Below are positions 1 through 64,000 of a stretch of 64,000 bases of DNA, one piece after another. The notes beneath the pieces are model-generated. The model was not told the origin of the DNA, ran no database searches, and saw only the letters and a list, made by a program, of their open reading frames with translations. Position numbers and translations under genes: made by a program. The stretch is from Roseovarius indicus (lineage in GTDB: Bacteria > Pseudomonadota > Alphaproteobacteria > Rhodobacterales > Rhodobacteraceae), in assembly GCF_008728195.1 (NCBI RefSeq), contig NZ_CP031598.1, positions 2,108,001 through 2,172,000 of the forward strand. The letters run 5' to 3'. How positions within the stretch are numbered: the first letter of the stretch is position 1; every line of letters starts with the position of its first letter.

Positions 1-952
1 TCTTTCCGTCGGACTGGCTGTGCTGTTCGAAGAAGGAGCCCATCATGTCGAAGACCGCCGCGCGGGTTTCGGGGTCGTCCATCATCACCTCGTGGCGGCC
101 GCCTTCGATCACCTCGAGCCGGCCGTTGGGCCAGGCGGCCATGCGCTGGCGGATGCGGGTGACGTCGACGATTTCCTCGTCGGAGCCCATGATGGTGAGG
201 CAGGGCAGGTTTGGCGAGGGTTTGCGGGCGAGCGCGCGGGTTTCCATCAGCGCCTCGTGCAGCCAATGGAGGCTGGGGCCGCCGAGGCCGAGCTCGGGCT
301 GGGCGTTGAGGTGGTCGATCATGTAATCGTACATCGCCCGGTCGCGGGTGAGCTTGTTGGTCTCGAACGGCTCGGAGAGCACGTAGCTGCCGCCCGCCGT
401 GCCGGGGGCGTAGCGGTGGCCGATGCCGAGGCGCTTGGAACTCCACGAGAGGGACCATGCGACGGGGCGCAGGGCGTCGGACATCTGGATGCCCCACATC
501 GGCCCCGAGAAGACGCAGGAGGCGACGGACAGGCCTTCCATGGCCGCGCGCAGGCCGATGCAGCCGCCCATGGAATGGGCGAGCAGGTGCCAGGGCTTGG
601 GGAGGTCGAGCTCTTCGGCCGCGGCGACCATGGCGCGGACGTCATGCTGGTAATCGGTGAAATGCATGACGTGGCCGGCCATCTCGTCATCGACGAGCCG
701 GTCGGCGAGGCCCTGGCCGCGCCAGTCGATGGCGAAGGTGGCGAGGCCGCGGCTTGCCAGATCGCGGGCGGCGCGGCCGTATTTCTCGATATACTCGGTG
801 CGCCCCGGGAAGAGGAACACCGTGCCGTTTGCCCCCTCGGGCCGCCACAGGCCGAGCCTGATCCGGGTGCCGTCGGCCGTGTCGGCCCACCACGCCCGGC
901 CGTCGCCCGGCCCGTCGGACAGTTCGGCGAAGAAGGGGGCGGCTTCGGTCAC
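1..952 (-). CDS. alpha/beta hydrolase, lysophospholipase-like (3' end cut by window)
   Basis: Serine alpha/beta hydrolase of the Hydrolase_4/PldB type; probably cleaves an ester or lysophospholipid in the cytoplasm, substrate unknown. 317 codons are visible and the C-terminus lies beyond base 1. The nucleophile elbow is AHSMGG (about residue 125). Late in the protein come GSDEEIVD (acid region) and EGGRHEVMMD (catalytic His region), so the catalytic core is nearly complete. The GTG start at 952 overlaps the TGA of the upstream SCP2 gene by three bases, suggesting translational coupling. There is no signal peptide. The family call is firm; the substrate is not. Confidence 0.85.
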   Translation of the reverse strand, partial: MTEAAPFFAELSDGPGDGRAWWADTADGTRIRLGLWRPEGANGTVFLFPGRTEYIEKYGRAARDLASRGLATFAIDWRGQGLADRLVDDEMAGHVMHFTDYQHDVRAMVAAAEELDLPKPWHLLAHSMGGCIGLRAAMEGLSVASCVFSGPMWGIQMSDALRPVAWSLSWSSKRLGIGHRYAPGTAGGSYVLSEPFETNKLTRDRAMYDYMIDHLNAQPELGLGGPSLHWLHEALMETRALARKPSPNLPCLTIMGSDEEIVDVTRIRQRMAAWPNGRLEVIEGGRHEVMMDDPETRAAVFDMMGSFFEQHSQSDGK

Positions 953-1245
953 GCCAGGACGGAGCCCAGTTTCATGGCGAGGCCCATGTCGCCGTCGACG
1001 CTGAGCTTGCCGGACATGAAGGCGGATGTGGGGTCGAGATCGCCCTCGAGGATGGCCTCGAAGGTCTCGGCATCGGCGGTCAGGGTCACGTCGGCCTCGT
1101 CGTCGCCTTCGCGCACGCCGTTCTCGTCGATGATGATGGCGCCTTCGCCCTCGATCACGAACTTGGCGGTGCCGTCGTCGAATCCGTCGCCGACCTTGGG
1201 TTTCAGGGCCTCGACGGCGCTCTTGGTGACATCACTCATGTTCAA
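949..1245 (-). CDS. SCP2 sterol-binding domain protein
   Basis: Small (98 aa) stand-alone SCP2 domain, which binds hydrophobic ligands such as fatty acyl groups. The pattern is typical: KFVIEGEGAIIID, then a strand with DVTLTADAETFEAILEGDLDP, then AFMSGKLSVDGDMGLAMKL at the C-terminus. Two in-frame ATGs (1245 and 1239) are possible starts. It is co-transcribed with the downstream alpha/beta hydrolase, whose start overlaps its stop, which suggests a shared role in lipid handling. The gene diverges from the TPR protein at 1311; the roughly 65 bp between them must hold both promoters. Confidence 0.88.
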   Translation of the reverse strand: MNMSDVTKSAVEALKPKVGDGFDDGTAKFVIEGEGAIIIDENGVREGDDEADVTLTADAETFEAILEGDLDPTSAFMSGKLSVDGDMGLAMKLGSVLA

Positions 1246-1310
1246 TTTCCTCCGGTCTGGCCATCGGGGGGCTATGATTCCCCGAAATGGGCGCTAAATT
1301 CAGTGGTGTT

Positions 1311-1874
1311 ATGGGCATGTCATTCCAATTTCTCAATCGTACCGTTGCGTCGGTTCTGGCGATAGTCCTGTTATCAACCGTTTGCTGGGCGGCGGACCAG
1401 GACAAGCTCGACCGGCTGTACGGCCAGTTGCAGGACGCCGAGCCGGCGGAGGCGCGGCGGGTGGCCAAGGAAATAGAGCTGGAATGGTCGAAATCCGGCT
1501 CTCCGGCGATGGACCTGTTGTTGAAAAGGGGCACGGACGCGATGGAGGCGGGAGATTTCGCGTCTGCGATCGGGCATTTCACCGCGCTGACCGACCATGC
1601 GCCGGATTTCGCCGAGGGCTGGCACCGGCGGGCCGTGGCCTTTGCCGCATCCGAGATGTACGGCCCGGCGGTGGACGATTTACGGCACGCGCTGGAGCTC
1701 AACCCGCGGCACTACGACGCGATTGCCGCGCTGGGTGGCATCCTCGTGAAGATCGAGAAGCCCGAAGTGGCCGCGCAGGCCTTTCAGCAGGTTTTGGCTA
1801 TACATCCCCATTACAGGGAAGTAACCGAGGCCCTGGAACATCTGGACAGCCAGACGGGCGGCGCAGATCTCTGA
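1311..1874 (+). CDS. secreted TPR-repeat protein
   Basis: Exported tetratricopeptide protein, about 187 aa. A hydrophobic N-terminal segment (FLNRTVASVLAIVLLSTVCWA) ends in a signal-peptidase-I-like site before ADQDK. The rest is helical repeats, with TPR-like blocks around GDFASAIGHFTALTDHAPDF and AVDDLRHALELNPRHYDAI. I chose ATG 1311 because it places the signal sequence at the start; 1287 and 1317 are also in frame. It lies 19 bp upstream of the helicase gene on the same strand and may be its operon partner. TPR proteins mediate protein contacts; the partner is unknown. Confidence 0.75.
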   Translation: MGMSFQFLNRTVASVLAIVLLSTVCWAADQDKLDRLYGQLQDAEPAEARRVAKEIELEWSKSGSPAMDLLLKRGTDAMEAGDFASAIGHFTALTDHAPDFAEGWHRRAVAFAASEMYGPAVDDLRHALELNPRHYDAIAALGGILVKIEKPEVAAQAFQQVLAIHPHYREVTEALEHLDSQTGGADL

Positions 1875-1893
1875 ATTGTAACGGAGCGGTCGC

Positions 1894-4857
1894 ATGGCCG
1901 AGCAGTCAAGAACCCTTGCGGTTCTGGGGCCAACCAACACGGGCAAGACGCATTTCGCCATCGAGCGCATGCTGGGGTACCGGACCGGGGTGATCGGTCT
2001 GCCGCTGCGCCTGTTGGCGCGGGAGGTCTATGACAAGATCGTCAAGGTGCGCGGCCCGTCGGTGGTGGCGTTGGTCACCGGCGAAGAGCGGATCGTTCCG
2101 GAGCGGACGCAGTACTGGGTGTGTACCGTCGAGGCGATGCCGGAGGGGATGGGCGCGGATTTCGTGGCCGTCGACGAGATCCAGCTTTGTGCCGACCCGG
2201 AGCGGGGGCACGTGTTCACCGACCGGCTGCTGAGGATGCGGGGGCTGCACGAGACGCAGTTCCTGGGCTCGCATTCGATGCGGGGGGCGATTGCTCAGCT
2301 GGTGCCGGGGGTGGAGTTCGTGGGGCGCGAGCGGATGTCGCAGCTCATGTACACGGGCTCGAAGAAGATCCCGAAGATGCCGCCGCGGAGCGCGATCGTG
2401 GGGTTCTCGGTTGAAAACGTGTATGCCATTGCCGAGCTGCTGCGCCGTCAGAAGGGCGGGGCGGCCGTGGTGATGGGGGCGCTTTCCCCCAGGACGCGGA
2501 ATGCGCAGGTGGAGCTTTATCAGAACGGGGATGTCGACTACCTCGTGGCGACGGATGCGATCGGGATGGGGCTGAACCTCGATATCGATCACGTGGCGTT
2601 TTCCTCGCTTTCCAAGTTCGACGGGCGGCGGATGCGGGCGTTGCAGCCCAACGAGCTGGCGCAGATCGCGGGCCGTGCGGGCCGCGGGATGAGCAACGGC
2701 ACCTTCGGGGTGACGGGCGAGGCGCCCGATCTCGACCCGGACGTGGCGCAGGCGATCATGGATCACCGGTTCGCGCCCATCCGCAAGCTGGAGTGGCGAA
2801 ACCCCGCGCTGAGCTTCGGGCATCTCGATGCGCTGATCGCCTCGCTGGAGGTGCGGCCCGAGAACGAGCGGCTGACCAAGGCGCGGGAGGCCGATGACCT
2901 TGGTGCGCTGAAAACATTGGCCGAGGTGGCGGAGGTTCGCGCACGGGCCAGCGACGGCCCGTCGGTGCGCCTGTTATGGGATGTGTGCCGGGTTCCCGAT
3001 TTCCGGGGCATCAGCCATGCCGAGCATGCGAGCCTTCTGGAGCGGATTTACTGCGACCTTCACGAGCGCGGAAAGGTATCGGAAGACTGGTTTTCTCGAC
3101 AAGTTCGTCGTATCGACCGAACCGAAGGCGACATTGATACGTTAAGCAAACGTCTGGCCTATATCAGGACGTGGACATATGTAGCCCAGCGGAACGGCTG
3201 GATTGAGAACGAAACCCATTGGCGCGACGCAACGCGCGCGGTAGAAGACCGCCTGTCAGATGCGCTTCATGGCGCTTTGACACAGAGATTTGTAGACAGG
3301 CGCACCTCGGTGCTGCTCAGGCGGCTAAAGCAGAAGGAGGCCATCGTGGCCGAAGTGAACGATACCGGTGAAGTGACTGTCGAAGGCGAATTCGTCGGCC
3401 GGCTGGAAGGATTCCGTTTCATCCAGGACAAGGCGGCAGCCGGGCAGGAAGCCAAGACGCTGCAACAGGCGAGCCTTCAGGCGCTGGCGCCGCATTTCCA
3501 TTTGCGGGCGGACCGGTTCTATAACGCGCCCGATACCGAGATCGATTTCACCGAGCAGGGCGGCCTGATGTGGGGCGACCAGGCGGTGGGCAAGCTGGTG
3601 GCCGGCAGCGATCCGCTCAAGCCGGGTGTGTCGGCTTACGTGGACGACACGGCCGGGCCGGAGGTGATGCAGAAGGTGCAGCGCCGGTTGCAGCATTTCA
3701 TCGACCGCAAGATCGCGACGCTGTTCGAGCCGCTGCTGAACATCCAGCGCGACGAGGAGATGACCGGGCTGGCCCGCGGCTTCGGCTTCCGCATGGTCGA
3801 GAATTTCGGCGTGATCCCGCGCGGCCAGGTGGCCGACGAGGTGAAGGCGCTGGATCAGGAGTCGCGCGGCGCGCTGCGCAAGCACGGCGTGCGGTTCGGG
3901 CAGTTCACGATTTTCATGCCGCTGCTGCTTAAGCCGGCGCCGACGCGCCTGCGGCTGGTGCTGTGGTCGCTGACCAAGGGGCTGGACGAGTTCCCCGAGT
4001 CGCCGCCGCCGGGCTTGGTGACGGTGCCCGCGACCGAGACGACGGAAGGTTATTACGCCATGGCCGGCTATCGCGCGGCGGGCGAGCGGGCGATCCGGAT
4101 CGACATGCTGGAGCGCCTGGCCGACATGCTGCGGGCCGAGGACAGCCGGGCCGGGTTCGAGGCCAAGGCCGACATGCTGTCGATCACCGGCATGACGCTG
4201 GAGCAGTTCGCCGACCTGATGCAGGGCCTGGGCTACAAGGCCGAGCGGGCTGAGCGCGAGAAGGTGAAGCCGGTTGACCAGGCCGTGGCCGATGCGTCTT
4301 CGGACGAGGCGACGGCGGCCGAGGCCGGCGACGCCCCGGTGATGGATGCGGCGGACGCCGGCGGAACGGCGGAGCCCGAGGCCGGACCGGTGATGGAGAA
4401 TGCGGAGGCCGCGGCGGGCCATGTGCCGGACGCTGCGGATGCGCCGGCGGAGACGGCCGAGGACAAGGCCGAAGAGATTGCCGACGCCGGCGAGGCGCCG
4501 ATCGCGGCGGAACCTGCCGAGGCGCCGGAGGACGAGGCCGAGATCCCCGAGACGCCGGAAGAGGAGATCCTGCCCGGCGAAAGCCCGGCCGACGTGGCCC
4601 AGCCCGAGGTCGAGGTGTTCTATACCTTCACCTGGGCCGGCCGCCCCAAGGGCAACCGCCAGAACCAGCAGCGCCGGCAGGGCAAGCCGCAGGGCCAGGA
4701 AAAGGGGCAGGGCCGCAAGCCCAAGGGCAAGCCGCGGGGCGGAAAGCCCGAGCAGAAGGGTGCGCGCAACTATTCCTCGAAGCCCGAGAAGAAAGACAAG
4801 ATCGACCCCGACAACCCCTTCGCCGCGGCGCTCATGGGGTTGAAGGACAAGAGCTGA
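1894..4857 (+). CDS. SUV3-like DEAD/DEAH-box RNA helicase
   Basis: Superfamily 2 helicase related to the mitochondrial RNA helicase SUV3. Walker A GPTNTGKT is at residues 12-19, motif II DEIQ at 94-97, motif V DAIGMGLN at 221-228 and motif VI QIAGRAGRG at 257-265. A long C-terminal half follows. From about residue 790 the protein is an Ala/Glu-rich acidic stretch, then a Lys/Gly/Gln-rich basic tail (about 895-960), probably disordered and RNA-binding. 987 aa is longer than the usual helicase core because of this tail. In mitochondria SUV3 works with RNA turnover enzymes; the bacterial role is inferred to be RNA metabolism. The S4-domain gene follows eight bases downstream. Confidence 0.9.
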   Translation: MAEQSRTLAVLGPTNTGKTHFAIERMLGYRTGVIGLPLRLLAREVYDKIVKVRGPSVVALVTGEERIVPERTQYWVCTVEAMPEGMGADFVAVDEIQLCADPERGHVFTDRLLRMRGLHETQFLGSHSMRGAIAQLVPGVEFVGRERMSQLMYTGSKKIPKMPPRSAIVGFSVENVYAIAELLRRQKGGAAVVMGALSPRTRNAQVELYQNGDVDYLVATDAIGMGLNLDIDHVAFSSLSKFDGRRMRALQPNELAQIAGRAGRGMSNGTFGVTGEAPDLDPDVAQAIMDHRFAPIRKLEWRNPALSFGHLDALIASLEVRPENERLTKAREADDLGALKTLAEVAEVRARASDGPSVRLLWDVCRVPDFRGISHAEHASLLERIYCDLHERGKVSEDWFSRQVRRIDRTEGDIDTLSKRLAYIRTWTYVAQRNGWIENETHWRDATRAVEDRLSDALHGALTQRFVDRRTSVLLRRLKQKEAIVAEVNDTGEVTVEGEFVGRLEGFRFIQDKAAAGQEAKTLQQASLQALAPHFHLRADRFYNAPDTEIDFTEQGGLMWGDQAVGKLVAGSDPLKPGVSAYVDDTAGPEVMQKVQRRLQHFIDRKIATLFEPLLNIQRDEEMTGLARGFGFRMVENFGVIPRGQVADEVKALDQESRGALRKHGVRFGQFTIFMPLLLKPAPTRLRLVLWSLTKGLDEFPESPPPGLVTVPATETTEGYYAMAGYRAAGERAIRIDMLERLADMLRAEDSRAGFEAKADMLSITGMTLEQFADLMQGLGYKAERAEREKVKPVDQAVADASSDEATAAEAGDAPVMDAADAGGTAEPEAGPVMENAEAAAGHVPDAADAPAETAEDKAEEIADAGEAPIAAEPAEAPEDEAEIPETPEEEILPGESPADVAQPEVEVFYTFTWAGRPKGNRQNQQRRQGKPQGQEKGQGRKPKGKPRGGKPEQKGARNYSSKPEKKDKIDPDNPFAAALMGLKDKS

Positions 4858-4864
4858 TGCTCGT

Positions 4865-5251
4865 GTGACCGGGCCCGCGCCGAAGATCCGCCTCGACAAG
4901 TGGCTGTGGCACGCGCGTTTCTTCAAGACGCGCGGGCTTTCGGCGAAGCTTGTCTCGGGCGGGCATGTGCGGGTTAACAGCCAGAAGGTGGGCAAGCCCG
5001 CCCATGCGGTGGGGCCGGGCGATGTGCTGACCTTTCCGCAGGCGCGGCGGGTCAGGGTGATCAGGATCGTCGCGGTGGGCGAGCGGCGCGGGCCGGCGCC
5101 CGAGGCGCAGGGGCTCTACGAGGATCTTGATCCACCGAAGGCCGTTGACCCGAACACCGTTCCACAACCGCCCAAATTTGAGGGAAAAGGACGCCCCACG
5201 AAACGCGATCGCCGCAAACTCGACCTCAATCGTTCCGATACGCTTGAATGA
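4865..5251 (+). CDS. S4-domain RNA-binding protein, Hsp15-like
   Basis: 128-aa protein with an N-terminal S4 domain: IRLDKWLWHARFFKTR, then GHVRVN and KVGKPAHAVGPGDVLTF. This is the Hsp15/RlmB-unrelated S4 family; E. coli Hsp15 binds stalled 50S subunits carrying nascent peptide. The C-terminus is basic (RPTKRDRRKLD). The start is GTG 4865, seven bases after the helicase stop, so the two are probably one transcript. An ATG at 4857 is out of frame. Role in ribosome rescue or rRNA binding is inferred from the family. Confidence 0.85.
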   Translation: MTGPAPKIRLDKWLWHARFFKTRGLSAKLVSGGHVRVNSQKVGKPAHAVGPGDVLTFPQARRVRVIRIVAVGERRGPAPEAQGLYEDLDPPKAVDPNTVPQPPKFEGKGRPTKRDRRKLDLNRSDTLE

Positions 5252-5303
5252 TCTTCGGCACTGGATTAGTTCAGGCCGGAGATATCAAGGATGAGCCCGC
5301 CAG

Positions 5304-5642
5304 ATGACTTATGTGGTGATCGACAACTGCATCGAATGCAAATACACCGACTGCGTCGAGGTCTGCCCCGTGGATTGTTTCTACGAGGGCGAGAACATGC
5401 TGGTGATTCACCCCGACGAATGCATCGACTGCGGTGTCTGTGAGCCGGAGTGCCCCGCCGACGCGATCCGGCCCGACACCGAGCCGGACATGGAGAAATG
5501 GGTTGAGTTCAACCGGAAGTATTCCGAGATGTGGCCGGTGATCATCACCAAGAAAGACCAGCTTCCCCAGGCAGACGACCGCGACGGGGAAGAGGGCAAG
5601 CTGGACAAGTATTTCTCGGAGAAGCCGGGCGAGGGGGGCTGA
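5304..5642 (+). CDS. fdxA: 7Fe ferredoxin FdxA
   Basis: Low-potential electron carrier, 112 aa, with one [3Fe-4S] and one [4Fe-4S] cluster. By comparison with Azotobacter FdI numbering, C9, C17 and C50 would hold the 3Fe cluster and C21, C40, C43 and C46 the 4Fe cluster; C12 and C25 are extra. The C-terminal extension ([15 protein letters not shown]) is typical of the alphaproteobacterial FdxA family. It stands alone between the S4 gene and carD, an order I remember from other Rhodobacteraceae. The start ATG at 5304 directly precedes the conserved [16 protein letters not shown] segment. Confidence 0.95.
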
Positions 5643-5690
5643 ACCGGGCGGTTCAGCCGATTCGATATCGGACGGCCTGTCAGTGGCCGT
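5639..5690 (+). terminator. two short hairpins after fdxA (weak terminator candidate)
   Basis: The fdxA stop is embedded in an inverted repeat, CTGAACCG/CGGTTCAG (5639-5656). A second hairpin ACGGCC-7-GGCCGT lies at 5672-5690. Neither is followed by a T run, so intrinsic termination is doubtful; they may protect the 3' end instead. Confidence 0.3.
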
Positions 5691-5949
5691 ACAAAGACGC
5701 AGGAGTGCCGTGTAACGCCTTTGATTCAAAGGCGAAATACGGCCGTTCAAGCAATTGTGCTTCCTGAGGCCGCGTTTTTGTGCTATAGTTTTGTGACATG
5801 TGAAGAACACCGCCTGATATCCATTCGCCCGAGCTGCCTTTGGGAATGGGTATTTCTGCGCCTATTGCATCGGCTCATCGGATGACCAGATCCCCTGGGG
5901 CGAGCCCTTTGCGCTGTCTGTGACGGTTTGCAAGATGAGGAAAGACTGA
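5691..5949 (+). promoter_or_regulatory. carD upstream region with a -10-like element
   Basis: Together with the hairpins above, this fills the 307-bp gap between fdxA and carD. I see no gene in it. A good -10-like hexamer TATAGT lies at 5784-5789. The hexamer 17 bp upstream (TTCCTG) is a poor -35; TTGTGC at 5755 is too far away. AGGAAAGACTGA just before ATG 5950 supplies the ribosome binding site. If the promoter is right, the carD leader is about 150 nt long. Confidence 0.35.
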
Positions 5950-6459
5950 ATGAGCAAATCCAAGAAATCCGAGTTCCGCGCTGACGATTACGTTGTGTAT
6001 CCCGCGCATGGCGTGGGCCAGATCGTGTCGATCGAGAAGCAGGAGATCGCCGGGATCGAACTGGAACTGTTCGTGATTTCGTTCGAGAAGGACAAGATGA
6101 CCCTGCGGGTGCCGACGAACAAGGCGGCCGAGATCGGCATGCGGAGCCTGTCGAGCCCGGACGTGGTGTCGAAGGCCATGAGCACGCTCAAGGGCAAGGC
6201 CCGGGTGAAGCGCGCGATGTGGTCGCGCCGCGCGCAGGAATACGAACAGAAGATCAACTCGGGCGACCTGATCGCGATTGCCGAGGTGGTGCGCGACCTG
6301 CACCGCACGGACGATCAGCGCGAGCAGAGCTATTCCGAGCGCCAGCTGTACGAAGCAGCCCTTGAGCGCCTGACCCGTGAAGTGGCCGCCGTGAGCGGTG
6401 GCGACGAGGTGCAGGCGGCCAAGAAGGTCGACGAAGTGCTGGTGTCGCGCGCCGCGTAA
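5950..6459 (+). CDS. carD: CarD/CdnL family RNA polymerase-binding regulator
   Basis: 169-aa protein. The N-terminal Tudor-like RNA-polymerase-interacting domain (residues about 8-65) begins DDYVVYPAHGVGQIVSIEK. A basic helical C-terminal domain follows (KGKARVKRAMWSRRAQEYEQKI). Members bind the RNAP beta subunit and stabilise the open complex at rRNA and housekeeping promoters; in alphaproteobacteria the protein is called CdnL. It is monocistronic, with its own promoter region upstream and a strong hairpin terminator downstream. Confidence 0.95.
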   Translation: MSKSKKSEFRADDYVVYPAHGVGQIVSIEKQEIAGIELELFVISFEKDKMTLRVPTNKAAEIGMRSLSSPDVVSKAMSTLKGKARVKRAMWSRRAQEYEQKINSGDLIAIAEVVRDLHRTDDQREQSYSERQLYEAALERLTREVAAVSGGDEVQAAKKVDEVLVSRAA

Positions 6460-6488
6460 ACGCCCGGCGAGACTGGAGAAATGTGGAA

Positions 6489-6515
6489 GGCCGTGCCCCT
6501 TGGGGCGCGGTCTTT
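6489..6515 (+). terminator. hairpin terminator of carD
   Basis: GGCCGTGCCCC (6489-6499), loop TT, GGGGCGCGGTC (6502-6512), then TTT. The stem is 11 bp including two G-T pairs. It sits 30 bp after the carD stop and before the convergent cobS end at 6536. Confidence 0.65.
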
Positions 6516-6535
6516 GGCGTTTATGCGGGCTCGGC

Positions 6536-7294
6536 TCAGGCGACGAGGCTGAAGAGGATGGCGATCTCGGCCACCTGCTGGGTGGCGCCGAGGACGTCGC
6601 CGGTTTGCCCGCCGATCATCGAGCGGGCGAGGAACCCCATCGCAAGCGCTGCGGCGAGGGCCCATGCAATGGCGGGCAGGCCGCTCCAGCCGGTGAAGAG
6701 GATCGCGGCGGTGGCGCCGATGGCCAGCGCCAGCCAGGCGGTGCGCGACGGGACCGCGCCGACGCTGTGCGAGAGCCCGCCTTCGCGGGCATGGGGCAGG
6801 CGGGCCATCAGGAGCGGCATGGTGGCGCGGGAGAGCGCAGCGGCGACGAGGAGGGCCGCGGCGGCGGTGCCGCCGCCCATGTCGAAGAGCAGCGTCAGGG
6901 CCGCCCAGCGGGCCGCGACCGAGAGGATGAGCGCCAGCACGCCATAGGTGCCGATGCGGCTGTCTTTCATGATCTCGAGGCGGCGGTCGCGGGTCCAGCC
7001 GCCCCAGAACCCGTCGGCGGTGTCGGCAAGGCCGTCTTCGTGGATGGCGCCGGTGGCCATTGTCAGAAAACCCATCACGATCAGCGCCGTAAGCGGCGAA
7101 GGTAATCCGAACGCGTGGGCGATGACGCCCAGCAGGGCGGCCAGTGCGCCGAGGATGAGGCCGGCCAGCGGGAAGGCCCAGGCCGCGGCCGCGCCGCGGG
7201 CGGCGTCGCCCGGGGGAACCGGCAGGCGGGACAGCAGGCCCAGGGCCGTGAATATGTCTTCCGCGCTGACGAAGGGGGTTTCGTTTTTGTGCAT
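6536..7294 (-). CDS. cobS: adenosylcobinamide-GDP ribazoletransferase (cobalamin synthase)
   Basis: Integral membrane enzyme joining adenosylcobinamide-GDP to alpha-ribazole in the last steps of B12 synthesis. Family signatures are clear: [15 protein letters not shown] at residues 85-99 and [10 protein letters not shown] at 109-118, plus five or six hydrophobic segments. 252 aa is the usual length. It diverges from cobT, which makes its substrate alpha-ribazole phosphate. The 77 bp between them is too short for a cobalamin riboswitch, and none is visible. Confidence 0.96.
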
Positions 7295-7371
7295 GCCGGT
7301 GCCTCTTTTGGGGCTGTCTCGGAAAACGGGCTGCGGTAGAGGGAACGGGTACTGGAATAACGGGGTCAGGT

Positions 7372-8388
7372 ATGCATCAGGAATTGAATTCGGTCGAGGC
7401 GTTTTCGCAGTATTTGCAGGACCTGCCCGAAGAGGATGCCGCCGCGCGGGCCGCTGCTCAGGAGCGGAACGGGCAGCTGACCAAGCCGCCGGGGGCGTTG
7501 GGCCGGCTCGAGGATCTGGCCGCGTGGTATTGCGCGTGGCGGGGGGATGCGAAGCCGGAGATTGCCAAGCCGCAAGTGATTGTCTTTGCCGGCAATCACG
7601 GGGTGACGGCGCAGGGGATCTCGGCCTTTCCGGCGGATGTGACCGTGCAGATGGTGGCGAATTTCGAGGCCGGGGGCGCGGCGATCAACCAGCTCGCCAA
7701 GGCGTTCGGCGCGAAGATGGATGTGCATGCGCTGGAGCTCGACCGGCCCACGGCCGATTTCACGCAAGGGCCCGCGATGGACGAGGCCGAGTTCCTGGCG
7801 GCGTTGAAGACCGGCTGGGAAGCTGTTGATCCGGAAGCGGATTTGCTGGTCGTGGGGGAGATGGGGATCGGCAATACCACCGCGGCGGCGGCGATGGCGT
7901 TGGCGCTGTTCGGTGGTGAGGCCGGTGACTGGACGGGCCGTGGCACGGGCGTCAGCGACGAGGCGTTGCAGCTGAAGGCCGAGGTCGTGGCGCGGGCCGT
8001 GGCAGCGAATGCGGGCTGCGGGACGGACGGGCTTGAGGTGCTGCGTTGCCTTGGCGGCCGGGAGATTGCCGCGATGGCCGGTGCGATGGTGCGGGCGCGG
8101 GTGCTGCGGATTCCGATGATCCTGGACGGGTTCATCTGCACGGCCGCCGGCGCCTGTCTGGAAGCGGCGCGGAAGGGTGCGCTGGACCATGCGGTTGCAG
8201 GCCATGTGAGCGCCGAGGCGGCGCATCCGGCGCTGCTGGCGCGGCTCGGGAAGGAGCCGCTGCTGGCGATGGGCATGCGGCTGGGCGAGGGCTCGGGCGC
8301 GGCGCTGGCGATGGGTGTGCTGAAGGGCGCGGTCGCCTGTCACTCGGGCATGGCGACCTTTGCCGAGGCGGGGGTGTCGGGGGGCTAG
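7372..8388 (+). CDS. cobT: nicotinate-nucleotide--dimethylbenzimidazole phosphoribosyltransferase
   Basis: Transfers phosphoribose from nicotinate mononucleotide to 5,6-dimethylbenzimidazole, giving alpha-ribazole phosphate for the lower B12 ligand. 338 aa. Motifs: [13 protein letters not shown] at 38-50, [14 protein letters not shown] at 74-87, and [12 protein letters not shown] near the C-terminus, which carries the catalytic Glu of this family. It is divergent from cobS. Its 3' end overlaps the convergent Kef antiporter gene by four bases (8385-8388), leaving no room for a conventional terminator. Confidence 0.96.
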
Positions 8389-10307
8389 GCGCCCTCCTTG
8401 TCCTTGTCGGGCAGATCGTTGGCGGCCGATTCCTCCAACTGCGAGAGCAGCATGGTCTGGAGTTCCGACTCGAGCTCCTTGGCGCGGGAGATGTAGGCGG
8501 CGTTCTCGACCGTGGGCACTTCGGGGTTCCAGAGCGCGGCGAGTTCGCGGACGGAGTGGCGGTCGTGCTTGTAGAAGGTCTTTTCGAGCTCGGAGGCCTC
8601 GAATTCGGAAAGCCCCATGTTTTCAAGAACGTAGCGGCCGGCGCGCAGGGAGCTGTCGAACAGTTCGCGGACGATGTCATCGGCCCCCGCCTGGTAGAGG
8701 CGGAAGACGTGGGTGCGGTCGCGGGCGCGGGCGACGATGTGCAGGTCGGGGCGTTCGCGGCGGGCGAAAGCGACGAGGCGGGTGGTGGCCTCGGGGCTGT
8801 CGAGCGCGACGACGAGGACCTTGGCCTCTTTCAGGCCGGCAGCGTGCAGAAGCTCGGGGCGGGAGGGGTCGCCGAGGAAGCCCTTGATGCCGAAGCGGCG
8901 CATGCGCTGGATGGCCGAAAGGTCGTGGTCGAGCACCACGGTGTCGAAGCCGCTGGAGCGGACGAGGCGGTTGACCACCTGCCCGAAGCGGCCGATGCCG
9001 GCGATGATGACGGGGCCGCGAGCGTCGATCTCGTCGGGCTCCTGCGCTTCGCTGCTTTCGTCGATCCGGTGCGAGAGCCAGTCGTAGAGGATGAAGAGCA
9101 GCGGCGTGATCAGCATAGAGATGGCGACCACGAGCAGCAGCGTTTCGGTCATTGCCCGGGGGATGACGTTCTGCTGGCCGGAAAACGAGATCAGGACGAA
9201 GCCGAATTCCCCGGCCTGGGCCAGCGACAGGGTGAAGAGCCAGAGGTTGCGGCCGCGGAGTGAGAAGATCCGGCCGAGGATATAGAGGATTCCGCCCTTA
9301 AGTATGATTACTGCAAGGGATAGGCCAATAATGGTGAAGAAACTTCCGAACAAGATCGTAAAATTGATACCCGCGCCGACCGTGATGAAGAACAGGCCAA
9401 GCAGGAGGCCCTTGAACGGCTCGATATCGCTCTCCAGTTCGTGACGGAATTCGCTGGAGGCGAGGACGACGCCGGCGAGGAAGGCGCCAAGCGCGGGCGA
9501 AAGGCCGACGAGGTTCATCAGGAAGGCGATGCCGACGACGATCAGCAGCGCCAGCGCGGTCGACATCTCGCGCAGGCGGGCGTGGTGGATGTAGCGGAAG
9601 ACCGGATGGGTGAGGTAGATGCCGGTGAGGATGATGGCCGCCACCGCGCCCAGCGTGACGAGGGTGACGCCCCAGCCCGGCAGGCTTTGAATGAAGGAGG
9701 CCGCCGCCTCGTGGGCGCCCTCGGCATGGGCCGGGGCGTCGCCCTCGCGGGCGCGCTTGATGGTTTCGCCCAAGATCATGTCGGGTGTCTTCGGCAGGGC
9801 CAGCAGGGGGATGAAGGCCAGCATCGGGATGACCGCGATGTCCTGCGTGAGCAGGACCGAGAAGGCCGAGCGGCCGCCGCCGGTCTGCATCAGCCCCTTT
9901 TCCGACAGGGTTTGCAGGACGATCGCGGTCGAGGAGAGGGCGAAGACGAGGCCGATGGCGAGCGCCACGCTCCAGTTGATGCCAAGGACCATGGTGCCGG
10001 CCATGACGGCGGCGGTGGTCAGGCCGATCTGCAGACCGCCGAGGCCGATGAGCCTGTGCCGCATGTCCCAGAGCGCCCGGGGTTCCAGCTCGAGCCCGAT
10101 GAGGAAGAGCATCATGACGACGCCGAATTCGGCAAAGTGCTGTAATTCCTCGGTTTCATGCCCGGCGACGAAACCCAGCACGGGCCCGATGACGATGCCG
10201 GCGGCGAGATAGCCCAGCACCGACCCCAGCCCCAGCCGCGCGGCCAGCGGCACCGCGATGACGGCGGCGGCGAGGAAAATCGAGGCCTGGAACAGGAAGC
10301 CTTCCAT
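8385..10307 (-). CDS. Kef-type monovalent cation:proton antiporter with TrkA-N domain
   Basis: 640-aa CPA2-family transporter. About 12 membrane segments occupy residues 1-390 (for example [20 protein letters not shown] and [19 protein letters not shown]). A cytoplasmic RCK/TrkA-N domain follows from about residue 418 ([19 protein letters not shown]), and then a short C-terminal tail. KefB/C homologues export K+ in exchange for H+ and are gated through the RCK domain by glutathione adducts or nucleotides. No KefF/KefG ancillary gene is adjacent. Ion and gating specificity cannot be read from the sequence. Confidence 0.92.
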
Positions 10308-10339
10308 TTGGCGTTAGGTCCTTCGTAACGTTCTTTGGG

Positions 10340-10795
10340 TCATAATGGCAGGGGCGCGTCGGGTTTGCACTGGTCCATTACGATCTGGCTTTGCACCTTT
10401 GCCACCGCCCCGTGAGGCAGGAGCACGTCGTGGATGAGCCGGTTGAGCGCGGGGAGGTCCTCGCAATAGACGCGGAGGAGGTAATCGGCATTGCCGGTGA
10501 GGGTCCAGGCGCTGACGACCTCGGATCGCGTGTCGAGCAGGCGGGTGAAGGAACGGGCCTGTTCGGGCCCGTGGCTGGTGAGTTCGACCTGCACGAAAGC
10601 CTGTATGGCGAGGCCGAGTTGAACAGGGTCGAGCTTGGCCGAGTAGCCGCGGATGAGGCCGCTGGTTTCCAGCCGCTGGCGGCGGCGGCCCGCCTGGCTG
10701 GGCGAAAGGCCCAGTTCGGCGCCGAGATCCTGCGCGGTGAGTTGCGCGTTCTTCTGGAGGGCCGAGAGCAGGCGGATATCGGTTTCATCAAGCAT
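10340..10795 (-). CDS. Lrp/AsnC family transcriptional regulator
   Basis: 151 aa: N-terminal winged HTH (LDETDIRLLSALQKNAQLT, recognition helix around LSPSQAGRRRQRLE), then an RAM ligand-binding domain (residues about 65-140). Lrp-type regulators usually sense an amino acid and often control the divergent gene. Here that gene is 4-hydroxyphenylpyruvate dioxygenase, so tyrosine or phenylalanine is a plausible effector (inference). Repeated TATGC(G/C)G motifs occur in the shared 143-bp promoter region, one overlapping this gene's start. Confidence 0.92.
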   Translation of the reverse strand: MLDETDIRLLSALQKNAQLTAQDLGAELGLSPSQAGRRRQRLETSGLIRGYSAKLDPVQLGLAIQAFVQVELTSHGPEQARSFTRLLDTRSEVVSAWTLTGNADYLLRVYCEDLPALNRLIHDVLLPHGAVAKVQSQIVMDQCKPDAPLPL

Positions 10796-10938
10796 ATGCG
10801 GATATTATGCGGCGTAGACGACAGTTTTGCAAATATGCCGCGGGAAATTGGCGAAAACCGGCCATGAATGCGCACATCCCGTATGCCGGATGCGGTAAAT
10901 TTAGTCTGAACAGGAAAAACCGCGAAGGAGATGCGCTG
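10796..10938. promoter_or_regulatory. divergent promoter region, Lrp regulator/hppD, with repeated TATGCSG
   Basis: Four copies of TATGC(G/C)G occur at 10795, 10806, 10834 and 10882. The first two are spaced by 11 bp, one helical turn. GAAGGAG at 10924-10930 is the hppD ribosome binding site. The repeats could be Lrp contact sites; this is inference only. Confidence 0.35.
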
Positions 10939-12033
10939 ATGGGACCTTTCCCGCATGACCGCCCGCAATCGAAGATCACCGACGAGAACCCCGCCGGCAC
11001 GGACGGGTTCGAGTTCGTCGAGTTTGCGCATGCCGACCCGGAGGAGCTGCGGACGCTCTTTGCCTCGATGGGCTACGAGAAGGTGGCGCGGCACAAGGAG
11101 AAGGATATCGAGCTGTGGCAGCAGGGCGATATCACCTATGTGGTGAACGCGGAGCCCGGCAGCTTTGGTCAGAAATTCGTGGAGGAGCATGGCCCCTGTG
11201 CGCCCTCGATGGGCTGGCGCGTGGTGGATGCGCAGCACGCGTTCGAGCATGCCGTGGCGAAGGGGGCGGAACCTTACGAGGGCGGTGGCAAGGTGCTGGA
11301 CGTGCCGACGATCTACGGGATCGGGGGCAGCCTGATCTATTTCATCGACCAATATCACGATACCTCGCCCTATAACGAGGAATATCAATGGCTTGAGGTG
11401 TCGAAGCCCAAGGGCGTGGGGTTCTATTACCTCGACCACCTGACGCATAACGTGTTCAAGGGGAACATGGACAAGTGGTTCCGGTTCTATGGCGACCTGT
11501 TCAATTTCAGGGAAATCCGGTTCTTCGATATCGAGGGCAAGTTCACCGGGCTGTACAGCCGCGCGCTGACCTCGCCCTGTGGGCGGATCCGGATACCGAT
11601 CAACGAGGACCGGGGCGGGACCGGGCAGATCGTGTCGTATCTGAAGAAGTACAATGGCGAGGGGATCCAGCATATCGCGGTGGGGACCGAGGATATCTAT
11701 GGCTCGACCGATGCGATCGCCGAAAGGGGTGTGAAGTTCATGCCGGGGCCGCCGGATACTTATTACGATCTGTCGAAGGAGCGGGTCACGGGCCATGAGG
11801 AGCCGATCGAGCGGATGAAGAAACACGGCATCCTGATCGACGGGGAAGGCGTGGTCGATGGCGGGGAGACGAAGATTTTGCTGCAGATCTTCTCGAAAAC
11901 CGTGATCGGGCCGATCTTCTTCGAGTTCATCCAGCGGAAGGGCGATGACGGGTTCGGCGAGGGCAACTTCAAGGCGCTGTTCGAATCGATCGAGCAGGAG
12001 CAGATCGACAGCGGCGAGTTGAAGACCGGATGA
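10939..12033 (+). CDS. hppD: 4-hydroxyphenylpyruvate dioxygenase
   Basis: Fe(II) dioxygenase converting 4-hydroxyphenylpyruvate to homogentisate in tyrosine and phenylalanine breakdown. 364 aa, normal for the family, with two vicinal-oxygen-chelate halves. Predicted iron ligands are H167 (LDHLTHNV), H245 (IQHIAVG) and E329 (FFEFIQR). The start ATG 10939 was chosen for the GAAGGAG eight bases upstream; the frame is open further upstream but no family sequence is there. It is divergent from an Lrp-type regulator. No homogentisate dioxygenase is in the window, so the rest of the pathway is elsewhere. Confidence 0.96.
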   Translation: MGPFPHDRPQSKITDENPAGTDGFEFVEFAHADPEELRTLFASMGYEKVARHKEKDIELWQQGDITYVVNAEPGSFGQKFVEEHGPCAPSMGWRVVDAQHAFEHAVAKGAEPYEGGGKVLDVPTIYGIGGSLIYFIDQYHDTSPYNEEYQWLEVSKPKGVGFYYLDHLTHNVFKGNMDKWFRFYGDLFNFREIRFFDIEGKFTGLYSRALTSPCGRIRIPINEDRGGTGQIVSYLKKYNGEGIQHIAVGTEDIYGSTDAIAERGVKFMPGPPDTYYDLSKERVTGHEEPIERMKKHGILIDGEGVVDGGETKILLQIFSKTVIGPIFFEFIQRKGDDGFGEGNFKALFESIEQEQIDSGELKTG

Positions 12034-12039
12034 CAGGAG

Positions 12040-12058
12040 GGGCGGCGGGGCCGCCCTT
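12040..12058 (+). terminator. possible hppD terminator hairpin
   Basis: GGGCGGC-GGG-GCCGCCC at 12040-12056, directly after the hppD stop, followed only by TT. It also lies at the 3' end of the convergent gene ending at 12073. A weak candidate because there is no T tract. Confidence 0.35.
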
Positions 12059-12072
12059 GCCGTGCCCCGGGG

Positions 12073-14757
12073 TCAGCCCTGGGGCATTTTCAGAACGACG
12101 GAGCGGCCGCCCTTGACGTAGCGCAGCTCGCTCTCGCCGATGGCGGCGACCTGGCCGCCATCGAGGCGATCCCCCACCTGGACCTTGCGATAGCTGCCAT
12201 TGGCCATGCGCACCAGCGCACGGCGGCCATTGGGTTTGCCGTAGACGCCGATCAGGTTCACCTTTCTGAGCGAAATCTGGTTCCGTTCGGTTGCCGCGCG
12301 GGCGACGGAGGTTGCTGTCGGGATGCTGACGGCGACGCGCTGTTCCTGGCTGACGGGTTCGGCCGCAGCCGCCTGCTGCGCCTGGGCGACGATGGAGGCA
12401 AAGCTGCTTGGCCGGGTGTTGGGCTTGAGCGAAACGGCAACGGCTTCTTCCGTGGCGGTGGCCAGCGGGTCATCGCTTTCCGCGTCGGTGCCGTTCTCCT
12501 CGGCCAGGGCCTCGATCGCCTCCTGCTGGGCGCTCTTGGGGCGCAGGCGGGGGCGGAAGCTGGCCAGTTCGGTGCGGGTGCGGCCGCCGAGGATCGAGCG
12601 CTCGCGGGTTTCCTGGAGGTCGCCGGGGCGGGCGCGCGGCCGGATCGTGGGATCCTCGGGCGCCGCGGCGGCGGGGCCGCCGACGATTTCGGGCGCCGCC
12701 CGCGGCGGCGTGTCCGGCGGGAGGATGGGCGGCGGGCCGGTGAAGATGGTTACGCCCTCGGGGGTTTCGGTGCCCTCGGGGGTGGCGGCGATGAAGCCGC
12801 GATCGTCAAGCTCGAACCGCGCGCCGGGCGGGGGCGGGTCGGAGGGGGTGTCGGGGCGCGCGCCGGGCGTCAGCTCTTCCGCCTCGGGGAGGGCCACCGC
12901 GTCGGAGAAATTCACGTCGGGGTCGAGGGTTGTCTGGTAGACGTCCTCGAGAGTGGTAACGCCCGGCGCCTGTGAAGGCTCGGGCGCCATTTGCCATATG
13001 CCGGTTGCTGCGTAGCGGGCGCGTGCCTCGTCGGGGGTGAGTTCCTCGGGGACGCGCTCAGGCAGCGGCGTGGGCGGGGGCTCTTCCATCACGTCGACCT
13101 GCGCGCCGGTGTCGGCGGCGTCTTCGACGGTGTCCTCTTCGGACAGTGCGGCGGTGTCGATTTCGGCGGGCTGGTCCTCGGCCTCGGGCTGATCGGTCAG
13201 GGCGGAGGAGACGGCCTCGTCGATGGCGGGGTCGGTGGCGGGCTGGGTTTCCTCGGCGGTCTGGATCTCGTCGTCGAAGCGGAAGAGGCCGGCGACGCCA
13301 TCGTCGAGGAAAAGCGCGGCCCATGCGGCGACGCCGACAAGGAAGAGCAGCAGGGCCGCCGTGAGTATCAGCGCCATGTAGCGCGGCTTGTCGGGCTGGA
13401 TGTTCTCGGTACGGCGGGCGCCGAAGATGGTCATCCGGTCCTTTTCGTCGAGGCTGGCCGCGGCGGCGGCTGGGCTCAGCGCTGGCTCGTCCGCGACCGG
13501 GTCGGGGGTGCGCCGTTTGGAGCGGCGGGGCTCGACGAGGTCGTCCGCGGGTTTCTTGCGGCGCGACAGGAAGCCGCCGATCCCGGATTTCCGTTCGCTG
13601 TCAGGCGCTTCCGGCGTGAGGGACGCGGGCGGCGGGCCGGTGTAGTCGTCCTCCGGCGGGCTGATTGGAAAGTCGGATTTGGGCTCGGGGGCCGGCACGG
13701 CGGCGAGCGCCTCGGGCGAGGGGCCCTTGGCCGGGGTCGGCTTTTTCGCCGCGGGGCTTTTTTGTGCAGGCGCATCGGGCGGGGGCGTGAACCGGGACCT
13801 GGGCAGATCGGAGGACCTGTCGCCGCCGCCGCGGGCGGCGCGAATCGAGGTGAAGGCGACAGGGGTGTCGGCCGGTTCTTCGGTCTTGTCGTCGGCCGGT
13901 TCCGGGTCGGCTTTCTTGGTGGCCGGTTCCGGGGCGGGCTTGTCGTCGGCGGGCTTGGGGGCGTCCTGCGGCTTGGCGTCTGCGGCCGGTTGCGGGTTGT
14001 CTTTCTTTTTCGGTTCCTGCGGGGCGTCGGCCTTCTTTGCGGCCGCGGCCGCGGCCTCGGCTTCGGTCTCGGCTTCGGGCTTCGATTCCGGCTTGGTCTT
14101 TGGCTCGGGCTTCGCTTCGGCCTTCGGTTTGGCTTCGGGTTTTGGCTCCTGCTTGGGGTCGGGCTCGACGGCCGGGCTTTCGGGAACCGGTTCGGGTTCG
14201 GGCAGGCGGGCGGCGCCGACGATGTGAATGACCTCGTTCTCGCGGTCGACCGATTCGTCGGGGCCGAGCAGCTTGCCGGCATAGGCGGTTTCGCCGAAGA
14301 ACGGCTCGCCCGCGAAGGCCTCTTCGGCGGGCATGGCGACGAAGCAGAGCGGGTTCAGGGCATGTTCCTGGGCGAAGCTTTCGGCTTCGGCCAGGGTTTC
14401 GCGGGCGACGGCGGCCACATGCACGCGCCCGTCGCGCACCGACCAGTCGTAGGACAGCTCGCGCAGGGGGTATGGTGTGGCGCCGTCGAGCGCGTCGCGC
14501 ACTTCGGCCTCGATCGTGTTGACGTCGCGGGCGGAGGTTTCGACCGTGAGATACTTGATCTGGTCGTCGGGCAGGACGAGCTTGGTGCGCAGGCCGGTCG
14601 GATCGAGCGAGCGCGCCTTGGATACCAGTTCTGCCAGATCGGCCGCCAGATCATCGGCGTTGAGCGCCACCTCGCCGACAAGATGCCAGCCTGCATGCGT
14701 GCGGTGCAGCAGGCTGATCCCGTCGAAGGAAAGTGTCAGCGCAAAATTCGGTTTCAT
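12073..14757 (-). CDS. single-span membrane protein, GspL/PilM-like N-terminus and PilP/GspC-like C-terminus
   Basis: 894 aa from ATG 14757 (a TTG at 14763 is also in frame). Residues 1-160 look like the cytoplasmic domain of GspL/PilM-type proteins (KLVLPDDQIKYLTVET, TPYPLRELSYDW, VAAVARETLAEAE). About 180-430 is Lys/Pro/Glu/Ala-rich low complexity with a basic stretch before the membrane. One transmembrane helix follows (ALILTAALLLFLVGVAAWAA). A long Pro/Glu-rich periplasmic linker leads to a C-terminal module of about 70 residues (LRKVNLIGVYGK, KVQVGDRLDGGQVAAIGESELRYV) that resembles the PilP/GspC HR domain. No other pilus or type II secretion gene is nearby. Domain assignment is by eye. 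Confidence 0.7.
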   Translation of the reverse strand: MKPNFALTLSFDGISLLHRTHAGWHLVGEVALNADDLAADLAELVSKARSLDPTGLRTKLVLPDDQIKYLTVETSARDVNTIEAEVRDALDGATPYPLRELSYDWSVRDGRVHVAAVARETLAEAESFAQEHALNPLCFVAMPAEEAFAGEPFFGETAYAGKLLGPDESVDRENEVIHIVGAARLPEPEPVPESPAVEPDPKQEPKPEAKPKAEAKPEPKTKPESKPEAETEAEAAAAAAKKADAPQEPKKKDNPQPAADAKPQDAPKPADDKPAPEPATKKADPEPADDKTEEPADTPVAFTSIRAARGGGDRSSDLPRSRFTPPPDAPAQKSPAAKKPTPAKGPSPEALAAVPAPEPKSDFPISPPEDDYTGPPPASLTPEAPDSERKSGIGGFLSRRKKPADDLVEPRRSKRRTPDPVADEPALSPAAAAASLDEKDRMTIFGARRTENIQPDKPRYMALILTAALLLFLVGVAAWAALFLDDGVAGLFRFDDEIQTAEETQPATDPAIDEAVSSALTDQPEAEDQPAEIDTAALSEEDTVEDAADTGAQVDVMEEPPPTPLPERVPEELTPDEARARYAATGIWQMAPEPSQAPGVTTLEDVYQTTLDPDVNFSDAVALPEAEELTPGARPDTPSDPPPPGARFELDDRGFIAATPEGTETPEGVTIFTGPPPILPPDTPPRAAPEIVGGPAAAAPEDPTIRPRARPGDLQETRERSILGGRTRTELASFRPRLRPKSAQQEAIEALAEENGTDAESDDPLATATEEAVAVSLKPNTRPSSFASIVAQAQQAAAAEPVSQEQRVAVSIPTATSVARAATERNQISLRKVNLIGVYGKPNGRRALVRMANGSYRKVQVGDRLDGGQVAAIGESELRYVKGGRSVVLKMPQG

Positions 14758-14844
14758 TGGCAACGCTTTAGCACAAGGAGTTCACTCTCGTACATACTCT
14801 TTGAGACCACCGATTTTAGCGTAGCTTCGATCCGAGGGAAAGGG

Positions 14845-14885
14845 AAAGCCCCGCGCGGCATTCCGGGGAATATAAGGCGCGGGGC
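14845..14885 (-). terminator. terminator-like hairpin downstream of metY
   Basis: On the minus strand GCCCCGCGC (14885-14877) pairs with GCGCGGGGC (14856-14848). The loop contains a small TTCC/GGAA stem, and TTTCCCTTT follows. It is 18 bp after the metY stop. The T tract is interrupted. Confidence 0.5.
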
Positions 14886-14902
14886 GTTCCTCTCCAACGG
14901 TG

Positions 14903-16198
14903 TCAGCTCGAGGCTTTTTTCAGGGCCTGGTCGAGATCGGCGATGATGTCGTCGGCATCCTCGATGCCGATGGAGATACGGACCACGTTGGGCGCGGCGC
15001 CCGCGGCTGTCTGTTGTTCGGGGGTGAGCTGGCGGTGGGTGGTCGAAGCCGAGTGGATCACCAGCGAGCGGGTGTCGCCCAGGTTGGCGACGTGGCTGAA
15101 GAGCTCGAGGTTGTCGACCAGCTTGACGCAGGCCTCGTAGCCGCCCTTGAGCGCGACGGTGAAGAGGCCGCCGGCGCCTTTCGGGCAGATTTTCGCCACC
15201 CGGTCATAGGAGGGCGAGGATTTGAGGCCGGCATAGGTGACGGCCTCGACCGCGTCGTGGTTTTCGAGCCAGCTTGCGACGGTTTCGGCGTTTTCCACGT
15301 GTTTCTGCATACGCAGCGACAGGGTTTCGATGCCCATCAGCGTGTAGTGGGCGGCCTGCGGGTTCAGCGTCATGCCGAGGTCGCGCAGGCCGATGGCGAT
15401 GCCGTGGAAAGTGAAGGCCAAGGGGCCGAACGTCTCGTGGAACTTGAGGCCGTGATAGGCGGGCTCGGGCTCGGAGAGGGAGGGGAACTTGTCGGAGGCC
15501 GACCAGTCGAACGTGCCGCTGTCGACGACGCAGCCGCCGGTGACGGTGCCGTTGCCGGTGAGGAACTTGGTCATCGAGTGGACGACGAGGGTCGCGCCAT
15601 GCTCGATGGGCCGGCAGAGGTAGGGCGTGGCCGAGGTGTTGTCGACGATGAGCGGCAGCCCCGCGTCGTCGGCGATTTTCGCCAGCGTGTCGATATCGGC
15701 GATGTGGCCGCCCGGGTTGGCGATGGATTCGCAGAAGATGGCGCGGGTGTCGTCGTCGATCGCGGCTTTCACGGCGTCGGTGTCGTCGATGTCGACGAAC
15801 TTGGCCGACCAGCCGAAGCGCTTGATCGTCTGGGAGAATTGCGTGACCGAGCCGCCGTAGAGGCGGGTGGAGACGACGACGTTCCTGCCGGGGCTCATCA
15901 GCGGGAAGAGCGCCATGATCTGGGCCGCGTGGCCCGAGGAGCAGCAGACGGCGCCGGAGCCGCCCTCGAGTGTCGCGATGCGTTCCTGCAGGACGGCGAC
16001 GGTGGGGTTGGTGAGGCGCGAGTAGATGTAGCCCACTTCCTGGAGGTTGAAGAGGGCGGCGGCATGTTCGGCGTCGCGGAAGACATAGGCCGTGGTCTGG
16101 TAGATCGGCGTCTGGCGCGCGCCGGTGGCCGGGTCGGGGCGCGAGCCGGCGTGGATTTGCAATGTGTCGAAACCGAATTCGTGAATTTTATCGGACAT
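14903..16198 (-). CDS. metY: O-acetylhomoserine sulfhydrylase (PLP-dependent Cys/Met family)
   Basis: 431-aa PLP enzyme that makes homocysteine from O-acetylhomoserine and sulfide in direct sulfhydrylation. Features: FDTLQIHAGSRPDPATGARQ near the start, IYSRLTNPTVAVLQERIA, D186 in IVDNTSATPYL, and the PLP-binding lysine K211 in HSMTKFLTGNG. The opening residues and 431-aa length fit MetY better than MetZ or cystathionine synthases, though cysteine synthase side activity is possible. A stable hairpin lies just upstream of its ribosome binding site. Confidence 0.93.
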   Translation of the reverse strand: MSDKIHEFGFDTLQIHAGSRPDPATGARQTPIYQTTAYVFRDAEHAAALFNLQEVGYIYSRLTNPTVAVLQERIATLEGGSGAVCCSSGHAAQIMALFPLMSPGRNVVVSTRLYGGSVTQFSQTIKRFGWSAKFVDIDDTDAVKAAIDDDTRAIFCESIANPGGHIADIDTLAKIADDAGLPLIVDNTSATPYLCRPIEHGATLVVHSMTKFLTGNGTVTGGCVVDSGTFDWSASDKFPSLSEPEPAYHGLKFHETFGPLAFTFHGIAIGLRDLGMTLNPQAAHYTLMGIETLSLRMQKHVENAETVASWLENHDAVEAVTYAGLKSSPSYDRVAKICPKGAGGLFTVALKGGYEACVKLVDNLELFSHVANLGDTRSLVIHSASTTHRQLTPEQQTAAGAAPNVVRISIGIEDADDIIADLDQALKKASS

Positions 16199-16202
16199 GT
16201 GG

Positions 16203-16232
16203 AGCCTCCCTGAATGCGTCGCACTCAGGGGT
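16203..16232 (-). promoter_or_regulatory. hairpin in the metY 5' leader
   Basis: On the minus strand CCCTGAGTGC-GAC-GCATTCAGGG folds into a stem of about 10 bp with a 3-nt loop. The last Gs run into GGGAGG, the apparent metY ribosome binding site, four bases before the ATG. It could limit ribosome access. It does not match the SAM-II or SAM/SAH riboswitch patterns that I know. Confidence 0.4.
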
Positions 16233-16273
16233 ATGCCAAGTTCAGGATTGGAACAACAACGATGTTGGCGCGA

Positions 16274-16597
16274 TCACTCTGTCGTCAGATCGGCGCCGGC
16301 GGGGGCGCGGCGGAATTCGTCGATATGGTTGGTGTTGCCGGCCTCGCGGATGGCGCCTGTGCAGGGCATCACGGGGCAGGGCACGTCTTCGCCGTTGACG
16401 CGCACGGTGCGGTGGCCGTTTTGGGCGCCCAGGAAGGCAAAGACCGGTTTGCGATCGGTAACGGTGTAGTAGTCGTCATCGACGCGCATTTCGAATCGAC
16501 GGACTTCGGCGGGCTCGCTGCAGGCCGACAGGGTCGCGGCGCACAGGGCGGTGAAAAGAAAGGGCTTTGTAAAAGGCACGGTGCGGAATCCACTCAT
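16274..16597 (-). CDS. small lipoprotein of unknown function
   Basis: 107 aa. The N-terminus has a positively charged start, a hydrophobic stretch (FLFTALCAATLSAC) and a lipobox L-S-A-C, so the mature protein begins at Cys26 and is membrane-anchored in the periplasm. The remainder has two cysteines in PCPVMPCTG and no domain I recognise. The gene lies between metY and the DUF421 gene on the same strand. Function unknown. Confidence 0.7.
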   Translation of the reverse strand: MSGFRTVPFTKPFLFTALCAATLSACSEPAEVRRFEMRVDDDYYTVTDRKPVFAFLGAQNGHRTVRVNGEDVPCPVMPCTGAIREAGNTNHIDEFRRAPAGADLTTE

Positions 16598-16684
16598 CTG
16601 TCTCGGACATGCACCGGAAGTGTACCATACAAATTGCCGATTTTGTTGCTGAAAGTGGCAAATACTGTTTCTGGCGCAGGGGCG

Positions 16685-17230
16685 TCAGGCCGGGCCGGCC
16701 CCCTTTCCGGAGACGCCGGCCGGGAGCTTATCGGTGTCGGAAGTGCCGGGCAGAGCGGTGACGGAGAAAGAGCCATCGCTTTCCAGCACGACGGCCTGTG
16801 CCTGCTCGGGGGCGGCGAGACCGGCGGAGCGGAGGACCGTGTCGAGCTCTGAGAGGGTGACACGCTCGCGCCGGAGGGCGTCGGGGCAGGTCTCGCCGCG
16901 GTAGACCAGAAGCTGCGGCTCGGAGCGGACCAGCCGGGCGAGGCGGGGCCAGCGGACGGAGGTGGCGGTGACCGCCCATTGCAGACCGATCAGCAGAAGA
17001 AGCGCCGTCAGGCCTTCGAAAAGCGTGACCGTCTTGGAGAGCAGGATGGTGGCGAGCGTGGAGCCGATGGCGACGGTGACGACGAGATCGAAGGCGTTGA
17101 GCTTGGCCAGGGTCCGCTTGCCGGAGATGCGCAGCATGGCGACAAGCGCGACGTAGGCCAGCGTGCCCACCAGCACCACGCGCAGGAGGTCGGACCAGCT
17201 TTCGAAGAACATGTTTTCGATTTGAACCAT
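16685..17230 (-). CDS. DUF421/YetF-like membrane protein
   Basis: 181 aa with three N-terminal membrane segments (LLRVVLVGTLAYVALVAMLR, FDLVVTVAIGSTLATILLS, LTALLLLIGLQWAVTAT). A cytoplasmic C-terminal domain follows (PQLLVYRGETCPDALRRERV, DTVLRSAGL). The RISGKRTLAKLNAFDLVVTV motif is the hallmark of the family. B. subtilis YetF-like proteins are of uncertain function. The nearest same-strand neighbour is the glycosyltransferase ending at 17270. Confidence 0.88.
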   Translation of the reverse strand: MVQIENMFFESWSDLLRVVLVGTLAYVALVAMLRISGKRTLAKLNAFDLVVTVAIGSTLATILLSKTVTLFEGLTALLLLIGLQWAVTATSVRWPRLARLVRSEPQLLVYRGETCPDALRRERVTLSELDTVLRSAGLAAPEQAQAVVLESDGSFSVTALPGTSDTDKLPAGVSGKGAGPA

Positions 17231-17269
17231 CGGTGGGTCAACCGGTGGCGGGCGGGGGAAGTTCCCGGT

Positions 17270-18274
17270 TCAGCGCATCCAGTAGCCGTTGCGGCGGATG
17301 GTGTTGCGGATCGCCTGTTCCTTGCGGGGGAGGTTGTCGCGGTCGAAGAGGGCGCGCGCCTTCTGGCCGCGGCCGTGGTAGATCATGAACTTGATCGGGT
17401 CGTATTTCTTGAGGACTTTCTTGACCGGGTTGGGCGAGGCGACCTGTTCCAGCACCTCGACCACGCGGTCGGATTCGCGGGCGTAGAGCAGGGGGAGCAT
17501 CCGGTAATGGCAGGTGATGTCGCCGTCGAGCAGCCCCTCGGGGAGGGTGTCGCGGCCGCCGCCGAGGGAATGGATGGTGAGCGGCAGCGCGACCTGGTCG
17601 AGCCAGGGGTCGAGGGACTGGCAGACAAGCTCGGGCGGTGGATCGTCGCGGATGGCCAATGCGTAGTCGAGGAAGCGCTGGCCGAAGACGCGGGGGCATT
17701 TGTAGAAGAAGAAGCCCGCGTTGAAATAGAGGTAGCGGCGCCAGTATTCGTCGGGTTGCGAAGTGTCGAGCGAGCTTTCGAAGTCAAGGCCGAACTTGTC
17801 GTAGAGGGATTTCCACGTCTGGGTGTAGCCGGGGCCGTAGAGCTCGATTTCGGGCCAGGTGCCTTCGCGGCGGAGCGAGGCGGTGGGGCGGTCGAAGTCG
17901 AAGGGGACGGTGGCGAGGTCGCCGGTGACGAGCGTGTCGGTGTCGAAGAAGACGAAAGGTTCACCCTCGGGCAGGGCGAAGAGGGCTTCGATCTTGTTGC
18001 CGTAGGGGTAGGCCTCGCCGAAATGGTGCGACTCGAAGGGCAGGATTTCGGCGCCGAGGCGGTCGAGCAATTCGAGCGTGTCGTCGCCGCGGATCGTCGG
18101 GTCTTTCTCCCATAGCGGGCCGGGCCGGGGTTCGGCGACGATCAGGCGGCCGGGGAAATCGGGGGAGTTCATCTGCATCGAGGCGGCGAAGAGGATGGCC
18201 TCGTATTGCAGGCGGCCGCCCTGACCGACGATCACGACGTTGAAGGGTTGGTTTTCGCGCACCTTTGCGGCCAT
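17270..18274 (-). CDS. GT-A-like glycosyltransferase, uncharacterised
   Basis: 334 aa from ATG 18274; an in-frame extension to 18355 exists, but MAAKVRENQPFNVVIVGQGG is the natural start of the fold. FFDTDT at residues 109-114 is a DXD-type metal and nucleotide-sugar motif, followed by VTGDLATVPFDFDRPTAS. The tail (KYDPIKFMIYHGRGQKARALF) is basic. This is compatible with a family 8-like or related GT-A transferase, but I cannot name the donor or acceptor. No polysaccharide cluster surrounds it. Confidence 0.6.
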   Translation of the reverse strand: MAAKVRENQPFNVVIVGQGGRLQYEAILFAASMQMNSPDFPGRLIVAEPRPGPLWEKDPTIRGDDTLELLDRLGAEILPFESHHFGEAYPYGNKIEALFALPEGEPFVFFDTDTLVTGDLATVPFDFDRPTASLRREGTWPEIELYGPGYTQTWKSLYDKFGLDFESSLDTSQPDEYWRRYLYFNAGFFFYKCPRVFGQRFLDYALAIRDDPPPELVCQSLDPWLDQVALPLTIHSLGGGRDTLPEGLLDGDITCHYRMLPLLYARESDRVVEVLEQVASPNPVKKVLKKYDPIKFMIYHGRGQKARALFDRDNLPRKEQAIRNTIRRNGYWMR

Positions 18275-18378
18275 ACTCTTGGTGGTCCTGCCTGTCTGCT
18301 CTGGCGTCACTATAGGTGGCGAAGGGCCGGGGCAGAAGGGGGCAGTTGAGGACATTTCATGATGGAAGGATTTGCGGG

Positions 18379-18879
18379 ATGATCGACTGGATACTGGCGG
18401 GGATCGTGCTGGCGTTGGGCGGAGGTGGCGAGACGGACGTGGCAGGCGCAGGTATGACGGACCCGGCGGGGGAAAGCGCGGGCGGGGCGCCGACGGGTTT
18501 CGTCGCCGAGCCGCAGGTGCCGACGGGGCAGTTCACCACCGCCGTGGAGGTGAAGCCGATCCTGCAGGCGACGAAGGCGAACTGGGTCGCGGTGCGGGAA
18601 TACGAGGGGCGGGATCTGCTTTACGTGACGCATCTGCTGAGCTGGCGCTGCGGGATGCACCAGGTGCGGTATGCGATCAATGACGGGCCGATGCAGGTCT
18701 GGCCGCTGCCGCCCTGCCTAGAGGGGACGGCGCAGCCCAATGCCATTCGCGCCGAGGACGGGCTCCCCTATCAGGTGTTCGGGCTGGGCAATGTCGGAAG
18801 CGTGACGGTGGAGATTCTCTTTGACGACCTGACCACCGACAGCGCACGGTTCGAGCGGGCGCAGGTGCTGATGCCGTGA
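18379..18879 (+). CDS. hypothetical exported protein
   Basis: 166 aa from ATG 18379 with GGAAGGA upstream. A short hydrophobic N-terminus (WILAGIVLALGGGG) suggests export or membrane anchoring, followed by a Gly/Ala-rich linker and a compact domain of about 110 residues (VKPILQATKANWVAVREYEG, LLSWRCGMHQVRYAINDGP, LPPCLEG). Two cysteines, C88 and C106 by my estimate, could form a disulfide. I recognise no family. It is divergent from the glycosyltransferase. Confidence 0.6.
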   Translation: MIDWILAGIVLALGGGGETDVAGAGMTDPAGESAGGAPTGFVAEPQVPTGQFTTAVEVKPILQATKANWVAVREYEGRDLLYVTHLLSWRCGMHQVRYAINDGPMQVWPLPPCLEGTAQPNAIRAEDGLPYQVFGLGNVGSVTVEILFDDLTTDSARFERAQVLMP

Positions 18880-18895
18880 GCCAGAAGAGATGAAT

Positions 18896-18928
18896 GCCTC
18901 CGGCGGGGATATTTGGGGCCAGAAGAAA
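18896..18928. repeat. roseobacter-type gene-end motif, copy 1
   Basis: CCTCCGGCGGGGATATTT then GGGGCCAGAAGAA, 17 bp after a stop codon. The same core (GGGATATTT..GGCCAGAAGAA) recurs at 29388-29416, also just after a gene. It overlaps a hairpin AAACAC/GTGTTT at 18926-18949, which could act as a terminator. I remember such sequences as frequent in roseobacter genomes; their function is unknown to me. Confidence 0.55.
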
Positions 18929-19014
18929 CACGGGGTAGAGCCTGTGTTTCCGCTTAAGTTTCCGCGCGATCCGAATATATTGGGCGCGAGGATGTTTCAG
19001 ACAGGGAGTTTTCG

Positions 19015-20091
19015 ATGGCCGATTTGGATGCGCAGGTGCGCGAAAGCCAGGAACAGGTGGAGCAGGCGCAGGCCCGGATTGCCGAGCTGACCAGCCGGAT
19101 CGAGACGGCACGCAGCAAGATCAAGGGCGGCGAGGATGCCACGCTCGACATCGAGAACGCCACGCTGGAAGAGGTGCACGCGCATACCGACACGATGAAT
19201 GCCAATATCGCCGAGCTGATCATGGGGCTCGACGATGTGACCGCCGCGTTTTCGCGCGATTTCGACGAGATGCGCAACAAGACCGGCTGGGAGAGCTTCG
19301 TGGGCGTCTTTTCCAAGGCCAAGGCCGACAGCATGCGGCAGGACCGGATTCGCACGGCCAATATCGACGACAAGCTGCAGGACCTGATTTCGAAGTCGGA
19401 CGTGATCGTGAACCTTCTGGAGGGCCAGCTGACCATGCTGGAAGAGCAGAAGGTGAAGGTGGAGACGAACCTTTCCGAAACGCTCGACGAGCGGGAGGCG
19501 ACGGTGGGCGAGCTGGAGACGCTGCGCGCGGATATCCAGGCGCTGGACCCGGAGATCATCCGGCTGGAGCAGAAGATCGCCAACGAGACGGATGCCGCGG
19601 CGCGGACGAAGCTCGAGACCGAACTGGCGGAGATGAACGCGAAGTACAACGAGAAGGTGCAGCAGGAGCAGGTGAAGCTGGCCAAGAGCCAGACGCTGGA
19701 GCGCTATATCGAGAAGGGCAAGACCTGGGTCGACAGTTTGCAGAACCAGGCGGCGACGCAGATGGTGCTGATCAACAAGCTGCGGACGGACACCAAGCAG
19801 CGGGTGGTGCTGTACGATGCCTTGTCGAAGTCGCTGAAGACCGCGCAGCAGCAGGACGTGGCGCACCGGATCAACGAGATCGGCGTGCAGACCGACCAGG
19901 AGGCGCAGAGCGCCATGGCCGGGATCGGGGCCGCGACCAACCAGCGGATGGCCGACATGATGGAGCAGCACGAGGAGCACATGGTGTTCGCCCGCGAGGT
20001 GCTGGAAGCGAAGGCCAAGGCGGATGAGCGGTTCGCGCGGCGTTTCGCGAAGATCATCGAGAAGCACGACAAGAACCTGTATGGGGCTTAA
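19015..20091 (+). CDS. coiled-coil protein, first gene of an uncharacterised AAA+ cluster
   Basis: 358 aa, almost entirely helical, with no signal peptide. Coiled-coil runs occupy residues 1-45, about 140-240 and 285-350, for example LEEQKVKVETNLSETLDERE and RLEQKIANETDAAARTKLE. The middle segment (AAFSRDFDEMRNKTGWESFVG) may be a globular spacer. The layout is loosely like TelA/KlaA or PspA-type proteins, but I cannot assign a family. The next gene starts one base after its stop. It likely forms the scaffold or oligomer of the cluster (inference). Confidence 0.75.
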   Translation: MADLDAQVRESQEQVEQAQARIAELTSRIETARSKIKGGEDATLDIENATLEEVHAHTDTMNANIAELIMGLDDVTAAFSRDFDEMRNKTGWESFVGVFSKAKADSMRQDRIRTANIDDKLQDLISKSDVIVNLLEGQLTMLEEQKVKVETNLSETLDEREATVGELETLRADIQALDPEIIRLEQKIANETDAAARTKLETELAEMNAKYNEKVQQEQVKLAKSQTLERYIEKGKTWVDSLQNQAATQMVLINKLRTDTKQRVVLYDALSKSLKTAQQQDVAHRINEIGVQTDQEAQSAMAGIGAATNQRMADMMEQHEEHMVFAREVLEAKAKADERFARRFAKIIEKHDKNLYGA

Positions 20092-20334
20092 GTGAGCGAA
20101 GGGAAGGCCATCAAGCTCGTGCTGCGGGTCGTGGTGCGTTACGGTTTGGTGGCCGGCTTCCTGGCCATCGCGATGTTGGCGGCCCGTCACCAGATCTACT
20201 GGCTTTGCATCGCGGGCGTGACCGGGGCGGGTGTCATGATCGCCTATATCATGGCCACCACAAGGGGCGGGGCGGTGACGCTCGACGCCTACAAGGATCA
20301 ACAGATTACGGTAGATCGGAACAAGATTGATTGA
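20092..20334 (+). CDS. small two-helix membrane protein
   Basis: 80 aa with a GTG start immediately after the TAA of the coiled-coil gene. Two hydrophobic helices (YGLVAGFLAIAMLAA and WLCIAGVTGAGVMIAYIMA) are joined by a short loop, and a polar C-terminus follows. Its last codons overlap the next gene by eight bases, so the three genes are probably translationally coupled. No family recognised. Confidence 0.7.
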   Translation: MSEGKAIKLVLRVVVRYGLVAGFLAIAMLAARHQIYWLCIAGVTGAGVMIAYIMATTRGGAVTLDAYKDQQITVDRNKID

Positions 20335-21472
20335 TGAACTGCCACAGAACGCGCGGAGCGCTACGGCCAACGACCATGTCGGGCTGACCGACCTTTACGC
20401 CTCGCGCCGGTATTTCGCCAAGTTCGAGCGGATCACCGGGTATCTGAACCGGGTGGCGGCGGTGATGCAGGCGGACAGCAAGTTCGACAAGGACGAGGTG
20501 GAGGTGCTGACCGCCTATGTGCAGGGCATCGCCTATACCTTCCGGGCGCTGAGCATGAAGTACCTGCTGGTGGGCCGCGATACGGGGCGGTTCTTCGGCT
20601 CGCTGGCGATGGATGTGCGCGAGAGCGGCTTTCCGGTCTTCAACGAGCTGATGGTGATGGCCAATGACGCCCACCAGGCTGGCCGGCACCTGCAGAACAT
20701 GCCCGATGCCGACACGCTGAAGCGGCAGATGGTCGAGCAGATCATTGGCGAGCGGACAATACCCACGAAGCTGCAATTCGCTTTGTCTCAAAGGCTTTAT
20801 TACGAAGAGCTCATGCGGGGGCACCTGTTCTGGGCGCAGAACGACCCCTCGCTTGTATGGCTCAGCGGCATGGGCGACCGGCGGCGCTACATGCTGCACT
20901 GGGCCGTCTACGACAGCCAGGTCAACCTGCCGACGATCTACCTGATGGAACTGGAGGATAGCGGGCGCACGCCGCTCGCCAAGGACGAGCGGCGCTGGCC
21001 TGAGGTGCAGGCGCATCTGATGGGGCAGGCGCTGGGCGGGCTGAAGCTTCTGACCATCGCGCGGGGCATCGACGAGGCGTTCGATGACATTCACCCCAAG
21101 CGACTGCGGCGGCTGCATGTGGGGCCGATGTATTCCCACGCCTATACCAGCCAGAGCGGGCCGATCCGGGATGTTCTGGCCGAGGCGCACGCGCCCGAGG
21201 GGCAGGACTGGGCGCTGGCCTGGACCGACGAGGTGCTGGAAAGCGAGCGGGTGCGCGAGGAGCGCGCAGGCTGGTTCGGGACGGTGGAGCGCGAGGTTTT
21301 CGCGCTCGACCCGTTCTCGGGCCGCGGAGTGGATACCGGGGCCACGCGGACGGAGCGGAGCATCATCCTGCCCGAGCGGCCCTACCAGGTGCTGGCCGAG
21401 AAAGCCCCGGCGGGGTTCGCGGCGGTGACGAAATACGTGGTGAGCCCCGGCGGCCGCGTTTTGCGATATTGA
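20327..21472 (+). CDS. conserved-looking protein of unknown function in AAA+ cluster
   Basis: 381 aa, apparently soluble. The start is probably TTG 20327, inside the end of the previous gene; no good ATG lies near. The sequence is helical (YASRRYFAKFERITGYLNRV, LTAYVQGIAYTFRALSMKYL), then mixed alpha/beta with a basic, aromatic stretch (DRRRYMLHWAVYDSQVNLPT). I recognise no catalytic motif. The tight spacing on both sides ties its function to the neighbours. Confidence 0.72.
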   Translation: MIDELPQNARSATANDHVGLTDLYASRRYFAKFERITGYLNRVAAVMQADSKFDKDEVEVLTAYVQGIAYTFRALSMKYLLVGRDTGRFFGSLAMDVRESGFPVFNELMVMANDAHQAGRHLQNMPDADTLKRQMVEQIIGERTIPTKLQFALSQRLYYEELMRGHLFWAQNDPSLVWLSGMGDRRRYMLHWAVYDSQVNLPTIYLMELEDSGRTPLAKDERRWPEVQAHLMGQALGGLKLLTIARGIDEAFDDIHPKRLRRLHVGPMYSHAYTSQSGPIRDVLAEAHAPEGQDWALAWTDEVLESERVREERAGWFGTVEREVFALDPFSGRGVDTGATRTERSIILPERPYQVLAEKAPAGFAAVTKYVVSPGGRVLRY

Positions 21473-21523
21473 GCGGTGGAATTTGAGTATTTTCGGAAAG
21501 ATGAAAGAACGGGAGGCAGCACG

Positions 21524-21949
21524 TTGAAACGGTTTGGTTTTCTGGTGATCGCGGCCGCCGTTCTGGTGGCGGGCTGCGCCAAGGTGAAGGAGCCGGCCGC
21601 GCCCTCGGCGCAGGTGGTGGCCGAGCGGCTGATGACGCGCAGCGAAAGCCCGGCGCGCGTGCAGCGCTGGCTTTTGTCGCGCGGGTTCCAGCAGATCGAG
21701 CGGACGGGATATGGCGGCGTCTGGCCGCGCACGGGGCCGTGCTTCCAGACAGTCAAGGGGCTGCTCTACCGCGACCGGACGGTGACGCGGGTGTGTTTCG
21801 CGGCCGACCAGTACCCAGTCGTGCTGTTGCGCGAGCGGCAGGGATATTACTGGACGGAGGTCTATCCGAACGATCTGTCCTACAACCTCTACGGCCCCAG
21901 TGGCCTTGGGGCGATTTCCGATGAAACGGTGGAGATATTGAAGCGATGA
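21524..21949 (+). CDS. lipoprotein in AAA+ cluster
   Basis: 141-aa precursor. I place the start at TTG 21524, which gives LKRFGFLVIAAAVLVAGC, a signal peptide with lipobox V-A-G-C; GGGAGG lies eight bases upstream. A GTG at 21476 would add an implausible polar leader. The mature part (about 120 aa) includes RVQRWLLSRGFQQIERTGYG and ERQGYYWTEVYPNDLSYNLY with two further cysteines. Its stop overlaps the AAA+ gene start by four bases. It gives the system a periplasmic or outer-membrane face. Confidence 0.72.
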   Translation: MKRFGFLVIAAAVLVAGCAKVKEPAAPSAQVVAERLMTRSESPARVQRWLLSRGFQQIERTGYGGVWPRTGPCFQTVKGLLYRDRTVTRVCFAADQYPVVLLRERQGYYWTEVYPNDLSYNLYGPSGLGAISDETVEILKR

Positions 21950-23883
21950 GCCTGACGGCCGACACGATGGAGCTTCGCGAGGAGGAGATCGCGAAACATT
22001 ACGAGGCGGCCCAGGCCATGCTGGACGGGTTCGACCACACGCCGCGCGTGGGAAAGCCCCGGGAGACCGAGCAGGAGGAGCGCTCGGCCGGGCTTGGCAC
22101 GCGGCGGCGGTTCCGGACAACGACGCCGGGGCTGGTGACCCGCTCGACGGCGCGGGCCGAGGGGGTGCACCTGCTGCAGACGATCGCGGCGGCAGACGGG
22201 GATGACCCGCTCACGAGCCCGCTGCAGGCGACGGTGATGCACGGGCTGCGCCGGGCGCTGGCGATTGCGCTGGCGGTGGGCGAGGCGTTTGCCGAGGCGA
22301 CGGGGCTGGCCGAGCTGCGGCGGGCGAACCTGGCGGGGTCGCTGGGGGCTGACCGGAAGACGGAGTTCACCGAGCTGATGGGCGCCGAGGCGCTGGCGGT
22401 CAGCCACGTTTTCGCCAATGCGACGGCGTTCCTTTTGGGCCCGCATGGTTCGGAAGTGTCGGTCGAGGTGGGCGAGGTCGAGGAGCTTCTGACCGACAAT
22501 GCGCAGCTGGCGCTGCATGGGCTGTTGTGGGAGCTCGATCAGGATATCGCGGCGATGGCGGGCGACGATGCGCGGCTGGTGGCCGTCGTATCGGCGTTTG
22601 CCGAGCAGGTGATGGAGAAGGTCGCGATCCGGGCGCAGAATACCGGCAGGCTCGGGGCCTTTACCGGGGCGAGCTGGCGGGTGGAGGCGGATGACTTCAC
22701 CATTCGCGGCTTCGAGGCGGCGGCGAAGGGCAAGTCGACCACGCTGACCATGGAGTTCAAGCAGCCGCACGAGGTGGTGGGCAACCATATCGCCAAGTAC
22801 CAGGCGCTGAAGCTGGCGAAGATGATCATGGCCTATGATTTCGACCGGCGGCTGAACCCGTTCGTTGAACTGGGCGGGTTCATCTTCACCTTCATGGGCG
22901 ACGGCAAGCCGGGCACGGGGAAGACCACGCTGATCCGGATGATGGCGGGGCTGATGAACGGGTATTGCGAGGTGGCGGGCTATCCGTTCCGGTACATGAA
23001 CCTCTCCACGGAAAGCATTGATTCCTATCAGGGAAAGAGTGCTCAGAACGCCAAGAGTTTCATCAACACGGTGCTGGATCCGGGGGTGATCGGGTTCGGG
23101 ACGGTCGACGATATCGATCAGCTTGCGGGCAAGCGGGGCGACCGGCAGTCGAGCGCCGGGCAACTGGAGATCACCGCCGTTCTGATGGAGAGCTTTTCGG
23201 GGGCGAATACGGTGGTGCGGGGGAACTGCACCTTCGGGATGTTCTCGAACTACCCGGAGAACGTGGATGACGCATTGCGGCAGCGGGCGGGGGCGCGGTT
23301 CCTGGTCGACGGGCCGCAGACGCGGGAGGATTACATCGACATCCTGCACCTGTTGATGGGGAAGAACCATGACATCCCGCTCGGGAGACATGAACTCTAT
23401 GCTGCGCAGGAGATCAAGAAGGCGGTGGCGGCGTCGTTCGAAAGCCACAGCCGGCCGCATGAGGATGGGCTGATAAAGGTCTATGATCGTGTGGAAAAAG
23501 ACCTCGGCAAGCTGGATACGATTGCCAAGCTGGGCACCTATCTGAAGGGCATCCAGGAAGCGGACGAGCGGTTCACCGGGCGGGCGATCAAGAACATCAC
23601 CGACGCGGTGAAGGTCCGGGCGATGGATTTCGAGTTGCCGGATGAGTGGATGGAAGAGCCGGAGCTGTTCCTCTTCAAACCCTACGAGGAGAAGCTGGGC
23701 ATGATCGAGGAACTGCGCCAGCCGATCACGGTGGAGATGGTGATCCAGGAAATCAACCGCTACGCGGATTCGGAATTCCGCTATGCCGACAAGTCTGACG
23801 AGGTGGCGATCGAGAATATGGTTCGCGAGTTCGGGCGTACGGAGGAGGCCAAGCGGCGGTACTTGGAGGGGAAGGATGGGTGA
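21946..23883 (+). CDS. AAA+ ATPase of uncharacterised cluster
   Basis: 645 aa. The N-terminal 270 residues are a helical domain with no family I know. The AAA+ module follows: Walker A GDGKPGTGKT at 318-327, Walker-B-like VDDID at 387-391, then a second-region-of-homology-like segment (sensor-1 N435 in FSNYPENVDDALRQRAGARF) with candidate arginine fingers R445, R447 and R451. The acid at the end of Walker B is Asp instead of the usual DE. The C-terminal part is helical with a winged or lid-like region. Probably a classical-type AAA+ remodelling ATPase that acts on cluster partners. An ATGA overlap couples it to the lipoprotein gene. Confidence 0.82.
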   Translation: MSLTADTMELREEEIAKHYEAAQAMLDGFDHTPRVGKPRETEQEERSAGLGTRRRFRTTTPGLVTRSTARAEGVHLLQTIAAADGDDPLTSPLQATVMHGLRRALAIALAVGEAFAEATGLAELRRANLAGSLGADRKTEFTELMGAEALAVSHVFANATAFLLGPHGSEVSVEVGEVEELLTDNAQLALHGLLWELDQDIAAMAGDDARLVAVVSAFAEQVMEKVAIRAQNTGRLGAFTGASWRVEADDFTIRGFEAAAKGKSTTLTMEFKQPHEVVGNHIAKYQALKLAKMIMAYDFDRRLNPFVELGGFIFTFMGDGKPGTGKTTLIRMMAGLMNGYCEVAGYPFRYMNLSTESIDSYQGKSAQNAKSFINTVLDPGVIGFGTVDDIDQLAGKRGDRQSSAGQLEITAVLMESFSGANTVVRGNCTFGMFSNYPENVDDALRQRAGARFLVDGPQTREDYIDILHLLMGKNHDIPLGRHELYAAQEIKKAVAASFESHSRPHEDGLIKVYDRVEKDLGKLDTIAKLGTYLKGIQEADERFTGRAIKNITDAVKVRAMDFELPDEWMEEPELFLFKPYEEKLGMIEELRQPITVEMVIQEINRYADSEFRYADKSDEVAIENMVREFGRTEEAKRRYLEGKDG

Positions 23884-23894
23884 GAGTTTGCCAT

Positions 23895-23955
23895 GTAGGG
23901 TGGGTGCAACCCACCTTGCGTCGAGACGGGGGATGGTGGGTTGCACCCACCCTAC
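23895..23955. repeat. perfect 21-bp inverted repeat (REP/MITE-like hairpin) inside the operon
   Basis: The left arm 23895-23915 (GTAGGGTGGGTGCAACCCAC plus C) and the right arm 23935-23955 are exact reverse complements, with a 19-bp loop. Each arm itself contains a smaller GGTGGGT/ACCCACC palindrome. It fills nearly all of the 78-bp gap between the AAA+ stop and the next ATG and ends six bases before that ATG. Sequences of this GTAGGGTGGGTT type are, from memory, widespread repetitive elements in many bacteria. Confidence 0.85.
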
Positions 23956-23961
23956 GCCCTC

Positions 23962-25311
23962 ATGAAACGCCTCATCACATCCGGGCTGATGTTCGGCAAC
24001 CTGATCCACGTGGACAGCCCCGCGCTGGTGGAAAGGTATAACCGGGCGCTGAAGCACCTGACGGGGAAGCAGACGGGCCTTACCGATTTCTACATCGACA
24101 TTTCCGGGTATTCGCCCGAGGTGGGGGACGAGCTGGATGATCCGCTTTACCTGAACCATGCGGGGGTGAACCGGCAGTTCATTCTGCTCACCACGGCGCA
24201 GAAGACTGCGCCGCTGCTGGATGCGAAGTTTTCGACCTCGCGGGGGATTTTGAGGCAGTTCATCGAGGAGAACGAGCCCGCGCTTTTCGCGCTGACCGCG
24301 CGGGATGCGGTGGCGGGGGAGTTGGTGAACTCCGTCTTCGATATGTCTGATCCGAAACGGCTTTTCGATATCCGGCGGATCGTGATCGAGGCGGATACGA
24401 CGAATGGGCGCATCCGGCGGGCGGCGGAGCTGGACCAGAAGGTGAGCAGGTTTCTCAACGAGGAGGATGCGTGGTTCGACGACGTGCTGATCGCCGAGAT
24501 GATCGGGCTGGCGGGCGAGACCGGGGATATCGTGCGCAACCCGGTGTCGCTGAAGAAGATGGAGTTCGAGCAGCGCGATTTCTGGACGGCGCATTTCGGC
24601 GGGCTGTACCTGTTCCAGGATCTGGAACTGCCCGGCGTGATTGCCTCGGCCGGCAAGGAGGGCTTGGGCGATTTGCCGATCGAGTATGTCTTCGGGCTGG
24701 AGGAGCGGAACCGGATCGCCAATTTCCTCGACCTGAACGGATTGGTGGAACCCATTGTAAAGGCGCGAGGAATCGATGCGAGTGCCGTGCTTCGGCAGAA
24801 GATGGATTTCATGATGGTCGACGCGCTGGCCGATGCGGGCGTCGACCTTGCCGGGCGGTCGCGGACGGATATGCGGCGGCTGGCCCGCACCCATGCCAGC
24901 CAGTTGCCGGAGGAGTTTCACGCGCTGGCCGCGTTGTTGAACTGGGCCGAGAGCGGGGGCAAGTGGCCCACCATCGCCAGCGACAGCCCGGCCTATTTCT
25001 ATACGCTCAGGGCCTCGGGTCACAAGGATGCGGACCTGGTGAACATGCTGCTGGCGGAGCTGGCGCCCAAGGATTTCCGGCAGCTTTTCATCTGTCACAA
25101 GGAGCTGTTCTACCGCCGCTATGCGGGGTGGAGCGACACCAAGAAGGCCTATGTGGTCGAGTATCTGCTGAACGAATACCAGGTGGACAAGGTGGGCGCG
25201 CGCAAGGCACTGTTTGGCCGGGACGCGCCCATGGAAGAAGAGATCAAACCGGAGCCGGACATGGACCAGCTGATCGAGCTGGTCGGTCCGTGGGGCCCGG
25301 TAAGGAGGTAA
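23962..25311 (+). CDS. unknown protein in AAA+ cluster, downstream of hairpin
   Basis: 449 aa from ATG 23962. Soluble, mixed helix, rich in acidic residues (EFEQRDFWTAHFGGLYLFQD, EERNRIANFLDLNGLVEP, FICHKELFYRRYAGWSDTKK). No catalytic motif recognised. The start codon has no visible Shine-Dalgarno because the inverted repeat occupies that position; a TTG at 23941 lies within the repeat itself. Translation may therefore depend on coupling or on melting of the hairpin. It is followed by AGGAGG and the next gene. Confidence 0.75.
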   Translation: MKRLITSGLMFGNLIHVDSPALVERYNRALKHLTGKQTGLTDFYIDISGYSPEVGDELDDPLYLNHAGVNRQFILLTTAQKTAPLLDAKFSTSRGILRQFIEENEPALFALTARDAVAGELVNSVFDMSDPKRLFDIRRIVIEADTTNGRIRRAAELDQKVSRFLNEEDAWFDDVLIAEMIGLAGETGDIVRNPVSLKKMEFEQRDFWTAHFGGLYLFQDLELPGVIASAGKEGLGDLPIEYVFGLEERNRIANFLDLNGLVEPIVKARGIDASAVLRQKMDFMMVDALADAGVDLAGRSRTDMRRLARTHASQLPEEFHALAALLNWAESGGKWPTIASDSPAYFYTLRASGHKDADLVNMLLAELAPKDFRQLFICHKELFYRRYAGWSDTKKAYVVEYLLNEYQVDKVGARKALFGRDAPMEEEIKPEPDMDQLIELVGPWGPVRR

Positions 25312-25314
25312 GGC

Positions 25315-25581
25315 ATGGCGGCACTGGCCAAGCTTGTGGTGATTGGCTTCATCGTTCTGACGATTATCTATGTGTGCCTGTCGCTCTATTCCCGCTCTGT
25401 GCGCAAGGGGAAGCTGGAGGAGTGGTGGGAAGAGGAAGGGCGGCCGGGCGACCGGGAGGCCTATATCGAGGCCGGGCTGAAGGATTACGAGGGCTCGCTC
25501 AGGCGGAAGCTTATCTGGGGCGTCTATATCGTGCCGGTCGCGGTGATCGGCGCCGTCATTTATTTTACCAATTTCCACTGA
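25315..25581 (+). CDS. small two-helix membrane protein in AAA+ cluster
   Basis: 88 aa. TM1 (LAKLVVIGFIVLTIIYVCLSLY) and TM2 (LIWGVYIVPVAVIGAVIYF) flank an acidic loop of about 35 residues (EEWWEEEGRPGDREAYIEAG). A strong ribosome binding site AAGGAGG precedes ATG 25315. It resembles the family of small proteins often placed next to DUF1523 genes in Rhodobacteraceae, though I cannot confirm that here. It is probably a membrane partner of the following protein. Confidence 0.72.
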   Translation: MAALAKLVVIGFIVLTIIYVCLSLYSRSVRKGKLEEWWEEEGRPGDREAYIEAGLKDYEGSLRRKLIWGVYIVPVAVIGAVIYFTNFH

Positions 25582-25591
25582 GGCGCGGGCG

Positions 25592-26248
25592 ATGGTGTAT
25601 TTGAAATGGGCATTCTGGATCGTGGTCTGGGTGCTGATCGCGGCCTTCTTTCATTACACGTTGCCGCAACATGACATTGCGCGGATCACGGATACCTATG
25701 AAAAGCGGATCGATTTCGGGGAAAACTCGATCTTCTGGGCGAGCCCGGATGTGGGGAACGATACCGGTGCGGTGAACCGCGACGTGTTCTTCATCCAGGC
25801 GGTTCGCACGAATGGCCGGGTGATGGTGTATCGGAACGAGGATACCGGCTGGGGCTGGCCGCCCTATTTCAAGTTCGACACCGCGAACCTTCAGGCCGAG
25901 GCGGCGGACCTCAAATCGACCGGGGAGACGCCGAAATGGGTGTCGATCAAGCATTACGGCTGGCGCAACGAGTTCATGTCGATCTATCCCAACGCGGTGG
26001 AGGTGCGCGCCGTGGCCGGGCCGGATGTTGGTACTGGAATACCGTGGTTCAACATCCTGATTATTGGGTGTTTTCTGGTGGTTGTTCTGGGGGTCTGGGC
26101 GCTGTGGCGGCGGTTTCGCGCCCGGCGGATCGACCCGGTTTTCGACGATATCGGCGAGAGCTGGGATGCGGCGGGTGACCGGGTGGATCACCATCGCAGC
26201 CGGTTCAAGCGCTGGCGGGACAGCTGGAAGCCCAAGCACAAACGCTGA
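25592..26248 (+). CDS. DUF1523-like membrane protein
   Basis: 218 aa. TM1 near the start (LKWAFWIVVWVLIAAFFHY) is followed by a conserved-looking extracytoplasmic domain (LPQHDIARITDTYEKRIDFG, RNEDTGWGWPPYFKFDTANL). TM2 (WFNILIIGCFLVVVLGVWAL) leads to a short basic cytoplasmic tail. I recognise the N-terminal pattern as DUF1523, a family of unknown function. It is the last gene of the cluster, before the convergent tRNA gene. Confidence 0.78.
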   Translation: MVYLKWAFWIVVWVLIAAFFHYTLPQHDIARITDTYEKRIDFGENSIFWASPDVGNDTGAVNRDVFFIQAVRTNGRVMVYRNEDTGWGWPPYFKFDTANLQAEAADLKSTGETPKWVSIKHYGWRNEFMSIYPNAVEVRAVAGPDVGTGIPWFNILIIGCFLVVVLGVWALWRRFRARRIDPVFDDIGESWDAAGDRVDHHRSRFKRWRDSWKPKHKR

Positions 26249-26267
26249 TCTGTTCAGAGAGGGAAAG

Positions 26268-26351
26268 TGGTGGGCGACCTAGGAATCGAACCTAGCGTGC
26301 GTCTCCGCGAGGGAGTTACAGTCCCCTGCCACACCTTGCGGCCTGTCGCCC
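26268..26351 (-). tRNA. tRNA-Tyr (GTA)
   Basis: 84 nt including an encoded CCA (26268-26270). Acceptor stem GGGCGAC/GTCGCCC, discriminator A, T arm CTAGG-TTCGATT-CCTAG, anticodon loop CTGTAAC with GTA at 26319-26317. A long variable arm (class II) is typical of bacterial tRNA-Tyr. The anticodon stem closes with one G-U pair. rlmB lies divergently beside it. Confidence 0.95.
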
Positions 26352-26481
26352 ACTTCTGCCCCGGGTGACCCCGTGGCGTGACGGCGTATTTAGAAGCGCC
26401 GCCTTGGCCCGTCAACCGGAAAATGCCTTGCGACCCGCGCGTTGGGCGCGCATTGTCGCGGCCCGGACAAGGAGGGCGTTC

Positions 26482-27273
26482 ATGGCCACGAAGAAACCCC
26501 GCTGGGTCGTCGAGAAAGAGCAGGCGAAGAAGGCGGCATCGGCCGAAACCGTGTGGCTTTTCGGGCTGCACGCGGTGCGCGATGCGTTGCAGAACCCGGC
26601 GCGGGAGAAGCTGCGGCTGGTGGTGACGAAGAACGCGCTGGACCGGCTGGGCGAGGCGGTTGTGGCCGAAGCCGGGATCGAGCCCGAGATGGCGGATGCG
26701 CGGAAGTTTCCGGCGCCGCTCGACCCGCAATCGGTGCACCAGGGGGCGGCAATGGAGGTCAAGGCGCTCGATTGGGGCAGCCTTGTCGACCGGTGCATGG
26801 GCGATGGCGAGCGGCCGCCGCGGGTGGTGATGCTCGACCGGGTGACGGACCCGCATAACGTGGGCGCGATCCTGCGCTCGGCCGAGGTGTTCGGGGCCTG
26901 CGCAGTGGTGGCGCCGCGGCATCATTCGGCGCCCGAGACGGGCGCGCTGGCCAAGACGGCAAGCGGGGCGCTGGAACGGCAACCCTACCTGCGGGTGCGG
27001 AACCTTGCGGATGCGATCACCGAGTTGCAGGGCATGGGATACGTGGTGCTGGGCCTCGATGGCGAGGCGGAGGCGACGATAGAGCAGGCGCTGGAGGGGC
27101 GGCGCGACCGGCCCGTGGCGCTGGTGCTGGGGGCCGAGGGGCCGGGGTTGCGCGAGAAGACGCGGGAGACGGTGGACCAGCTGGTGCGGATCCCGTTTGC
27201 GGGAGCGTTCGGCTCGCTCAACGTGTCGAACGCGGCGGCGGTGTCGTTATACGCCGCCCGGGCGGACGGTTAA
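26482..27273 (+). CDS. rlmB: TrmH-family 23S rRNA 2'-O-methyltransferase (RlmB-like)
   Basis: 263 aa SPOUT enzyme. An N-terminal L30e-like substrate domain (WLFGLHAVRDALQNPAREKL) precedes the catalytic domain with motif 1 NVGAILRS at 126-133, motif 2 LVLGAEGPGL and motif 3 FGSLNVSNAAAVSLY, which build the trefoil-knot AdoMet site. It most likely methylates G2251 of 23S rRNA; other TrmH members modify tRNA. ATG 26482 was chosen for AAGGAGG seven bases upstream; the longer frame would run into the tRNA promoter. Its stop overlaps the convergent gene by four bases. Confidence 0.92.
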   Translation: MATKKPRWVVEKEQAKKAASAETVWLFGLHAVRDALQNPAREKLRLVVTKNALDRLGEAVVAEAGIEPEMADARKFPAPLDPQSVHQGAAMEVKALDWGSLVDRCMGDGERPPRVVMLDRVTDPHNVGAILRSAEVFGACAVVAPRHHSAPETGALAKTASGALERQPYLRVRNLADAITELQGMGYVVLGLDGEAEATIEQALEGRRDRPVALVLGAEGPGLREKTRETVDQLVRIPFAGAFGSLNVSNAAAVSLYAARADG

Positions 27274-28163
27274 GCGGGCGGCGGGTCGTCGCGCAGGAGG
27301 CCGAAGAGCCGGCCCTTGAGACACCACGAGAGGCCGAAGGCGACGAGGCCGAGCGTTTCGAACCAGAAGGTGAGGTTGGCGCGGTTCCAGCCGGCGAAGC
27401 CGCCGATCGGGTCGTCAAGCCCGAGGTAGCGGATGAACTTGTAGAGCAGCGCGCCGAGGGCTACGAGGATCAGCCCGCCGAAGATGCGGTAGAGCAGGTT
27501 GCGCAGGCGCTTGTTGGCGACGGAGCGGCCGGTGGCAGAGACCGAGGCGGGCGACTGGGGCCGGGTGAAGACCACGAGCGAGTAATAGGCCAGCACGAGG
27601 AACATGCCCGCGGCTGCGGCGTAGTGGATCATGGTGAAGATCTCGGCATTGATGCCGAAGGTGGGCCAGAAATCGAAACTGGCCGTGCCTTCGAGGGGGA
27701 CGTCCGGGCTCTGGACGGCGTGGCCGCCCTGTGAGTCTTTCAGGAAGACGCGGGAGACGAGACCGCCGTAATCCTCGCAGCCCTTGCCGCTGGTGGGCAT
27801 CAGCGCCACCCCGAAGGCGCAGAGCCCGGCAAAGCGGGCGGCGCGAATATCCCACTTGTTGTGGCCGAGATAGCCGTCGACCGCCTGTTCGCGCCCGCCG
27901 GTAGCGGCGGGGAGGTGGTAGAAGAAGGTCATCTGCAGCCCGATGAAGCAGAGCGTGCCGACGAGGATGTCGCCGCCGAGACGGGAATAATAGTAGTGGC
28001 TGATCGAATCGATGCCGGGGCAGGTGTTGCCGAGGGCGCTGATGAAGAGCAGGGCGAAGGGCAGGAGGAGGGCGGCAAGGCCGATGCCCTTGTTCACGGA
28101 TTCGAGCTTGATCCGGAAGGGCAGGCCATCGTCGGCATGGGCCCTGAGAGAGACGATATCCAT
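27270..28163 (-). CDS. multi-pass membrane protein of unknown function
   Basis: 297 aa with about six hydrophobic segments. The motif GIDSISHYYYSRLGGDILVG after TM1 recalls a widespread group of uncharacterised membrane proteins with an S-(I/L)-S-x-Y-Y signature. A soluble loop of about 60 residues lies after TM3 (TSGKGCEDYGGLVSRVFLKD). The final helix is followed by a short basic tail. It is convergent with rlmB (4-bp overlap). Function unknown. Confidence 0.75.
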   Translation of the reverse strand: MDIVSLRAHADDGLPFRIKLESVNKGIGLAALLLPFALLFISALGNTCPGIDSISHYYYSRLGGDILVGTLCFIGLQMTFFYHLPAATGGREQAVDGYLGHNKWDIRAARFAGLCAFGVALMPTSGKGCEDYGGLVSRVFLKDSQGGHAVQSPDVPLEGTASFDFWPTFGINAEIFTMIHYAAAAGMFLVLAYYSLVVFTRPQSPASVSATGRSVANKRLRNLLYRIFGGLILVALGALLYKFIRYLGLDDPIGGFAGWNRANLTFWFETLGLVAFGLSWCLKGRLFGLLRDDPPPA

Positions 28164-28292
28164 TGATTCTGTCCCCGGCTGCTAAACCTATGCGCGAATC
28201 ATACGGCGCGGCGGGTAGGTGCGTCCAGCCTCGCGGTTGCAACGGGGGGCGGGAGTGCCTTTATCGGAAAGGTGGATTTTGACGGGGGACAG

Positions 28293-28640
28293 ATGCCCGA
28301 GGGACGAAAGATTGCCACCTGCTGTTATTGCGGCACGCGCGCCGTTCTGGTGTTCGACAAGGCGCGGCACGAACTGACCTGCCAGGGGTGCGGGGCGCCG
28401 TTGCACAACATGAAGTCGATGCCGCAAGAGGATGGGAAGAAAAGGAAAACCGCCCCGAGGCGCAACACGGGCCGGCGCGATTTGCCGGAGTTTCCGCGCG
28501 AGGCGCCGCGGGATCGGGATCATGGCTATCACCGCGCGTGGCACCCGGCGAAGCACAAGAAATCGCGCAAGAAACGCAAACCCATGCTGCGCCGGCTGGT
28601 CGAGGAGATCTGGGACGAGGTCGAGGATATCTTCGACTGA
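28293..28640 (+). CDS. small zinc-ribbon, highly basic protein
   Basis: 115 aa from ATG 28293 (GTG 28272 is an alternative). The N-terminus has a CxxC...CxxC zinc ribbon: TCCYCGTRAVLVF and LTCQGCGAPLH. The rest is very basic (KKRKTAPRRNTGRRD, KHKKSRKKRKPMLRR), then an acidic end (EEIWDEVEDIFD). The combination suggests nucleic-acid or ribosome binding, but this is inference. It may share a message with what follows, although a terminator lies between. Confidence 0.7.
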   Translation: MPEGRKIATCCYCGTRAVLVFDKARHELTCQGCGAPLHNMKSMPQEDGKKRKTAPRRNTGRRDLPEFPREAPRDRDHGYHRAWHPAKHKKSRKKRKPMLRRLVEEIWDEVEDIFD

Positions 28641-28722
28641 GGTCACAGTGCTGTTAACGCATGTTCACAGCTATATTACATGCTCTTTTTATTATCACAC
28701 CCGTACCTATCTATACCCCGGA

Positions 28723-28805
28723 GGCGCCAATACGGAACATCGGCGTTTCTCTTCACTGTCCCTCGTTCCGCGACTGGCGCCCGGGAGTTACCCGGGCGCT
28801 TTTTT
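28723..28805 (+). promoter_or_regulatory. structured leader with mutually exclusive hairpins (attenuator or sRNA candidate)
   Basis: GGCGCCA (28723-28729) can pair with TGGCGCC (28775-28781), enclosing CGGAAC/GTTCCG (28733-28738 with 28765-28770). The outer right arm overlaps the left arm of the terminator (28777-28785), so the two folds exclude each other. This is the layout of a transcription attenuator for the CoA-binding gene at 28874, or the body of a small terminated RNA. An AT-rich stretch at 28660-28720 could hold its promoter. Confidence 0.5.
28777..28805 (+). terminator. strong intrinsic terminator upstream of the CoA-binding gene
   Basis: GCGCCCGGG-AGTTA-CCCGGGCGC followed by TTTTTT: a perfect 9-bp GC stem with a 5-nt loop. 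It is the clearest Rho-independent terminator in the window and lies 69 bp upstream of ATG 28874, inside the leader rather than at a gene end. Confidence 0.85.
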
Positions 28806-28873
28806 CTTGTGCGACCGGATCCCGGTGTCGTGCGGGCTTTCGCTGTGGGCCGTGCGGCAGTATTCCTGAAGGC

Positions 28874-29347
28874 ATGAACGAGAGCTATTCCGATTCCCAC
28901 CTGCGCCGTATCCTGAACCGCACCCGCCGCATTGCGGTGGTGGGCGTGTCCCTCAACGAGGTGCGGCCGAGCTATTACGTGGCGCGGTACCTGTCGCTGA
29001 AGAAATTCCAGGTTTTTCCGGTGAACCCGGTCTATGCCGGAAAGACGGCCTTTGGCCGGGAGGTCTATGCCAGCCTGAGCGACATCGGCGAGGAGGTGGA
29101 CATGGTCGACATCTTCCGCCGGCCGGAGCATGTGCCGGAGGTCGTCGACGAGGCACTGGAGGCGTTTCCCAAGCTGCAGACGATCTGGATGCAGATAGGC
29201 GTGTGGCACGAGGAGGCGGCCGAGAAGGCGCGGGCGCGGGGCGTGGACGTGATCATGAACCGGTGCCCGAAGATCGAGTATCAGCGGCTTTTTGGCGAGT
29301 TGCGGATGGGCGGGTTCAATACCGGCGTGATTTCCTCGAAACTGTGA
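28874..29347 (+). CDS. CoA-binding domain protein (YccU-like)
   Basis: 157-aa Rossmann-fold protein of the CoA_binding_2 family: IAVVGVSLNEVRPSYYVARY, FPVNPVYAGKTAFGREVYAS, VDMVDIFRRPEHVPEVVDEA, IWMQIGVWHEEAAEKA and VIMNRCPKIEY. Members bind CoA but mostly lack a known reaction. I use ATG 28874, preceded by GAAGG; the frame is open back to 28661, but that would translate through the terminator hairpin. The gene probably reads from the leader described above. Confidence 0.88.
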   Translation: MNESYSDSHLRRILNRTRRIAVVGVSLNEVRPSYYVARYLSLKKFQVFPVNPVYAGKTAFGREVYASLSDIGEEVDMVDIFRRPEHVPEVVDEALEAFPKLQTIWMQIGVWHEEAAEKARARGVDVIMNRCPKIEYQRLFGELRMGGFNTGVISSKL

Positions 29348-29355
29348 GCGTGGGT

Positions 29356-29416
29356 CGGGGCGCTGCCCCGTCGCGCCGGGGGCGCGACTCCCCGGGATAT
29401 TTTCGGCCAGAAGAAG
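29356..29416. repeat. two hairpins plus roseobacter-type gene-end motif, copy 2
   Basis: After the CoA-binding gene come CGGGGC-GCT-GCCCCG (29356-29370) and GTCGCGCC-GGG-GGCGCGAC (29370-29388). The motif CTCCCCGGGATATTTTCGGC plus CAGAAGAAG (29388-29416) follows. It shares its core with 18896-18928. It occupies the space between two convergent genes and may act as their terminator. Confidence 0.6.
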
Positions 29417-29430
29417 CGCGGGGTCGGTGG

Positions 29431-29736
29431 TCAGTCCGGTGTCGGGGCTGTGGCCTCGATATCGGCGGCGATGCGGGTTTCGCGTAGGGGCTTCACGATA
29501 TCGATGGAGCGCTGGTAGAGCGGGTGCGCCTTGTAGGCGGCGAGCGCGGCCTCGTCGGTAAATTCCGCGTAGACCACGAGATCGACCGGCGCCTCTGTCA
29601 GCATGTCGGCATGCAGGTTGGGGCCGACTTCCCAGTGGCTGGAATGGGGGATCCGGGAGAGAAGCGTCAGCCCCTCGCGCACGCGGTCGAGATCGCCCGG
29701 GTCGCGGACGGTGAAGAAGACGATGTGACGGATCAT
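29431..29736 (-). CDS. Dabb family (stress-responsive A/B barrel) protein
   Basis: 101-aa ferredoxin-like barrel protein. The typical opening is [20 protein letters not shown], with a conserved His4 and a closing strand ([20 protein letters not shown]). Family members form dimers and have varied or unknown roles. Its ATG overlaps the hisE stop by four bases, so it is the last gene of the histidine operon fragment. Confidence 0.88.
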
Positions 29737-30044
29737 GGCTTGCGGGCCGCTTTCTCGGCCAGGCCGGAGCGGGACTGGCGGCGGGCGAGTTCTTCCATGA
29801 CGTCGGCGACGGAAACGCCGCGGGATTGCAGCATCACGAGGAGGTGAAAGAGCACGTCGGCGGCCTCGGAGGTGAGGCGCTCGGGGTCGTTCTTCACGGC
29901 TTCGATGATGGCCTCGATGGCCTCTTCGCCGAATTTCTCGGCCACCTTTTCGGGGCCCTTGGCCAGCAGCTTGGCTGTCCAGCTTTCGTCGGGCGAGGCG
30001 GCGGCGCGGGTGGCGACGATCTGTTCGAGCTCTTCGAGGGTCAT
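29733..30044 (-). CDS. hisE: phosphoribosyl-ATP diphosphatase
   Basis: 103 aa. Hydrolyses phosphoribosyl-ATP to phosphoribosyl-AMP, the second step of histidine synthesis. The MazG-like metal-binding helix [15 protein letters not shown] and the later [13 protein letters not shown] are diagnostic. The ATG at 30044 overlaps the hisF stop (ATGA), and its own stop overlaps the Dabb gene. HisI is a separate gene, not in this window. Confidence 0.95.
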
Positions 30045-30805
30045 GCGCCTGTTCTCATCGGGATGCCGGCCGCGGCCATGTGGGCCTTGGCCTGGGCGAT
30101 GGTGTAATCGCCGAAATGGAAGATCGAGGCGGCGAGCACAGCGGAGGCGCCGCCTTGCGTCACGCCATCGACGAGGTGATCGAGATTGCCGACGCCGCCC
30201 GAGGCGATGACGGGGACCGAGACGGCATCGGAGATGGCGCGGGTGAGGGGCAGGTTGAAGCCCGCGCGGGTGCCGTCGCGATCCATCGAGGTGAGGAGGA
30301 TTTCGCCGGCGCCCTTTGCCTCGACCAGTTTGGCGAATTCGACCGCGTCGATGCCGGTGGGCTTGCGGCCGCCATGGGTGAAGATCTCCCATTTGCCGGG
30401 GGAGACGGTCTTGGCGTCGATGGCGACGACGATGCACTGGCTGCCGAAGCGGTCGGCGGCCTCGCGCACGACGTCGGGGTTGGCGACGGCGGCGGAGTTG
30501 AAGCTGACCTTGTCGGCACCGGCGAGCAGCAGGGCGCGGACGTCTTCGGCCGTGCGCACGCCGCCGCCCACGGTGAGCGGGATGTAGCAGTTCTCGGCGG
30601 TGCGGCGGACCACGTCGAACATGGTGCCGCGGTTTTCGTGGGTGGCGTGGATGTCGAGAAAGCAGAGCTCGTCGGCGCCGGCGGCGTCGTAGGCTTTCGC
30701 GGCATCGACCGGGTCGCCCGCGTCGCGCAGGTTGACGAAGTTGACGCCCTTGACGACGCGGCCGTCGGCCACGTCGAGGCAGGGGATGATGCGGGTCTTG
30801 AGCAT
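30041..30805 (-). CDS. hisF: imidazole glycerol phosphate synthase, cyclase subunit
   Basis: 254-aa TIM barrel that, with HisH, forms imidazole glycerol phosphate and AICAR. Catalytic D11 ([13 protein letters not shown]) and D130 (VVAIDAK) are present, as are the phosphate loops VGGGVR and ASGGVG. It is the first visible gene of the hisF-hisE-Dabb unit. hisA and hisH are not upstream within the window; a small membrane-protein gene lies there instead. Confidence 0.97.
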
Positions 30806-30901
30806 GGGCGCGCCGCCTGTTGGGTGTTTGGGGGCGTTTTATTGGCAAATGGCGGAACATGCCAGAGGTGGGGGGCCCGGAAACTGGTTCCGGCTCGGGC
30901 G

Positions 30902-31249
30902 TCAGGCCGGGCCGGTCTTGCGCCCGAGCAGCAGGTTTGCCGCATGGGCGAAAAGTGCCAGCGGGATGCCGGCGAGGAGGTAGACCTTGCCGGCAAGGAT
31001 CTGCAGCGGGAGGGTGCCGGACACGGTGGCACCAAGTGCCGTGCTGCCGAGGCAGGTGTCATAGCCGGTCATGAGCGAGCCGCTGCAGGCCAGCATCGGG
31101 ATGACCACCACGGCCGCGAGAGCCACCGCGACGCAGCCGCCCCAGAACATGAGCGCGCGGGCCGGCGGGAAGGTAAGGTTGCGGGCGGTGACGACCGCGA
31201 CGATGGCGGGCATGCCGAAGAAGAAGGACAGCAGGATGGCGTTCAGCAT
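30902..31249 (-). CDS. small four-helix membrane protein
   Basis: 115 aa with three or four hydrophobic segments ([58 protein letters not shown]). Two cysteines lie in the loop [16 protein letters not shown] and may pair in the periplasm. It lies about 95 bp upstream of hisF on the same strand and may be the head of that transcript. No family recognised. Confidence 0.65.
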
Positions 31250-31425
31250 GGGCGGGCTTCCGTGCGCGGGAGCGAATACGGGGCATTATGCGGCAGCGAG
31301 ACGGTCTGTCAACGCGTGGCGGGGGCTTGCCGGCGGTTGGTCTTCACGTGGATGTTTATGGGCAATCGATGGCGCATCGCCGAGGGTGGGGGCGATTTTG
31401 AAGCGAGGATGGAAGGAGATCGGAG

Positions 31426-31887
31426 ATGCGGAAGATCTTGCAGACACTGGCGGTGGGAAGCGTTCTGTGGGCCGCGCCCGGATGGGCCGACAGTGACGAT
31501 ATCGTCAAGGTCCGGGCCACGGGCGACGTGGCGACGACCATGTCGGCGCTGGAGGCAGCGGTCGAGGGGGCCGGGGCGACGGTGTTCGCCAGGGTCGATC
31601 ACGGTGCCGGGGCCGAGGGGGCGGGGCTGGAGCTTGGGCCGTCGCAGCTGTTGATCTTCGGCAATCCGAAGCTGGGGACGCCGGCGATGCAGGCCAATCC
31701 GCTGGCGGGGCTTTTTCTGCCGCTGAAGGTGCTGGTCTACGAAGACGCGGGCGGGCAGGTCTGGTTGGCCTATGAAGCGCCGGAGGAGACGCTCGACGAT
31801 CTGGACGGGGTCGATGACGATGCGGATTACGTGGCCAGGATGACCGGGGCGTTGCGCAAGCTGACGCAGGCGGCGGCGGGCGGCTGA
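31426..31887 (+). CDS. secreted DUF302 protein
   Basis: 153 aa with a signal peptide (ILQTLAVGSVLWAAPGWA-DSD). The DUF302 pattern follows: ATTMSALEAAVEGAGATVFARVDH, LLIFGNPKLGTPAMQ, LPLKVLVYEDAGG and VWLAYEAPE. DUF302 proteins are small periplasmic or stand-alone proteins of unknown function. It is monocistronic; its stop abuts the end of the convergent gene at 31888. Confidence 0.88.
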   Translation: MRKILQTLAVGSVLWAAPGWADSDDIVKVRATGDVATTMSALEAAVEGAGATVFARVDHGAGAEGAGLELGPSQLLIFGNPKLGTPAMQANPLAGLFLPLKVLVYEDAGGQVWLAYEAPEETLDDLDGVDDDADYVARMTGALRKLTQAAAGG

Positions 31888-32184
31888 TCAGCCGCGTTTC
31901 ACCCGCAGGCGCAGGTGGCGGATGAGGGCGTAAAGGCCCCACGCCACGCCGGAGGCGAGCACGAAGGGGCCGAAGATGAGCGGGCCCCAGGCTGCCAGAA
32001 CGCCCATCATGGCCGCCGTGTCGCCCACGTCGCGGCCGTGGAACTCGCAAGGGTAGGAGCCGGCTTCGTCGATGCGGCAGCCGTAGAGGGTGCCGAGAAG
32101 GATCACGCCGAGGACGCAGCCCAGCCAGACGAGGATGGGCAGCAGGGTCATGAACGCGAAGAAGCGGTTGATCCAGCGGGACAT
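31888..32184 (-). CDS. small two-helix membrane protein
   Basis: 98 aa. Two long hydrophobic helices (FFAFMTLLPILVWLGCVLGV, GPLIFGPFVLASGVAWGLYA) are separated by a polar loop with two cysteines. The basic C-terminus (RHLRLRVKRG) suggests a cytoplasmic tail. It lies 41 bp downstream of the Anbu gene on the same strand and may be a passenger of that operon. Function unknown. Confidence 0.65.
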   Translation of the reverse strand: MSRWINRFFAFMTLLPILVWLGCVLGVILLGTLYGCRIDEAGSYPCEFHGRDVGDTAAMMGVLAAWGPLIFGPFVLASGVAWGLYALIRHLRLRVKRG

Positions 32185-32225
32185 TTTCGCAGTCTAGTCC
32201 GGAAGGCGCGGGGCTGTCACGCGGG

Positions 32226-32957
32226 TCAGAATTCGTAGGTGGGCAGCCGGTCGAGCGCGTCGGTGAGCGCGGTGCCCCAGTCGCGCGAGACGGTTTGGAA
32301 ATAAGGGTCGTCAAGCTCGATCCGGCCGGTCTTGCCCGTCTTCAGGCTGTCGGTTTCGTAGACGTGGTAATCGAAGGGCGCGCCGACGGTAAGGTTGGCC
32401 TTGAGGGTCGAGTCGAAGCTGACCAGCAGCAGCCGGAGCGCCTTTTCGAAGCTCATGTCGGGGCGGTAGGCGCGCACGAGGATCGGGCGGCCATACTTGA
32501 TCTCACCGATCTGGAAGAAGGGCGTATCCTCGCCCGACTCGATGAAGTTGCCTTCGGGGTAGATGAGGAACATGCGGGGCGGGCCGCCATAGATCTGGCC
32601 GCCGAGCATCATGGTCGCGTTGAAGGCGCTGTCGGCCTGCTGGCCGGTCTGGGCATGGGCCTCGATCACTTCGCGCAGGACGTCTGCCACAAGGCGCGCG
32701 GCCTGGAACATCGAGGGCGCCGCCATCAGCGAGGGGTCGCGGTCGTCAGGCGCCTTGGTGCGCTCTTCCAGAAGGCTGATGACGGCCTGGGTGGTGGCGA
32801 GGTTGCCCGCGCTCATCAGGGTGAGCACGCGCTCGCCGGGGTTCTCGAAGATCTTCATCTTGCGGAAGGTCGAGATGTTGTCGAGCCCGGCATTGGTGCG
32901 CGTGTCGGACATGAAGACGAGGCCCCTGTCCAGCATCATTCCCACGCAATATGTCAT
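32226..32957 (-). CDS. Anbu (ancestral beta subunit) proteasome-like peptidase
   Basis: 243-aa Ntn-hydrolase related to proteasome beta subunits and HslV. Removal of Met1 would expose Thr2 as nucleophile (M-TYCVGMMLDRGLVFMSDTRT). Further matches are MSAGNLATTQAVISLLEE and FNATMMLGGQIYGGPPRMFL. It is the last gene of a four-gene unit (ATP-grasp, alpha-E, transglutaminase-like, Anbu), a recurrent neighbourhood in proteobacteria. The substrate is not established; the neighbours suggest peptide ligation and cleavage. Confidence 0.93.
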   Translation of the reverse strand: MTYCVGMMLDRGLVFMSDTRTNAGLDNISTFRKMKIFENPGERVLTLMSAGNLATTQAVISLLEERTKAPDDRDPSLMAAPSMFQAARLVADVLREVIEAHAQTGQQADSAFNATMMLGGQIYGGPPRMFLIYPEGNFIESGEDTPFFQIGEIKYGRPILVRAYRPDMSFEKALRLLLVSFDSTLKANLTVGAPFDYHVYETDSLKTGKTGRIELDDPYFQTVSRDWGTALTDALDRLPTYEF

Positions 32958-32967
32958 CTGTCGGCCC

Positions 32968-33774
32968 TTACTGCTGCGCCACCTCGATCTCGACCGAGAG
33001 GCTTTCGCCCGCCCCGCCGATCCGGGTTCCAGTTACAGGGGCGGCGTCGGCATAGTCCAGCCCGGTTGCGACACGGACGTAACGTGTATCCGGCGAAATG
33101 CCGTTCGATATGTCGAAGCCGACCCAGCCGAGCCCGTCGACATGGGCTTCGGCCCAGGCGTGCATCGCTTCCTGACGGATCGAATCGTTGAGCATGAGAT
33201 AGCCCGAGACGTAGCGCGCCGGGTAGCCCATGCGGCGGGCGCCGGCGAGGAAGATATGGGTGTGGTCCTGGCAGACGCCCTTGCCCGCGGTGATGGCATC
33301 TTCGGCCGACCAGTTTGGTTCGGAGGCGGCCAGTTGATATTCGACCTCGTCGCGGATGACGGCCGAGAGGGCGTGCAGTTGGTCGAGATCGCTTTCGGCG
33401 TCCACTTGCCGCACGAGGCCCGCCACGCCCTGGCCCTGCTTGGTCTGGGCCGTGCTGCTGAGGTAGAGCCAGAGCGGCGCCGGGCCCGGGTGAGGCCCGA
33501 CGATGCCGTGGCTTTCGGAGATGTCGAGCGTGCCGGAGGAGGTGATGGTCAGCTCCTGCGCGCCCGCGTCGATGCTGAGCAGTTCGACCACGTTGTTGTG
33601 GTGATCCTGGAAGGAGAGCTCCTTTTTCCCGCCGGTGACGTCGGTGGCCCAGTCGACCACGTTCTGCTGGTGGCTGGTCTTGGGGGTCTTGCGCAGCTGT
33701 TGCAGGCCGAAGCTGACGGGCTCGGGGAACTGGTAGCGGGTGGTGTGGCTGATCGAAAGGCGCATGGGGCTCAC
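32968..33774 (-). CDS. transglutaminase-like family protein
   Basis: 268 aa. The N-terminal bacterial transglutaminase-like domain opens SISHTTRYQFPEPVSFGLQQ. The catalytic core has Cys in GKGVCQDHTHIFLAGARRMG, His in AMHAWAEAHVDGLGWVGFD and Asp in that same stretch (C-H-D triad of the papain-like fold). It may act as a peptidase or amidase. Its start overlaps the alpha-E gene by four bases; Anbu follows ten bases downstream. Confidence 0.93.
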   Translation of the reverse strand: MSPMRLSISHTTRYQFPEPVSFGLQQLRKTPKTSHQQNVVDWATDVTGGKKELSFQDHHNNVVELLSIDAGAQELTITSSGTLDISESHGIVGPHPGPAPLWLYLSSTAQTKQGQGVAGLVRQVDAESDLDQLHALSAVIRDEVEYQLAASEPNWSAEDAITAGKGVCQDHTHIFLAGARRMGYPARYVSGYLMLNDSIRQEAMHAWAEAHVDGLGWVGFDISNGISPDTRYVRVATGLDYADAAPVTGTRIGGAGESLSVEIEVAQQ

Positions 33775-34712
33775 TTGTAGAACCTGTAGTCGATCTCGAT
33801 CTGGCCGCCGAGATCGGAGAGCAGGGAGAGAATCTGTTGCAGGTATTCGTGCAGACCGTAATCGAAGATCGCGTCGATGTCGTGGCTGAGGAATTTGCGT
33901 TCGATATGGTCTGCCTTGCCGAAGGCGGGCGGGCGGTTGCCGTAGTTGGAGCAGAGATAACCGAGGTTGTCACGCAGCTTGGAGACGCAGAAGGCGAGGC
34001 TGCGGGGCATCCGCTTGTCGAGGATGAGGAAATGGGCGATGTCGCGCGGCTCGAACTGGCTGCCGTATTCCATGCGGAAGCCGCCGCGGGCCGAGACCGA
34101 GCGCAGGATCGTTTCCCATTGCACGTTGTCGATCGAGGAGCCCACCGACATGACCGAGGGCAGCAGCACGTAGTATTTCACGTCGAGGATGCGCGCGGTG
34201 TTGTCGGCGCGTTCGAGGAAGGTGCCGATGCGGGCGAAATCGTAGATGTCGTTCCTGAGCATCGTACCGTGGGTGGCGCCGCGCACCAGCGCGCTGCGCT
34301 GGCGCAGATCGCCCAGCACGCCGGGCAGGTCGCGTTCCGAAACCTTGCGCGCGAGCAGGTCGCGGGCGGCCATGTAGGCGCTGTTGGTGGCTTCCCACAC
34401 TTCGTGCGTCAACGCCGTGCGCACCATGCGGGCGTTGAGGCGGGCGGACTCGATGCTGGAACGCACCGACGAGGTATTGTCCTTGGAGCGCAGCATCCAG
34501 TCGATGGCGGCGTCCTTGGTCAGGGTGTCGTGGTGCGCGTTGAAGGCGGCCTCGACCCCGGCGGTCTGCATGACCGAGCGCCATTCGTCGTCGGTGCTGC
34601 CCGAGCGGGTCAGCGCGATGCGCTGGCCGGTCTCGATCAGGCGGGCGGTGTTCTCGGCCCGCTCGAGGTAGCGGTACATCCAGAAGAGGCCGTTGGCGGT
34701 TTTTCCCAGCAT
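33771..34712 (-). CDS. alpha-E domain protein
   Basis: 313 aa, all-helical alpha-E domain. The family opening is clear: MLGKTANGLFWMYRYLERAE NTARL. Later come ARIGTFLERADNTARILDVKYY, with the same E-R-A-x-N-T-A-R repeat, and LCSNYGNRPPAFGKADHI. These proteins are typically coupled to a circularly permuted ATP-grasp ligase, here two bases upstream. Their own reaction is unknown. Confidence 0.92.
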   Translation of the reverse strand: MLGKTANGLFWMYRYLERAENTARLIETGQRIALTRSGSTDDEWRSVMQTAGVEAAFNAHHDTLTKDAAIDWMLRSKDNTSSVRSSIESARLNARMVRTALTHEVWEATNSAYMAARDLLARKVSERDLPGVLGDLRQRSALVRGATHGTMLRNDIYDFARIGTFLERADNTARILDVKYYVLLPSVMSVGSSIDNVQWETILRSVSARGGFRMEYGSQFEPRDIAHFLILDKRMPRSLAFCVSKLRDNLGYLCSNYGNRPPAFGKADHIERKFLSHDIDAIFDYGLHEYLQQILSLLSDLGGQIEIDYRFYK

Positions 34713-34714
34713 CG

Positions 34715-36139
34715 TCAATCCTCCAGCACCCAGGTGTCCTTGGTGCCGCCGCCCTGCGACGAGTTGACGACGAGCGAGCCCTTCTCGAGCGCCACCCGGG
34801 TCAGGCCGCCAGGGGTGATGTGCACCCGTTCGGGGCTGCAGAGAACGAAGGGCCGCAGGTCGACATGGCGGGGCGTGAGGCCGGAACGGCCGAGGATCGG
34901 CACGGTCGAGAGCGACAGGGTCGGCTGGGCGATGTAGTTGCCGGGGCGGGCCTTGAGCTTCTTGCGGAACTCGGCCAGCTCCTTCTTCGAGGAGGTGGGG
35001 CCGATCAGCATGCCGTAGCCGCCGGAGCCGTGGACCTCTTTCACGACAAGGTCGGCGAGGTTGTCGAGCACGTAGGCGAGCGAGTCTTCCTCGGAGCAGC
35101 GCCAGGTTGGCACGTTTTCCAGCAGGGGCCGTTCGCCGGTGTAGAATTCGACGATGTCGGGCATGTAGCTGTAGATCGCCTTGTCGTCGGCGATGCCGGT
35201 GCCGGGCGCGTTGGCGATGGTGATGCCGCCGGCGCGGTAGACATCCATGATGCCCGGCACGCCCAACGCACTGTCGGGGTTGAAGTTGAGCGGGTCGAGA
35301 AAGTCGTCGTCGACCCGGCGGTAGAGCACGTCGATGGGCTTGTAGCCTTCGGTGGTGCGCATGGCCACGCGGCCATCGACCACGCGCAGGTCGTGGCCTT
35401 CGACCAGTTCGACGCCCATCTGATCGGCCAGGAAGGCATGTTCGAAATAGGCGGAGTTGAAGATGCCCGGCGTCAGGATCGCGACGGTGGGTTTCGGCCC
35501 CGTCATGGGCGGCGCGCAGGCGGCGAGCGAACGGCGCAGGTCGGCGGGGTAGTTCTGCACCGGCTGGACGCTGTTGCGCGAGAAAAGCTCGGGGAACATC
35601 CGCAGCATGGTTTCGCGGTTCTCCAGCATGTAGCTGACCCCCGAGGGCGTGCGGGCGTTGTCTTCGAGCACGTAGAACTGGTCGTCGCCGGTGCGCACGA
35701 GGTCGATGCCGACGATATGGGTATAGATGCCGCCCGGAGGCGTGACACCGATCATGTGGGGCAGGAAGGCGTCGTTGCGGCTGATCATCTCTTCGGGGAT
35801 GCGGCCGGCGCGGACAATTTCCTGCTTGTGGTAGATGTCGTAGAGGAAGGCGTTGATCGCGCGGACGCGCTGTTCGATGCCGCGCCCGAGCTTCTGCCAT
35901 TCGCGGCCCGAGATGATGCGCGGGACGAGATCGAAGGGAATCAGCCGTTCCTCGGCCTCGGCCCGGCCGTAAACGTTGAAGGTGATGCCGGTCAGGCGGA
36001 AGAGCTCCTCTGCCTCGCGCTGCTTGGCGCGCAGGCGTTTGGGATCTTCGCCGTCATACCAGCTTTTGAAGTCGGAATAGGGCCGGCGAAGCGTCTCCGA
36101 CGTGCCCCACATTTCGTCGAAAATGTCCTGCGTGTTCAT
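34715..36139 (-). CDS. circularly permuted ATP-grasp type 2 protein
   Basis: 474 aa. Circularly permuted ATP-grasp ligase of the type found with alpha-E and transglutaminase genes. Seen: AEERLIPFDLVPRIISGREW, GIDLVRTGDDQFYVLEDNAR, TPSGVSYMLENRETMLRMFP, VKEVHGSGGYGMLIGPTSSK (nucleotide-binding loop) and LSTVPILGRSGLTPRHVDLR. It probably joins amino acids or peptides through an acyl phosphate. It is the first gene of the operon; the promoter must lie in 36140-36190. Confidence 0.92.
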   Translation of the reverse strand: MNTQDIFDEMWGTSETLRRPYSDFKSWYDGEDPKRLRAKQREAEELFRLTGITFNVYGRAEAEERLIPFDLVPRIISGREWQKLGRGIEQRVRAINAFLYDIYHKQEIVRAGRIPEEMISRNDAFLPHMIGVTPPGGIYTHIVGIDLVRTGDDQFYVLEDNARTPSGVSYMLENRETMLRMFPELFSRNSVQPVQNYPADLRRSLAACAPPMTGPKPTVAILTPGIFNSAYFEHAFLADQMGVELVEGHDLRVVDGRVAMRTTEGYKPIDVLYRRVDDDFLDPLNFNPDSALGVPGIMDVYRAGGITIANAPGTGIADDKAIYSYMPDIVEFYTGERPLLENVPTWRCSEEDSLAYVLDNLADLVVKEVHGSGGYGMLIGPTSSKKELAEFRKKLKARPGNYIAQPTLSLSTVPILGRSGLTPRHVDLRPFVLCSPERVHITPGGLTRVALEKGSLVVNSSQGGGTKDTWVLED

Positions 36140-36426
36140 AGGGTCATTAAGACATGATTAAGTCTTGCCGCAAAGGGCCTTGGCGGGGAGGATGCCTGCA
36201 TGACGTGCGGTCCGCCTTATATTTGGGCGTTGGCGGGAGCGGGCGTCGATGTGCGGGGCGGCGGGGGAAGTCTGGGGCCTGGCCGGGCGGCGCATTGTGA
36301 GTGGCGTGGCGCAACGTGACGCTCGAAATTATGTGCCCGCCTGCTATCCTTCTGCGTGTGAAGGGCGCTGGCAGGATATGGCCGGCCGGTCTTTCAGCCA
36401 GTCACCAGAGGGAGCGGTGGTTAGCC
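36140..36426. promoter_or_regulatory. divergent intergenic region between the Anbu operon and iorA
   Basis: 287 bp with no gene I can support. Near the left end AAGAC-8-GTCTT (36149-36166) forms a small inverted repeat with two ATTAAG copies, and may be part of the promoter for the minus-strand operon. GAGGGAGCGG at 36409-36418 lies just before the iorA start. Confidence 0.35.
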
Positions 36427-36888
36427 ATGAAGCTGACGGTCAACGGGGTGGAGCACGAGGCGGATATCGAGCCGGATATGCCGCTGCTCTGGGTGTTGCG
36501 GGACGAGCTGAAGATACGCGGGCCGAAATACGGCTGCGGGATTGCCCAGTGCGGGGCCTGCACGGTGCATATGGACGGGGTCGCCGTGCGCTCCTGCCAG
36601 ATTTCGGCCGGGGATGCGGACGGCGCCGACGTGGTGACGATCGAGGGCCTCGGCACGCCTGACAGCCTTCATGCGGTGCAGGCCGCGTGGATCGAGCACC
36701 AGGTGGCGCAGTGCGGCTATTGCCAGTCGGGCCAAATCATGCAGGCGGCCTATCTGCTGGAGATGACGCCAGAGCCCACGGACGAGGATATCGACAAGGT
36801 CATGGGCGGAAACCTGTGCCGGTGCGGGACATATCTGCGCATCCGGGCCGCGATCAAATCTGCTTCCGATGCGATGAAGGGGGCCTGA
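36427..36888 (+). CDS. iorA: 2Fe-2S subunit of molybdenum hydroxylase (IorA-type)
   Basis: 153 aa. A plant-type ferredoxin cluster is bound by C37, C42, C45 and C57 ([13 protein letters not shown]), and a second helical-domain cluster by C96, C99, C131 and C133 ([16 protein letters not shown]). This is the small subunit of two-subunit enzymes such as isoquinoline 1-oxidoreductase. Electrons pass to an external cytochrome rather than FAD. ATG 36427 begins the family's usual KLTVNGVEH. One base separates it from the large subunit. Confidence 0.93.
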
Positions 36889-36889
36889 G

Positions 36890-39130
36890 ATGAGCCGTTT
36901 GGGAACGATCACCCGCCGCGCTTTCCTTGTCGGGTCCACCGCCGTGGCCGGCGGGGTGGCCTTTGGCGTCTATACCGTGCGCAAGCCGCATGCGAACCCT
37001 TTGGAAGATGGGTTGGCCGACGGCGAGGCCGCGTTGACGCCATATGTGCGGATCGATGCCGAGGGGGTGACGCTGATCACGCCGCGCGCCGACCTGGGGC
37101 AGGGGGCCTATCACGTGCAGGCCGCGCTTCTGGCCGAGGAGCTGGACGTGGACCTGGAGGATATCCGGGTCGATCCGGGCCCGCCGAGCGGCGCCTACTG
37201 GAACACCGCCATGGCCGAGGAAGCGGCGGAGTTCATGGTGCCGTCGCAGGGGATCCTGCAAGCGGGCGCTGCGACGGTCGTCGGCTCGGTGATGAAGGTG
37301 ATGGGGCTGCAGATTACCGGCGGTTCGACCACGGTGCCGGACGGGTTCGATAAACTCCGCGCGGCGGGGGCATCGGCGCGGGAGACGCTGAAGGCCGCGG
37401 TGGCGGCGCGGGAAGGCGTTTCCGTGGGCGATCTGACGACCGAAGCGGGCCACGTGGTGCTGCCGGATGGAACGAAGGTCGCCTATGCCGAGCTGGCGTC
37501 GGACGTGGCGGGTATGGGCGTGGTGCAGAACGTGCGGCTGCGCCAGCCGGAGGAGTGGCGGTACATTGGCAAGCCGATGCGCCGGATCGACATGGTGGCG
37601 AAATCCACCGGCACGCAGGATTACGGGATCGACGTCGAGATCGAGGGGATGGTGCATGCCGCCATCCGATTGAACCCGGCGCAGACCGGGCCGCTCAACA
37701 GTTTCGACGCGAGCGAGGCGGAGCAGATGCGTGGCGTGAAAGCGGTTGTGCCGGTGACGGGCGGCGTGGCCGTGGTGGCCGACAATACCTGGCGGGCTTT
37801 CAAGGCCGCGGAGGCGGTGAAGGTCAAGTGGGGCAAGGCGCCGTTTCCTGCGTCGATGGAGCAGCACTGGGCGGCGCTGGGCGAGGCGTTCGCGGAGGAT
37901 ACGCTCGACAGCCGCAACCGGGATGATGGCGATGTGGACGGGGCGCTGGGCGAGGGCGAGGTGATCGAGGCCGAGTACCGCGCGCCCTACCTGGCGCATG
38001 CGCCGCTCGAGCCGATAAGCGCCGTGGTGCGGGTGGATGACGACGGGGCCGAGGTGTGGACCGGAACCCAGATCCCCCGTTTCGTGCAGCAGAACGTGGC
38101 CCGCGTGGCCGGGGTGGACGCCGACAACGTCGTGGTCAACGTGCTGATGATGGGGGGCAGTTTCGGTCACCGGCTCGAAGATGAGGTGGTCAAGCAGGCG
38201 ACGGAAATCGCCGTGACGATGAAAGGGACGCCCGTGAAGCTGACCTATTCGCGGGAGGAGGACATGACGCACGACTTCCCCCGCCAGATCGCGATGGGGC
38301 GTGTGCGCGGGAAGGTGGCCGGCGGACGGGTCGAGACGATGGACCTGTCGATCGCCATGCCCTCGGTCATGGCCTCGCAGATGGGTCGGCAGGGGCAGCC
38401 CGTTCCGGGGCCGGACAGCCAGATCGTTGCGGGCGCTTGGAATGCACCCTTTGCCATTCCGAACCACCGGGTGACCGGCTATCGCGCGCCGGAGCTGGCG
38501 CCGATTTCGTCGTGGCGGTCTGTTGGGGCTTCGTCGAACGGGTTCTTTTACAACGCGGCGCTCGATGAGCTGATCGATGCGGCCGGCGCCGACCCGTTGG
38601 AGGAGCGTTTGCGGCTTTGCGATGACCCGCTGGCCCGGCAGGTGCTGGAGGCGGTGGCCGACATGTCCTCCTGGGACGGGCCATTGGGCGAGGGGCGGGG
38701 GCGCGGCGTGGCCTTCGTGCAGAGCTTCGGCGTGCGCTGTGCCGAGGTGGTCGAGGTGAGCCAGGGCGACCGTGGCTTGAACATCGACAAGGTCTGGGTT
38801 GCGGCCGAGGTGGGCCGGGTGGTCGACCCGGTGAATTTCGAGAACCACATTCAGGGCGCGGTGGTCTGGGGGCTGGGCCACGCGATGAATTGCGAGATCA
38901 CCTATGCCGATGGCCGGGCGGAGCAGTCGAATTACCACGCTTTCGAGGGGATGCGGATGTGGCAGACGCCCGAGATCATGGTGCGGGGGTTGGAGAATGG
39001 CGAGCGTGTGACCGGGGTGGGCGAGCCGCCGGTGCCGCCGGCCGCGCCGGCGCTGGCAGGCGCGATCTTTGCGGCGACGGGCAAGCGCCTGCGGGAGATG
39101 CCGTTCAGCAAGTTCGTGACATTCGCATGA
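36890..39130 (+). CDS. iorB: molybdopterin subunit of molybdenum hydroxylase (IorB-type), Tat-exported
   Basis: 746 aa. A twin-arginine signal (ITRRAFLVGSTAVAGGVAFG, R9-R10) sends the folded complex to the periplasm. Moco-binding blocks are TPRADLGQGAYHVQAALLAE, ETGTQIPRFVQQNVARV-like (VWTGTQIPRFVQQNVARVAG) and MGGSFGHRLEDEVVKQA. The conserved active-site glutamate is in GVGEPPVPPAAPALAGAIFA. Members oxidise aldehydes or N-heterocycles; the substrate cannot be read here. The di-haem cytochrome gene overlaps its stop. Confidence 0.93.
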   Translation: MSRLGTITRRAFLVGSTAVAGGVAFGVYTVRKPHANPLEDGLADGEAALTPYVRIDAEGVTLITPRADLGQGAYHVQAALLAEELDVDLEDIRVDPGPPSGAYWNTAMAEEAAEFMVPSQGILQAGAATVVGSVMKVMGLQITGGSTTVPDGFDKLRAAGASARETLKAAVAAREGVSVGDLTTEAGHVVLPDGTKVAYAELASDVAGMGVVQNVRLRQPEEWRYIGKPMRRIDMVAKSTGTQDYGIDVEIEGMVHAAIRLNPAQTGPLNSFDASEAEQMRGVKAVVPVTGGVAVVADNTWRAFKAAEAVKVKWGKAPFPASMEQHWAALGEAFAEDTLDSRNRDDGDVDGALGEGEVIEAEYRAPYLAHAPLEPISAVVRVDDDGAEVWTGTQIPRFVQQNVARVAGVDADNVVVNVLMMGGSFGHRLEDEVVKQATEIAVTMKGTPVKLTYSREEDMTHDFPRQIAMGRVRGKVAGGRVETMDLSIAMPSVMASQMGRQGQPVPGPDSQIVAGAWNAPFAIPNHRVTGYRAPELAPISSWRSVGASSNGFFYNAALDELIDAAGADPLEERLRLCDDPLARQVLEAVADMSSWDGPLGEGRGRGVAFVQSFGVRCAEVVEVSQGDRGLNIDKVWVAAEVGRVVDPVNFENHIQGAVVWGLGHAMNCEITYADGRAEQSNYHAFEGMRMWQTPEIMVRGLENGERVTGVGEPPVPPAAPALAGAIFAATGKRLREMPFSKFVTFA

Positions 39131-39753
39131 GGGCCGGGATGAGACATCTGCTTGGGTTGGTGGCGTTGGCCGGGTTTTCCATGCCCGTGCTGGCGGCCGG
39201 TGAGGATGTCGTGATCGCGCCGCCCGAGGAAGGATCGGTGAGCCGGGAAGAGGGGCTTGCGGCCTGGGAGCGGATCTACGAGGTCGCCTCGCATCCGCGC
39301 TGTGCCAATTGCCATGTGGGGGAGGACAACCTGCCCATGTGGTCCGGGCCGAGCTATGGCGAGACGCGGCCGCACGGAATGAACATCGATGGCGGCGAAA
39401 GCCGGATCGGGGCGGAATACGTGCCCTGCCAGACCTGTCATGCCTATAATGAAACCGGTGGCAACAATGGCGCGCACGAGGCGCCGCAGGTGGCTGACAG
39501 CTGGCACCTGGCGCCGGTCGAGATGCAATGGTTCGGCAAGAGCTCGGTCGAGATCTGCAACCAGCTGCGCGACCCGGAGCGTAATGGCGGCCAGGATCAT
39601 GTCGAGCTGGCCGAGCACCTGGGTCACGGCCCCCTGGTGAGCTGGGGCTGGGCGCCGGGCGGCGGGCGGGAGCCCGCGCCGTACAGCCTGCAGGCGCATA
39701 TCGACGACATGCTGGCCTGGGGCGTGGCCGGGTTTCCGTGTGAAAACGACTGA
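39127..39753 (+). CDS. periplasmic di-haem c-type cytochrome
   Basis: 208 aa from ATG 39127 (ATGA overlap with iorB; 39139 is an alternative). After the signal peptide (LLGLVALAGFSMPVLA), haem motifs CANCH (59-63) and CQTCH (101-105) are present. The gene is placed where an electron acceptor for IorAB is expected, so it probably passes electrons from the hydroxylase to the respiratory chain (inference). Between the motifs is a Trp/Met-rich stretch. Confidence 0.88.
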   Translation: MRAGMRHLLGLVALAGFSMPVLAAGEDVVIAPPEEGSVSREEGLAAWERIYEVASHPRCANCHVGEDNLPMWSGPSYGETRPHGMNIDGGESRIGAEYVPCQTCHAYNETGGNNGAHEAPQVADSWHLAPVEMQWFGKSSVEICNQLRDPERNGGQDHVELAEHLGHGPLVSWGWAPGGGREPAPYSLQAHIDDMLAWGVAGFPCEND

Positions 39754-39763
39754 GGAGGGGGCG

Positions 39764-40108
39764 ATGCGGAAAGGGTTGATGCGCCTGGCGGCCCTGGTGA
39801 TGCTGGCAATCGCGGGGCTTCACATGGTGTCGTTGATGCTGGCGGGGCCGTTGGCGGAGGGCCTTGCCGGAGCGCTGCCTGCGGTTGCGGCCGTGGCGGT
39901 CGCGGCCGGGCTCTGGCGCGGGTGGCGCTGGGTGGCATGGCTGGCAATGCTGGGCGCGATCGTCGCGTTCGGGGCCGTGCTGGGCCGGGTCGGGGTGTCG
40001 CCGGTGCCGGACGGGGTATTGTACATGCTGGCCATCGCCTATGGTGCGTTCTCGGTGATGTCCTTCACCCTGCTGTGGTGGGGGCCGAGGGCGCCGCGCG
40101 CCCGCTGA
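39764..40108 (+). CDS. small membrane protein downstream of the cytochrome
   Basis: 114 aa from ATG 39764, with GAGGAGGGG upstream. Four hydrophobic helices are packed closely (LMRLAALVMLAIAGLHMVSL, ALPAVAAVAVAAGLW, WVAWLAMLGAIVAFGAVLG, YMLAIAYGAFSVMSFTLLWW). It ends in a short basic tail. It is probably co-transcribed with iorAB and may anchor the cytochrome, but no family is recognised. Confidence 0.68.
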   Translation: MRKGLMRLAALVMLAIAGLHMVSLMLAGPLAEGLAGALPAVAAVAVAAGLWRGWRWVAWLAMLGAIVAFGAVLGRVGVSPVPDGVLYMLAIAYGAFSVMSFTLLWWGPRAPRAR

Positions 40109-41644
40109 TCAGAACCCGTCGAAATCGGAGAGGGACGGCAGCGCTGCGGCAGCCGAACCTGCCACGGCGGCAGGGGGATCGGGAAGCCGCGCAGGCGGGC
40201 CCGGCACCGGCCGCAGGTCGGGCGCCTTGCGGGGCGGCAGCGGCGAGGGTTTCGGCTGTGGCGCGAGAGGCCGAGACGCCTGGCGAACAGGCGGCTCGGC
40301 ACGGCCGGTTTCCTTGGTGATGCCCGACAGGCCCCTGGCCAGTTCGTCGGTGTTCTTCGTCAGCACCGATGACGCTGCGGTGACCTGTTCGGCGATGGAA
40401 ACCGCGGCCTTGGTGGAGGCGTCGAGCTGGCCCACGTGATCGTTGATCTCGCGGATGTCCGACCTTTGGTCGCGGGCGACGCCGGAAATGTCCGAAATGA
40501 CGTTTTCAAACCGGATCGTGTTCTCGAGAATGGCCTCGAGCCGTTCGCCCGAGGTGGTCACCAGCTTGCTGCCATGGTTGACCTGCGTCGCACTCTCGTC
40601 GATCAACCCTTTGATCTCTTTTGCGGATTTGGAAGCGCGCTGCGCCAGTGACCGCACTTCGGAGGCCACGACTGCAAAGCCCTTTCCGGCCTCTCCCGCC
40701 CGTGCGGCCTCGACCCCGGCATTGAGAGCGAGGAGGTTGGTCTGGAAGGCGATGCCGTCGATGACACCCACGACGTGACGGACATTCTCGCTGCTGGCCT
40801 CGATCCGGTGCATGGCGTCCATCGCCTCCCGCACCACGGCAGCGCCGCTCTCCGCCTGTGCGCGGCTCTCGCGGGTGACCGTTTCGGCCTGATCGAGACG
40901 ATCGCTGGCCCCCTGCACGGTTTCCGTCAGGTGCGCCAGAACCGTCACCGAGCGTTCGAGATTCTCCGACTGGCTGTCGGCCCGGTTCACGAGATCTTCG
41001 GCCGCGCTCTGGATATCGGAAGCGCCATCGCGCACGGCGTCGATGGATTTTCCCATGTCCCGGATCCTCTCCTGAAGGGCGCTGGCCGCCTGGTTGAATC
41101 CCTTGTGCAGCGCTTCATCGTCCGGCGAGGTGGCGGCCGGTGGCTGGGCTTTGATACGCACGGTCAGATCGCCCCGGGCCAGTGTGGCAAGCGCATCTAT
41201 GGTGGCTTTAACTGTATCTGAAGCTGGCACCGAACCTGCCAGCGGGTCGGCAGGAGGTATCTTGCCGGAATCGGTGCTCGCTACCCCTCGCGCCTTTGCG
41301 GAGGCGAGTGTGCTGCGGATGGCCGACAGGCGTCTGGCCAGATCGCCCGACACCCCCGTGTCTTCGGTGTGGGGGATGTCACTGGCCAGATTTCCCCGCT
41401 CCAGTTGCTGGGCCGCGTCCGCGATATCTTTCAGAGGCAGCAGGAGGCGGGCAGTGGCAAGACGGTTCAGAATGGCCATCAGGGCCGCACCCAGGGCCGC
41501 AGGCGCAACGATGGCGCCCCATGAGGCCGCGCCTGTCGGGCTGTTCCAATAGGTGCGGAACATGGCGATGCACAAGGCTGACAGAACGACGACCACGGCA
41601 AGAGCCAGAATGGCCTTGCGGATGTGGGGGGCGGAACGGTTCAT
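40109..41644 (-). CDS. methyl-accepting chemotaxis protein (no periplasmic sensor)
   Basis: 511 aa from ATG 41644, with AAGGA nearby. Two N-terminal membrane helices ([36 protein letters not shown]) are separated by only about 15 residues, so there is no sizeable periplasmic sensor. HAMP-like and linker segments are followed by the signalling hairpin ([39 protein letters not shown]). The C-terminus is Pro-rich (residues about 460-500). It is the last gene of the minus-strand cheB-cheD group and presumably senses cytoplasmic or membrane state. Confidence 0.9.
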
Positions 41645-41743
41645 CGGGGATATCCTTCGCGCTGGGCGGCTGCACAGGCATGCATCAAAGAAGCTAAGAA
41701 ATCGTTCTCGAGTCACATGATCTTCGCAGCCGCGGATTTGTCT

Positions 41744-42280
41744 TCAGAAGAGTTCGACACTGCCGGACGGCGTTCTGGGCCGGCGCACCACTTTTTCGGT
41801 GCGTTGCACCTCGCCCCCGGACGGATCGACCCGTTCGACGCGCGCGATGCCGGTCGCCGGGCGAAAGCGCAGTCGCCGGCCGAACCGACCGCCGGTATCC
41901 GCCCCTCGCAGGATGAACCCCTCCTGCCGGACGAAATCGCGGGCGAACTGGGCATTGCTGTCGCCGATCCTGCCCAGCCCCGACACCACGTTCCCGCCGC
42001 CGAATAGCTGTACCTCGAGCCGGTTGCGATGGGCGCCGGCCCGCAGCATGGCGTTGATCAGCTGCTCCATCGAATGCGCCCCGTACTTGATGTTGTTGCC
42101 CGCCGAGGGGTCGTTGCCGGGGAGCAGGAAGTGATTCATGCCGCCGATCTTGCGGAACGGGTCGAAGACGCAGGCGGCCACGCAGGAGCCCAGAACGGTC
42201 GTCATTTCATCGTCGGGCCGGTCCGAGACGCGGTACTGGCCCTGAATGATATGGATGACGTTGAGAAGGCGGTCAGCCAT
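41744..42280 (-). CDS. cheD: chemoreceptor glutamine deamidase
   Basis: 178 aa. Converts receptor glutamines to glutamates, adjusting methylation-site charge. The catalytic Cys33 (GSCVAACVFDP) and His50 (GGMNHFLLP) are present, followed by KYGAHSMEQLINAMLRAGAH and LFGGGNVV. The start overlaps the cheB stop by eight bases. CheD is usually paired with CheC; no cheC is in the window, so its regulation may differ. Confidence 0.93.
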   Translation of the reverse strand: MADRLLNVIHIIQGQYRVSDRPDDEMTTVLGSCVAACVFDPFRKIGGMNHFLLPGNDPSAGNNIKYGAHSMEQLINAMLRAGAHRNRLEVQLFGGGNVVSGLGRIGDSNAQFARDFVRQEGFILRGADTGGRFGRRLRFRPATGIARVERVDPSGGEVQRTEKVVRRPRTPSGSVELF

Positions 42281-43289
42281 GTCGGCTCCTTTCGGTGGAT
42301 TGGGCCGCGGCGGAGAGAAGCGCGGGGCCGATGCGGGAAATTGGAAGTTGCTGGGCGACGGCCCCCATCTCGAAGGCGGCGCGGGGCATGCCGTAGACGG
42401 TCGAACTGGCCTCGTCCTGCCCGATCGTCCATCCGCCGGCCCGGCGGATGGCGGCGAGCCCCTCGGCCCCGTCGCGGCCCATACCGGTCAGCAGGACGCC
42501 GACCGCCGCCGGGCCGAGCGTGGCGGCCGAGTGGAAAAGCGCATCGACCGAGGGCCGGTGGCCGGACACGGGCGCGCCGGGAACAAGGCGGCAGCGCCGG
42601 CCCGGCGGGACGATCGAGAGGTGCCGGTCATTGCCCGGCGCCATGAGCACCAGCCCCGGTTCCAGCGAATCGGATGCAGCGGCCGGGCGGACCTGCGCCG
42701 AACAATGCCGGTCGAGCCGCTGGGCCAGGCCGGGAAGGTACGTGCCGCTGATGTGCTGCACGATCAGCGTCGGCGGGCAGGATTTCGGGTAGGCGGAAAG
42801 AACCTGGATCAGCGCCTCGACGCCGCCGGTCGAGGCGCCGATGACCACTGTTTTCCACCCGTCGGAGATATGGGCCCTGGGGCACGGCTGCACGGGCTGG
42901 CGCCGAAGCCCGAAACGGGTTCCGAGGTAGGGGCCGAGACCGCCCGCGCGATCGACATCGACGTCGGTGATGCTGGTATATGGCCCGGACGCCGGGCGGA
43001 GCCCCGCCGCGATCAGGATGCAGTCGACCTCGAGCGCGGCGAGCATCGCGGCGTACATCGGAAAGTTGCCCAGTCGCGTCACCTCTTCCGCGATGAGCAC
43101 GAGGTCGGGATGCTCGTGCTCGGTCAGATTGTAGGCCTCCGTCAGGTCCCTCGCACTTCCGATCAGGGCGATACCGGGCGTTTCGCCGATCGACTGAAGA
43201 TAGCGGTGCGACCGGTGCCGACGCGGGTCGAGCAGCAGGATCGAGAGGCTGGATGATTCTTGCGACGGCACGGGAGCTCTTCCTGGCAA
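42273..43289 (-). CDS. cheB: chemotaxis methylesterase with degenerate receiver domain
   Basis: 338 aa. The C-terminal esterase is intact: Ser153 (GASTGG), His179 (VQHISG) and Asp273 (GMGRDG). The N-terminal domain (about 15-130) has receiver-like length, but the phospho-acceptor Asp is absent: HPDLVLIAEEV has Ala67 where PDxxxLD is expected, and the acidic pair is reduced to LLLDP. Phosphorylation by CheA is therefore unlikely to activate it in the classical way. It overlaps cheD by eight bases and is divergent from the globin-coupled receptor gene. Confidence 0.9.
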   Translation of the reverse strand: MPGRAPVPSQESSSLSILLLDPRRHRSHRYLQSIGETPGIALIGSARDLTEAYNLTEHEHPDLVLIAEEVTRLGNFPMYAAMLAALEVDCILIAAGLRPASGPYTSITDVDVDRAGGLGPYLGTRFGLRRQPVQPCPRAHISDGWKTVVIGASTGGVEALIQVLSAYPKSCPPTLIVQHISGTYLPGLAQRLDRHCSAQVRPAAASDSLEPGLVLMAPGNDRHLSIVPPGRRCRLVPGAPVSGHRPSVDALFHSAATLGPAAVGVLLTGMGRDGAEGLAAIRRAGGWTIGQDEASSTVYGMPRAAFEMGAVAQQLPISRIGPALLSAAAQSTERSRHG

Positions 43290-43510
43290 TGGCCCCGGCC
43301 TGTCCGGGCGCCTGCGTCGATCTTTAGGCGCAGAGAGTTAAGAGCCGGAAAACTCATGCATAGAATTTTACGGGATTGATCTGCGCATGATCCGGCCGGC
43401 GTTAACCGATTGTTCTTGGTTGGTGCATAACGTCGCCCTCGGTCCGGGTGCCCTGGAAACGGGGCTCCGCACCGTCCGCAACAGCCGCGCGATCTGTGAT
43501 GAGGTAAGGA

Positions 43511-44968
43511 ATGGAAGCTCTGAAAATCGTTCAGGAACCGTCGGAAGACCGTTTCGCCACCTTCGGGTTGGACCTGTCAAACACCGAAACGTTGAAGCGG
43601 CTTCGGCCGACGATCAGCGCGGCACTCGGTCCGGCGCTGGATGGGCTTTACGACAATATCCGGGCCAACCCGGGGCTGCGCGCGTTTTTTCAAGACGAAC
43701 AGCACATGGAGCGTTCGAAGGAAGCCCAGCGTCGGCACTGGCTGGCCATCTGTAACGGCCGGTTTGACGACGACTACCAGGAGCGCGCCCACCGGATCGG
43801 CAAGACCCACGCCCGGATCGGGCTGCGGCCCATAGACTATATCGGCGGGTACTCGCACGTGTGCGACGCCCTGATCGCGGCCGTGGTGAGCGAGCATCTT
43901 GGCCGGTCTTCACGTCTTTTCGGCTTTCGCCGTACCGATGTTGACGGGCTGACGCTGGACATCTGCACGCTGATCAAGGCGACGCTGATCGATGTCAGCG
44001 CGTCTCTCTCCGTCTATACCGACAGCGTCGAGAACATGAGGGACGATGCCGAGACATGTCTCGCCTTTTCCCTCGACAAGCTGGCCGACGCGTTGGCCGC
44101 GCTGGCGGAAGGCGACCTCACGGTGTCAGTCGACACGGCGGAATTCAACGGCAACGAGAAGCTGGCGTCGGCACTGAATCTTGCCGTGTCTAACCTGAGC
44201 GACCTGATTTCCGAGACGCGCCGAAGCGCAGAGACGATCAAGTCGAGCTCGCGGGAAGTGGCCCAGGCGGCGGATGATCTCGCCAAGCGCACCGAGCAGC
44301 AGGCGACCAATCTCGAGGAAACGACAGCCGCGGTGAACACGCTCAACGATTCCGTGCGTGACACGGCCGCCTCGGCCCGCACGACGAACGAGACCGTCGA
44401 CCTTGCACTTCGAGATGCGCGGGCCGGGGGCAAGGTCGTCGAGGACACGCAAAAGGCCATGACGCAGATCGAATCGTCTGCGCATGAGATGAGCCAGATC
44501 ATCGGTGTCATCGACGAGATCGCCTTCCAGACCAACCTGCTGGCGCTCAACGCCGGGGTCGAGGCCGCGCGGGCAGGCGAAGCCGGCAAGGGATTCGCCG
44601 TCGTGGCATCCGAGGTCCGGACACTCGCACAACGCTCCGCCGAGGCGGCCAAATCGATCAAGGCGCTGATCGGTGCCAGCTCGGATCACGTCTCGGCCGG
44701 CGTGGAACTGGTGCAGAACACCTCCGAGGTCCTCAAGCGAACGATCGCGGCGTTCGGCGAAGTGAGCGAACAGGTCAACGCGATCACCGAGGCGACGCAG
44801 ACCCAGGCTTCGAACATCGAAGAAATCAACGCCGCGGTCTCCTACCTCGACCAGATGACCCAACAGAATGCGGCCATGGTCGAGCAGACGTCGGCGGCCG
44901 GGGCGTCGCTTGCGAACGAGGCCGACACCATGGCCGGACAAGTCGCGGAATTCCGGCTCGGCTCCTGA
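43511..44968 (+). CDS. globin-coupled methyl-accepting chemotaxis protein
   Basis: 485 aa, soluble, no membrane helix. Residues about 15-165 are a globin sensor, with likely proximal haem ligand His100 in [20 protein letters not shown], the standard globin-coupled-sensor motif. A HAMP-like segment ([15 protein letters not shown]) and the methyl-accepting signalling domain follow ([20 protein letters not shown]). It probably senses oxygen, as HemAT does. It is the first gene of the plus-strand che operon, so aerotaxis may be its main input (inference). Confidence 0.92.
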
Positions 44969-45045
44969 AGCGCCTGCACCGACGGCTGCCGGAAAGGCGA
45001 GGCGAGACACGCATGTTCATGTTCCGATCAAGAAGGACTTCGACA

Positions 45046-45336
45046 ATGGACGACAAGCTATTGCTGCCTGCGCGGTTTGACAGCGCCGCGGCTCAGACGG
45101 TCACCGAGAACCTCATGGTACGGCGGGGCCGCCCCCTGACCGTCGGTGCCGGTCAGGTTGCCTTTGCCGGGGCGCTGGGGCTTCAGGTGCTTATCGCCGC
45201 CCGACGCCAATGGGCACAGAGTGATATCGCATTCGAGGTGTCCGAACCGAGCGACGCATTGCTCGACGCGTGCCGGGCACTCGGTATTGCAGGCTCCGAA
45301 ATCGGCATTTCGCCGGATCCGGAGGTCGCGGCATGA
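45046..45336 (+). CDS. STAS-domain protein of the che operon
   Basis: 96 aa from ATG 45046 with AAGGA upstream. It has the STAS pattern found at the head of alphaproteobacterial che operons: GAGQVAFAGALGLQVLIAAR, then IAFEVSEPSDALLDACRALG. The Asp-Ser phosphorylation site of anti-sigma antagonists is missing (Ala-Gly-Ala instead), so it likely works by binding, not phospho-switching. CheY starts within its stop (ATGA). Confidence 0.8.
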   Translation: MDDKLLLPARFDSAAAQTVTENLMVRRGRPLTVGAGQVAFAGALGLQVLIAARRQWAQSDIAFEVSEPSDALLDACRALGIAGSEIGISPDPEVAA

Positions 45337-45713
45337 CGGTACAGGTTCTGGCAATCGACGATTCCCGCACCATGCGCAATCTTCTCAACGCGACGCTAAG
45401 CTCGGCCGGTTTCGAAGTCGAGCTCGCCGAGGATGGTGAAGACGGCTTGCGCCGCTTTGACCAATCCGACCCCGATGTGGTGATCACGGACATCAACATG
45501 CCCCGCCTTGACGGTTTCGGCTTCATCGAGGCCGCAAGGGGCCGGTCGCGCGACCGGGTGGTGCCGATCCTGGTTTTGACGACCGAGAGTGCCGCAGACC
45601 TGAAGGATCGCGCCCGCGCCGCCGGGGCGTCGGGCTGGATCGTCAAACCTTTCGACGAGGACAAACTTCTATGGGCGATCGAACGGGTCGCAGGACCGGA
45701 GGTGCGTCGATGA
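45333..45713 (+). CDS. cheY: CheY-type response regulator
   Basis: 126-aa single receiver domain. Acidic pocket D9 and D10, phospho-acceptor D53 (VVITDINMPRLDG), Thr83 region (LVLTTESAAD) and K105 (WIVKPFDE) are all present. It would carry the signal from CheA to the motor or act as a phosphate sink; no CheZ is seen. Its ATG overlaps the STAS stop and its own stop overlaps cheA, indicating tight coupling. Confidence 0.94.
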   Translation: MTVQVLAIDDSRTMRNLLNATLSSAGFEVELAEDGEDGLRRFDQSDPDVVITDINMPRLDGFGFIEAARGRSRDRVVPILVLTTESAADLKDRARAAGASGWIVKPFDEDKLLWAIERVAGPEVRR

Positions 45714-47812
45714 GCTCCAACGGAACCGAGGATTTTCGCAGCTCTTTCTTCGAGGAGTGTGAGGAACTGCTCGAATCCATGCATGATGGGTTCGATCTGC
45801 TGGCGGGTGGCGGGCAGGATGGCGAGACGATGAACGCCATCTTTCGCGCCGTCCATTCCATCAAGGGCGGGGCGGGAGCCTTTGGCTTCACCGATCTCGT
45901 GGCCTTCGCCCACCAGTTCGAAACTGCGCTGGATCACGTGCGTTCGGGTAAATGCGAGGCCGATGCGGAACTTCTCGATCTCTTCCGGCAGTGCGGCGAC
46001 AACCTGTCCGACCTTGTGTCTGCTGCCAGAAATGGCGGCGATGTCCCGCCTCGCGGCGCTGGCTTGCTTGAGCTGCTGCACGATGCAATCGGCACGAGCG
46101 CAGACAGCGAAGATGACGCGCCACCGGATTTCGAACCCGTGACGCTCGACATCGGTGCGGGAGGGGGCGCGGATCGGGTTTTCACCATACGCTTTTCCGC
46201 CGCGCCCGGACTTTTTGCCTCCGGAAATGAGCCGCTGGTGCTGTTCCGGGCCTTGGCCGGCCTTGGCCGGCTCGACGTAGAGGCCGACGTGTCCGGCGTG
46301 CCCCAGCTTGACAGGTTGACCCCGCAGGAGTGTCATCTTGCCTGGACCGCGACGCTTTCAACCCGCGCGAGCGAGACGGATATTCGCGACGTTTTCGAGT
46401 TCGTCGATGGCGCCTGCCGGCTCGACATCGACGAGGAGGCCGGACCGGCTGATCCGCCAGAGGAGGTTCCGGCTGCAGGGCTGCCGTCCTTGTCCGAACT
46501 GATCGGTGGTGGCGAAGATTCCGATGCCACCCGGGAAACCGATCGCGAACCGGAAGCCGCAGGGCCCGAGCCCGCTGCCACAACGGCCGGCAGCAGTGCA
46601 CCTCGCCCGGGCGGTACGATCCGGGTCGATCTCGACAAGATCGACAAGCTCATCAACCTGGTGGGAGAATTGGTGATCAAGGAAGCGATGTTGTCGCAGT
46701 CGATCACCGATCTTCCCGGGCAAACGGAAAGCGACCTTTCGGCCGCTTTGGAAAGTCTCAAGCAACTGGCTGGCGAGATACAGGAGGGTGTGATGGCAGT
46801 CCGCGCTCAGCCGGTGAAACCCATGTTCCAACGCATGGCGCGTATCGTGCGCGAGGCTGGAGCTGCCACCGGAAAGAGAGTGCGTTTCGTCACGAACGGG
46901 GACTACACCGAGGTCGACAAGACCGTAATCGAACGCCTTGTCGATCCGCTAACGCACATGATTCGCAATGCCATCGACCATGGCCTCGAAACGGCCGACC
47001 AGCGCGAGGCAGCCGGCAAGTCGCGCGAAGGCACAGTCACGATCACGGCGGCGCATAGATCCGGCCGGGTGATGATCGACGTCGCCGATGATGGCGGAGG
47101 CATCAATCGCGAGAAAGTCAGGAAACTGGCGGTCGAGCGTGGCCTCATTGCAAAATCAGATACGCTCTCTGCGGCGGAGATCGACAACCTCCTGTTTCTG
47201 CCGGGCTTTTCGTCCAAGGACGAGGTGTCGGAAATGTCGGGCCGTGGCGTTGGTCTCGACGTTGTGCGCAGTGAAATCCAGACACTCGGCGGGCGGGTCT
47301 CGATCCATTCGGAACCGGGTGAGGGCACGACGTTTTCGATCAGCCTGCCGCTGACGCTGGCCGTGCTCGAGGGCATGGTGATCCGGGTCGCCAACCAAAC
47401 GATGGTGGTACCGATCTCCGCGATCCAGGAAACCCTGCAGCCGCGGTCTGCCGCCATCCATGCGATAGGATCCGGCGGTTGGGTCCTCAAGAACCGAAGC
47501 GGTCTCGTTCCCGTCATCGATCTGGGTGGCTTCTTCGGGTTTCGAGGATCGGTCGCCGATATCGACTCCCACGTGCTGCTGCTGATCGAATCCGATGCCA
47601 ATCAGCACTATGCCCTGATTGTCGATGACATACAGGATCAGCGGCAGGTCGTGATCAAGAGCCTCGAAACCAACTACCAGCAGGTTCAAGGCGTTGCCGC
47701 CGCCACCATTCTCGGCGACGGGCGGATCGCGCTCATCATCGACCCGGACAGCATCGCGCGTGGCAGCGGCGGCCTGGGGTCGGGACATTCCTCTTTCCAA
47801 ATGGCGGTATGA
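45710..47812 (+). CDS. cheA: chemotaxis histidine kinase
   Basis: 700 aa from ATG 45710. Domain order: HPt with phospho-accepting His49 (AVHSIKGGAGAFG), a variable region about 135-300 (P2-like, acidic/Pro-rich linker), dimerisation (IDKLINLVGELVIKEAMLSQ), HATPase (HMIRNAIDHGLE, VADDGGGINR and GRGVGLDVV boxes) and the C-terminal CheW-like domain. It overlaps cheY and cheW by four bases each, so cheY-A-W are translated as a unit. Confidence 0.96.
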   Translation: MSSNGTEDFRSSFFEECEELLESMHDGFDLLAGGGQDGETMNAIFRAVHSIKGGAGAFGFTDLVAFAHQFETALDHVRSGKCEADAELLDLFRQCGDNLSDLVSAARNGGDVPPRGAGLLELLHDAIGTSADSEDDAPPDFEPVTLDIGAGGGADRVFTIRFSAAPGLFASGNEPLVLFRALAGLGRLDVEADVSGVPQLDRLTPQECHLAWTATLSTRASETDIRDVFEFVDGACRLDIDEEAGPADPPEEVPAAGLPSLSELIGGGEDSDATRETDREPEAAGPEPAATTAGSSAPRPGGTIRVDLDKIDKLINLVGELVIKEAMLSQSITDLPGQTESDLSAALESLKQLAGEIQEGVMAVRAQPVKPMFQRMARIVREAGAATGKRVRFVTNGDYTEVDKTVIERLVDPLTHMIRNAIDHGLETADQREAAGKSREGTVTITAAHRSGRVMIDVADDGGGINREKVRKLAVERGLIAKSDTLSAAEIDNLLFLPGFSSKDEVSEMSGRGVGLDVVRSEIQTLGGRVSIHSEPGEGTTFSISLPLTLAVLEGMVIRVANQTMVVPISAIQETLQPRSAAIHAIGSGGWVLKNRSGLVPVIDLGGFFGFRGSVADIDSHVLLLIESDANQHYALIVDDIQDQRQVVIKSLETNYQQVQGVAAATILGDGRIALIIDPDSIARGSGGLGSGHSSFQMAV

Positions 47813-48282
47813 CCATGAAACACGCGGTACTAGAACCTTCGAGAACCTACCAGGAAGTCGTGGCTTTCCGGGTGTCGGACCAGGATTTCTGCTTTGACCT
47901 CACATCGGTCAGGGAGATACGCGGTTGGACGGAGACAACCATCCTCCCGCGGGCGCAAAGCTATGTGAAAGGTGTCATAAACCTGCGTGGCTCTGTCGTC
48001 CCGGTGGTAGACCTATCAGAACGCTTGGGGCTTGGGGCCACAGACCCTCACCCGCGCACCGTGATCATCATCACGGTGCTTGAAAACCAGACTGTCGGGC
48101 TTCTGGCGGATGTGGTCTCTGATATCCTGACGGTGTCTCCAAGTGATCTTCAGCCCATTCCGGATATCGTCGACGACACGGTGCGGCGATTCATTTCCGG
48201 TGTCCTCGTCATAGAAGACAGGATGATCCGAAAGATGGATCTGGCCGAGGTGTTGCCGTCGGTTCAGGGTGAGGCAGTATGA
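47809..48282 (+). CDS. cheW: chemotaxis adaptor protein
   Basis: 157 aa. Couples receptors to CheA. Family segments: VVAFRVSDQDFCFDLTSVRE, VKGVINLRGSVVPVVDLSER and QTVGLLADVVSDILTVSPSD. The 10-residue N-terminal extension is polar. The ATG overlaps the cheA stop; cheR follows with no real gap. Confidence 0.95.
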   Translation: MTMKHAVLEPSRTYQEVVAFRVSDQDFCFDLTSVREIRGWTETTILPRAQSYVKGVINLRGSVVPVVDLSERLGLGATDPHPRTVIIITVLENQTVGLLADVVSDILTVSPSDLQPIPDIVDDTVRRFISGVLVIEDRMIRKMDLAEVLPSVQGEAV

Positions 48283-48283
48283 C

Positions 48284-49141
48284 GTGACCCGCATGCCGAC
48301 GCCCGCACCGGCGATGGTGCGCAACGAACTCGACGACAGATCCTTTCTGCGACTTTCCGAGCTCGTTTACTCGGAAAGCGGCATTGTACTGAGCGACGGC
48401 AAGCGTAACCTGGTGACGTCGCGCCTGGCGCGACGATTGCGTGATCTCGATCTCGCCGATTTCGATGCGTATTGCCAGCATCTGGAGTCGGCCGATGGCG
48501 CCGCCGAGAGGCGCCGAATGATCTCGCTTCTGACGACGAATGTGACGAAGTTCTTTCGTGAAGTGCACCATTTTGAAGCCTTGCAGGCGCAGATTTTGCC
48601 ACCGCTCATTGCGCGGGCTCGCAGCGGTGGGCGGGTGCGCATCTGGTCGGCCGGCTGTTCGTCGGGGCAGGAACCCTACAGCATCGCGGCGACCGTCAAG
48701 AAGCTGATGCCCGACGTGAACCGCCATGACTTGCGTATCCTCGGGACGGATATCGATCCGGAGATGATCCGCGCTGGCCGCGCGGCGATCTACACCGATG
48801 CCGACGAGCCGCAGATACCGCCCGACATGCGAAGGCTCATGTTCGGGCCGGCGGAGACCCGGGAAGCCGGAGTGCCGATCGCCCCTGATGTCAAGTCGCT
48901 GGTCACGCTGACGGAGTTGAACCTGATGCAGGATTGGCCGATGCGTGGTCGCTTCGACGTGATCTTCTGCCGCAACGTGGTGATCTATTTCGACGCCAAA
49001 ACCCAGGCGCGCCTCTGGGCGCGGTTCGCGGAGGTTCTGGCGCCGGGCGGCTATCTGTTCGTCGGGCATTCCGAGCGTGTCTCGGGCCCGGCGGTCGACC
49101 AGTTCACGCCGACCGGCGTGACGCAGTATTGCCGCACGTGA
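48284..49141 (+). CDS. cheR: chemotaxis methyltransferase
   Basis: About 285 aa. Methylates receptor glutamates with AdoMet. Seen: N-terminal helical domain (SFLRLSELVYSESGIVLSDG), LLTTNVTKFFREVHHF, AdoMet-binding WSAGCSSGQEPYSIA, LGTDIDPEMI and FCRNVVIYFD. The start is uncertain: GTG 48284 has GAGG ten bases upstream, while GTG 48269 and ATG 48293 are in frame. Confidence 0.95.
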   Translation: MTRMPTPAPAMVRNELDDRSFLRLSELVYSESGIVLSDGKRNLVTSRLARRLRDLDLADFDAYCQHLESADGAAERRRMISLLTTNVTKFFREVHHFEALQAQILPPLIARARSGGRVRIWSAGCSSGQEPYSIAATVKKLMPDVNRHDLRILGTDIDPEMIRAGRAAIYTDADEPQIPPDMRRLMFGPAETREAGVPIAPDVKSLVTLTELNLMQDWPMRGRFDVIFCRNVVIYFDAKTQARLWARFAEVLAPGGYLFVGHSERVSGPAVDQFTPTGVTQYCRT

Positions 49142-49177
49142 TCCTCCGCTGCGGCCTCAGGAAAACAGGAGACGATC

Positions 49178-49564
49178 GTGAGTCTGAAAGAAAGATTGAG
49201 CGTGATGGTCGTGGACGACATGTCGGTCAGCCGGGGCCTGATCATCCAGGCGTTGGAGGATATCGGCATCAAGACCATCGACTTTTGCAATGATGGCGAA
49301 AGCGCGTTCCGCAAACTTGCGGTGAAGCCGGTACACTTGGTCATTTCCGACTACAACATGCCTGGGGCGAATGGCCTGCAGCTGTTGGCGGGGCTGCGGC
49401 AGTACCAGGCGACGCAGCGGATCGGGTTCATCCTGATTACCGGTACCGCATCGCAGGAGATCGTCGACAAGGGAAACCAGCTGGGCATGAACAATTACCT
49501 CAAGAAGCCGTTTTCTTCGGCCGACCTGAAGGCCTGCATCGAGCGCGTCGTGGGGCCGCTATGA
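49178..49564 (+). CDS. second CheY-type response regulator
   Basis: 128-aa single receiver with D13/D14, phospho-acceptor D58 (LVISDYNMPGANG), a T/S switch position in FILITGTASQEI and K110 (NYLKKPFS). It is distinct from the first CheY (about half the residues differ by eye), so one may drive the motor and the other drain phosphate. GTG start with AGGAGA upstream. It overlaps the next small gene (ATGA). Confidence 0.92.
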   Translation: MSLKERLSVMVVDDMSVSRGLIIQALEDIGIKTIDFCNDGESAFRKLAVKPVHLVISDYNMPGANGLQLLAGLRQYQATQRIGFILITGTASQEIVDKGNQLGMNNYLKKPFSSADLKACIERVVGPL

Positions 49565-49875
49565 CGATGAATGAAGATGAAAACATTTCGCTGGCGGCCG
49601 TGCTTTCGAACACCGCGAAGCTGCTGGAGGTCCTGTCGGCCAAGTCCGCGGAGATCGATGAAGCTGTCGGCGACTGGCTGGTCAGCGGTGACGGGACCCG
49701 ACCGCCGCTTGTTTTGCTGCAGGATGTCGATCTCCTCAGGCAGTCGGTCGACTGTCTGAGGATCCTGGCGGGTAATCTTGCCCGGCAGGAGCTTGAGGGT
49801 TGCATCATTTCGGTCGCCGACGCCGTTGATGGTATCTATCTGGAATCGATAAGAAGCGGCTGCCGGCGCACCTGA
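49561..49875 (+). CDS. small helical protein at the end of the che operon
   Basis: 104 aa, predicted all-helical (LAAVLSNTAKLLEVLSAKSA, DVDLLRQSVDCLRILAGNLA). Its start overlaps the second CheY stop by four bases, so it is surely translated with it. No family recognised. Its size and position resemble those of a CheY-interacting protein such as a phosphatase or localisation factor, but I see no CheZ/CheX motif. A terminator follows directly. Confidence 0.7.
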   Translation: MTMNEDENISLAAVLSNTAKLLEVLSAKSAEIDEAVGDWLVSGDGTRPPLVLLQDVDLLRQSVDCLRILAGNLARQELEGCIISVADAVDGIYLESIRSGCRRT

Positions 49876-49896
49876 AAACAGCCGCCGCAGCCGACG

Positions 49897-49926
49897 AAAA
49901 AAGCCCCGACATGTGTCGGGGTTTTT
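49897..49926. terminator. bidirectional intrinsic terminator between convergent chemotaxis genes
   Basis: AAAAAA then CCCCGACA-TG-TGTCGGGG then TTTTT: the stem reads the same way from both strands, with a T tract on each side. It can end the che operon (+) and the receptor gene (-). Confidence 0.9.
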
Positions 49927-50030
49927 CTTGTTTGCCTGTTTCGATGTTCCGCTTGGCGCCAGGGTGGCGTGATCGCGAGGAGGAGGTCTCTTCGCGAAAT
50001 GCCTGCCCGCGTGGTTCGCGGCGGCCCGGG

Positions 50031-51761
50031 TCATGCGACCCGGGCTGTTCCGTTGCGCGGGTCGGTGCGGAAGCTCTGGACAGCGGCGTTGAGATCCCGG
50101 GCGTCCTGGTCGAGCTGGTGGGTGGCGGCGGTCGATTCTTCCACCATGGCCGCATTCTGCTGGGTCACACCGTCCAGCTGGCCGACGCCCGTGTTGATCT
50201 GGGTGAGGCCGGCCGATTGCTCGGCGGTGCGCTCCGCGATGCGGGTGATATGGATGGAAATATCCGCGACCTGCCGGACGATGGATTGCAGCGCGTCGCC
50301 GGCCTTTCGTACGAGCGAGACACCTTCCTCGACATGGGTGGCGGAGCCGTCGATCAACGACTTGATCTCGAGCACGGCCTCGGACGAACGATGCGCGAGC
50401 GCGCGCACCTCGGTCGCGACCACGGCGAACCCCTTGCCGGCCTCGCCAGCCCGTGCGGCCTCGACCCCGGCGTTGAGTGCCAGCAGGTTGGTCTGGAAGG
50501 CAATATCCTCGATCACGCCGATGATCTGGTGGATCTGGGCCGAGCTTTCCTCGATCGTGCTGACCGCGTCGACGGCCCGGTGCACGACGTGGCCGGTTTC
50601 GTCGGCGTCGCAGCGTGCGGTGTCGGCAATATCGGCCGCCTCGCGGCTTTCACTGGCTGTGGTGGCGATGCTGCGGGTGAGCTCGTCGAGTGCCGCCGCG
50701 GTTTCCTCGAGCGTGGCGGCCTGGCCTTCGGTGCGCTGGGAGAGATCGTCGGACGACCGGGCGATCTCGGTCGATCGCTGGCTGATGAAACCGGCGTTGT
50801 CGCGCACCTTTTCGACGGCGGTCGACAGGAGCGTGGTCGCCCGGTTGAAATTCTTGCGCAGGGCCTCGTATTCCGGTGCGAAGGGGATCTCGATACGCCG
50901 GGTCAGATCGCCTTCGGCCAGACCGTCGAGGCCGACGGTAAGCGCATCGACGACCGTGCGCTGTTCCTGCTCTTTCTGCGCGATCATTTCGGCCGTTTCG
51001 CGGGCCTTGGCATCGGCCTCGCGGGCGAGGCGTTCGGTCTCTCGCGCGCGCACCAGCTTTTCGCGCTGACCGTCGAGGGCGCGGGCGATGCGCCCGATCT
51101 CGTCACCCTTGCCGAGATGTGGCACAGGCGTTTCCAACTGCCCTTCCGCAACCCGTGTCATGGCAGCGGTCACGTCCTCGAGCGGGCGCGAGAGCCAGCG
51201 CCGCAGCAGGTAGGCGGAGATGAGTAAAAGGGACACGAGCACGCCGATGGCCCAGAGCCATGCCTCCTGGCTGGCCTCGTGGACGATCTGCATCTGCCCC
51301 TCGGGGGACCAGAGGCTGCCGACGGCGCCGACGATCGTGTTCTCCTCGCCCATAATGACGGGAACGACCACGGCTGTGCCGTCTTCGCTGAATTGCGGCT
51401 CGCCCCGTTCCATTGCGGCGATCGCCAAGGGCCTGAGGGTCGAGCTTGGATCGAAGCCTTCCATGCCGGCGCGAGCCGCTTCCTCGGCCCCCGGGCGATA
51501 AGCCGCGAGCCCGACGACATCACCATGCTCCTTTTCGAGAAGGTTGCTCATTTCCTCTTCGATGCGATCGAACTTTTCGAACCGAATGGCGCCGGCCGAC
51601 CGATCGGCAAGGGCCGAGGTGGCGGACGTGGCGCGCATGATGATCTGGTCGCCGACCATGCCTTTCAGCATGGCCGAGTATTGCAGTGCCGGTATGGTCG
51701 CGACGCAGACCGCCGTGAGGAAGACCATGGTGATGGCTTTGAAAAACACGTTGATTTGCAT
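50031..51761 (-). CDS. methyl-accepting chemotaxis protein with periplasmic sensor
   Basis: 576 aa. TM1 (AITMVFLTAVCVATIPALQY), a periplasmic domain of about 140 residues (QIIMRATSATSALADRSAGA to EGQMQIVHEA), TM2 (LWAIGVLVSLLLISAYLL), HAMP domain (RPLEDVTAAMTRVAEGQLET), coiled linker, and the signalling hairpin ([20 protein letters not shown]). The ligand is unknown. A secreted PDC-type protein is encoded immediately upstream on the same strand, which may bind the ligand and dock here (inference). Confidence 0.93.
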   Translation of the reverse strand: MQINVFFKAITMVFLTAVCVATIPALQYSAMLKGMVGDQIIMRATSATSALADRSAGAIRFEKFDRIEEEMSNLLEKEHGDVVGLAAYRPGAEEAARAGMEGFDPSSTLRPLAIAAMERGEPQFSEDGTAVVVPVIMGEENTIVGAVGSLWSPEGQMQIVHEASQEAWLWAIGVLVSLLLISAYLLRRWLSRPLEDVTAAMTRVAEGQLETPVPHLGKGDEIGRIARALDGQREKLVRARETERLAREADAKARETAEMIAQKEQEQRTVVDALTVGLDGLAEGDLTRRIEIPFAPEYEALRKNFNRATTLLSTAVEKVRDNAGFISQRSTEIARSSDDLSQRTEGQAATLEETAAALDELTRSIATTASESREAADIADTARCDADETGHVVHRAVDAVSTIEESSAQIHQIIGVIEDIAFQTNLLALNAGVEAARAGEAGKGFAVVATEVRALAHRSSEAVLEIKSLIDGSATHVEEGVSLVRKAGDALQSIVRQVADISIHITRIAERTAEQSAGLTQINTGVGQLDGVTQQNAAMVEESTAATHQLDQDARDLNAAVQSFRTDPRNGTARVA

Positions 51762-51796
51762 CCGAACCTCCAGTTCCTTGACGCAGCCCGAGGGCC

Positions 51797-52378
51797 TTAC
51801 ATCAGTGCTTCGGCATTGACGCCCACGGTGAGCGCCCCCACCGGTTCACCGGTTTCCGGGTCGGTCAGGGTGACCGAGATATAGCCCTGGTAGGTCTGTG
51901 TGGATTCGTCGAATTCCACCTCGCCCAGATGGATGGCGCCGGGGCCTTTGGCGTAGGTTTCGGTGAACTTCGCTTCATCGCCCTGCCACATGTCCGAGGT
52001 CATGGACGTGGAGGCGACGTTGAGCCCATGGGCATCCATCGCGAAGGCTTCGGTGATGACGCCGCCCGAGTCCTCGACACGCGTGCGCAGGAAATCGGCG
52101 GCGTCGTTGTGAAGTACGGGCTGGATAATCGGGGCATCGGCCGCGCCGACTTCGGAGCGCCATTCGGCGTCCATCGCGTCGATATCGGCCTGGGTCAGGC
52201 CAGAGCGCGCGGCGTTCTGGGCCTCGATGGCCGAGATCAGCGCCGGGTCGTTCGCCCAGTGTGCGATCGCGGTCTCGTAGTAGTTCGACAGGGTGGCCGA
52301 GAAGTCGTCCGCGGTGGCGGACAGGGTCGTGGCGGACAGGCTCGCCACGGCCGTGAGGGCGAAGAGGACTTTGTGCAT
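51797..52378 (-). CDS. secreted PDC/Cache-like sensor domain protein
   Basis: 193-aa precursor from ATG 52378 (GGAG seven bases upstream; 52405 is in frame but poorly placed). Signal peptide LFALTAVASLSATTLSATA, then a single PDC/dCache-like domain with WQGDEAKFTETYAKGPGAIH and GYISVTLTDPETGEPVGALT. Such domains are normally the sensor part of receptors or kinases; here it is free in the periplasm, without a membrane helix. The gene is followed 35 bp later by a receptor gene. Confidence 0.8.
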   Translation of the reverse strand: MHKVLFALTAVASLSATTLSATADDFSATLSNYYETAIAHWANDPALISAIEAQNAARSGLTQADIDAMDAEWRSEVGAADAPIIQPVLHNDAADFLRTRVEDSGGVITEAFAMDAHGLNVASTSMTSDMWQGDEAKFTETYAKGPGAIHLGEVEFDESTQTYQGYISVTLTDPETGEPVGALTVGVNAEALM

Positions 52379-52514
52379 GGAAGGACTCCGTTCATGTTTG
52401 GACAATGAACAGGGCTAGGGAAAATTAGCTTACATGCCGTTAAATCCCGCATGACGGGGGATGTCGGCGCGCGTTATCGCGCTGCCATTTACGTAGAATT
52501 GCTCGTAGTTTCGA

Positions 52515-53708
52515 TTACGTCACGCGGTTTGCCCGGTGGAATTCCGGCCTGTCCCAGGCTTTCGTATCGATGATATCGGCGAGGATTGTCACAGCGGCGG
52601 AGACGTCGGCGCTGTCGATATAGAGCGGCGTGAAGCCGAAGCGCATGACATCGGGTGCGCGGAAGTCGCCTATGACACCGCGGGCGATCAGGGCCTGCAT
52701 GGCGGCGTAGCCGTGCTCGAAGGCGAAGGAGACCTGGCTGCCGCGGTGTTGCGCGTCGCGCGGGCTGACGAGATGGAGGTCGGGGCAGGCGGTTTCGACC
52801 TCGGCGATGAACTGTTCGCAGAGCGCGACGGAGGCGGCGCGGATCTCGGCCATGTCGGTTTCGGCCCAGACTTCCAGTGCCGCTTCGAGGGCGGTCATTT
52901 GCAGCACCGGGGGCGTACCCACGCGCATGCGTTCGATGCCGGGGGCGGGGCGGTAGCCTTGTTCGAAGGCGAAGGGCGCATCGTGGCCGAGCCAGCCCGA
53001 GAGGGCGGGTTGGGCCGTGGCCGCGAGGTCGGGGCGGATGTAGATGAAGGCCGGCGCGCCGGGGCCGCCGTTGAGGTACTTGTAGGTGCAACCGACGGCG
53101 AAATCGCAGTTGGAGCCTGCGAGGTCGATTTCGAGGGCGCCGGCGCTGTGGGCGAGATCCCAGATCATCACGGCACCGGCGGCGTGGGCCTTGTCGGTAA
53201 TGGCGTGCATGTCGTGGCGCCGCCCGGTGCGGTAATCGACCTCGGTCAGCATCACGGCGGCGAGGCTGTCGTCGATGGCGTCGGCCACCTCTTCCGGGGC
53301 GACGGTACGCAGCTCGTAGCCTGCGTTTTTCAGCGCGATCAGGCCTTCGGCCATGTAGAGATCGGTCGGGAAGTTGCCTTTGTCCGACAGGATCACCCGG
53401 CGGTCGGGGCGCATGGCGAGCGCGGCGGAGAGGGCCTGGAAGACCTTGATCGAGAGCGTGTCGCCCATCACGACAGAGCCCTCGGGCGCGCCGATGAGCC
53501 GGGCCACGGCATTGCCGACGCGCAGGGGTTGTTCCATCCAGCCGCACGAATTCCACGCGCGGATGAGCTCCTGCCCCCATTCGCGGGTGACGGCCTCGGC
53601 CACGCGGGCGGGCACGTGTTTGGGCAGGGGCCCGAGCGAGTTGCCGTCGAGATAGATCACGCCTTCGGGCAGGTCAAAGAGGTCTTTTCGGGGCAGGGTG
53701 GTCATCAT
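52515..53708 (-). CDS. kynU: kynureninase
   Basis: 397-aa PLP enzyme that cleaves kynurenine to anthranilate and alanine. PLP-binding Lys210 (CTYKYLNGGPGAPA), Asp184 and His187 (IWDLAHSAGA), the opening IYLDGNSLGPLPKHVP, and late HGYAAMQALIARGVIGDFR. It is the last gene of the kynB-kynA-kynU operon; its ATG overlaps the kynA stop by four bases. The product anthranilate is the substrate of the divergent operon. Confidence 0.97.
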   Translation of the reverse strand: MMTTLPRKDLFDLPEGVIYLDGNSLGPLPKHVPARVAEAVTREWGQELIRAWNSCGWMEQPLRVGNAVARLIGAPEGSVVMGDTLSIKVFQALSAALAMRPDRRVILSDKGNFPTDLYMAEGLIALKNAGYELRTVAPEEVADAIDDSLAAVMLTEVDYRTGRRHDMHAITDKAHAAGAVMIWDLAHSAGALEIDLAGSNCDFAVGCTYKYLNGGPGAPAFIYIRPDLAATAQPALSGWLGHDAPFAFEQGYRPAPGIERMRVGTPPVLQMTALEAALEVWAETDMAEIRAASVALCEQFIAEVETACPDLHLVSPRDAQHRGSQVSFAFEHGYAAMQALIARGVIGDFRAPDVMRFGFTPLYIDSADVSAAVTILADIIDTKAWDRPEFHRANRVT

Positions 53709-54535
53709 AGTCCTCCGCGCATGTGCCAGAGTTCGGGGAAGAGCTCGACCTCGAGCATCCGGCGCAGGTAGCTCACACCGCTGGTGCCGCCAGTGCCGCG
53801 TTTGAGGCCGATGACGCGCTCGACCGTGGTGACGTGGTTGAAACGCCAGCGGCGGAAGTAGTCTTCGAGGTCGACAAGCTTTTCGGCGAGTTGGTAGAGG
53901 GTCCAGTGTTTGTCGGGGGCGCGGTAGATGATCGTCCACGCTTCGATCACGGCCTCGTCGGCTTTATGCGGCTCGCGCAGGCGGAAGATGTCGGGGTCAA
54001 AGCTGCGGCCGAGGTGGGTTTCCAGCAGGCGCAGGGCGACGTGGTAGAGGGTGGGCTTTTCCAGTTCCTCTTCCAGCAGGGCATGCAGGTCGGGGCGGTG
54101 TTCGTGGACCTTCATCATCGCCGTGTTGCGGTTGCCGAGCAGGTATTCGATCAGGCGGTACTGGTGCGACTGGAAGCCCGAGGAGGCCCCGAGGCTTTCG
54201 CGGAAGGTCGTGTAGTCGCTGGGCGTCATGGTGCGCAGCACGTCCCACGCGCCGTTCAACTGCTCGAAGATGCGGGCGACGCGGGTGAGCAGCTTGAAAG
54301 CCTGTTCCTGCCGGCCCTGCTGCAGAAGGTCGCGGGCGGTGCCGAGCTCGTGCAGGGCAAGTTTCATCCAGAGTTCCGAGGTCTGGTGCTGGATGATGAA
54401 GAGCATTTCGTCATGGGCATCCGACAGCGGGTGCTGGGCCTCGAGGAGCGAGTCGATGGCAAGGTAGTCGCCATAGCTCATGTCGCCCGCGAAGGCCGTC
54501 TTGGCACCGTCGCTGGTGGGGTCGTATCCGCTCAT
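53705..54535 (-). CDS. kynA: tryptophan 2,3-dioxygenase
   Basis: 276-aa haem enzyme opening the indole ring of L-tryptophan to N-formylkynurenine. Proximal haem His234 (RWRFNHVTTVERVIG), distal His50 (FIIQHQTSELWMKL), and FRESLGASSGFQSHQYR with the substrate-binding Arg. The length matches bacterial TDOs. It overlaps the hydrolase gene upstream and kynU downstream by four bases each. Confidence 0.97.
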   Translation of the reverse strand: MSGYDPTSDGAKTAFAGDMSYGDYLAIDSLLEAQHPLSDAHDEMLFIIQHQTSELWMKLALHELGTARDLLQQGRQEQAFKLLTRVARIFEQLNGAWDVLRTMTPSDYTTFRESLGASSGFQSHQYRLIEYLLGNRNTAMMKVHEHRPDLHALLEEELEKPTLYHVALRLLETHLGRSFDPDIFRLREPHKADEAVIEAWTIIYRAPDKHWTLYQLAEKLVDLEDYFRRWRFNHVTTVERVIGLKRGTGGTSGVSYLRRMLEVELFPELWHMRGGL

Positions 54536-55341
54536 CTCAGTATTTCTTTCGTGAGCGGGCTGTCGGGGTCTTCGAGCCCGCCGATCACGGTGAAATGGTT
54601 GTGACCGGGGTCGTAGACGGAGGTGACGTCGGCGCCCTTGAGGCCCCAGACCTCTTCAATCAGGCGAGTCTGGCGGATGAATTCGGGGCGTTCCTGTGCG
54701 CCGACCCAGGCGGTGAGGGGCACGCCGGGGAGCGGGTCGTACCCGGCGGGGCTTTCGGCTTCGGCTTCCTCGGGCGTCAGGCGCAGGGTGTCGTTGAGCT
54801 TGATGGCGGTCAGGGGGCCGAGCTGGTGCAGGCCGGAGATCGAGGTGACGCGGGCAAGGCGGGCCGCCACATCCTCGGGCAGCACGCCCTGGCACATCAT
54901 CCGGGCCACGAGGTGCCCGCCGGCGGAGTGGCCGGAGAGGCGGATCGGGCCGGGAACCTGGCCCGCGGCGACGGTCACGGCGCGGGTGATACATTGGGTG
55001 ATCTCGCTGATCCGGGCGTCGGGGGCGAGGGGATAGGAGGGCATGGCCACCGTCCAGCCGCTTTCGACACAGCCGCGGGCGAGGTTGGACCAGGAGGATT
55101 TGTCGAAGGCCCGCCAGTAACCGCCATGGACGAAGACCATGAGGCCGCGGCTTTCGCTCTCGGGTGCGAAGATATCCATCACCTCGCGCGGGCCATCGCC
55201 ATAGGCCACATCCTCTTGCAGGCGCCCGGCCTTGGCCATCTCCGCACGGTAGGCCCCGGCGGCCTCGGCCCATTGGCCGGGCAGGGCAGCGCCGCCGGGT
55301 ATGTAGGCCATGTTCTCGAATGCGTCGTCCCAGTCGATCAT
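54532..55341 (-). CDS. alpha/beta hydrolase, probable kynurenine formamidase
   Basis: 269 aa from ATG 55341, with GGAGG upstream; an ATG at 55395 would give a longer form. Oxyanion motif HGGYW (72-76), nucleophile Ser139 (GHSAGG) and a late His (DPGHNHF). This is the eukaryote-like arylformamidase fold (HGGxW), not the metal-dependent bacterial KynB. From operon position it should hydrolyse N-formylkynurenine to kynurenine between KynA and KynU. The function is inferred from context; biochemical specificity is not proven. Confidence 0.87.
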   Translation of the reverse strand: MIDWDDAFENMAYIPGGAALPGQWAEAAGAYRAEMAKAGRLQEDVAYGDGPREVMDIFAPESESRGLMVFVHGGYWRAFDKSSWSNLARGCVESGWTVAMPSYPLAPDARISEITQCITRAVTVAAGQVPGPIRLSGHSAGGHLVARMMCQGVLPEDVAARLARVTSISGLHQLGPLTAIKLNDTLRLTPEEAEAESPAGYDPLPGVPLTAWVGAQERPEFIRQTRLIEEVWGLKGADVTSVYDPGHNHFTVIGGLEDPDSPLTKEILR

Positions 55342-55404
55342 CTCGTTCCTCCGCGTCTGGTCCGCCTTGGCGGGTGGGTGCACAGTATCTGTCATTTGCA
55401 ATAT

Positions 55405-55430
55405 TTCAAGCTTGAAGGTTTAAGCTTGAA
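55405..55430. promoter_or_regulatory. twin palindromic operators in the kyn/anthranilate divergent promoter
   Basis: Two 12-mers, TTCAAGCTTGAA (55405-55416, perfect palindrome) and TTTAAGCTTGAA (55419-55430, one mismatch), are centred 14 bp apart. They lie in the 150-bp region shared by the kyn operon and the aminobenzoyl-CoA operon. Such palindromes are typical of MarR-type sites, and a MarR gene is in the plus-strand operon. Confidence 0.65.
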
Positions 55431-55491
55431 ATAAATTTCGGCTCCTCCTATCCTGACCGGGAAACAAGATGCAGGGAAGGGAGGAAGAGCC

Positions 55492-57780
55492 ATGCGTGTT
55501 GCCTGTCTGGGCGGGGGGCCGGCCGGTCTCTACTTCGCCATATCGCTGAAGCTGCGCCAGCCGGAGGCCGAGGTGGTCGTGCTCGAGCGCAACAAGCCCG
55601 ATGACACGTTTGGCTGGGGCGTGGTCCTGTCGGATGAAACGCTCGACAACCTGCATCAGAACGACGCCAAAAGCGCCGAGGCGATCCGGGCGCATTTCGC
55701 CTATTGGGACGATATCGCCGTGCATTACCGGGGCGAGAAGGTGGTCTCGACCGGGCATGGGTTCTGTGGCATCGGGCGCAAGCAATTGCTGCTGCTGTTG
55801 CAGGAGCGGGCGCGGGAGCTGGGCGTCGAGCTGCGGTTCGAGACGGAGGTGGAAAGCGCCTCGGCCTATGCCAAGGATTTCGACCTCGTGGTCGCCTGCG
55901 ACGGGCTGAATTCCAAGACCCGCACCGAGTTTGCCGACACGTTCAAGCCGGATATCGAGCCGCGCGCCTGCAAGTTCGTCTGGCTGGGCACGCATCAGAA
56001 ATTCGACGACGCCTTCACCTTCATCTTCGAAGAAACCGACAAGGGCTGGGTCTGGGCGCATGCCTACCAGTTCGACGACGACACCGCGACCTTCATTGTC
56101 GAGACCGACGAGGCCACGTGGGAGGCCTATGGTTTCGGAGAGATGAATCAGGAGGAGAATATCGCGGTCTGCGAGGAGATCTTCCGCGATCATCTCGACG
56201 GCAACAGCCTGATGTCGAACGCCAAGCATATCCGGGGTTCGGCCTGGCTGAACTTCCCCCGGGTGCTTTGCGAGAAATGGTATCACGAGAATATCGTGCT
56301 GATGGGCGATGCCTCGGCCACGGCGCATTTCTCGATCGGGTCGGGCACCAAGCTGGCGGTGGAAAGCGCCATTGCGCTGGCCGAATACCTGACGACGAAG
56401 CCGACGATGGAGGCCGCGTTCGAAGCCTACCAGGACGAGCGGCGGCTGGAGGTGCTGCGGCTGCAATCGGCGGCGCGGAATTCGCTGGAGTGGTTCGAGG
56501 AGGTGCATCGGTACCTGCACCTTGACCCGGTACAGTTTAACTATTCCCTGCTGACCCGGTCGCAGCGGATCAGCCACGAGAACCTGCGCCTGCGGGATGC
56601 AGCGTGGCTGGAAGGGGCCGAGAAGTGGTTCCAGACGCGGGCGGGCGGGCCGGACAGCCCGGTGCGCTCGCCGATGTTCGCGCCGTACCGGCTGCGGGAG
56701 ATGGCCCTGAAGAACCGGATCGTGGTGTCGCCGATGGCGCAGTACAAGGCCGTCGATGGCTGCCCCACCGACTGGCATCTCGTGCATCTGGGCGAGCGGG
56801 CCAAGGGCGGGGCCGGGCTGGTTTACACCGAGATGACCTGCGTGTCGCCCGAAGGCCGGATCACGCCGGGCTGTCCGGGGCTTTATGCGCCGGAGCATGA
56901 GGCGGCGTGGCAGAGGGTCGTCGGGTTCGTGCATGAAGAGACGGACGCGAAGATCTGCTGCCAGATCGGCCATTCCGGGCGCAAGGGCTCGACCCAGCTT
57001 GGCTGGGAGGAGATGGACGCGCCTTTGGCCGAGGGGAATTGGGAGACGATGTCGGCCTCGGCGATTGCGTGGTCGGACCGGAACGCCGTGCCGCGAGAGA
57101 TGACGCGGGAGGATATGGACCGGGTCAGGGACGAGTTCGTGGCGGCGGCGGAGATGGCCGAGCGTGCGGGGTTCGACATGATCGAGCTGCATGCGGCGCA
57201 CGGCTACCTGATTTCGTCCTTCATCTCGCCGGTGTCGAATGTGCGGCAGGATGAGTATGGCGGAAGCCTCGAGAACCGGCTGCGCTATCCGCTGGAGGTG
57301 TTCGAGGCGATGCGGGCGGTGTGGCCCGAGGACAAGCCTATGGCCGTCAGGATTTCGGCCAATGACTGGGTGGGCGACGACGGGGTGACGCCGGAGGAGG
57401 CGGTAGAGATCGCCAAGGCGTTCCACGCGGCGGGCGCCGATATCATCGACGTCTCGGCTGGTCAGACCAGCACGCAGGCCAAGCCCGTCTATGGGCGGAT
57501 GTTCCAGACGCCCTTCTCTGATCGCATCCGTAACGAGACCGGCATCGCGACCATGGCGGTGGGCAATATCTACGAGGCGGACCATGCCAACTCGATCCTG
57601 ATGGCGGGGCGGGCGGATCTGGTGTGCGTTGCGCGGCCGCATCTGGCCGACCCGTACTGGACGTTGCACGCGGGTGCGGCGATCGGTGACAGGCATGCGG
57701 CGTGGCCGCTGCCCTATGAGCCCGGGCGGGATCAGCTGTGGCGGCTCTCGGATCGCGAGGCCGAGGCGGTGCGGGTATGA
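55492..57780 (+). CDS. bifunctional 2-aminobenzoyl-CoA monooxygenase/reductase
   Basis: 762 aa in two parts. Residues 1-390 are a class A FAD monooxygenase ([40 protein letters not shown]). Residues about 400-760 are an old-yellow-enzyme-like flavin reductase ([53 protein letters not shown]). This fusion is the signature enzyme of the aerobic anthranilate-CoA pathway known from Azoarcus evansii; it hydroxylates and then reduces the aromatic ring. Salicylyl-CoA 5-hydroxylases share the N-terminal half only. It opens the operon behind the twin operators. Confidence 0.93.
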
Positions 57781-58532
57781 GCGTTTCCGGGAGCCACGTG
57801 GTGATCACCGGCGGCGGCTCGGGCGTGGGGGCCGAGATGGCCCGCGTCTTTGCCGCCGAAGGGGCGAAGGTCACGATCCTCGGGCGGAGCTACGCGCCGT
57901 TGAAAGAGGTGGCGGATGAAACCGGGGCGCTGCCGCTGGCGGCGGATGTGACGCAGCGCGCGAGCCTTGATGCGGCATTGGGGCAGGCGCGGGAGGTGAA
58001 CGGGCCGGTGGCCATTGCCATCGCCAATGCGGGCGCTGCGCCCTCGGCGCCGTTCCGCAAGGTGACGGCGGAGGCTTTCAGTGCCTCGCTGGCGGTGAAC
58101 CTCGAAGGGGTGTTCCACCTCTGGCAGGCCTGTCACGAGGAGATGGCGGCGGCGGGCTGGGGGCGGCTGATTGCCATTGCCTCGACCGCCGGGCTGAAGG
58201 GGTATCCTTATGTCTCGCCCTATTGTGCCTCGAAACACGGGGTCATCGGGTTGACCCGGGCGCTGGCGCAGGAGTTGGGGCGTACGGGGATCACCGTCAA
58301 CGCCATCTGCCCCGGTTTCATCGACACGCCGCTCTTGTCGAAGTCGATCGAGGCGATCACCGCCAAGACCGGCAAGTCGGAGGACGAGGCGCGGGCGCAG
58401 CTTTACGCGGGCAATCCGCAGAAGCGTTTCGTGGAAACGGGGGAAGTCGCGGGCACGGCGCTGTGGCTGTGTTCCAAGGCCGCGGCCTCGGTCAGCGGGC
58501 ACGCGCTGTCACTTTCGGGAGGAGAAATATGA
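57777..58532 (+). CDS. short-chain dehydrogenase/reductase of the anthranilate-CoA operon
   Basis: 251 aa Rossmann enzyme. Cofactor loop TGGGSGVG (11-18), NAG motif in IANAGAAPS, catalytic Ser136, Tyr149 and Lys153 (SPYCASKHG). It probably oxidises a hydroxyacyl- or hydroxycyclohexenyl-CoA intermediate. ATG 57777 overlaps the preceding stop by four bases; the MarR gene overlaps its end. Confidence 0.92.
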
Positions 58533-59005
58533 GCATGACCAAGGAACACCCGGCCCCGTCGCCGGCGTCGAAGGAAAGCCTGCGGCTGTGGCTGCGCATC
58601 CTGAAGGTGCAACGGATGGTCGAAGGGGAGCTGCGCGAACGGTTCAGGACCGAGTTCGACACCACCCTGCCGCGTTTCGACGTGATGTCGGCGCTCTACC
58701 GCTATCGGGACGGCATGAAGATGAGCGAGCTTTCGCGGGCGCTGAAAGTGTCGAACGGCAACGTGACGGGCATCGTCGACCGGCTGGCTGACGATGGCCT
58801 GGCGCTGCGCGTGCCAGTGCCGGGGGACCGGCGGGCGGCGATGGTGCGGCTGACGAAACGCGGCATCGAGGTGTTCGAGGCGCAGGCCGCCGCGCACGAG
58901 GTCTGGGTGCACGAGGCGTTGGGCGGGCTGGAAGGCGAGGAGAGCGCGATGGTGGCCCGGATGCTCGACCATGCTTTGACAGAAGGAGACGACGATGCGC
59001 AGTGA
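58529..59005 (+). CDS. MarR-family transcriptional regulator
   Basis: 158 aa winged-helix regulator: [20 protein letters not shown], recognition-helix region [20 protein letters not shown], wing [16 protein letters not shown]. The gene is embedded in the anthranilate-CoA operon. It probably represses the divergent promoter through the twin TTCAAGCTTGAA sites and releases on binding an aromatic CoA ester or anthranilate (inference). Its end overlaps the enoyl-CoA hydratase start by 11 bases. Confidence 0.93.
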
Positions 59006-59795
59006 CGTTGAGCATTTCCAGTGCAGTATCGAGAACGGGATCGCGCGCGTGGCGCTCGACCGGCCGGAGCGGAAGAACCCGCTGACATTCGACAGCTATG
59101 CCGAGCTGCGGGATTGGTTCCGCGACCTGCATTACGCCGATGACGTCGATGCGGTGGTCTTCGCGGGGAGCGGCGGGAATTTTTCCTCTGGCGGCGATGT
59201 GCACGAGATCATCGGGCCGCTCACGAAGATGAACATGAAGGAGCTGATGCGGTTTACGCGGATGACCGGGGATCTCGTGAAGGCGATGGTGAATTGCGGC
59301 AAGCCGATCATCGCGGCGGTGGATGGGATCTGTGCGGGCGCCGGGGCGATCATCGCCATGGCCTCGGACATGCGGATTGCCACGCCCGAGGCGAAGACGG
59401 CTTTCCTGTTCACGCGCGTGGGGCTGGCGGGGTGCGATATGGGCGCCTGCGCGATCCTGCCCCGGATCATCGGGCAGGGCCGGGCGGCAGAGCTTCTTTA
59501 TACAGGCCGGGCGATGAGCGCCGAGGAGGGCGAACGCTGGGGGTTCTACAACAGGCTGGTCTCGCAGGAGGAGCTGGAGGCGGAGGCGATGGAGATGGCC
59601 CGCCGTATCGCCGCGGGCCCGAACTTTGCCCACATGATGACCAAGACGATGCTGGCGCAGGAATGGTCGATGTCGATCGAACAGGCGATCGAGTCGGAGG
59701 CGCAGGCGCAGGCGATCTGCATGCAGACCGAGGATTTCACGCGGGCGTTCAACGCATTCGTGGCCAAGGAAAAACCGGTCTTCGAGGGGGATTGA
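58995..59795 (+). CDS. enoyl-CoA hydratase/isomerase family protein
   Basis: 266 aa crotonase fold. [20 protein letters not shown], oxyanion-hole [15 protein letters not shown], and [20 protein letters not shown] with [20 protein letters not shown]. It is likely to act in ring cleavage or the beta-oxidation-like phase after the monooxygenase/reductase. Which position it hydrates or hydrolyses cannot be told from the sequence. Confidence 0.93.
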
Positions 59796-60946
59796 TGGCC
59801 GACCGCAGCTATCTCGACTGGCCGTTCTTCGAGCCGCATCACAAGGCCCATGCGGATGCGCTGGCCGGGTGGTGTGCCTCGCTGGAGGTCGACCATTCCG
59901 ACACCGATGCCGCCTGCCGCAAGTTGGTGGCCGAGCTCGGGGCCGATGGCTGGCTGAAACCCACGGCAAGTGTCGATGGCGCGCCGCTCGACGTACGCAC
60001 GCTGGCGCTGTCGCGGGAGACGCTGGCACGGCATGACGGGCTGGCGGATTTCGCCTTTGCCATGCAGGGCCTCGGCACCGGGGCATTGTCACTTTTCGGC
60101 TCGGACGCGCAGAAACAGGCCTGGCTACCACTCACGACCGCCGGACAGGCGATCTCGGCCTTTGCGTTGACCGAGCCTCAGTCGGGCTCTGACGTGGCGG
60201 CGTCGACGATGACCGCCACGAAGGACGGCGAGGAGTATATCCTCAACGGAGAGAAGACGTGGATCTCGAATGGCGGGATCGCGGATATCTACACCGTCTT
60301 TGCCCGGACGGGGGAAGCGCCGGGGGCGAGGGGGCTCTCGGCCTTTCTTGTCACGCCCGACATGCCCGGGTTCGAGGTGGTGGAGCGGTTGCAGGTGATC
60401 GCGCCGCACCCGCTGGCCCGGTTGCGGTTCAATGATGTGCGTGTGCCGGCGGCGAACATGATCGGCGCGCCGGGGCAGGGGTTCAAAGTAGCGATGTCGG
60501 TGCTGGACGTGTTCCGCACGACCGTGGCCGCCGCCGCGCTGGGTTTTGCCCGGCGGGCGCTCGACGAGGCGGTGGCGCGGGTGACCGAACGGCATATCCA
60601 GGGCGCGCCGCTTTCCGATTTGCAGATGGTGCAGGGGCATATCGCCGACATGGCGCTCGACGTGGATGCCAGCGCGCTGCTGGTCTATCGCGCGGCCTGG
60701 ACCAAGGACAGCGGCGCGCCGCGGGTGAGCCGCGAGGCGGCGATGGCCAAGCTTTTCTCCACTGAACAGGCGCAGAGCGTGATCGACCGGGCCGTGCAGC
60801 TTCATGGCGGCGACGGCGTGCGGTCGGGCGAGGCGGTGGAGGCGCTCTACCGCGATATCCGGGCGCTGCGGATTTACGAGGGCGCCTCGGACGTGCAGCG
60901 CGTCATCATCGCGCGCGCCACACTCGATCAACTGAAAGGGAAATGA
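59795..60946 (+). CDS. acyl-CoA dehydrogenase of the anthranilate-CoA operon
   Basis: 383 aa FAD enzyme. Seen: [53 protein letters not shown] and the catalytic-base region [20 protein letters not shown]. The start uses TGATG overlap with the upstream stop. It oxidises an acyl-CoA or cyclohexanecarboxyl-CoA-type intermediate and passes electrons to ETF. Confidence 0.93.
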
Positions 60947-62571
60947 CGATGCTAGGGCCTTCTGCACATGTCGATACTTTCACGCGTGACAATCTGCCGC
61001 CCGAGGAAATGCAGCCGGATTTCTTGCTGGACGGGTTCGATTACCCCGAGCGGTTGAATGTGGGTGTGGAGCTGACCGACCGCATGGTCGAGCGCGGCTT
61101 TGGCGACCGCACCGCGCTGATCGGCAACGGGCGGCGGCGGACCTACAAGGAGCTCTCCGACTGGACGAACCGGCTGGCGCATGTGCTGGTCGAAGATCTG
61201 AAGCTGAAGCCCGGTAACCGGGTGCTGATCCGCTCGGCCAACAACCCGGCGATGGTGGCGGCGTGGCTGGCGGCGACCAAGGCAGGGGCGGTGGTGGTGA
61301 ACACCATGCCGATGCTGCGGGCGGGGGAGCTGTCGAAGATCGTCGACAAGGCCGAGATCACCCATGCGCTCTGCGATACGCGGCTGATGGAAGAGATGGT
61401 GACCTGCGCCAAGGGGTCGAAGTTCCTCAAATCGGTGGTGGGGTTCGACGGGACGTCGAACCACGATGCCGAGCTGGACCGGCTGGCACTCGAGAAACCT
61501 GTGACGTTCGAGGCCGTGGACACGGGCCGTGATGACGTGGCGCTTTTGGGGTTCACCTCCGGCACCACGGGGAACCCGAAGGCGACGATGCATTTTCATC
61601 GTGACCTGCTGATCATCGCGGATGGCTATGCGAAAGAGGTGCTGAACGTGGTGCCCGACGACATCTTCATCGGCTCGCCGCCGCTGGCCTTCACCTTCGG
61701 GCTTGGGGGGCTTGCGGTCTTCCCGCTGCGTTTTGGCGCCACTGCGACATTGCTGGAAACCGCCTCGCCGCCCAACATGATCGAGATCATCGAGAAATAC
61801 CGCGCCACGGTCTGTTTCACCGCCCCTACCGCCTATCGCGCCATGCTGCGGGCGATGGACGAAGGCGCCGACCTCAGCAGCCTGCGCGCCGCCGTGTCGG
61901 CGGGGGAAACACTGCCGGGGCCTGTCTACGACGAGTGGATGAAGAAGACCGGCAAGCCCATGCTCGACGGGATCGGGGCGACGGAGATGCTGCATATCTT
62001 CATCACCAACCGGTTCGACGATCACAAGCCCGCCTGTACGGGCAAGCCCGTTACCGGCTACGAGGTGAAGGTGCTCGACAATGACGGGAACGAGCAGCCG
62101 GCGGGCGAGCCCGGGCGGCTGGCCGTGCGGGGCCCGACGGGGTGCCGCTATCTCGCAGACGACAGGCAGGCGGATTACGTCGAGAACGGGTGGAACATCA
62201 CCGGCGACACCTTCGTGGTGGATGACGAGGGCTACCTGCACTTCGCCGCGCGCAACGACGACATGATCGTCTCGTCCGGCTACAACATCGCCGGACCGGA
62301 AGTCGAGGCGGCGCTGCTGGCGCATGAGGCCGTGGTGGAATGCGCCGTCGTCGGCGCCCCGGATGAAGAGCGTGGTGCCATCGTCGAGGCGCATGTGGTG
62401 CTGGCCGAGGGGTTCAAGGATGACGCGCTGATGGTCAAGACCTTGCAGGATCACGTGAAATCGACGATTGCGCCTTACAAGTACCCGCGCTCTGTCGTCT
62501 TCTGCGAGAGCCTGCCCAAGACCCAGACCGGGAAGATCCAGCGTTTCCGCCTTCGAAAGGATACTGCATGA
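60943..62571 (+). CDS. 2-aminobenzoate--CoA ligase (AMP-forming)
   Basis: 542 aa adenylating enzyme of the benzoate-CoA ligase group. P-loop-like TSGTTGNPK (205-213), [35 protein letters not shown], and C-terminal catalytic Lys531 ([14 protein letters not shown]). It activates the aromatic acid before ring attack; context makes anthranilate the probable substrate. It overlaps the dehydrogenase and thioesterase genes by four bases each. Confidence 0.93.
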
Positions 62572-62990
62572 GCGCCCCCGTCTGTGCCTTTACCCGAGAG
62601 AGCAAGGTGCTGTTCAAGCACTGCGACCCGGCCGAGCTGGTCTTTTTCCCGCGCTTCTTCGAGATGATGAATGACCTGGTCGAGGAGTTCTTCGACGCCA
62701 TCGGCTACCCGTTCGAGGAGTTTCACCATCAGGGTGCGATCCCCACGGTGCAGATCGAGGCAGGTTTTCCGAAGCCCAGCCGCCATGGCGACCGGCTTTG
62801 CTTCTCGCTCTGGGTGGAACGGATCGGCGGCACCAGCGCCACCCTCCGGATTCTCACGCAAAGCGGCGGCGAGACGCGGATGACCTATCGCGCCACGATC
62901 GTACTGGTGGGCGAGGACGGGCGGCCGAAGGCCTGGCCCGACGCCCTGAGACAGGCAATGATGCCCTACATGGAAAGCGAGGACGCATGA
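62568..62990 (+). CDS. 4HBT-type hotdog thioesterase
   Basis: 140 aa. The hotdog-fold active site Asp20 lies in FKHCDPAELVFFPRFFEMMN, matching the 4-hydroxybenzoyl-CoA thioesterase group. It may release CoA from stalled aromatic thioesters and so relieve CoA depletion, as proposed for similar genes in benzoate-CoA-type clusters. It overlaps the ligase and RidA genes. Confidence 0.92.
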   Translation: MSAPVCAFTRESKVLFKHCDPAELVFFPRFFEMMNDLVEEFFDAIGYPFEEFHHQGAIPTVQIEAGFPKPSRHGDRLCFSLWVERIGGTSATLRILTQSGGETRMTYRATIVLVGEDGRPKAWPDALRQAMMPYMESEDA

Positions 62991-63385
62991 CACACCAGGT
63001 GATCTCTCCCGAAGGCTGGGCGCCCGCCAAGGGTTATGCCAACGGTATCCTGACCAAGGACGGCACGCTCTATGTCGGTGGCCAGATCGGCTGGACCGCG
63101 GAGCAGGTGTTCGAAAGCCATGACTTCATCGGCCAGATGGAGCAGGCTTTGCGGAATATCCTCGCCATTCTGGAGGCGGCGGGCGGGACGGCGGACGACC
63201 TGACGCGCCTGACATGGTATGTCACCGACAAGCAGGAATACCTTGCCCGGCAGCGCGAGGTCGGCCAGGCCTATCGCCGGGTGCTGGGGCGGCATTTTCC
63301 GGCGATGACCATGGTCGTGGTTTCGGCGCTGATCGAGGACGAGGCGTTGGTGGAAATCGAGGCAACGGCGGTGATCGGCCGCTGA
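62987..63385 (+). CDS. RidA/YjgF family enamine-imine deaminase
   Basis: 132 aa. LTKDGTLYVGGQIGWTAEQV, then MEQALRNILAILEAAGGTAD, and a late strand MTMVVVSALIEDEALVEIEA with the family's usual Glu. RidA proteins hydrolyse reactive 2-aminoacrylate-type imines. In this operon it could remove the amino group as ammonia from an enamine intermediate of the aminobenzoyl-CoA route (inference). Confidence 0.93.
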   Translation: MTHQVISPEGWAPAKGYANGILTKDGTLYVGGQIGWTAEQVFESHDFIGQMEQALRNILAILEAAGGTADDLTRLTWYVTDKQEYLARQREVGQAYRRVLGRHFPAMTMVVVSALIEDEALVEIEATAVIGR

Positions 63386-63405
63386 CAGCATAAGGGGATG
63401 GGCGC

Positions 63406-64000
63406 ATGAAGGTTCTGATCGCAGGCGGGGGCATTGGCGGGCTCACACTGGCGCTGATGCTGCATGAGAGGGGCATCCAGGCGAAGGTGTTCGAACAATC
63501 GAGCCAGGTGCGCGAGCTGGGCGTGGGGATCAACACGCTACCGCACGCGATTGCGGAGCTGGAGAAGCTTGGGCTGTTGCCGGCGCTGGATGCGGCGGCG
63601 ATCCGGACGCGGCGGCTGATTTACAAGACGGGTCAGGGCCTTGATATCGTGGCGCAGCCGCGTGGGCTTTGGGCGGGGCTCGATGCGCCGCAGTTTTCCA
63701 TTCACCGGGGGCGGCTGCAGAAGCTCATTCACGACGCGGTGCTTGAGCGGCTGGGTGACGGCGGTGTGCAATGCGACCGGCGGCTGGTGTCGTTCGAGGA
63801 TACCGGCGCGGGTGTCGAGGCGGTCTTCGAGGCGCGGGACGGCACGCGTTACGAAGAGAGCGGCGATATCCTGATCGGGGCCGATGGCATCCATTCCACC
63901 GTGCGCAGCCATTACTATCCCGACCAGGGGGCGCCGTCGTGGAACGGCGTGCTGATGTGGCGGGGCGCGGCGTGGTGGCCGCAATTCCTGGATGGCGCGT
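63406..64000 (+). CDS. FAD-dependent monooxygenase, PhzS-like (3' part beyond window)
   Basis: 198 codons visible; the gene continues past 64000. Dinucleotide-binding KVLIAGGGIGGLTLALMLHE, then VRELGVGINTLPHAIAELEK, a substrate segment FSIHRGRLQKLIHDAVLERL and the DG motif ILIGADGIHSTVR. This matches flavin oxidoreductases of the PhzS/salicylate-hydroxylase type. It is the last visible gene of the anthranilate-CoA operon; it might hydroxylate a related aromatic, but the substrate is open. Confidence 0.9.
   Translation, partial: MKVLIAGGGIGGLTLALMLHERGIQAKVFEQSSQVRELGVGINTLPHAIAELEKLGLLPALDAAAIRTRRLIYKTGQGLDIVAQPRGLWAGLDAPQFSIHRGRLQKLIHDAVLERLGDGGVQCDRRLVSFEDTGAGVEAVFEARDGTRYEESGDILIGADGIHSTVRSHYYPDQGAPSWNGVLMWRGAAWWPQFLDGA

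Follow-up and report, generated by a model that had tools for sequence, protein, structure and literature searches.

Multi-gene defence operons such as BREX combine a conserved core with varying accessory genes. The accessible part of PMC9122126 deals with hotspots of defence genes in P2-like phages and P4 satellites. For two domain families of the locus studied here, DUF6638 and DUF1523, little is on record: our literature search found no paper on DUF6638, and in the accessible parts of PMC9339283 and PMC11373665 DUF1523 appears in gene tables as a label and nothing more. Among the titles and abstract starts listed for DUF6638, DUF1523, DUF2333 or defence hotspots and slots, none described the cluster. 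We analyzed this cluster in a window of 64,000 nucleotides from Roseovarius indicus (contig NZ_CP031598.1). It is a real and largely uncharacterized cluster of marine bacteria, but it is not an eight-gene system.

Core operon A-C-E-F and the G-H addition

A first-pass annotation had described eight co-directional genes as one system. All eight open reading frames do lie on the plus strand: A (19015–20091) encodes a coiled-coil protein of 358 aa, B (20092–20334) a predicted two-helix membrane protein of 80 aa, C (20327–21472) a soluble protein of 381 aa without a family, D (21524–21949) a putative lipoprotein of 141 aa, E (21946–23883) an AAA+ ATPase of 645 aa, F (23962–25311) a DUF6638 protein of 449 aa, G (25315–25581) a predicted two-helix membrane protein of 88 aa, and H (25592–26248) a DUF1523 protein of 218 aa. 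By hydropathy count, the basis of helix predictions for window genes and slot ORFs, B, G, and H each have two predicted helices; A, C, E, and F have no predicted helix. From the coordinates, A and B abut, B and C overlap by 8 bp, C and D are 51 bp apart, and D and E overlap by 4 bp; the E-F, F-G, and G-H spacings are 78, 3, and 10 bp. The D and F starts are internal to slightly longer listed ORFs, and the F start at 23962 agrees with the alignment.

The eight genes do not, as a group, form the system that had been proposed. Its core is A-C-E-F, G and H are joined on in most Rhodobacterales copies, and B and D are genes of the A-C and C-E slots. In all 20 first relatives fetched, A, C, E, F, and H were found in one order on one strand, as was G in 19 of them, a regularity beyond chance. 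B and D had no match in these relatives (tblastn, E≤0.01), nor did the upstream ORF 18316–18879 and the downstream spoU-like gene (tblastn, 0/20).

A total of 111 loci included one duplicate (L124 = L139); gene-content and gap-size counts use the 110 distinct loci, and the duplicate is still counted in the tallies of slot ORFs, strand, helices and lipoboxes, GC, and the 189 gaps. Gene content was ACEFGH in 91 distinct loci, ACEF in 10 (three of them, L130, L163, and L172, at contig edges), and ACEFH in 3, and the remainder lacked some genes; the three loci without A also begin near a contig edge. The order was never permuted, running A, C, E, F in all 104 distinct loci with all four genes. At least 549 were confirmed, of which the named loci are the best 80; close relatives are over-represented. 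In a draw of 120 genomes, A and E were both present in 50 of the 54 genomes having F, which bears out the earlier view of a conserved, co-inherited set made up of an AAA+ ATPase, one coiled-coil protein, a pair of large soluble proteins, and a pair of membrane proteins. Two of the four exceptions had F at a contig edge and the other two were genomes 76–77% complete, one of these with partial, broken matches only. Independent scattering of the genes in relatives, named by the first-pass annotation as the observation that would count against a system, was mostly not seen; the exceptions, away from contig edges, were L136 (A-C-E) and L201 (E only), each without the other genes within 8 kb.

Sinorhizobium and large Vibrio replicons also have cores with this order. 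A FastTree tree of the core with 67 rows gave one change each, against the other named groups only, for Ruegeria (14), Roseovarius (6), Shimia (4), Marivita (4), Tateyamaria (4), and Sulfitobacter (3). Ungrouped rows nest within some genera (e.g. Roseobacter and Roseicyclus inside Roseovarius), and L109, from another class, clusters with Leisingera. All slots were at most 150 bp long in 11 of the 104 distinct loci, and the core can therefore stand alone.

Proteins of the operon

The reading of E as an AAA+ ATPase with arginine-finger-like residues is supported by a Pfam AAA match (6e-13; 49.8 bits vs. a cut-off of 21.2) and by an arginine-rich segment (RQR) that, like the Walker A segment (GxPGTGKT), is invariant in 15 aligned members from several families. 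Invariant in these members, and read as the conserved nucleotide-binding residues of an AAA ATPase, are G320, P322–T327, D388, D389, D391, R445, Q446, and R447. The N-terminal part of E, about 300 residues, had no family match. Identity of E was 39% in Vibrio and 51–54% in rhizobia. No protease- or HORMA-type partner was matched in the window locus.

F is a full-length DUF6638 protein (PF20343; 1.1e-224; 746.7 bits vs. a curated cut-off of 27), and H matches DUF1523 (2.6e-69; 232.5 bits vs. a curated cut-off of 23). The first-pass annotation, in which DUF1523 was the only known family, was thus right about H and missed F. The AlphaFold2 model of F had a pLDDT of 83.5 and a pTM of 0.78, and F is 28% identical to the Vibrio protein and 32% to the Sinorhizobium protein. 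The F-G gap was at most 52 bp in 95 loci. PHROGs ties H to a phage family at 2.1e-6.

A is the most conserved protein of the set: of 20 aligned relatives, 19 had an A at 68–83% identity and one at 43%, and in Vibrio and Shinella the identity was 38.5–42%. C homologues were present in all 20 first relatives; the proteins at the C position showed 27% identity in Vibrio (E = 2e-41) and 30% over 283 residues in Sinorhizobium (1e-39). The AlphaFold2 model of C had a pLDDT of 83.5 and a pTM of 0.83, and residues 182–345 were the region compared structurally with tunnelling-fold (T-fold) proteins.

Exchangeable genes at three junctions

Gaps above 250 bp were found at A-C in 45 of 106 loci, at C-E in 12 of 109, and at E-F in 89 of 107, and at F-G and G-H in none of 94 distinct loci each. 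Exchangeable genes occupy the first two junctions and, above all, E-F; most share the strand of the operon. Among nine conserved same-strand junctions of the flanks, six were without any gap above 250 bp and the others had such gaps in 0.09, 0.22, and 0.60 of loci.

Different kinds of protein occupy the three slots. Among 120 loci, homologues of B below E 1e-5 were found only in L129 and L130, and those of D only in L129, L130, and L180. In relatives, a helix was predicted in 60 of the 65 called A-C slot ORFs, most of them mutually dissimilar, and 6 of 11 called C-E slot ORFs carried a lipobox-like motif; D itself matched a lipoprotein signal weakly, short of the cut-off. The C-E slot of L113 holds a Fic-like gene, named from its motif alone. 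At E-F, cargo domains over cut-off were Mrr, AbiJ_NTD4, DUF2971, DUF433, DUF3825, PIN_10, and DUF559; DUF433/PIN proteins are thus included, one cargo protein is thioredoxin-like, and much of the cargo consists of small membrane proteins or proteins without a family. The earlier statement that no nuclease or phage-defence domain is visible was true of the window, but some relatives carry such genes in the E-F slot. Of the called E-F ORFs, 26 of 142 lay on the other strand, in a set that had passed a codon-composition filter losing AT-rich ORFs (the calling was repeated without the filter), and 35 of the 36 ORFs of at least 150 aa lay on the operon strand.

PADLOC at 1e-4 matched 5 of 39 E-F proteins and 1 of 35 flanking controls (one-sided p ~0.13, calculated by hand), a suggestive enrichment of defence genes that is not significant. 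The 39 proteins comprise every E-F ORF of the unfiltered calling that reached 190 aa, those of L143, L175, L191, and L197 being, by eye, possibly spurious frames; the controls were one random flanking ORF per locus, where found in the 39 loci. Five related cargo proteins are putative HEPN proteins by a conserved R-x5-H motif; PADLOC gave no match for the L205 member.

E-F content changes between species with almost identical cores: in 14 Ruegeria with cores 92–97% identical, only 10 of 91 pairs had a cargo homologue in common (ORFs of at least 60 aa, E≤1e-5). The GC content of the E-F gap was 0.541 vs. 0.614 for gene E, and the gap was the lower in 77 of 93. A few loci retain copies of adjoining core-gene ends that resemble the genes of other strains. 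Such copies were found in 5 of 189 gaps, matching another locus better than their own gene in L169 (94.7% vs. 90.0%), L158 (96.3% vs. 88.9%), L159 (92.5% vs. 88.7%), and L050 (91.9% vs. 88.6%, over 37 and 35 bases), with no own match listed for L132; the comparison is weak for short copies, because the best among many loci often beats one own gene. Integration at tRNA genes was rejected, a tRNA-Tyr being near only L129, L131, and L133 of 105 loci and within 500 bp in one. A viral origin was likewise rejected: E had no match in the phage collection and none was confirmed in viral contigs, and H had none in phages.

In the window, the E-F slot (23884–23961, plus strand) contains a palindromic repeat as its sole content. 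This perfect 21-bp inverted repeat folds at −53.1 kcal/mol (z = −7.3) and has 25 genome matches at up to two mismatches, both of its own arms included.

Interpretation and comparison with known systems

We hypothesize, with moderate confidence, that the operon is a vertically inherited core with slots, that it encodes a self-sufficient AAA+ machine, and that exchangeable genes, part of them anti-phage, use it as a landing site. The E ring would act on A and C, F would be its partner, and G and H, where present, would dock the machine at the inner membrane; this coupling of E to the other proteins is a candidate arrangement, and for versions with G and H a role as an envelope machine is plausible. 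Foreign genes would enter by recombination between conserved gene ends, for instance E at its 3' end and F at its 5' end, and would be expressed along with the operon. Accessory genes, several of them anti-phage or toxin-antitoxin in type, would then land in the E-F slot. Points against this reading are that the PADLOC enrichment is not significant, that much of the cargo has no family or consists of small membrane proteins, that one flank junction is also rich in large gaps, that the 26 antisense E-F ORFs exist, and that L136 and L201 are incomplete.

That the core is itself a conflict (anti-phage or stress) system, in which a complex of the AAA+, coiled-coil, and DUF6638 proteins would detect infection or damage to the envelope and drive slot-encoded effectors (HEPN RNases, nucleases, small membrane proteins), we consider somewhat unlikely. 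The restriction-, PIN-, and AbiJ-type cargo at E-F, the helices predicted in nearly all of the mostly dissimilar A-C slot ORFs, the near all-or-nothing distribution of the core, its transfer to another class (L109), and its location on large plasmid-class replicons are consistent with such a system. However, judged by length, the slots are without a gene in 11 of 104 distinct loci, and the core tracks genera and is strongly conserved, which is not known of most defence systems. The best PADLOC matches of the core proteins, LmuB on the coiled coil (8.7e-6) and TRIP13 on the AAA domain (1.2e-6), do not go beyond generic resemblances. We also rate as unlikely a reading of the operon as a modular immune platform. 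In it, a conserved membrane machine of the same three components would respond to phage or to envelope damage by driving interchangeable effectors, which would be swapped via dedicated slots by recombination between conserved gene ends.

Passive slots, where small cargo genes land because no gene is broken and the E-F spacing tolerates them, with the core functionally unlinked, are quite unlikely. Mixed cargo functions, the repeated palindrome alone in the window gap, the 11 empty loci, and the antisense E-F ORFs would all fit, but insertions are absent from F-G and G-H, the kinds of protein differ among slots, and nearly all of the longer E-F ORFs follow the operon strand. A remote membership of A in the TelA family, with the cluster as a variant of tellurite/stress gene clusters, is highly improbable, and a TelA identity for A is not supported. 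The two are alike in length and helical layout, judged by eye, and in three of four hhalign comparisons forward TelA outscored reversed TelA (25.9 vs. 17.6, 27.0 vs. 18.9, and 30.0 vs. 21.1; one TelA set contained a few badly cut rows). But the probability was 0.5–7.9% with a matched region that shifted with the TelA set chosen, and the fourth comparison favored reversed TelA (21.5 vs. 20.2), with 60 block-shuffled controls for its profile scoring up to 28.1. PF05816 was absent among the 12 families listed at E≤10 for window A in the Pfam profile test, and of 41 genomes from the family 36 carry a true TelA, many of these genomes lacking the cluster.

If the landing-site reading is true, a conserved and barely described AAA+ operon is a marker for new phage-defence genes, each E-F occupant is a candidate, and gene cassettes are exchanged inside an otherwise conserved operon, apparently via neighboring gene ends. 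With PF00004 proteins E shares the AAA domain with its Walker A and arginine-rich segments, and its resemblance to i-AAA, Fidgetin, proteasomal, and TRIP13 domains is generic only; E differs from these relatives in its N-terminal part without a family. Two Vibrio proteins at the F position are annotated as DUF6638; we found no function or partners described for the family elsewhere, and here F is tied to A, C, and E. BREX-like operons are alike in having a conserved core with varying extra genes, and differ in that the present core has no PADLOC match beyond generic domains and exists without cargo. The P2-like phage and P4 satellite hotspots, as far as the accessible part of PMC9122126 describes them, are alike in the variable anti-phage genes found at a hotspot; in contrast, E here has no match in the phage collection, and the slot lies between conserved genes of a bacterial operon.

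A conserved core with lineage-specific additions

Eight open reading frames run along one strand between positions 19015 and 26248, as the first-pass annotation had described, on a contig of 5.4 Mb in a genome of 6.17 Mb. They are here lettered in order: A (coiled-coil protein, 19015), B (two-helix membrane protein, 20092), C (soluble protein, 20327), D (putative lipoprotein, 21524), E (AAA+ ATPase, 21946), F (23962), G (two-helix membrane protein, 25315) and H (25592). Pfam families over cut-off were AAA for E, DUF6638 for F and DUF1523 for H; the other five proteins (A to D and G) had none. NCBIfam, PADLOC and PHROGs scans matched the signal region of D and returned a phage family for H (2.1e-6), and further resemblances were generic AAA or coiled-coil. 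About 20 bp after the last gene, on the other strand, lies a tRNA-Tyr (26268-26351), found near the cluster in only 3 of 105 loci, all Roseovarius.

Co-occurrence was assessed in several samples. Of 120 genomes drawn from the same family, 54 had DUF6638, 51 had A and 50 had E, each smaller set being nested in the larger. Four genomes carried F without E; in two F lay at a contig edge, and the other two were just 76-77% complete. Of the latter, the 76%-complete one (G451, locus L128) lacked E, and its matches to A and F were partial and broken. The DUF6638 cut-off was passed by seven of 385 genomes drawn class-wide, of which five belong to the family of the window. When 398 genomes from the whole phylum were searched with the A profile, 31 matched (E<=0.01); two of these were borderline, and in three a divergent A stood by itself.

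The annotation had proposed a single eight-gene system whose members should co-occur in order. In 20 first-relative regions (18 inside the family, two outside), this held for A, C, E, F and H, which kept order and strand in all 20, and G was found in 19; B and D had no match in any. The locus set was then 111 loci (the 20 first relatives, 11 further genome regions and 80 named loci, these being the best 80 of at least 549 confirmed, with close relatives over-represented), 110 of them distinct. Their gene order was ACEFGH in 91, ACEF in 10, ACEFH in three and incomplete in six. Independent scattering of the genes was mostly not seen; two loci away from any contig edge were exceptions: L136, with A-C-E followed by unrelated genes over 8 kb, and L201, with E alone among unrelated genes in its 8-kb neighbourhood. 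The cluster is real, and it consists of a four-gene core (A-C-E-F), two lineage-specific additions (G and H) and three variable slots, at the A-C, C-E and E-F junctions; B and D are slot genes.

Filling and turnover of the slots

The behaviour of these slots is the surprising part of a cluster that is interesting, though not as first framed. Among distinct loci, gaps above 250 bp occurred at 45/106 A-C, 12/109 C-E and 89/107 E-F junctions, and at none of the 94 F-G or 94 G-H junctions. Nine conserved same-strand flank junctions served as an outside control, of which six stood at 0 and the others at 0.09, 0.22 and 0.60. With a 150-bp limit, 104 distinct loci had E-F filled in 90, A-C in 63 and C-E in 13, and all slots empty in 11. 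The kinds of protein differ from slot to slot: a membrane helix was predicted in 60 of 65 called ORFs at A-C, a lipobox-like motif was seen in 6 of 11 at C-E, and E-F held helices in 74 of 116 same-strand ORFs, besides larger soluble proteins. B of the window fits the A-C pattern and D the C-E pattern. The window's own E-F slot (23884-23961) contains a perfect, palindromic 21-bp inverted repeat and nothing else; one arm has 25 matches in the genome with up to 2 mismatches. At this position the closest relative, L129, carries a three-helix membrane gene.

The core follows species. In the core tree the window groups with Roseovarius, and six genera with at least three members each form one group each against the other named genera, some of these groups enclosing other genera. 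Locus L109, from a genome of another class of the phylum (G541), has a complete A-C-E-F-G-H; this copy shows the sign of a recent transfer, because its core groups with Leisingera. The surroundings of the cluster vary between genera, with 81 distinct nearest-neighbour signatures across 106 loci including the window.

Among 14 Ruegeria loci with core identities of 92-97%, E-F cargo (the genes inside the slot) was shared within 10 of 91 pairs. Partial copies of the adjoining core-gene end were present in 5 of 189 gaps. The copy in L169 comprises the last 151 bases of E, lies at 351-501 of the E-F gap with two cargo genes around it, and is 94.7% identical to another Ruegeria versus 90.0% to its own E. 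Copies in L158, L159 and L050 (37 bases) point in the same direction; for that in L132 the matches listed included none to the own gene. GC content was below that of gene E in 77 of 93 E-F gaps. The gene-end copies, few and mostly short, would fit recombination at gene ends with incoming DNA that derives from this locus in a different strain.

Spread beyond Rhodobacterales and a proposed mechanism

In a second alphaproteobacterial family, which neighbouring genes suggest to be Rhizobiaceae, seven loci had A-C-E-F without G and H. In a Sinorhizobium meliloti record all four core genes (A and E recognised by tblastn, C and F through comparison) lie at the site between thymidine-kinase-like and DUF2333-type genes that elsewhere holds a lone A. 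This divergent A (23-25% identity) occurs in three second-family genomes (L118:8713-11146, L119:8982-11547 and L120:8922-11219), with C, E and F missing, the DUF2333-type gene adjoining (family match run on L118 only) and thymidine-kinase-like and formate-THF-ligase-like genes flanking. Since A stands alone there, it may keep a role without E. The E-F slot of S. meliloti (L255:10106-11851) is occupied by a DUF559 gene together with an ISRm16 transposase. A-C-E-F was also found on Vibrio records of 0.88-0.94 Mb at 27-40% identity (four records have A and E; three regions were inspected, and for one of them C and F were compared as well). In three of these loci (L253, L254 and L256) mfd comes after A-C-E-F, and the records were typed as non-mobilizable plasmids.

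The nucleotide-binding residues of E are kept in aligned divergent members, so E is likely an active ATPase. A is predicted to form a coiled coil, and G and H to contain membrane helices. In the predicted structures, the N-terminal half of C is helical and its beta domain has a weak T-fold resemblance, and F shows a mixed alpha/beta architecture with no recognised fold. We infer that in Rhodobacterales an AAA+ complex would dock at the inner membrane and act on A and C. Judged from gene content, docking through G and H would not be universal, because neither was found in the seven rhizobial-type loci.

Cargo of the E-F slot

Cargo families over the Pfam cut-off were an Mrr restriction endonuclease (L179), an AbiJ N-terminal domain (L055; 55% identical to a protein of L193), DUF2971 (L134), DUF433 adjoining a PIN_10 gene (L147), DUF3825 (L052), a thioredoxin-like protein (L135) and, in S. 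meliloti, DUF559, 55% identical to an L117 protein that belongs to a cluster spanning five rhizobial-type loci. Below the cut-off were HNH in L208 and a histidine-kinase-type ATPase in L146, 87% identical to a protein of L186. The three-helix membrane family of L129 was found in 16 loci, L129 included. Nine E-F ORFs of 117-315 aa, mostly a membrane segment plus coiled coil, formed one blast cluster (L143, L149, L154, L168, L173, L182, L185, L192 and L199); the member scanned singly had no family save a weak permease match (L182). By eye, L138, L159 and L177 resemble this cluster.

Five related cargo proteins of about 260 aa have in common an R-x5-H motif, which is typical of HEPN RNases. At 1e-4, PADLOC matched 5 of 39 cargo proteins versus 1 of 35 controls, an excess that is not significant alone and is suggestive. 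The systems it named in the cargo were PDC-S31 (L134), type IV restriction (L179 and L208) and DrmA (L146).
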